This document shows positions 1-19,151 of a DNA stretch of 19,151 bases, piece by piece. This DNA is from an uncultured Erysipelotrichaceae bacterium. Its GTDB lineage: Bacteria; Bacillota_I; Bacilli_A; Erysipelotrichales; Erysipelotrichaceae. Within the stretch, counting starts at the first letter, position 1. The number at the start of each line of letters is the position of its first letter. The notes beneath the pieces were generated by a model. That model was not told where the DNA came from. It worked only from the letters and a program-made list of their open reading frames with translations, and searched no databases. The translations under genes were made by a program, and so were the position numbers. The stretch is taken from positions 1 to 19,151 of the forward strand of contig ONOV01000023.1 in NCBI GenBank assembly GCA_900319505.1, in the 5' to 3' direction.

Positions 1-134
1 TCGAGTCGGAAAGCCCGTCGCGTTAGTAGCGCACACCGGGTTTGATGAGGGGCGGTTGATTTTATGGTCAATCGCCTACTCTATTTGTGGAGATGATGGA
101 AGATCCGCATAAATATAAGGCGGAGGCGGAAGAT
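1..134 (+). other. Left-edge region upstream of comEA, unassigned; two hairpins or the tail of a gene
   Basis: Two readings fit and I cannot choose between them. As RNA, positions 11-17 can pair with 37-43 (7 bp, one G-U) and 51-59 with 68-76 (9 bp, one G-U), which looks like the end of a structured RNA or leader. As protein, the frame starting at base 2 is open from the window edge to a TAA at 110-112, so it could be the last ~36 codons of an upstream gene. I recognise neither the peptide nor the RNA. No convincing promoter for comEA is visible here. Confidence 0.25.
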
Positions 135-602
135 ATGAAACAGATACTGTTATTTCTCTGCATGGTTATGCTGGCCATCGGCATTGATTTTCACGGCGTG
201 AATTTTCAGAAACTGCAGAAGAGTACAATCACTGTAACTGTAAAAGGACAGGTACAGAATCCGGGCAGGGTGGAGCTGCCGATGTATGCAACGGTGGAGG
301 ATGCCTTGCGAAAGGTACAGCTGGAAAATGACGCAGATCTTTCCTCGCTCAACCCGGATACGGTACTGAAAGACCATGATGTACTCACCATTCCGCAGAA
401 AGAAGAAATCGTACGGATTTCCATCAATGCGGCAAGCGCTGAGCAGCTCTCTGAACTGCCCGGCATCGGACCGTCCACAGCAGAGAGGATTGTTGCCTAT
501 CGTCAGGAGAATGGATATTTTCAGACTGTTGAAGATCTCATGCAGGTCAAGGGCATTGGTCAGGCCAAGTTTGATAAGCTGAAGGATCGAATCCAGCTTT
601 GA
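135..602 (+). CDS. comEA: ComEA, membrane-anchored helix-hairpin-helix DNA receptor for competence
   Basis: ComEA binds incoming double-stranded DNA outside the membrane and passes it to the ComEC channel. From this start the protein has about 155 residues. It has an N-terminal hydrophobic anchor (roughly residues 3-20), then a SLBB/soluble-ligand-binding-like beta domain containing VTVKGQVQNPG. The C-terminal ComEA-type helix-hairpin-helix pair begins at ISINAASAEQLSELPGIG and ends with the second hairpin VKGIGQAKFDKL. I chose ATG 135 because GGAGG at 122-126 lies 8 bases upstream and the anchor then sits at the N-terminus. GTG 87 or ATG 93 are possible longer starts (171 or 169 residues) with poorer ribosome sites. 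The stop overlaps the next start, as expected for a comEA-comEC operon. Confidence 0.9.
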   Translation: MKQILLFLCMVMLAIGIDFHGVNFQKLQKSTITVTVKGQVQNPGRVELPMYATVEDALRKVQLENDADLSSLNPDTVLKDHDVLTIPQKEEIVRISINAASAEQLSELPGIGPSTAERIVAYRQENGYFQTVEDLMQVKGIGQAKFDKLKDRIQL

Positions 603-2515
603 AAAAGTTACTCAACCATTCTCTTCTGATGGCTGTACTGCTGCTTCTGTTTCAGATGGGGAAAGGAAAGGCCCTCCTCTTCAGTGCAGTTCTTGTCATT
701 GCATTCTATATACTCAGAACCAGAGACAGAACCGTATTCTTTTTCATCATCTTATTAAGCCTTTCTCTTATTCCTCATACCCGGACAGACTATCCGAAAG
801 TACAGCAGGCACGGGTTGTTTCTGTTTCCGCCTCTTCCTTTATTGCCGAAGGCAATGGCTGCCGCTTTATCGTACGCTATGATGAACCGCCTGCGCCGGA
901 CAGTGAAATAGCCCTGAGTGGCAGATTTGAAAAGAATGAAAGTTCTGCCCATTTTTTCGGTATGGATTTTTCCGACTGGAATGAAAGACGGGGTATTTAT
1001 TATGCGATTCGTCCCGCCTCGCTTACCGTTATAAAGGAACATCATACATTCCGTTCCATTCTCTATCATCGGATCATCCGAATGAATGATCCTTCTTTGA
1101 AGAGTCTCTGCTTCAAAATGCTGTTAGGCATCAATGATCCGGATGAAGAGAGTTTCTTCTATCGCTGCGGCTTTTCTCTGAGCGGAATCATTATGCTGGT
1201 AAGAGAAGTGCTTGGCCGCTTCTGCAATGAAAGAAAGCGGAACCGTATTGTGTTTATTCTGACTTGTGTTCTGTTTATCGCATATGGTTTTCCCTTACTG
1301 CTGTTTCAGAGTCTTGTTTCAGCTGTTTTGAAAAAGATGGATCAGAGACAGGATGTCAGAGTCGGCATCGGGATGATTATCGTTATGCTGGTGTATCCGG
1401 AAAGCGTATGTTCTGCTGCGTTTCTTCTGCCATCATGCTTCAGGCTGTGTGCCCTTGAAAAAACAGATCGAAAGCTCAAGGGTTTCTATCTGTCATGTCT
1501 ATTGCAGAGCTATCTGTTTCAGGGATTCAATCCGTTAGTCTCACTGCTGTTTTCGTATCTGCGCCCGCTGCTTGGGGCAGGATGGTTTCTGGCACTTGGC
1601 TGTGTGGTGACAGGACGGCATGATCCGCTGAAGCTATTAAGGATGATGAATGAAAGTATTACCTTGCTTGACAGGTTCTTTCTGCCAGGTTCCATCATGG
1701 GTCTCGGGACACTGTTCTATCTTGCCATTCTGATCAGTCTGCACAGCAGGAAACATCTGATTCACTATGCTGTGATTCTGCTGTTTGTGTTTCAGCTTGG
1801 CGGCTTCTTTCATCCCTTTGGGGAAATTACCTTCATCAACGTCGGTCAGGGAGACAGTATTTTCATCAGAATGCCCCTGTCTCATGAAGGAATGCTGATT
1901 GATACTGGGAAGCCGGGACAGTATCGAACTGTCACAGCATATCTCAAAGCCAAAGGAACATGGAAGCTTGATACCATGGCCATCACCCATGGTGATGATG
2001 ATCACAGCGGCAGTATGGACCGGCTGAATCAGGCATACCATGTGCGCCAGCTGATTCAGGTTCATCAGAAGAAAATCACCTATGGAATGTATGACTTCTA
2101 TGATCTCAATGAGATCACGGATGAAGATGAAAATCGCTCCTCTCTTGTTCTTTATACAAAGATCAACGGCATGAGAATGCTGTTCATGGGGGATGCAGAT
2201 GAAGTGGCAGAAAAGCAGATTGCAGAGAAATATGGCAATCTGCGCTGTGATGTACTGAAGCTCTCCCATCATGGTTCAAAGACCGGATCCTGTGACAGAT
2301 TCCTTGATACGGTCAGACCGGGTCTCGGTATCATTTCTTCCGGGCCGTATCGCATTTACCATCATCCATCTCCTGAAACCATCCAGCGTCTGCTCAAACG
2401 CCATATTCCTTATCTTGATACAAAGAAGCAAGGGGATATTACGATTCTGATGCTGCCGCATATGAATCTTTGTATCAGTGCAGCGGGAAGCCTTGGTATA
2501 ATTAACACGCAATGA
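599..2515 (+). CDS. comEC: ComEC/Rec2-type DNA uptake channel with C-terminal metallo-beta-lactamase domain
   Basis: ComEC forms the inner-membrane channel for single-stranded DNA in transformation. The first ~70 residues are hydrophobic, followed by an OB-like extracytoplasmic stretch and the multi-spanning Competence region (about 175-400). From about residue 408 a metallo-beta-lactamase domain is clear: INVGQGDS, THGDDDHSGS (H464, D466, D468, H469), GDAD (531-534) and SHHGS (556-560). These are the metal-site motifs expected for the proposed nuclease domain. At 638 residues it is shorter than many homologues (roughly 700-800), and the usual conserved ISGLH-type segment of the Competence domain is not recognisable (residues ~190-205). 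The start is TTG 599, overlapping the comEA stop by 4 bases, with GAAGGA just upstream. ATG 629 is an alternative. The stop overlaps holA (ATGA). Confidence 0.88.
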   Translation: MKKLLNHSLLMAVLLLLFQMGKGKALLFSAVLVIAFYILRTRDRTVFFFIILLSLSLIPHTRTDYPKVQQARVVSVSASSFIAEGNGCRFIVRYDEPPAPDSEIALSGRFEKNESSAHFFGMDFSDWNERRGIYYAIRPASLTVIKEHHTFRSILYHRIIRMNDPSLKSLCFKMLLGINDPDEESFFYRCGFSLSGIIMLVREVLGRFCNERKRNRIVFILTCVLFIAYGFPLLLFQSLVSAVLKKMDQRQDVRVGIGMIIVMLVYPESVCSAAFLLPSCFRLCALEKTDRKLKGFYLSCLLQSYLFQGFNPLVSLLFSYLRPLLGAGWFLALGCVVTGRHDPLKLLRMMNESITLLDRFFLPGSIMGLGTLFYLAILISLHSRKHLIHYAVILLFVFQLGGFFHPFGEITFINVGQGDSIFIRMPLSHEGMLIDTGKPGQYRTVTAYLKAKGTWKLDTMAITHGDDDHSGSMDRLNQAYHVRQLIQVHQKKITYGMYDFYDLNEITDEDENRSSLVLYTKINGMRMLFMGDADEVAEKQIAEKYGNLRCDVLKLSHHGSKTGSCDRFLDTVRPGLGIISSGPYRIYHHPSPETIQRLLKRHIPYLDTKKQGDITILMLPHMNLCISAAGSLGIINTQ

Positions 2516-3522
2516 GTGAATATGTAATTTATGGTACGAATCAGTACCGGGAAAAGGAAGCGCTGCAGAAGGTGCTGCAGGAAGAAAGAATTGCCAGGGA
2601 CAGAATCAGTGATATAGACTGTTCCGGCACTTCTTTCAATATTGATGTGCTGCTGAATGAATGCTCGATCCTGTCCCTGTTCGGGGAAGAAGAGAAAAAG
2701 GCAGTCATTGCCCGCAATCCCTGGTTTCTCAAAGCCAGTGACAAGGCTAAGAGCACAGGAAAAAAGGGTAAGGAAAAAGACAGTAAGCGGGAATATCTTC
2801 TCAAGGCTTTGACTGCCTATATGAAAAATCCCAATCCTTCTACGGTACTGATCTTTTATCTTGACGGCTATGAAATGGACACAAGACGCAAGGAAAGCAA
2901 AGCCCTGACGGATGCCCATATCAGAACCATCCCGTGTGAATCCATCAAATACTGGGAGTTTCCCAAACACATTACGGAACTGCTGAAGAAAAATAAAATC
3001 AGTATGGATCCGCAGGCCAGAGCAGAGTTTGATCTGCGTATCGGTACAGATGAATTCCAGCTCCATCATGCCATTGAAAAGATGAAGCTTTATGGTGAAA
3101 GCCGCTATGACCTGTATACCATTCAGCAATTGATTCCGGAGGATGCCAATCTGGATATATGGAAGCTTGGCAATGCGGTATGTGCCGGCAGTGTCAGAGA
3201 CATGATGAATGCCAAAAACAGCATGCTGGAAAAGGGGCAGACGATTCAGTCCATGATTCCCCTGCTTTCCTCCCAGCTGATGCGTGCATATAATGTGCTG
3301 TGCCTGTCGGATCAGGGGTATGATCAGAGTTCCATTGCCACCAGGCTGCGCATGAAGGAATCTGCTGTACGCATGAATCTGCAGCGGCTGTATAAACGTT
3401 CTTCAAAGGATATACTGCAGATTCTGATGAAGCTGGCGGATCTTGAACAGGGCATGAAGGCAGGTACGCTGGACCCGGCGCAGGAATTTGATCTGTTTCT
3501 GTTTGCCTGTGAGGTGAAATGA
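2512..3522 (+). CDS. holA: DNA polymerase III delta subunit (clamp-loader wrench)
   Basis: HolA is the delta subunit of the clamp loader and opens the beta sliding clamp during replication. The protein has 336 residues, normal for the family. It begins with the typical YGTNQYREKEAL segment of an AAA-like domain I without a P-loop, has the acidic/hydrophobic clamp-contact region around ECSILSLFGEEEKKAV, and ends with the helical collar domain (MIPLLSSQLMRAYNVL, then AQEFDLFLFACEV). ATG 2512 overlaps the comEC stop as ATGA, so translation is probably coupled. comEC-holA adjacency is a recurrent Bacillota arrangement, which supports the assignment. Confidence 0.92.
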   Translation: MSEYVIYGTNQYREKEALQKVLQEERIARDRISDIDCSGTSFNIDVLLNECSILSLFGEEEKKAVIARNPWFLKASDKAKSTGKKGKEKDSKREYLLKALTAYMKNPNPSTVLIFYLDGYEMDTRRKESKALTDAHIRTIPCESIKYWEFPKHITELLKKNKISMDPQARAEFDLRIGTDEFQLHHAIEKMKLYGESRYDLYTIQQLIPEDANLDIWKLGNAVCAGSVRDMMNAKNSMLEKGQTIQSMIPLLSSQLMRAYNVLCLSDQGYDQSSIATRLRMKESAVRMNLQRLYKRSSKDILQILMKLADLEQGMKAGTLDPAQEFDLFLFACEVK

Positions 3523-4010
3523 TGGAAAAGACATATGTGGTACATACCCTGAAACCATTGATTGATGAAAAGTCCCGGGTTCTGATCCTGGGCTCTTTTC
3601 CTTCCATCCGCTCCCGTGAAGAAAATTTCTACTATGCCAATCCATCCAATCGGTTCTGGCCTGTATTAGGACGAATATTCCATGAGGATATTACAGATCG
3701 GAAAGCGTTCTGCCATGCCCGTCATATTGCCTTATATGATGTGATATATTCCTGCTGGATTCATGCGTCCAGTGATGCGTCGATTGAAGTGGATCAGGTC
3801 AATGATATTGAAGCACTGATTCAGGGAACGGATGTGCATACTGTATTTACTACCGGCAGCGCTTCCAGCCGTCTGTATGACAGGTATATCAGATGCCATT
3901 GTGAACATATAGCTCTGCCCAGTACCAGCAGTGCCAATGCCAGAATGAAGCTGGATGATTTATGCAGAGCTTATGAAATAATCAAGGAGAAAACGGATGA
4001 AGAAGATTGA
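3519..4010 (+). CDS. Uracil-DNA glycosylase superfamily protein, DNA-deoxyinosine (hypoxanthine) glycosylase type
   Basis: A 163-residue protein predicted to excise deaminated bases (hypoxanthine, possibly uracil) from DNA. Motif 1 is LILGSFPSIRS (GSFPS at 25-29), followed by FYYANPSNRFW, which is characteristic of the TDG/MUG-like and hypoxanthine-DNA glycosylase group. Near the C-terminus is ALPSTSSANAR, matching the family's LPSTSPAN loop that inserts into the DNA helix. The position is unusual, squeezed between holA and the U32 gene with overlaps at both ends (4 and 14 bases), so it is co-translated with replication functions. ATG 3519 and ATG 3522 are both possible starts. The substrate range is inferred from the family, not shown by the sequence. 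Confidence 0.82.
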   Translation: MMEKTYVVHTLKPLIDEKSRVLILGSFPSIRSREENFYYANPSNRFWPVLGRIFHEDITDRKAFCHARHIALYDVIYSCWIHASSDASIEVDQVNDIEALIQGTDVHTVFTTGSASSRLYDRYIRCHCEHIALPSTSSANARMKLDDLCRAYEIIKEKTDEED

Positions 4011-6159
4011 ACTGCTGGCCCCGGCCGGCAATATGGAAAGTCTGAAAGCTGCCGTGGAAGCAGGATGTGATGCCGTATATCTTGGCATGACGAATTTCTC
4101 AGCACGTGCTTTTGCCGGCAATTTTTCAAAAGAAGAACTGAAGGAAGCAGTACGCTGGTGCCATATCCGCGATGTGCGGATCTATGTCACGATCAATACG
4201 ATGCTGTATGAAAGTGAAATCGAAAATGCCATCCAGCTGGTGGATTTTCTGTATCAGAATGATGTGGATGCACTTCTGATCCAGGATCCTGGCCTGTTTC
4301 ATGCCGTACATCTTATGTATCCGGACTTTCCCATTCACTGTTCCACCCAGATGCATCTGCATAACCTGGCCGGGGTAAGACAGATGCAGAAAGAAGGGGC
4401 CGCAAGAGTGGTCATGGCCCGTGAGACACCGATTGAATTGATCCGTAAAGCCTGTGCGACAGGCATTGATATTGAAGTCTTTGCCTATGGGGCAATCTGT
4501 ATCTCCTATTCCGGCCAGTGTCTGATGTCAGCTGAAACCAAGAACAGATCGGCTAACCGGGGCATGTGTGCGCAATGCTGCAGGCTGCGCTATACAAAGG
4601 ATGATGGAACGCCGTTTGCAAAAGGCGATTATCTTCTTTCCCCTAAAGACCTCAATGTCATTGAAGACATACCGGCACTCATTGAAGCCGGTGTTTCTTC
4701 CTTGAAGATCGAAGGCAGAATGAAACGGCCTGCCTATGTATATCTGGTGGTAAAGACATTCCGGGAGTCCATTGATGCCTATTATGGTCATCAGACCTAT
4801 CATGTCACAAAAGAGAGAACAAAGAATCTGGCGCTGATGTTCAACCGCGGCTTTTCAAGAGGACATCTTTTCCATGATGATGTGAAGAGCAGAATGAGTC
4901 ATTTCCGTCCGAATCACCAGGGTGTACAGATTGGCAGAGTACTGCAGTATCATAATGGCAAAGTCACTGTTAAGCTTTCTGATTCACTTCATCAGCATGA
5001 CGGTCTGCGTATCCTCAATACACCGAATGATACAGGACTGACGGCGGTACGGATTGAAAAGAAGGGGAAGCTTGTCAGCAGTGCATCCGCTGGTGATACG
5101 GTGGTTCTGGACTGTACCTCAAAACCGCATCCCAGACCCGGTCAGCCGCTTCTGAAAACAAGCGATACGGCTCTGATGGAAGCTGTAGAAAAAGAGATTG
5201 CTGATTCTCATCGTACCATACCGGTAATCATTCATTATGAAGCACGGATCAATGAACCTTTGAAAATCACCCTTGAAGATCATGACGGTCATACGATTCT
5301 TACAGCCTCAGATACAGTGCTTGAAGCAGCCCGCAAAGCGCCGCTCACAAAGGAAAAGCTTGAAGATCTGCTGTGTCGCACGGGTGATACTGCATATGAA
5401 GTGACAGAGATCAATGGTGTGGCGGAGGATGTCTTCATGCCGGTCAGCGCCATAAATGCTGCTCGCCGTCAGGCCTTTGAACAGCTGGATGAAGTACGGG
5501 CAGATCTCAATCACTACCCAGAAAAAACAGCATATCACTTTGTTCTGGAACCAAAGCCGATGCGGCCGGACAGACTGCTGGTGCAGTGTGAAAAGAAAAC
5601 AGCACACATCAAAGAAGCGCATGTGTTTGAAGAGGGGCTCAATCTGATGCATGTAGTAGATGAAACCGAAGAAGAAACAGAATGCCGCAATACCATTCTG
5701 TCTTCCATAGGTGATCTGTATGGTTCCAGATACCACTGTATTGCCGGTATGACCATGAACATTGCCAACAGCTATGCGCTGGCCTTCATGCTGAGTCACG
5801 AAGGAATTGACGGGGTGATCTTCTCAAGTGAATGCTCGGAAGAGCAGATCAGACAGTGTCTGGAAGCATTTGAAGCAAGATACGGCTTTACACCATGTAC
5901 GTACAGACTTGTTTATGGCAAGAGAACACTCATGTATATCAAAGACAGATTTACAGAAGAACCATTGAAAACTTTCCGGGATATCCATGGACAAAGTTTT
6001 TCCGTGAAGTATAATAGTGGATACACGGAAGTCCGGTCTTCTGAACCTGCTGTATCCGCCAATGCATACTGCTATGGCTCATACATCATCGAAAGAGATG
6101 AGACGGACGTAAAGGAGATAGAAAAAGAAGCATATGAAGAAATTTCTCGAAGAGTTTAA
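3997..6159 (+). CDS. U32 family 'peptidase', RlhA/YdcP-like RNA hydroxylation protein with C-terminal DUF3656-like extension
   Basis: The N-terminal ~300 residues are a U32 domain: LLAPAGNMESLKAAVEAGCD, AVYLG, then YGAICISYSGQCLMS and NRGMCAQCCR. Cysteines at 168, 175, 191, 194 and 195 form the conserved cluster, proposed in this family to hold an Fe-S centre. Although called peptidases or collagenases, the E. coli relatives TrhP (YegQ) and RlhA (YdcP) act in prephenate-dependent hydroxylation of tRNA or 23S rRNA. At 720 residues with a long C-terminal extension this resembles RlhA (667 residues in E. coli) more than the ~450-residue TrhP. A ribosome site AAGGAG at 3984-3989 precedes ATG 3997. 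The start overlaps the glycosylase gene by 14 bases and the end overlaps mscL by 26. The 23S target is inferred from architecture only. Confidence 0.88.
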   Translation: MKKIELLAPAGNMESLKAAVEAGCDAVYLGMTNFSARAFAGNFSKEELKEAVRWCHIRDVRIYVTINTMLYESEIENAIQLVDFLYQNDVDALLIQDPGLFHAVHLMYPDFPIHCSTQMHLHNLAGVRQMQKEGAARVVMARETPIELIRKACATGIDIEVFAYGAICISYSGQCLMSAETKNRSANRGMCAQCCRLRYTKDDGTPFAKGDYLLSPKDLNVIEDIPALIEAGVSSLKIEGRMKRPAYVYLVVKTFRESIDAYYGHQTYHVTKERTKNLALMFNRGFSRGHLFHDDVKSRMSHFRPNHQGVQIGRVLQYHNGKVTVKLSDSLHQHDGLRILNTPNDTGLTAVRIEKKGKLVSSASAGDTVVLDCTSKPHPRPGQPLLKTSDTALMEAVEKEIADSHRTIPVIIHYEARINEPLKITLEDHDGHTILTASDTVLEAARKAPLTKEKLEDLLCRTGDTAYEVTEINGVAEDVFMPVSAINAARRQAFEQLDEVRADLNHYPEKTAYHFVLEPKPMRPDRLLVQCEKKTAHIKEAHVFEEGLNLMHVVDETEEETECRNTILSSIGDLYGSRYHCIAGMTMNIANSYALAFMLSHEGIDGVIFSSECSEEQIRQCLEAFEARYGFTPCTYRLVYGKRTLMYIKDRFTEEPLKTFRDIHGQSFSVKYNSGYTEVRSSEPAVSANAYCYGSYIIERDETDVKEIEKEAYEEISRRV

Positions 6160-6529
6160 GGAATTTGCCCTCAAGGGCAATGTCATGGACATGGCTGTTG
6201 GTGTCATCATAGGTGCTGCCTTCCAGAACATCGTCACTTCCCTGATTGACAACATCATCAATCCGCTGATCGGTCTGATCTTCCAGACTGACTTCAGCAA
6301 TGTTGTCGTTCATATGGGTAAAGTGGATCTTGGTATCGGTGCATTTGTATCCGCTGTTATCAACTTCCTTCTGATGGCCATGGTTCTTTTCTGCATTGTC
6401 AAGTCCATCAACACCGTCAAGGAGCTTGCAGAAAAAAACAAGAAGCCGGAAGAGCCGGCTGCCCCTGCCAAGAGTCCGGAACTGCTGGAGCTGGAAAAGA
6501 TTGCCAGGCTTCTGGAAGAGAAGAAATAA
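6134..6529 (+). CDS. mscL: Large-conductance mechanosensitive channel
   Basis: MscL is the pentameric membrane valve that opens under osmotic downshock. At 131 residues it has the normal family length. Features in order: a short amphipathic N-terminal helix (MKKFLEEFKEFALKGN), TM1 with DMAVGVIIGAAF and pore-lining small residues, a periplasmic loop (about 48-68), TM2 from about residue 69 to 93, and a Pro/Ala-rich linker leading to the cytoplasmic bundle helix (PELLELEKIARLLEEKK). The start lies inside the U32 gene, overlapping by 26 bases. AAAGGAG at 6111-6117 is rather far upstream (16 bases), while AAAGAAG at 6124-6130 is close. The gene ends its transcription unit, with a strong terminator 25 bases after the stop. 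Confidence 0.95.
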   Translation: MKKFLEEFKEFALKGNVMDMAVGVIIGAAFQNIVTSLIDNIINPLIGLIFQTDFSNVVVHMGKVDLGIGAFVSAVINFLLMAMVLFCIVKSINTVKELAEKNKKPEEPAAPAKSPELLELEKIARLLEEKK

Positions 6530-6554
6530 GCTTTACAGGACTATTTGAGCTATT

Positions 6555-6584
6555 CCCGCATTCTGTACTGAATGCGGGTTTTTT
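6555..6584 (+). terminator. Rho-independent terminator after mscL
   Basis: A perfect 9-bp stem (6555-6563 CCCGCATTC with 6570-6578 GAATGCGGG), a 6-base loop and six T (6579-6584) form a canonical intrinsic terminator for the comEA-mscL run. The T-tract runs straight into the next promoter. Confidence 0.93.
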
Positions 6585-6592
6585 GTTATAAT
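6584..6592 (+). promoter_or_regulatory. Extended -10 promoter for smc
   Basis: TGTTATAAT is a full extended -10 element (TGN plus consensus TATAAT at 6587-6592). The position 17 bases upstream (6564-6569) falls in the terminator loop and does not match TTGACA, so activity would depend on the extended -10. Transcription would begin near 6599, giving a ~22-base leader with a GAGG ribosome site (6606-6609) before smc ATG 6621. Confidence 0.7.
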
Positions 6593-6620
6593 TTCATGGT
6601 CTGTCGAGGTATTTTATTTC

Positions 6621-9572
6621 ATGTTTCTGAAAAGAATTGAAATGCAGGGCTTCAAGTCATTTGCGGATAAGACAGTGATTGCCTTTGAGCATCCCATTAC
6701 TGGCATTGTCGGTCCGAATGGCTGCGGCAAGTCCAATATATCTGATGCCATCCGCTGGGTGCTAGGCGAACAGAGTGCCAAAAGCATGCGCGGTGAGAAA
6801 ATGAATGATGTTATCTTTGCCGGCAGTGCGGACAGGCATAAGCTGAACATGGCTGAAGTTACGCTTGTCTTTGACAATCATGATCATATCCTCAATGCAG
6901 ATCAGGAAGAAGTGGAAGTGACCCGGAAACTTTTCCGTGATTCCGGCGATGCCCAGTATCTGATCAACCATAAGAACGTACGTTTAAAAGATGTAGTTGA
7001 TCTGTTTCTGGATACGGGGCTCGGCAAAGATTCTCTGAGCATTATCTCCCAGGGCAATATCGTTTCCTTTGCGGAAGCCAAGCCGCTGGAAAGAAGAGGC
7101 ATCTTTGAAGAAGCTGCAGGCGTAGCCAAATATAAAAAGAGAAGAATGGAATCTCTGTCCGCTCTGGAGCGGACCCGCAGCAATCTTGACCGCTGCAATG
7201 ATGTATTGAGTGAACTGGAAAAACAGGTATCTCCCTTGAAGCGCCAGGCCCGCAAGGCTGAAATCTACAAGGAGAAGAAGGAACGCCTGGAACAGATTGA
7301 AATATCCGTGCTGGTTCAGGAAATTGATGAGATCAATGCGGATATTGATTCCGCAAAGAAGACACTGCTGGATATTGAAACAAAGACTGCCATGTACAGT
7401 GCCAGTATCCAGGTAGGGGAGACAAAGATCAAAGATACCCGTGCCCAGGCATCTGAACTGGATAAGCGTATCAATTCCCTGCAGGATGAACTGATGCAGC
7501 TGATGAATACGATTCATGATCTGGAATCCAGACGCACGGAGCTGAATGAAAAGAGTAAATATCTGATTCAGTCCGGCAGTAATGAAGTCAAGATCAGAGA
7601 GACAAAGCGTCTGTGTGAAGAAGCATTAGTGGAATATAAGGATCGTGATGAGCGTCTGAAGAAACTTCATACGGAAATGGAACTGCTGAAAGAAAAGAGC
7701 TATGCTGCAGCCCAGAAAATGTCGGATACAGAAATGCAGTATCAGAAAGAAGCCGGCATCCTGCGTTCACTGGAAAACAGAAAGCAGATCATTGAACAGA
7801 TCATGCGCAATCCTTTCAACAACCAGGCTGGCATCCGTTCAATCATGGACCATCAGAGTTCGCTCAACGGCATACTGGGCGTCATTGGCCAGGTGCTCAA
7901 GGCTGACAAGGGTTATGAGGAAGCTGTTTCCACAGCCCTTGGCGGCGCATTGAACAACATCGTGACAAGAGATGAACAGGCTGCCCGTGATGCCATCCGC
8001 TTTCTGACCAGAAATCAGTCCGGCCGGGCAACCTTTCTGCCTTTAACGGTATGCCGACCGCGCTGGGTGGCTAAAGATGTACTGATCATCTGTGAAAATG
8101 TCAAAGGCTATCTTGGTACGGCCAGCGATTTTGTAACCAATGAACCGATCTTTGATCCGATTGTGCAGAATCTGCTGAACAATGTGCTGGTCGTGGATTC
8201 CATGGAAGCCGGCAACCAGCTGTCAGCTCTGACTAACCGCCAGTACAAGATCGTTACTCTGACCGGCGAAGTCATTCATAAAGGCGGTTCCATGACCGGC
8301 GGCAAAGCCCGTCATAATGCCAATATCATGACCATGCGCCATGAAGCAGAGGAAATCGCCGGTAAATACGATGCCCAGCAGGCCCGTGTCGAACTGGCCC
8401 GCAGAAATAACGAAAAAGCCCATGAAGAAACCCAGAAATACAAGGATCTGTACAACCGTGAAAATCTTTCTGCCGCTGCTCTGGAACCGGTCGTGGATGC
8501 CAAAAAAGCCAAGTATGAAAAGCTGAAGAATGAACTGGCACTTCTGAATCCGGATGAAGCCGGTGATGAAAAGGATGAGCCGGGACAGGAAGAAAAGCTC
8601 ATCCGGGAATTGAACGCTGCCTATTCCAGACGTGATGCTGTCACGACGGAAATCAGAACCGATCGGGAAAGCAGAAGCTCGCTCAACAGCGATGCGGAAC
8701 GCAAGGAAACCCAGCTGCGTCAGCTGCGCTCTGAGCTGTCCCAGGCTGAAGCCAGCGCCAATGCCATCAAGATTGATCAGGGCAAGCTGGAGACAAAGCT
8801 TGAAGCGGATTTAGGACGTCTTGCCAGTGAATATGAACTGACTTATGAATTTGCCAAGAGCCGGCAGGTAGATGCCGAGATTGAAGATCTGAACAAAGCA
8901 AGAAGTGAAGTTGCCCAGCTCAGAAGTGAAATCCAGCATCTCGGCAATGTCAATATGGATGCGCCTGAACAGTACAGGGAAGTCAATGAGCGCTATGAAA
9001 CGATGAAGCGTCAGATCGAAGAACTTACCATGAGCCGGGATAAGATCCTTGCTGCCATTGATGAAATGGATACCGTCATGAAACGGCAGTTCAAAGAGAC
9101 ATTTGATGCCATCAACCGTGAATTTAATGTGATCTTCCGCAATCTGTACGGCGGAGGAAGAGCAGAACTTGTTCTGCAGGATCCGGATGATCTGCTGAAT
9201 ACAGGAATTGATATCAATGCTCAGCCGCCTGGCAAGAACGTACAGAACAATATGCTGTTTTCCGGCGGTGAGAAATCACTGATTGCCCTATGTGTACTGT
9301 TTGCCATTCTGAAGGTAAAGCCGGTACCACTTGTCATTCTGGATGAAGTAGAGGCGGCGCTGGATCCGGGCAATGTTGAACGCTTTGCCCAGTACCTGCA
9401 TCACTATACGGACAGGACCCAGTTTCTGGTTGTAACCCACCGGGTCGGCACGATGGAGAAGTGTGATGTGCTGTATGGTGTTACGATGCAGCATCAGGGT
9501 GTATCCCAGATGCTGAAAGTCAATCTGAAGGAAGCCATGGATATGGCTGAACCCGAGAAGGAGGATGTATGA
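6621..9572 (+). CDS. smc: Chromosome segregation ATPase SMC, compact form
   Basis: SMC with ScpA/ScpB folds and aligns sister chromosomes. The N-terminal head has Walker A GPNGCGKS (31-38) and the R-loop-like LGEQSAKSMRG. Coiled-coil arm 1 runs roughly 165-395. The hinge runs about 400-565, with GRATFLPL and GGSMTGG at 555-561. Arm 2 runs roughly 565-770, then LGNVNMDA (from 774), signature FSGGEKSL (880 on), Walker B VILDEVEAALD (D908, E909) and a terminal VVTHR switch histidine. The protein has 983 residues against about 1186 in Bacillus subtilis. Both arms are shorter by a similar amount (around 95-100 residues), while head and hinge are complete. That is a genuine short-arm SMC, not a truncation. 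The start is ATG 6621 and the stop overlaps ftsY (ATGA). Confidence 0.96.
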   Translation: MFLKRIEMQGFKSFADKTVIAFEHPITGIVGPNGCGKSNISDAIRWVLGEQSAKSMRGEKMNDVIFAGSADRHKLNMAEVTLVFDNHDHILNADQEEVEVTRKLFRDSGDAQYLINHKNVRLKDVVDLFLDTGLGKDSLSIISQGNIVSFAEAKPLERRGIFEEAAGVAKYKKRRMESLSALERTRSNLDRCNDVLSELEKQVSPLKRQARKAEIYKEKKERLEQIEISVLVQEIDEINADIDSAKKTLLDIETKTAMYSASIQVGETKIKDTRAQASELDKRINSLQDELMQLMNTIHDLESRRTELNEKSKYLIQSGSNEVKIRETKRLCEEALVEYKDRDERLKKLHTEMELLKEKSYAAAQKMSDTEMQYQKEAGILRSLENRKQIIEQIMRNPFNNQAGIRSIMDHQSSLNGILGVIGQVLKADKGYEEAVSTALGGALNNIVTRDEQAARDAIRFLTRNQSGRATFLPLTVCRPRWVAKDVLIICENVKGYLGTASDFVTNEPIFDPIVQNLLNNVLVVDSMEAGNQLSALTNRQYKIVTLTGEVIHKGGSMTGGKARHNANIMTMRHEAEEIAGKYDAQQARVELARRNNEKAHEETQKYKDLYNRENLSAAALEPVVDAKKAKYEKLKNELALLNPDEAGDEKDEPGQEEKLIRELNAAYSRRDAVTTEIRTDRESRSSLNSDAERKETQLRQLRSELSQAEASANAIKIDQGKLETKLEADLGRLASEYELTYEFAKSRQVDAEIEDLNKARSEVAQLRSEIQHLGNVNMDAPEQYREVNERYETMKRQIEELTMSRDKILAAIDEMDTVMKRQFKETFDAINREFNVIFRNLYGGGRAELVLQDPDDLLNTGIDINAQPPGKNVQNNMLFSGGEKSLIALCVLFAILKVKPVPLVILDEVEAALDPGNVERFAQYLHHYTDRTQFLVVTHRVGTMEKCDVLYGVTMQHQGVSQMLKVNLKEAMDMAEPEKEDV

Positions 9573-10540
9573 GTTTCTTTTCAAAGCTGAAAGAAAGGTT
9601 TACGAAGAAAGAAGATAAAGCCGTTTATCTCAACGGCTTTGAAAAGTCCAAGCAGACTTTCTCAGATGCGCTCAATCAGATGAGCTATTCTTTCCATGGT
9701 GTGGATGATGATTTCCTGGAACAGCTGACGATTGTCCTTTTGGAGAGTGATGTAGGCATTGAGCTGGCGGATCTGATCTGTGAAAGATTGAAGAAGAAAT
9801 GTGATGAATTTCCGGATGTTACCTTCCACTGGGCGATGAACTTCCTTCTGGAAATCATGGAAAACATATACAATGAAGTGCCGGATCAGCCGATTGTTTA
9901 TAATGAAAACGGACCGACCGTCATCCTTCTGGAAGGGGTGAATGGTTCAGGCAAGACAACCACTGCGGCAAAGCTTGCCCATATGTACCAGAATGAAGGA
10001 AAGCGCGTTGCTTTTGTGGCAGCAGATACTTTCCGTGCCGGTGCCATTGAACAGCTGGCCGAATGGGGTGAAAGACTGAATGTGCCGGTGATCAAAGGCA
10101 GAGAGAACGGCGATCCAAGTGCTGCGATTGTGGATGGCTGCCGCTTTGCCAGAGAAAAGGGAGCAGATCTGCTGATCTGTGATACTGCCGGCAGACTGCA
10201 GAATAAAGAAGGCCTGATGCGGGAGCTTGAAAAGATGAACCGTGTTTCTTCACGGGAAATTGAAGGTGCACCGCATGATACCTGGCTTGTTCTGGATGCC
10301 ACAACGGGACAGAACGGTCTCAACCAGGCAGAAGTATTTGCCGAAAGTACAAAACTGACCGGTATTGTTCTGACCAAGATGGATGGTACAGCCAAGGGCG
10401 GTATTATCCTGGCGATCAAGCATAAGCTTCATGTTCCGGTACTGTTTATCGGTCTCGGTGAACATCCGGAAGATCTCAGGCCGTTTGATCTTGATTCCTA
10501 TCTGTATTCCATTTCGGAGGGACTCAAGGGTGTCGAGTAA
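9569..10540 (+). CDS. ftsY: SRP receptor GTPase FtsY
   Basis: FtsY receives SRP-bound ribosomes at the membrane and delivers membrane proteins to SecYEG. At 323 residues it has the short acidic-domain-poor form usual in Bacillota. It has an amphipathic basic N-terminus (MSFFSKLKERFTKKEDK), an N domain, then the G domain: GVNGSGKTT (123-131), AADTFRAGAIEQL, DTAGR (205-209), TKMDGTAKGG (K270, D272) and the closing FIGLGEHPEDLRPF. GAAGGAGG at 9556-9563 is a strong ribosome site, and ATG 9569 overlaps the smc stop by 4 bases. The smc-ftsY pair is widely conserved. Confidence 0.97.
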   Translation: MSFFSKLKERFTKKEDKAVYLNGFEKSKQTFSDALNQMSYSFHGVDDDFLEQLTIVLLESDVGIELADLICERLKKKCDEFPDVTFHWAMNFLLEIMENIYNEVPDQPIVYNENGPTVILLEGVNGSGKTTTAAKLAHMYQNEGKRVAFVAADTFRAGAIEQLAEWGERLNVPVIKGRENGDPSAAIVDGCRFAREKGADLLICDTAGRLQNKEGLMRELEKMNRVSSREIEGAPHDTWLVLDATTGQNGLNQAEVFAESTKLTGIVLTKMDGTAKGGIILAIKHKLHVPVLFIGLGEHPEDLRPFDLDSYLYSISEGLKGVE

Positions 10541-10865
10541 GCGTGAGCTGTACAATCGTCTGTATGATTTCTATGGATCACTCATGACCGAGCGGCAGCA
10601 GAAATTCTTTACATCCTATTATCAGGATGATTATTCCCTGCAGGAGATTGCCGAAGAAGAAGGTATATCCAGAGCAGCGGTATCCGATGCGCTCAAGCAC
10701 TGCCGCAGTGAACTTGAAGCGTATGAAAACAGGCTTCATCTGGCCGCAAAGTATGACCAGAGACATGCGGTCTATGAATTGATCCGAAGCAGAACGGATG
10801 ATGAAATAGGGCGCATGATAGATCAATTGGAAAACATTGAATTTGGAGGAGACAAAGATGAGTAA
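10530..10865 (+). CDS. ylxM: YlxM-family helix-turn-helix protein linked to the SRP pathway
   Basis: A 111-residue protein with a sigma-70 region-4-like helix-turn-helix: MTERQQKFFTSYYQDDYSL followed by QEIAEEEGISRAAVSDALK, typical of the YlxM/p13 family. Family members are encoded beside ftsY and ffh and, in streptococci, modulate SRP activity. The start is GTG 10530, inside the 3' end of ftsY (11-base overlap), with GGAGG at 10516-10520, 9 bases upstream. A longer reading of the same frame has no support. ffh does not follow as it usually does. ackA comes next instead, starting 8 bases before this stop. Confidence 0.9.
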   Translation: MSSKRELYNRLYDFYGSLMTERQQKFFTSYYQDDYSLQEIAEEEGISRAAVSDALKHCRSELEAYENRLHLAAKYDQRHAVYELIRSRTDDEIGRMIDQLENIEFGGDKDE

Positions 10866-12057
10866 GATTATTTCAATCAATGCCGGTTCATCATCACTGA
10901 AATTTCAGCTGTTTGATATGCCGTCAGAAACAGTGCTGTGCAAAGGCCAGGCAGAGCGGATCGGCCAGAAGATGGGTGCATTCACGATCAAGTGGAATGG
11001 GATGAAAGATGCTCAGAATGTACCGATTCCGGATCATAAGACAGCTGTTGAAATCATGCTGAAGGCACTGCTGGATCATGAAATCATCAAGGAAAAAGCT
11101 GAGATCAAAGGCTGCGGCCATCGTATTGTCCAGGGCGGTTCCTACTTCGGCAAATCCGTCATCGTCAATGATGATGTAGTGGATAAGGTACAGGAACTGG
11201 CTGAGATTGCACCGTTGCATAACCCGGCCCATATTACCTGCTATAAGGCCCTGAAGGAAGCACTGCCGGATGCGGGCCATGTCTTTGTATTTGATACAGC
11301 TTTCCATCAGACCATGAAGCCGGAATCTTTCCTGTTCCCGGTACCTTACAACTGGTACAGACAGTATGGTGTCAGAAGATATGGCGCCCATGGCACATCC
11401 CACAAGTATGTCAACAGAAGAGCGGCTGAATTGATGGGTAAGGATGTACATGATCTGAACATGATTACCTGCCATCTTGGCAATGGTGCTTCCATTACCG
11501 CCATTGAAAAGGGCTTTGTCGTCAATACTTCCATGGGTTTCTCACCTCTGGGCGGCATCATGATGGGGACACGTTCCGGCGATATCGACCCGACGGTTGT
11601 CTTCTACATGATGAACAAGCTCGGCATGACCCCGGATCAGATGGAAGCTGTACTGAACAAACAGTCCGGCATGCTGGGTGTATCCGGCCTTTCTTCTGAT
11701 GCCAGAGACATTCAGACAGCTGTCAATGAAGGTAATGAAAGAGCTGTTCTGACGGTCAATCTGTATGCCAACCGCGTCATCAATGTGGTCGGCGGTTATT
11801 ATATGCAGCTGGGTCATGTGGATGCCCTGGTATTTACAGCCGGCCTTGGTGAAAATGACTGGCACACAAGAGAGAGAATTCTCAAGAGACTGGAAAAGGG
11901 CATGAAGCTTGATATTGACTATGATAAGAACATGCAGGCAGTCGGTAAAGAATGCCGTATTTCCAGAGATGATTCTTCGGTACAGGTCTGGGTCATTCCG
12001 ACGGATGAAGAACTCATGATTGCCCGTGATACGGCAGATCTGCTGAAGCTTGACTGA
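10858..12057 (+). CDS. ackA: Acetate kinase
   Basis: AckA interconverts acetyl phosphate plus ADP with acetate plus ATP, giving ATP during fermentation. The protein has 399 residues, the normal length. Motifs: INAGSSSLKFQLFDM (N8), VFDTAFHQTM, RYGAHGTSHKYV (H178 and H182), CHLGNGASI, NTSMGFSPLGG and GTRSGDIDP, and FTAGLGEND (E332) near the C-terminus. ATG 10858 is preceded by GGAGGA at 10845-10850. An in-frame TTG 21 bases further up would place the ribosome site inside the coding sequence. No phosphotransacetylase gene is adjacent. Translation is probably coupled to ylxM by the 8-base overlap. Confidence 0.96.
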   Translation: MSKIISINAGSSSLKFQLFDMPSETVLCKGQAERIGQKMGAFTIKWNGMKDAQNVPIPDHKTAVEIMLKALLDHEIIKEKAEIKGCGHRIVQGGSYFGKSVIVNDDVVDKVQELAEIAPLHNPAHITCYKALKEALPDAGHVFVFDTAFHQTMKPESFLFPVPYNWYRQYGVRRYGAHGTSHKYVNRRAAELMGKDVHDLNMITCHLGNGASITAIEKGFVVNTSMGFSPLGGIMMGTRSGDIDPTVVFYMMNKLGMTPDQMEAVLNKQSGMLGVSGLSSDARDIQTAVNEGNERAVLTVNLYANRVINVVGGYYMQLGHVDALVFTAGLGENDWHTRERILKRLEKGMKLDIDYDKNMQAVGKECRISRDDSSVQVWVIPTDEELMIARDTADLLKLD

Positions 12058-12062
12058 GCCAT

Positions 12063-13013
12063 ATGAACATGCATCTGAAGTTTGATGGTCTTCTGGATGT
12101 CATCAGATCCTTTCAGACCATCACAATCTATCGTCATGAGCATCCTGACTGCGATGCCCTGGGCTCACAGAATGCCCTGGCTGTATGGCTGAAGACAAAT
12201 TTTCCGGAAAAGCAGATCTGTTTGATGGGAGCGGAAACAACAGATCAGGCTCCTTTCCCAGCCAGTGATACTGTATCGGATGAAACGGTTAAGGAGAGTC
12301 TTGCTATCGTGCTGGATACAGCCAACAAGGAAAGAGTGGATGATGCCCGTTTCATCACGGCACGCAAAGTGATCAAGATTGATCATCATCCTGATCGTGA
12401 GCCTTTCGGTGATCTTTCCTATGTCTATCCCAAAGCTGCCGCAACATGTGAAATCCTTACCGAGTTTTTCAAGGACAATACGGATACCTGCCGGCTGCCA
12501 AAGGAAGCTGTCATATATCTGTATGAAGGACTGCTGACAGATACACTGTGCTTCCGTACCAGCAACACCACCTGTCATACCTTATGCATGGCAGCGTATC
12601 TGGCCGACTATGACATTGATATTCCCGGCATCAACAGACAGCTTTTTGATCACTCCTATAAGGATTATCAGTTTGCCGGGTATATCCATAACAATGTACA
12701 CTGGAAAGAGGGAGAGCCTGCCTATATTGTTCTGCAGCAGGATGTTCTGCAGCAGTATGGCCTGAGTGCTCCGCAGGCCCGTAATTTCATTGATGAACTG
12801 GGGCACGTCAGAGAGTTTGCCATCTGGGCCATGTTCACCCAGCATGATAATGGCGAGCCGTTATATGACGGTTCCCTACGCAGTAAGACCATTGTGATCA
12901 ATGATCTGGCAGAAAAGTATCACGGCGGCGGCCATCCCAATGCAAGCGGTGTGAAAAATCTTGACGAGGATGCAATAAAAGCTTTATTAAGCGATTTATC
13001 AAAACGGATATAA
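12063..13013 (+). CDS. nrnA: Bifunctional oligoribonuclease and pAp phosphatase NrnA (DHH/DHHA1 family)
   Basis: NrnA degrades RNA oligomers of 2-5 nucleotides from the end and dephosphorylates pAp to AMP. Relatives also hydrolyse the linear dinucleotides left after c-di-AMP or c-di-GMP cleavage. The metal-binding motifs are complete: RHEHPDCDALGSQ (H25-D31), VLDTAN, KIDHHPDREPFGDL (D107, H108, H109) and the C-terminal DHHA1 glycine loop YHGGGHPNASG (287-291). It has 316 residues, normal for the family. It starts 5 bases after the ackA stop. I see no strong ribosome site, so expression may rely on readthrough by ackA ribosomes. ATG 12069 is an alternative start. No clear terminator follows. 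Confidence 0.93.
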   Translation: MNMHLKFDGLLDVIRSFQTITIYRHEHPDCDALGSQNALAVWLKTNFPEKQICLMGAETTDQAPFPASDTVSDETVKESLAIVLDTANKERVDDARFITARKVIKIDHHPDREPFGDLSYVYPKAAATCEILTEFFKDNTDTCRLPKEAVIYLYEGLLTDTLCFRTSNTTCHTLCMAAYLADYDIDIPGINRQLFDHSYKDYQFAGYIHNNVHWKEGEPAYIVLQQDVLQQYGLSAPQARNFIDELGHVREFAIWAMFTQHDNGEPLYDGSLRSKTIVINDLAEKYHGGGHPNASGVKNLDEDAIKALLSDLSKRI

Positions 13014-13027
13014 TGCACGATTTGTCA

Positions 13028-13056
13028 TTGAATCGGCTGACTTCATGTTGTATGAT
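13028..13056 (+). promoter_or_regulatory. Sigma-A promoter for the HU gene
   Basis: TTGAAT (13028-13033), a 17-base spacer and TATGAT (13051-13056) make a good housekeeping promoter. Predicted initiation is near 13063, only a few bases before the GGAGG ribosome site (13068-13072) of the HU start. Confidence 0.7.
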
Positions 13057-13083
13057 TAGTCAAGTCCGGAGGAATTCATAACC

Positions 13084-13380
13084 ATGGATGTGACCAAAGT
13101 AACCAATAAGAAGTCGCTTGCCGAAATGGTATCTGAGCGCTTCAGCATGACAAAGAAGGAAGCTGCTGAAATCATCGATGCGGTTTTCGATGAGATGAGT
13201 GATACATTAGCCGAAGATGGACACGTTGAAATCACAGGTTTCGGCAAGTTTGCCGTTAAGACAAGAGCCAGCAGAAAGGGTGTCAACCCGCAGACAGGAG
13301 AAGAAATTCAGATCGCTCCCAGTCGTATTCCCGGCTTCAAGGCAAGCAAGAATCTCAAAGAAAAAGTACGCAGCAAGTAA
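13084..13380 (+). CDS. hup: HU-family histone-like DNA-binding protein
   Basis: HU bends and compacts DNA as a homodimer. The protein has 98 residues with the standard layout: N-terminal helices (TNKKSLAEMVSERF), the core VEITGFGKFAVKTR, a beta arm with the expected Arg/Pro tip around RKGVNPQTGEEIQI, and the closing PGFKASKNLKEKV helix. The start is ATG 13084 with GGAGG 11 bases upstream. It is a single-gene unit with its own promoter and terminator, consistent with high expression of an abundant nucleoid protein. Confidence 0.97.
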   Translation: MDVTKVTNKKSLAEMVSERFSMTKKEAAEIIDAVFDEMSDTLAEDGHVEITGFGKFAVKTRASRKGVNPQTGEEIQIAPSRIPGFKASKNLKEKVRSK

Positions 13381-13386
13381 TCGCAG

Positions 13387-13420
13387 AAACGGTATACTGA
13401 ATCACAAGGGTACCGTTTTT
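13387..13420 (+). terminator. Intrinsic terminator after HU
   Basis: An 8-bp stem (AAACGGTA 13387-13394 with TACCGTTT 13411-13418), a 16-base loop and a T-tract at 13416-13420, beginning 7 bases after the HU stop. The ACGGTA/TACCGT core recurs in the terminator at 19094-19121. Confidence 0.8.
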
Positions 13421-13569
13421 CATATGTTTTCTCTTTACTCGTCCGCAGATGAAATATTCTGCTTTTCTTGTGACCAGAGCTCTTCTTTTCCTTTTTTATA
13501 AGGTGATATGAGGAAGCACAGGAATGTGTCAATGATACATGGCTCAGAACATGGAATACGATTCCTTCT
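13421..13569. other. Short non-coding stretch, nothing recognised
   Basis: Rich in T and C runs up to about 13500, then mixed. No ORF, tRNA, paired -35/-10 or strong hairpin was found. If the following pseudogene was once complete, its 5' part and its guide (omega) RNA have been lost or are unrecognisable here. Confidence 0.4.
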
Positions 13570-14266
13570 GAGCGGCCGATCCGCTTAGGCGCATATGTAC
13601 TCAGGATCGTACGCAACCTTACTCTGAATGTTTATGAGGCAGCACATGCCGGATATGCGGAAAATCCGTTAAAGACCATGTGATTCTGCATGTGCATCAT
13701 ATTGGGTTCTGGCAGAAATACAGATCCAGCCGGATCAGTAATCTGCCTGCGGTGTGCGAACATTGCCATACAGCAAAGAGTCATAAGCCAGGCGGAAAGC
13801 TCTAGGGACTTGAACCGAAAAATACAGATCTTGTCGGTGCAACATATAAGAGCTTCATCTTCCAAAGACACATGCCAATGATGCCTGCTGCATAGGCGTA
13901 TTTCATCCCAGGCACAGAGCTGAAGAACTGCACTATCAGAAGAAACGGCGGAATAACCGCATTCTGTCAAAGTTCCATGATGCGAAATATATAGATATTC
14001 GTGATGGAGCAGTAAAATCAGGCAGTCAGCTTTCATGCGGCAGAACCAGCCGCAGAGAGAGCAGAAGATCTGACAAGAACGAGAGAATCTTTCGCGGAAG
14101 GAAATGCTCGGCAGGAAGAAATAATACCAGGACAAAGCATTACACTTATCAGCCAGGAGACACAGTACTGTATCAATCCCGGTACGGTATTGTCAAAGGG
14201 ACACATTGCAATAGCTCAAGGGTAATACTCATGTCAGGAAAATCAGTTAAGGTGTCAAAATTATGA
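13570..14266 (+). pseudogene. iscB: Decayed IscB-family (RRXRR/HNH, OMEGA-type) RNA-guided nuclease, 3' half only
   Basis: No intact ORF exists, but reading across frames restores the second half of an IscB-like protein. A weak match at 13570-13641 (linker before the HNH) is followed by a frameshift. Frame 13638-13835 then encodes the HNH: CRICGKSVKD, LHVHHIGFW (13686-13712), SRISNLPAVCEHCHTAK and HKPGGKL, interrupted by an amber codon at 13803-13805 where the family has Tyr, then GLEPK. About 35-40 residues of the family are missing before GATYKS. A +1 shift near 13850-13862 leads into a stop-free run, 13856-14263, with THANDACCIG (RuvC-III Asp), FHPRHRAEELHYQKKRRNNR, KYIDIRDG, CGRTSRR, NERIFRG, YQPGDTVLY, KGTHCNSSRVIL and GKSVKVSKL, ending at TGA 14264. 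The N-terminal RuvC-I part is absent. Family identity comes from remembered motifs, not a search. Confidence 0.82.
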
Positions 14267-14325
14267 ACGAAGTAGAATGTACATGTGACATAATTTCCGG
14301 GGCTTTTCTGCTGCCGGAATAAATA

Positions 14326-14353
14326 TTGACAGGAGCGGCGGTGCTTTTATAAT
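14326..14353 (+). promoter_or_regulatory. Near-consensus sigma-A promoter for the EAL/GGDEF gene
   Basis: TTGACA (14326-14331), a 16-base spacer and TATAAT (14348-14353). Both hexamers are exact consensus, and the spacer is one base short of optimal. Initiation is expected near 14360, leaving a ~55-base leader. Confidence 0.85.
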
Positions 14354-14365
14354 TGAGATTGATTA

Positions 14366-14398
14366 AGAGCCGGCTGTATTCTTTGTTACTGCGGCTCT
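14366..14398 (+). promoter_or_regulatory. Leader hairpin just before the ribosome site
   Basis: AGAGCCG (14366-14372) pairs with CGGCTCT (14392-14398), a 7-bp stem with a 19-base loop, ending 3 bases before the G-rich ribosome site at 14401-14406. No T-tract follows, so it is not a terminator. It could affect mRNA stability or ribosome access. It does not match a c-di-GMP riboswitch that I know. Confidence 0.4.
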
Positions 14399-14414
14399 AT
14401 TGGGGGGACGGCTG

Positions 14415-14705
14415 ATGGAAGTGCTGCATTTCAACCGTAAAGAACTTCATCGGTGTTATGATCTGCTGAAAGCCGGCATTTGTCTTGTGAAGGCGGATGC
14501 GCAGGGAACAATATTATTTGCAAACAGGGGACTTGTTTCGATGTATGACTGTGCATCGGAAGAAGAGTTCCTTTCTTTTACGACTGGCCGGTTCAGCGGT
14601 ATGTATACAGGTGATACGATTCAGCTTTCAAATAAGACGGAGGTATTCCGTATTTCTTTTTTTTCTCAGCAAAGCGGCATATGCGTACAGCGGATGTACG
14701 GATAG
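14415..14705 (+). CDS. N-terminal fragment: PAS domain of the EAL/GGDEF protein
   Basis: A 96-residue piece that looks like a PAS sensor: LLKAGICLVKADAQGTILFAN, then a Tyr-Asp-Cys helix and the beta strand TEVFRISFF. Reading leaves the proper frame at the T8 run, adds ~14 unrelated residues and stops at TAG 14703-14705. ATG 14415 follows a G-rich ribosome site (14401-14406). TTG 14400 is an unlikely earlier start because it would overlap that site. On its own it has no enzymatic domain. Confidence 0.6.
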   Translation: MEVLHFNRKELHRCYDLLKAGICLVKADAQGTILFANRGLVSMYDCASEEEFLSFTTGRFSGMYTGDTIQLSNKTEVFRISFFSQQSGICVQRMYG

Positions 14706-15856
14706 AGCCTGTGCTGGCTGATGGCGAAGCCTGTTATGTACTGGAAGTGGAAAACCGCAGAATGCTGAGCAGTGAAGCGAAAGATATATTGACAGGTTTT
14801 CCGGGAACTGCTGTGTTTCTGAACCAGGCATTGGAAATAGCACAGAAGCGGATGTCTGAGGGAACATTTACCGCCATGTGTCCGGTTTGTTTCAACGTTG
14901 CGAATTTCCGAGGCTTCAATCAGGAAAATGGCATGAATGCAGGCAACCGGTGTATTGCTTATATCGGTACAGTACTGCGCCGGAACTTTCCGGAAGGAAT
15001 CTTTACGCGGACAGATGCGGAAAATTTCTGGGGCCTTGTGGCACGGAAGGATATTTCAGAGAGGCTGGACAGCGTGTGCGCGGCTGTGAATCTGTATCTT
15101 GGACGGCGCAGCTATGCCCTGAAGGCTGGCGTAGTTGTATTTGATCAGGTCGCGGATGAGGAAACGCTGCGGCATTCTTTTGATATGGCACAGATTGCCT
15201 GCAATAGTGTGAAGAATGATGGTGAGCATTCCTATGCAGTTTTTTCAAAACAGATGGAAGAGCAGCTGGAGATGCGGCGGTATATTCTGGACCACATTGA
15301 TCAGGCGCTGGAAGAGGGCTATATCAAGATCTATTATCAGCCGGTTGTCAGGACGCTTTCGGGCAAGGTATGTTCATGCGAGGCGCTGGCGCGCTGGGAG
15401 GATCCGCAGAGAGGCATGATTTCACCTGGCGTGTTTGTGCCGGTGCTGGAGAGTGCACGACGGATCGGAAGGCTGGATCAGTATATGATTGAGCACGTGG
15501 TGCAGTATCAGAATGCTTTGCTGGAAAGCGGAAGAAGAGCTGTGCCTGTTTCGCTGAATCTGTCACAGTTGGATTTTGATCTGATCCAGCCGCTGAAGTA
15601 TCTCAATGAGATGACTGAGAAGTATCATATGCCGCATTCTTATTTCCATGTGGAGATAACAGAGACTGTGCTGGCGGAGAATCAGGAACGAATGGCCCGC
15701 ATGATTGATCATTTTCACGCGGATGGCTATGAGGTGTGGCTGGATGACTTTGGCTCGGGGTATTCGAGCTTGAAGTCGCTGAGCCGTTACCCGTTTGATC
15801 TGATCAAGCTGGATATGGGTTTTTTCGTGACTTTGATGCGGAAAGCAGAGAGATAG
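14681..15856 (+). CDS. Middle fragment: degenerate GGDEF plus most of an EAL phosphodiesterase domain
   Basis: A 391-residue frame. Residues ~60-190 are GGDEF-like but inactive (TDAEN stands where GGDEF should be). EAL follows: CEALARWEDP (E234), VSLNLSQLD, VEITETVL, VWLDDFGSGYSS and LIKLDMGFF. After the T6 run (15820-15825) the frame is lost and stops at TAG 15854-15856, so the last EAL residues needed for catalysis (EGVE Glu and the final Gln) fall in the next frame. No ribosome site precedes ATG 14681, and the homologous sequence continues upstream in this frame, so this is a fragment, not an independent gene. Confidence 0.6.
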   Translation: MRTADVRIEPVLADGEACYVLEVENRRMLSSEAKDILTGFPGTAVFLNQALEIAQKRMSEGTFTAMCPVCFNVANFRGFNQENGMNAGNRCIAYIGTVLRRNFPEGIFTRTDAENFWGLVARKDISERLDSVCAAVNLYLGRRSYALKAGVVVFDQVADEETLRHSFDMAQIACNSVKNDGEHSYAVFSKQMEEQLEMRRYILDHIDQALEEGYIKIYYQPVVRTLSGKVCSCEALARWEDPQRGMISPGVFVPVLESARRIGRLDQYMIEHVVQYQNALLESGRRAVPVSLNLSQLDFDLIQPLKYLNEMTEKYHMPHSYFHVEITETVLAENQERMARMIDHFHADGYEVWLDDFGSGYSSLKSLSRYPFDLIKLDMGFFVTLMRKAER

Positions 15857-18800
15857 TGACCAGTGTTGTAATGATGGCAAAGCGGCTTGGCATGCATACG
15901 CTGGCGGAAGGGGTTGAGACCCGGGAACAGATAGATTTTCTCAAGAAAATCGGCTGTGAGAAAATTCAGGGCTATTTTTACGGTAAGCCGATGCCAGGAC
16001 ATATGATTCATGCACAGCTGAATCAGAAGGGTCTGCAGCTGGAGAGCGGTCTTGAAGCATCCGTATATGATAAGGCAGGTCTTGTGGATATGCTCTCAGA
16101 GGATAATGTATATCTGTTTCTGATGGAGAATGGAACGGTGCGGCTGCTGGCATATAATGAAGCACTGACAAAAGCAGTACGGTCTGTCGGAGCAGAACGG
16201 GCACTGGATACAACCCTGGTGATGTCGGCTGAGAAGATGCCGCGGTACCGGCATTTTGTGCGGTTTATGGAAAGTGTATTTGATCAGAGCCAGGCAACGG
16301 AGACATTTATTGAGAATGGTTCTGCTCTGCGTGTTCAGGCATCGTTTGTGGCGGGGGTGCGTGAGTTCTGGGTTGGCTCAGCACATGTGACAAATATCAG
16401 TTCGAATGAAATATCCCTGCTGGAGCAGCGTCAGAATGCTGTGATGCATAATGCAGTACTGCTGTTTGACGGAATTTATCATCTGGATCTGGAAAAGGAT
16501 CAGATAGAGGTAGCGGCATGTGTGCATGCACAGATGAAACTCGGAACGGTTTTCCAGGGAATCCGGCCGTCTCTTGTGAGGTTTTGCCGTAAATTTGTGA
16601 ATACCCTGGATCAGGAACGTTTCCTTGCATTTACCGATACGGATCATCTGCTGGAAGCATCGAAGCACGCGGAATACGGTTACGTCCAGGATCTGTTTCG
16701 AATCAAAAGAGATGATGGCAGTTTCTACTGGACACTGTTTGTCGCACTCCCGGTAAAAGAGAATGAACATGACAGTATTCTCATATATGAAAGAAGATCT
16801 GTGTTTGAAAAGAATCAGAACCGGAAAGCCTTGCTGAAGGAGTGTATCTCATCTCTTGAACCTCAGCTGTCCGGTCCGCAGGAATCAGACATGCTTCAGC
16901 GCTGGCAGGCAAGTGTGCTGCGTGCTTTTGTACATTGCAGCGAACTGCCGATGTTCTGTATGGATCAGGATGGTGTATTTACAGCTGTCAATGAAAAGAT
17001 GCTTGGTTATTTAGGCCGCCAGACAAGTGATGAGGTCATCGGGCTGACGCCGGAGGAACTTGGTAATTTTGTCGATGCAGAAGAGCTGCGGCAGGCAGAA
17101 AGACGGGTTCTGGATCGGGGTGAGACCATGTATTATACGCCGATGCTGGCGGTTTCAGGAATTGCACAGCGGATACCGATGACGATGTTTCCCTGGTATG
17201 ACGGCAATCAGATTGCCGGGATTGCGGGATATGTCCATATCTGGGAAGAAGAGGAGGAAGCGTCATTTACGAAGGATGATCTGAAAGGTCTTCTGAATAT
17301 ATATGGAACGCTGCTTGCAGGAAGCTCGTATGATGGGGTATATCGCGCTAATGGTGCAGAGTATGTAGCAGTATATCTTTCTCTGCACGATGCAGCGCGG
17401 ATCAGCCGCGTGTATGGCAAGAATTTCCTGAATCGGTTGATATGTACGTGTGCGGATATGCTTCGGGCGGCACATCTGCCGGATGGGACAACGATGGGGC
17501 ATCTGATGGGATGCCGGTTTGTTATAATTGGACATCAGGCGGATGGTGAAGCGCTTCTGACCGCGGCGCAGCAGGTACAGAACGGCATACAGGGGCTGGA
17601 TGAAATTGATGGAGTTGCCTGTCATTTCCGTATGGATGTCAGTGCGGCATATGGTTCGGAGGCTTCCGGATTTGCGGCTTTGCTGGGAAAGCTGGAGGAA
17701 AGGGCTGATGGCGGTGAGATGGAGATTGCATCCATGCGTAAACTGCATAATCTGCGGCAGGGGCTGGTGCTTTCGGAAGAGCTGTTAGATACATCGCCGC
17801 AGCGGATTATGTTAGTGGATACAGAGAATCATGATCTGCTGCTGATCAATAAGGCCCTGAAACGGGATCTGCATCTGCCGGAGGATTTCATATGTGCAGG
17901 ACGGAAGTGCTATGTCGTTCTGCAGGGGCGGGAAACACCATGTCCGTTCTGCCCTAACAGCACCCTGCCGCTGGATCGGTTTATTACCCGGGCAGAAAAG
18001 TTCATGACTACTGGAGAAGCATATGATACTAGAGAAGTGCTGATTTCCTGGTGGGGACGGAAAGCAAGGCTGATGCTTGGCATGCCGGCAAAGGATTCTG
18101 CCGGTGCCAGGAAGCTGAATGATCTTTTAAATGATGAGATCTGGGCAAATGAATCTATTACAGCCGGTATGGCAGAAAAGGATCCTGATATCGGCATTGC
18201 CAAGACCATCAATCTGATTGGCCGGAATCTGGAGTCAGAGCGGCTGCTGATCTTTGAAGAACGGGATGATGGAACGGTACGCTGTACGTATGAATGGTGT
18301 ACACAGAACCATGTCTGCGTAAAGCAGGAGCTGCAGAGTGTGCTGCAGAAGAAGCTTGAACCGCTCTATCGGCTGTATAAGGATAATAAGATCATAACAA
18401 TTCCGGACTATCCGGATTATTGCAGAAAACATCCTGACATGTGGCTGCCGCTTGAAGAAATCCGGAATGTGATCTCAGGACATCTTTCCATATCGGGACG
18501 TTCACTTGGGTTTTCGCTGGTTCTGAATGTGAATGAAGAGGCTGTATACCGGGCTGGCTATGTGCTGTATATGCTGACAGACTTTGTGGCAGTGATGATA
18601 CAGAACCGTGACAATATGGACGCGGCGGTAGCACGCAGTGAGCAGGATCCGCTGACAAAGATCGGCAATCGGGCCGGTCTGAATGCATATGTGGCAGATC
18701 GTAAATCCACCGGCCTGGTGACATTGATTATGGGGGATGTCAATGGCCTGAAAAAGACGAATGATACAGAAGGTCATCTGGCAGGTGATGCATTGATCTG

Positions 18801-19095
18801 CCGGATTGCGGACATTCTGGTGCAGTGTACAGATCGTGAACATGTATTCCGGATGGGCGGGGATGAGTTCCTTGTGATCCAGGAAAATATGGACGAAACG
18901 GGTGCACACCAGCTGATTCATGAGATCAAAGACATGTGCCACAGCCAGGGCATGAGTATTTCGCTTGGCTATGCGGTGCATCAGGGACCGCTGGATGATA
19001 TTGATGCAGTGCTGAAGATCGCAGATCAGTCGATGTATGAAGATAAAGGCCGGCATTATCATCGCCGCAGGAGTGATTATCATCGAGCAGATTAA
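15856..19095 (+). CDS. C-terminal fragment: end of EAL, sensor modules and an active GGDEF diguanylate cyclase
   Basis: A 1079-residue frame. Residues 1-45 finish the EAL domain (TLAEGVETREQ, IQGYFYGKPMP). Next come a sensor-like region (60-320), a PAS (about 355-470), a degenerate GGDEF (470-640, MGCRF at the active-site position), a PAS-like module with C685, C696 and C699 (PCPFCPN), a GAF-like domain (760-905) and a GGDEF domain from DPLTKIGNRAGL to the end. The active site GGDEF is at 1001-1005. The inhibitory RxxD motif that would lie 5 residues upstream is absent. The apparent start GTG 15856 shares its G with the TAG stop of the previous frame (TAGTG), so reinitiation is possible, but no ribosome site is evident and homology continues upstream. 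Confidence 0.7.
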   Translation: MTSVVMMAKRLGMHTLAEGVETREQIDFLKKIGCEKIQGYFYGKPMPGHMIHAQLNQKGLQLESGLEASVYDKAGLVDMLSEDNVYLFLMENGTVRLLAYNEALTKAVRSVGAERALDTTLVMSAEKMPRYRHFVRFMESVFDQSQATETFIENGSALRVQASFVAGVREFWVGSAHVTNISSNEISLLEQRQNAVMHNAVLLFDGIYHLDLEKDQIEVAACVHAQMKLGTVFQGIRPSLVRFCRKFVNTLDQERFLAFTDTDHLLEASKHAEYGYVQDLFRIKRDDGSFYWTLFVALPVKENEHDSILIYERRSVFEKNQNRKALLKECISSLEPQLSGPQESDMLQRWQASVLRAFVHCSELPMFCMDQDGVFTAVNEKMLGYLGRQTSDEVIGLTPEELGNFVDAEELRQAERRVLDRGETMYYTPMLAVSGIAQRIPMTMFPWYDGNQIAGIAGYVHIWEEEEEASFTKDDLKGLLNIYGTLLAGSSYDGVYRANGAEYVAVYLSLHDAARISRVYGKNFLNRLICTCADMLRAAHLPDGTTMGHLMGCRFVIIGHQADGEALLTAAQQVQNGIQGLDEIDGVACHFRMDVSAAYGSEASGFAALLGKLEERADGGEMEIASMRKLHNLRQGLVLSEELLDTSPQRIMLVDTENHDLLLINKALKRDLHLPEDFICAGRKCYVVLQGRETPCPFCPNSTLPLDRFITRAEKFMTTGEAYDTREVLISWWGRKARLMLGMPAKDSAGARKLNDLLNDEIWANESITAGMAEKDPDIGIAKTINLIGRNLESERLLIFEERDDGTVRCTYEWCTQNHVCVKQELQSVLQKKLEPLYRLYKDNKIITIPDYPDYCRKHPDMWLPLEEIRNVISGHLSISGRSLGFSLVLNVNEEAVYRAGYVLYMLTDFVAVMIQNRDNMDAAVARSEQDPLTKIGNRAGLNAYVADRKSTGLVTLIMGDVNGLKKTNDTEGHLAGDALICRIADILVQCTDREHVFRMGGDEFLVIQENMDETGAHQLIHEIKDMCHSQGMSISLGYAVHQGPLDDIDAVLKIADQSMYEDKGRHYHRRRSDYHRAD

Positions 19096-19126
19096 AACGG
19101 TATACGTGTATATACCGTTTTCTTTT
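19094..19126 (+). terminator. Terminator after the EAL/GGDEF gene, possibly bidirectional
   Basis: An 11-bp perfect stem (AAAACGGTATA 19094-19104 with TATACCGTTTT 19111-19121) with a 6-base loop, and T-rich sequence to 19126. The stop codon lies in the 5' arm. The A-run upstream gives a T-run on the other strand, so it could also stop transcription entering from the right. Confidence 0.9.
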
Positions 19127-19151
19127 CGAGATCATTCTTTCTCATAATAAA

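Follow-up and report, generated by a model that had tools for sequence, protein, structure and literature searches.

Remnant of an IscB (HEARO-type) nuclease gene joined to a sigma-factor fragment in an uncultured Erysipelotrichaceae genome

The window analysed here, a stretch of 19,151 nucleotides from an uncultured Erysipelotrichaceae bacterium (genome G000), contains a gap between a gene for an HU-type DNA-binding protein and an EAL/GGDEF gene (Table 1). The list of open reading frames holds no ORF of at least 80 aa with a usual start on the plus strand from 13502 to 14399, and two ORFs of the minus strand (102 and 167 aa) overlap the gap. Translation of the plus strand nonetheless recovers three stretches with homology, to a sigma factor, to an HNH domain and to a RuvC-III motif with its C-terminal region. 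The left-hand genes, encoding DHH and HU proteins, are open. The right neighbour is distributed over ORFs 14400-14705, 14681-15856 and 15856-19095, with the first ATG of the first ORF at 14415; its Pfam EAL match is divided between two of the ORFs (profile positions 4-179 and 193-236), and we infer that ORF 14400-14705 is part of the same gene. A single pair of direct repeats (18 nt) is present in the gap, and the region 13350-14450 contains four promoter-like sites, against a shuffle mean of 2.0. Just to the right of the remnant, a sigma-70 type promoter-like site at 14326-14353 agrees with the consensus at 12 of 12 bases (TTGACA, 16 nt, TATAAT).

Table 1. Genes, remnants and breaks in and around the gap, in window coordinates.
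Feature	Position	Strand	Remarks
HU-type DNA-binding protein gene	13084..13380	+	left neighbour, intact; 98-aa ORF; Pfam Bac_DNA_binding 4e-31
Sigma factor remnant, part of region 2 only	13507..13650	+	frame +1; Pfam Sigma70_r2 5.9e-6, profile 21-64 of 71
Junction of sigma and IscB remnants	13643..13650	+	eight bases common to both homologies
IscB remnant: HNH domain and the linker after it	13643..13853	+	frame +3; TAG in frame at 13803
About 100 nt missing relative to intact IscB, frame altered too	13852..13853	+	L162 DNA alignment
IscB remnant: RuvC-III motif with the C-terminal region after it	13850..14263	+	frame +2; open for 138 codons up to the TGA at 14264
EAL/GGDEF gene, right neighbour, broken into three frames	14415..19095	+	ORF list; Pfam EAL

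A sequence-only reading of this DNA had proposed that the gap hides the fossil of an IscB-type nuclease, and this core claim is strongly supported by the comparisons reported here: matches to the HNH and guided_IscB models, 60 homologues of the tail, and an intact relative accompanied by a HEARO RNA. IscB proteins are RNA-guided nucleases that cut DNA and belong to the group from which Cas9 arose. As that reading had recognized, the HNH piece carries the signature CRIC, HHI, NL and CEHC in frame +3 at 13644-13802, and the tail displays the RuvC-III motif THANDA in frame +2. The HNH piece matches the Pfam HNH model above its cut-off (3e-10), and its best NCBIfam match is guided_IscB (4.4e-11, profile positions 193-241 of 314), with a score of 42.5 bits that falls below the whole-protein cut-off of 175 bits for a query of which only 55 residues were submitted. 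The tail yields no match in Pfam, NCBIfam or PDB; the guided_IscB model stops at residue 315 of 453 in the closest intact relative, and hence almost the whole tail lies outside it. At the level of single proteins, however, 60 of 64 candidates match the tail at E<=0.001, all 60 of them at E<1e-16, the best at 1.3e-59 with 77% identity. In tblastn searches of 13381-14420, a relative with an intact HNH domain (L153) gives 108 and 89.7 bits, and chance similarity is ruled out by the top score of 24.3 bits among 1000 dinucleotide-preserving shuffles of the same region. The C-terminal frame of L153 itself leaves the family pattern after the SCG motif, and this relative also looks broken.

The closest intact relative, L162 (IMGVR_UViG_2831422761_000001), was obtained through a scan of IMG/VR with an alignment of 17 sequences (A1), which gave 2 confirmed loci from 49 pattern matches; an earlier contig scan with the single tail as query had returned 33 pattern matches and no relative. 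Its ORF spans 461 codons, or 453 residues from the first Met, and the protein scores 270.9 bits against guided_IscB (cut-off 175), with a HEARO RNA upstream of the gene at 1738-1972 (109.4 bits). Directly upstream of that RNA lies a 209-codon ORF (1066-1695), which we take to be serine-recombinase-like. The L162 protein is identical to the HNH piece at 52 of 72 residues (72%) and to the tail at 97 of 137 (71%). The DNA alignment pairs 13643-13853 with L162 2688-2898 (73%) and 13852-14257 with L162 2997-3402 (69%), and both remnant pieces are thus collinear with L162, in the same order and on the same strand, at the protein and DNA levels. Homology begins at 13643 and ends at 14257-14263, some 16 codons before the end of the L162 protein. 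In a FastTree phylogeny of the tail, the fossil groups with the homologue P0001 (support 0.94) and then with L162 (0.84).

These matches also bear on the notion that the stretch derives from some other HNH protein, such as a homing endonuclease or a group II intron protein, for which the HNH piece taken alone does offer weak PDB matches, with a maturase reverse transcriptase as the strongest of them (E 0.069). With guided_IscB as the best NCBIfam match, HNH piece and tail collinear with one and the same IscB, and PDB matches at E 0.069 or weaker, that notion is refuted and we allow it a negligible chance. By descent, then, the remnant is that of an IscB, with an HNH domain of IscB type followed on the same strand by RuvC-III and the C-terminal region. 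In total it covers 13643-14263, about 0.62 kb in two frames. The HH of the HNH domain is preserved, as are the H and D of RuvC-III, and the C-terminal region is largely present.

The left limit of the remnant is set by a second fossil. The product of 13507-13650 in frame +1 matches Sigma70_r2 with 26.4 bits (curated cut-off 24), and NCBIfam sigma models match it only below their cut-offs. Sigma ORFs from 19 same-genus loci (L015-L033) all align with this frame (19/19), 12 of them reaching the last residue at 13650, and identity with the ORFs of L015-L018 amounts to 56-61%. We label the remnant ECF-like, from the size of about 190 codons of many relatives. Matches to the sigma piece occur in 25 of 60 same-genus genomes, counting the fragment of G000 itself, which has no further one. 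The rest of the sigma gene is absent from the gap, where the other matches of the same-genus ORFs are noise (E 0.018 or weaker). Similarity to the IscB proteins of L004, L005, L153 and L162 starts at 13643-13644 of the window. Since sigma homology extends to 13650 and IscB homology starts at 13643, positions 13570-13642, which had been counted as part of the fossil, are not IscB, and the frameshift suspected near 13637 gives way to the junction with the sigma remnant: frame +1 at that point is the sigma fragment. The eight-base overlap may reflect joining at a short shared sequence.

According to PMC9640706, an IscB protein combines PLMP, a RuvC domain (three motifs plus a bridge helix) and HNH with a wedge domain and a TAM-interacting domain, and has an omega RNA as partner. 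Measured against this plan, the N-terminal half (PLMP, RuvC-I, bridge helix and RuvC-II) is missing, L162, L153, L004 and L005 giving only noise-level similarity before 13643-13644. A HEARO (omega) RNA is detected neither in the window (gathering score) nor, at E<=1, in 12356-15763 (L001), nor in G000 at E<=0.001. The right end shows nothing recognisable like those of the relatives compared, and there is no left end either. A shared right-end motif was considered and dropped: the compared relatives end near ATGAA or a variant, and the likeness at the stop of the fossil is too short. Within the remnant, the amber codon noted earlier at 13803 is indeed an in-frame TAG that interrupts the HNH frame. 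The 35-40 residues that the sequence-only reading took to be lost and the shift it placed near 13855 go back to one event: at 13852/13853 about 100 nt, or about 33 residues, are missing, which alters the frame as well. The tail was likewise correctly described as open without a start: its 138 codons (13850-14263) include just two start codons, at 14231 and 14252, and no ATG, GTG or TTG precedes 14231 in this frame. Because RNA, N-terminal half and any usual start before 14231 are gone and a stop codon interrupts the HNH frame, the remnant would be unable to function as an IscB nuclease.

If the IscB gene of this strain were otherwise whole, the breaks would be errors of sequencing or assembly, and such errors are conceivable in a genome of 239 contigs whose EAL/GGDEF gene is also in three frames. 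Base errors, however, cannot give half a missing gene, an absent HEARO RNA, a loss of about 100 nt and an adjoining sigma fragment, and the DHH and HU genes on the left are open; we therefore regard this explanation as very improbable. Taken together, the stretch is a genuine pseudogene of IscB, of an ordinary kind, adjoining the remains of a sigma-factor gene.

The extent of decay can be gauged from the pattern of substitution. Relative to L162, differences at codon positions 1, 2 and 3 number 32, 22 and 79 over 137 codons of the tail, and 11, 12 and 33 over 70 codons of the HNH piece, a third-position excess as for a gene that would have been coding until lately. Of the near-invariant columns, the fossil departs from 2 of 30 in the tail, where 179 others have a median of 1, and from 2 of 17 in the HNH domain (124 others, median 0), and its terminal branch in the tail tree measures 0.154 against a median of 0.243. 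Such little-damaged conserved positions and short branch imply either that decay set in recently or that constraint on the tail persists, and to us the decay looks recent.

Constraint would be expected if the open RuvC-III/C-terminal frame had been kept as a functional, nuclease-less, nucleic-acid-binding fragment derived from IscB, much as TnpB-like proteins have been exapted as repressors. The 138 open codons and the few changes at conserved positions suit such an exaptation, as does a 170-aa homologue (P0002, longest contig 40,268 bases) that is also without the stretch before the same motif. Nevertheless, the tail frame has no usual start before 14231, the genome is without HEARO, and recent decay accounts for the open frame equally well, so that we give exaptation no more than a very slight chance.

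The comparison with other genomes of the genus throws little light on how the remnant came to lie here. Taken whole, the gap is matched by none of the 69 other same-genus genomes, 13 of which have partial matches, of 44 to 169 bases and confined to sigma or IscB parts. Of 29 same-genus DHH loci, 20 have HU after DHH, and none of the 29 (flanks at most 1.5 kb) contains a match to sigma, HNH, tail, EAL or GGDEF; the nearest DHH protein is only 61% identical. The earlier claim that the fossil marks past OMEGA activity at this site beside HU is hence not sustained, as the gap retains neither an omega RNA nor a left end nor a recognisable right end, and IscB is found in 0 of the 29 DHH loci within flanks of at most 1.5 kb.

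Our preferred reading, to which we assign a probability of about 0.94, is that an IscB element (HEARO-type, OMEGA) has left a truncated, dead copy in the gap. Intact relatives are made up of an omega RNA and, after it, a nuclease about 450 residues long, and the original copy would have had this layout. The RNA of IscB systems guides the protein, the HNH and RuvC domains cleave one DNA strand and the other between them, and recognition of the target-adjacent motif falls to the C-terminal domain. The element may once have moved into the neighbourhood. On its left the copy adjoins the sigma-gene fragment, a junction that would have arisen most simply via deletion between two genes on the same strand. 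The omega RNA, left end, N-terminal half and right end have been lost, and the remaining HNH and RuvC-III/C-terminal parts carry the stop codon and the out-of-frame loss of about 100 nt; the stretch presumably has no present function. A different mode of arrival, which we hold to be possible though somewhat short of an even chance, is that a rearrangement brought in the piece from another place along with the sigma fragment, its truncation having happened beforehand, and that it was never an inserted element at this place. The missing element end, omega RNA and target site, the direct abutment of sigma fragment and IscB piece, and the absence of such sigma genes beside DHH-HU in the 29 loci are in keeping with rearrangement; on the other hand, no source locus is seen, and G000 has no other match to a sigma gene of this type or to an IscB, the fossil itself being its sole IscB-tail match. 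Rearrangement agrees with the preferred reading, that of a dead IscB copy, on sequence identity and differs only in how the piece arrived.

Truncated copies of this kind have ample company. IscB-tail matches are present in 6 of 60 same-genus genomes, G000 included, and HEARO matches in 16 of 70, 14 of them above the cut-off and G000 not among them; the HEARO search controls matched in 0 of 14 named genomes. One same-genus genome of 2.1 Mb (G047) has eight HEARO matches, six above the cut-off. A PF14239 search of G000 was unproductive, and its controls matched no genome either. Among named relatives, 78 pattern matches gave 40 confirmed IscB loci, in records from Erysipelotrichaceae, Lachnospiraceae, Butyrivibrio, Clostridia, Desulfovibrio and others. 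A HEARO RNA at gathering score accompanies 12 of the 13 of these loci that were scanned (the miss being L121), 6 of 8 loci in a second set (misses L012 and L061, with a sub-cut-off match at the L012/L061 locus) and 2 of 2 in a third. At E<=1 it was found at 2 of 6 loci, three misses (L002, L005, L007) lying at contig ends that lack the upstream side and the fourth being the window. There is room for a full gene at 33 of the 40 loci, with stop-to-stop frames of at least 430 codons in 22 and shorter ones in 11, three of these measuring 413-428 codons; broken IscB copies are thus ordinary and frequent among relatives. In P0002, the HNH stretch joins LAKTHANDACC directly, and its internal loss ends at the same motif as that of the fossil. 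Matches in plasmid records (7) and phage records (1) all show less than 60% identity.

Complete copies reveal the layout of the element. In a one-contig genome (G065), five copies are 94-98.5% identical, and the whole element takes up about 1.8 kb, with HEARO first, then IscB, then about 70 bp past the stop, leaving no room for a transposase gene. PMC9755519 treats HEARO ORFs and IscB as one family and places few of them near an IS200/IS605 TnpA. Larger spacings between HEARO and IscB are also seen. One of the G065 copies (L106) has about 1.7 kb with a 422-codon ORF (866-2134, minus strand) in between, which to us looks like an IS110-type transposase. In Butyrivibrio sp. INlla21 (L130), the HEARO RNA (1414-1643) is some 1.6 kb from an IscB frame starting at 3257, and a RAGATH-18 RNA lies between them at 3151-3217.

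The remnant tells nothing new about the mechanism of IscB. It illustrates that a short gap can conceal an IscB remnant, which then comes to light through its reading frames, and it contributes one more decayed member to a subfamily carried by related gut bacteria, in which multiple copies and broken copies are both common. Judging by titles and the first lines of abstracts, we found no published work on IscB remnants, which is no proof of absence. Compared with Sigma-70 factors, represented by ORFs of about 190 codons in same-genus genomes (e.g. L016 and L018), the sigma remnant is reduced to 48 codons without start or later regions and fused to IscB DNA, whereas part of region 2 is shared. 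Likewise, in relation to the IscB/HEARO family (NF040563 guided_IscB; RF02033 HEARO), the remnant is without omega RNA, N-terminal half and right end and carries a stop codon and an out-of-frame loss, and yet it has in common with L162 the HNH and RuvC-III/C-terminal stretches.
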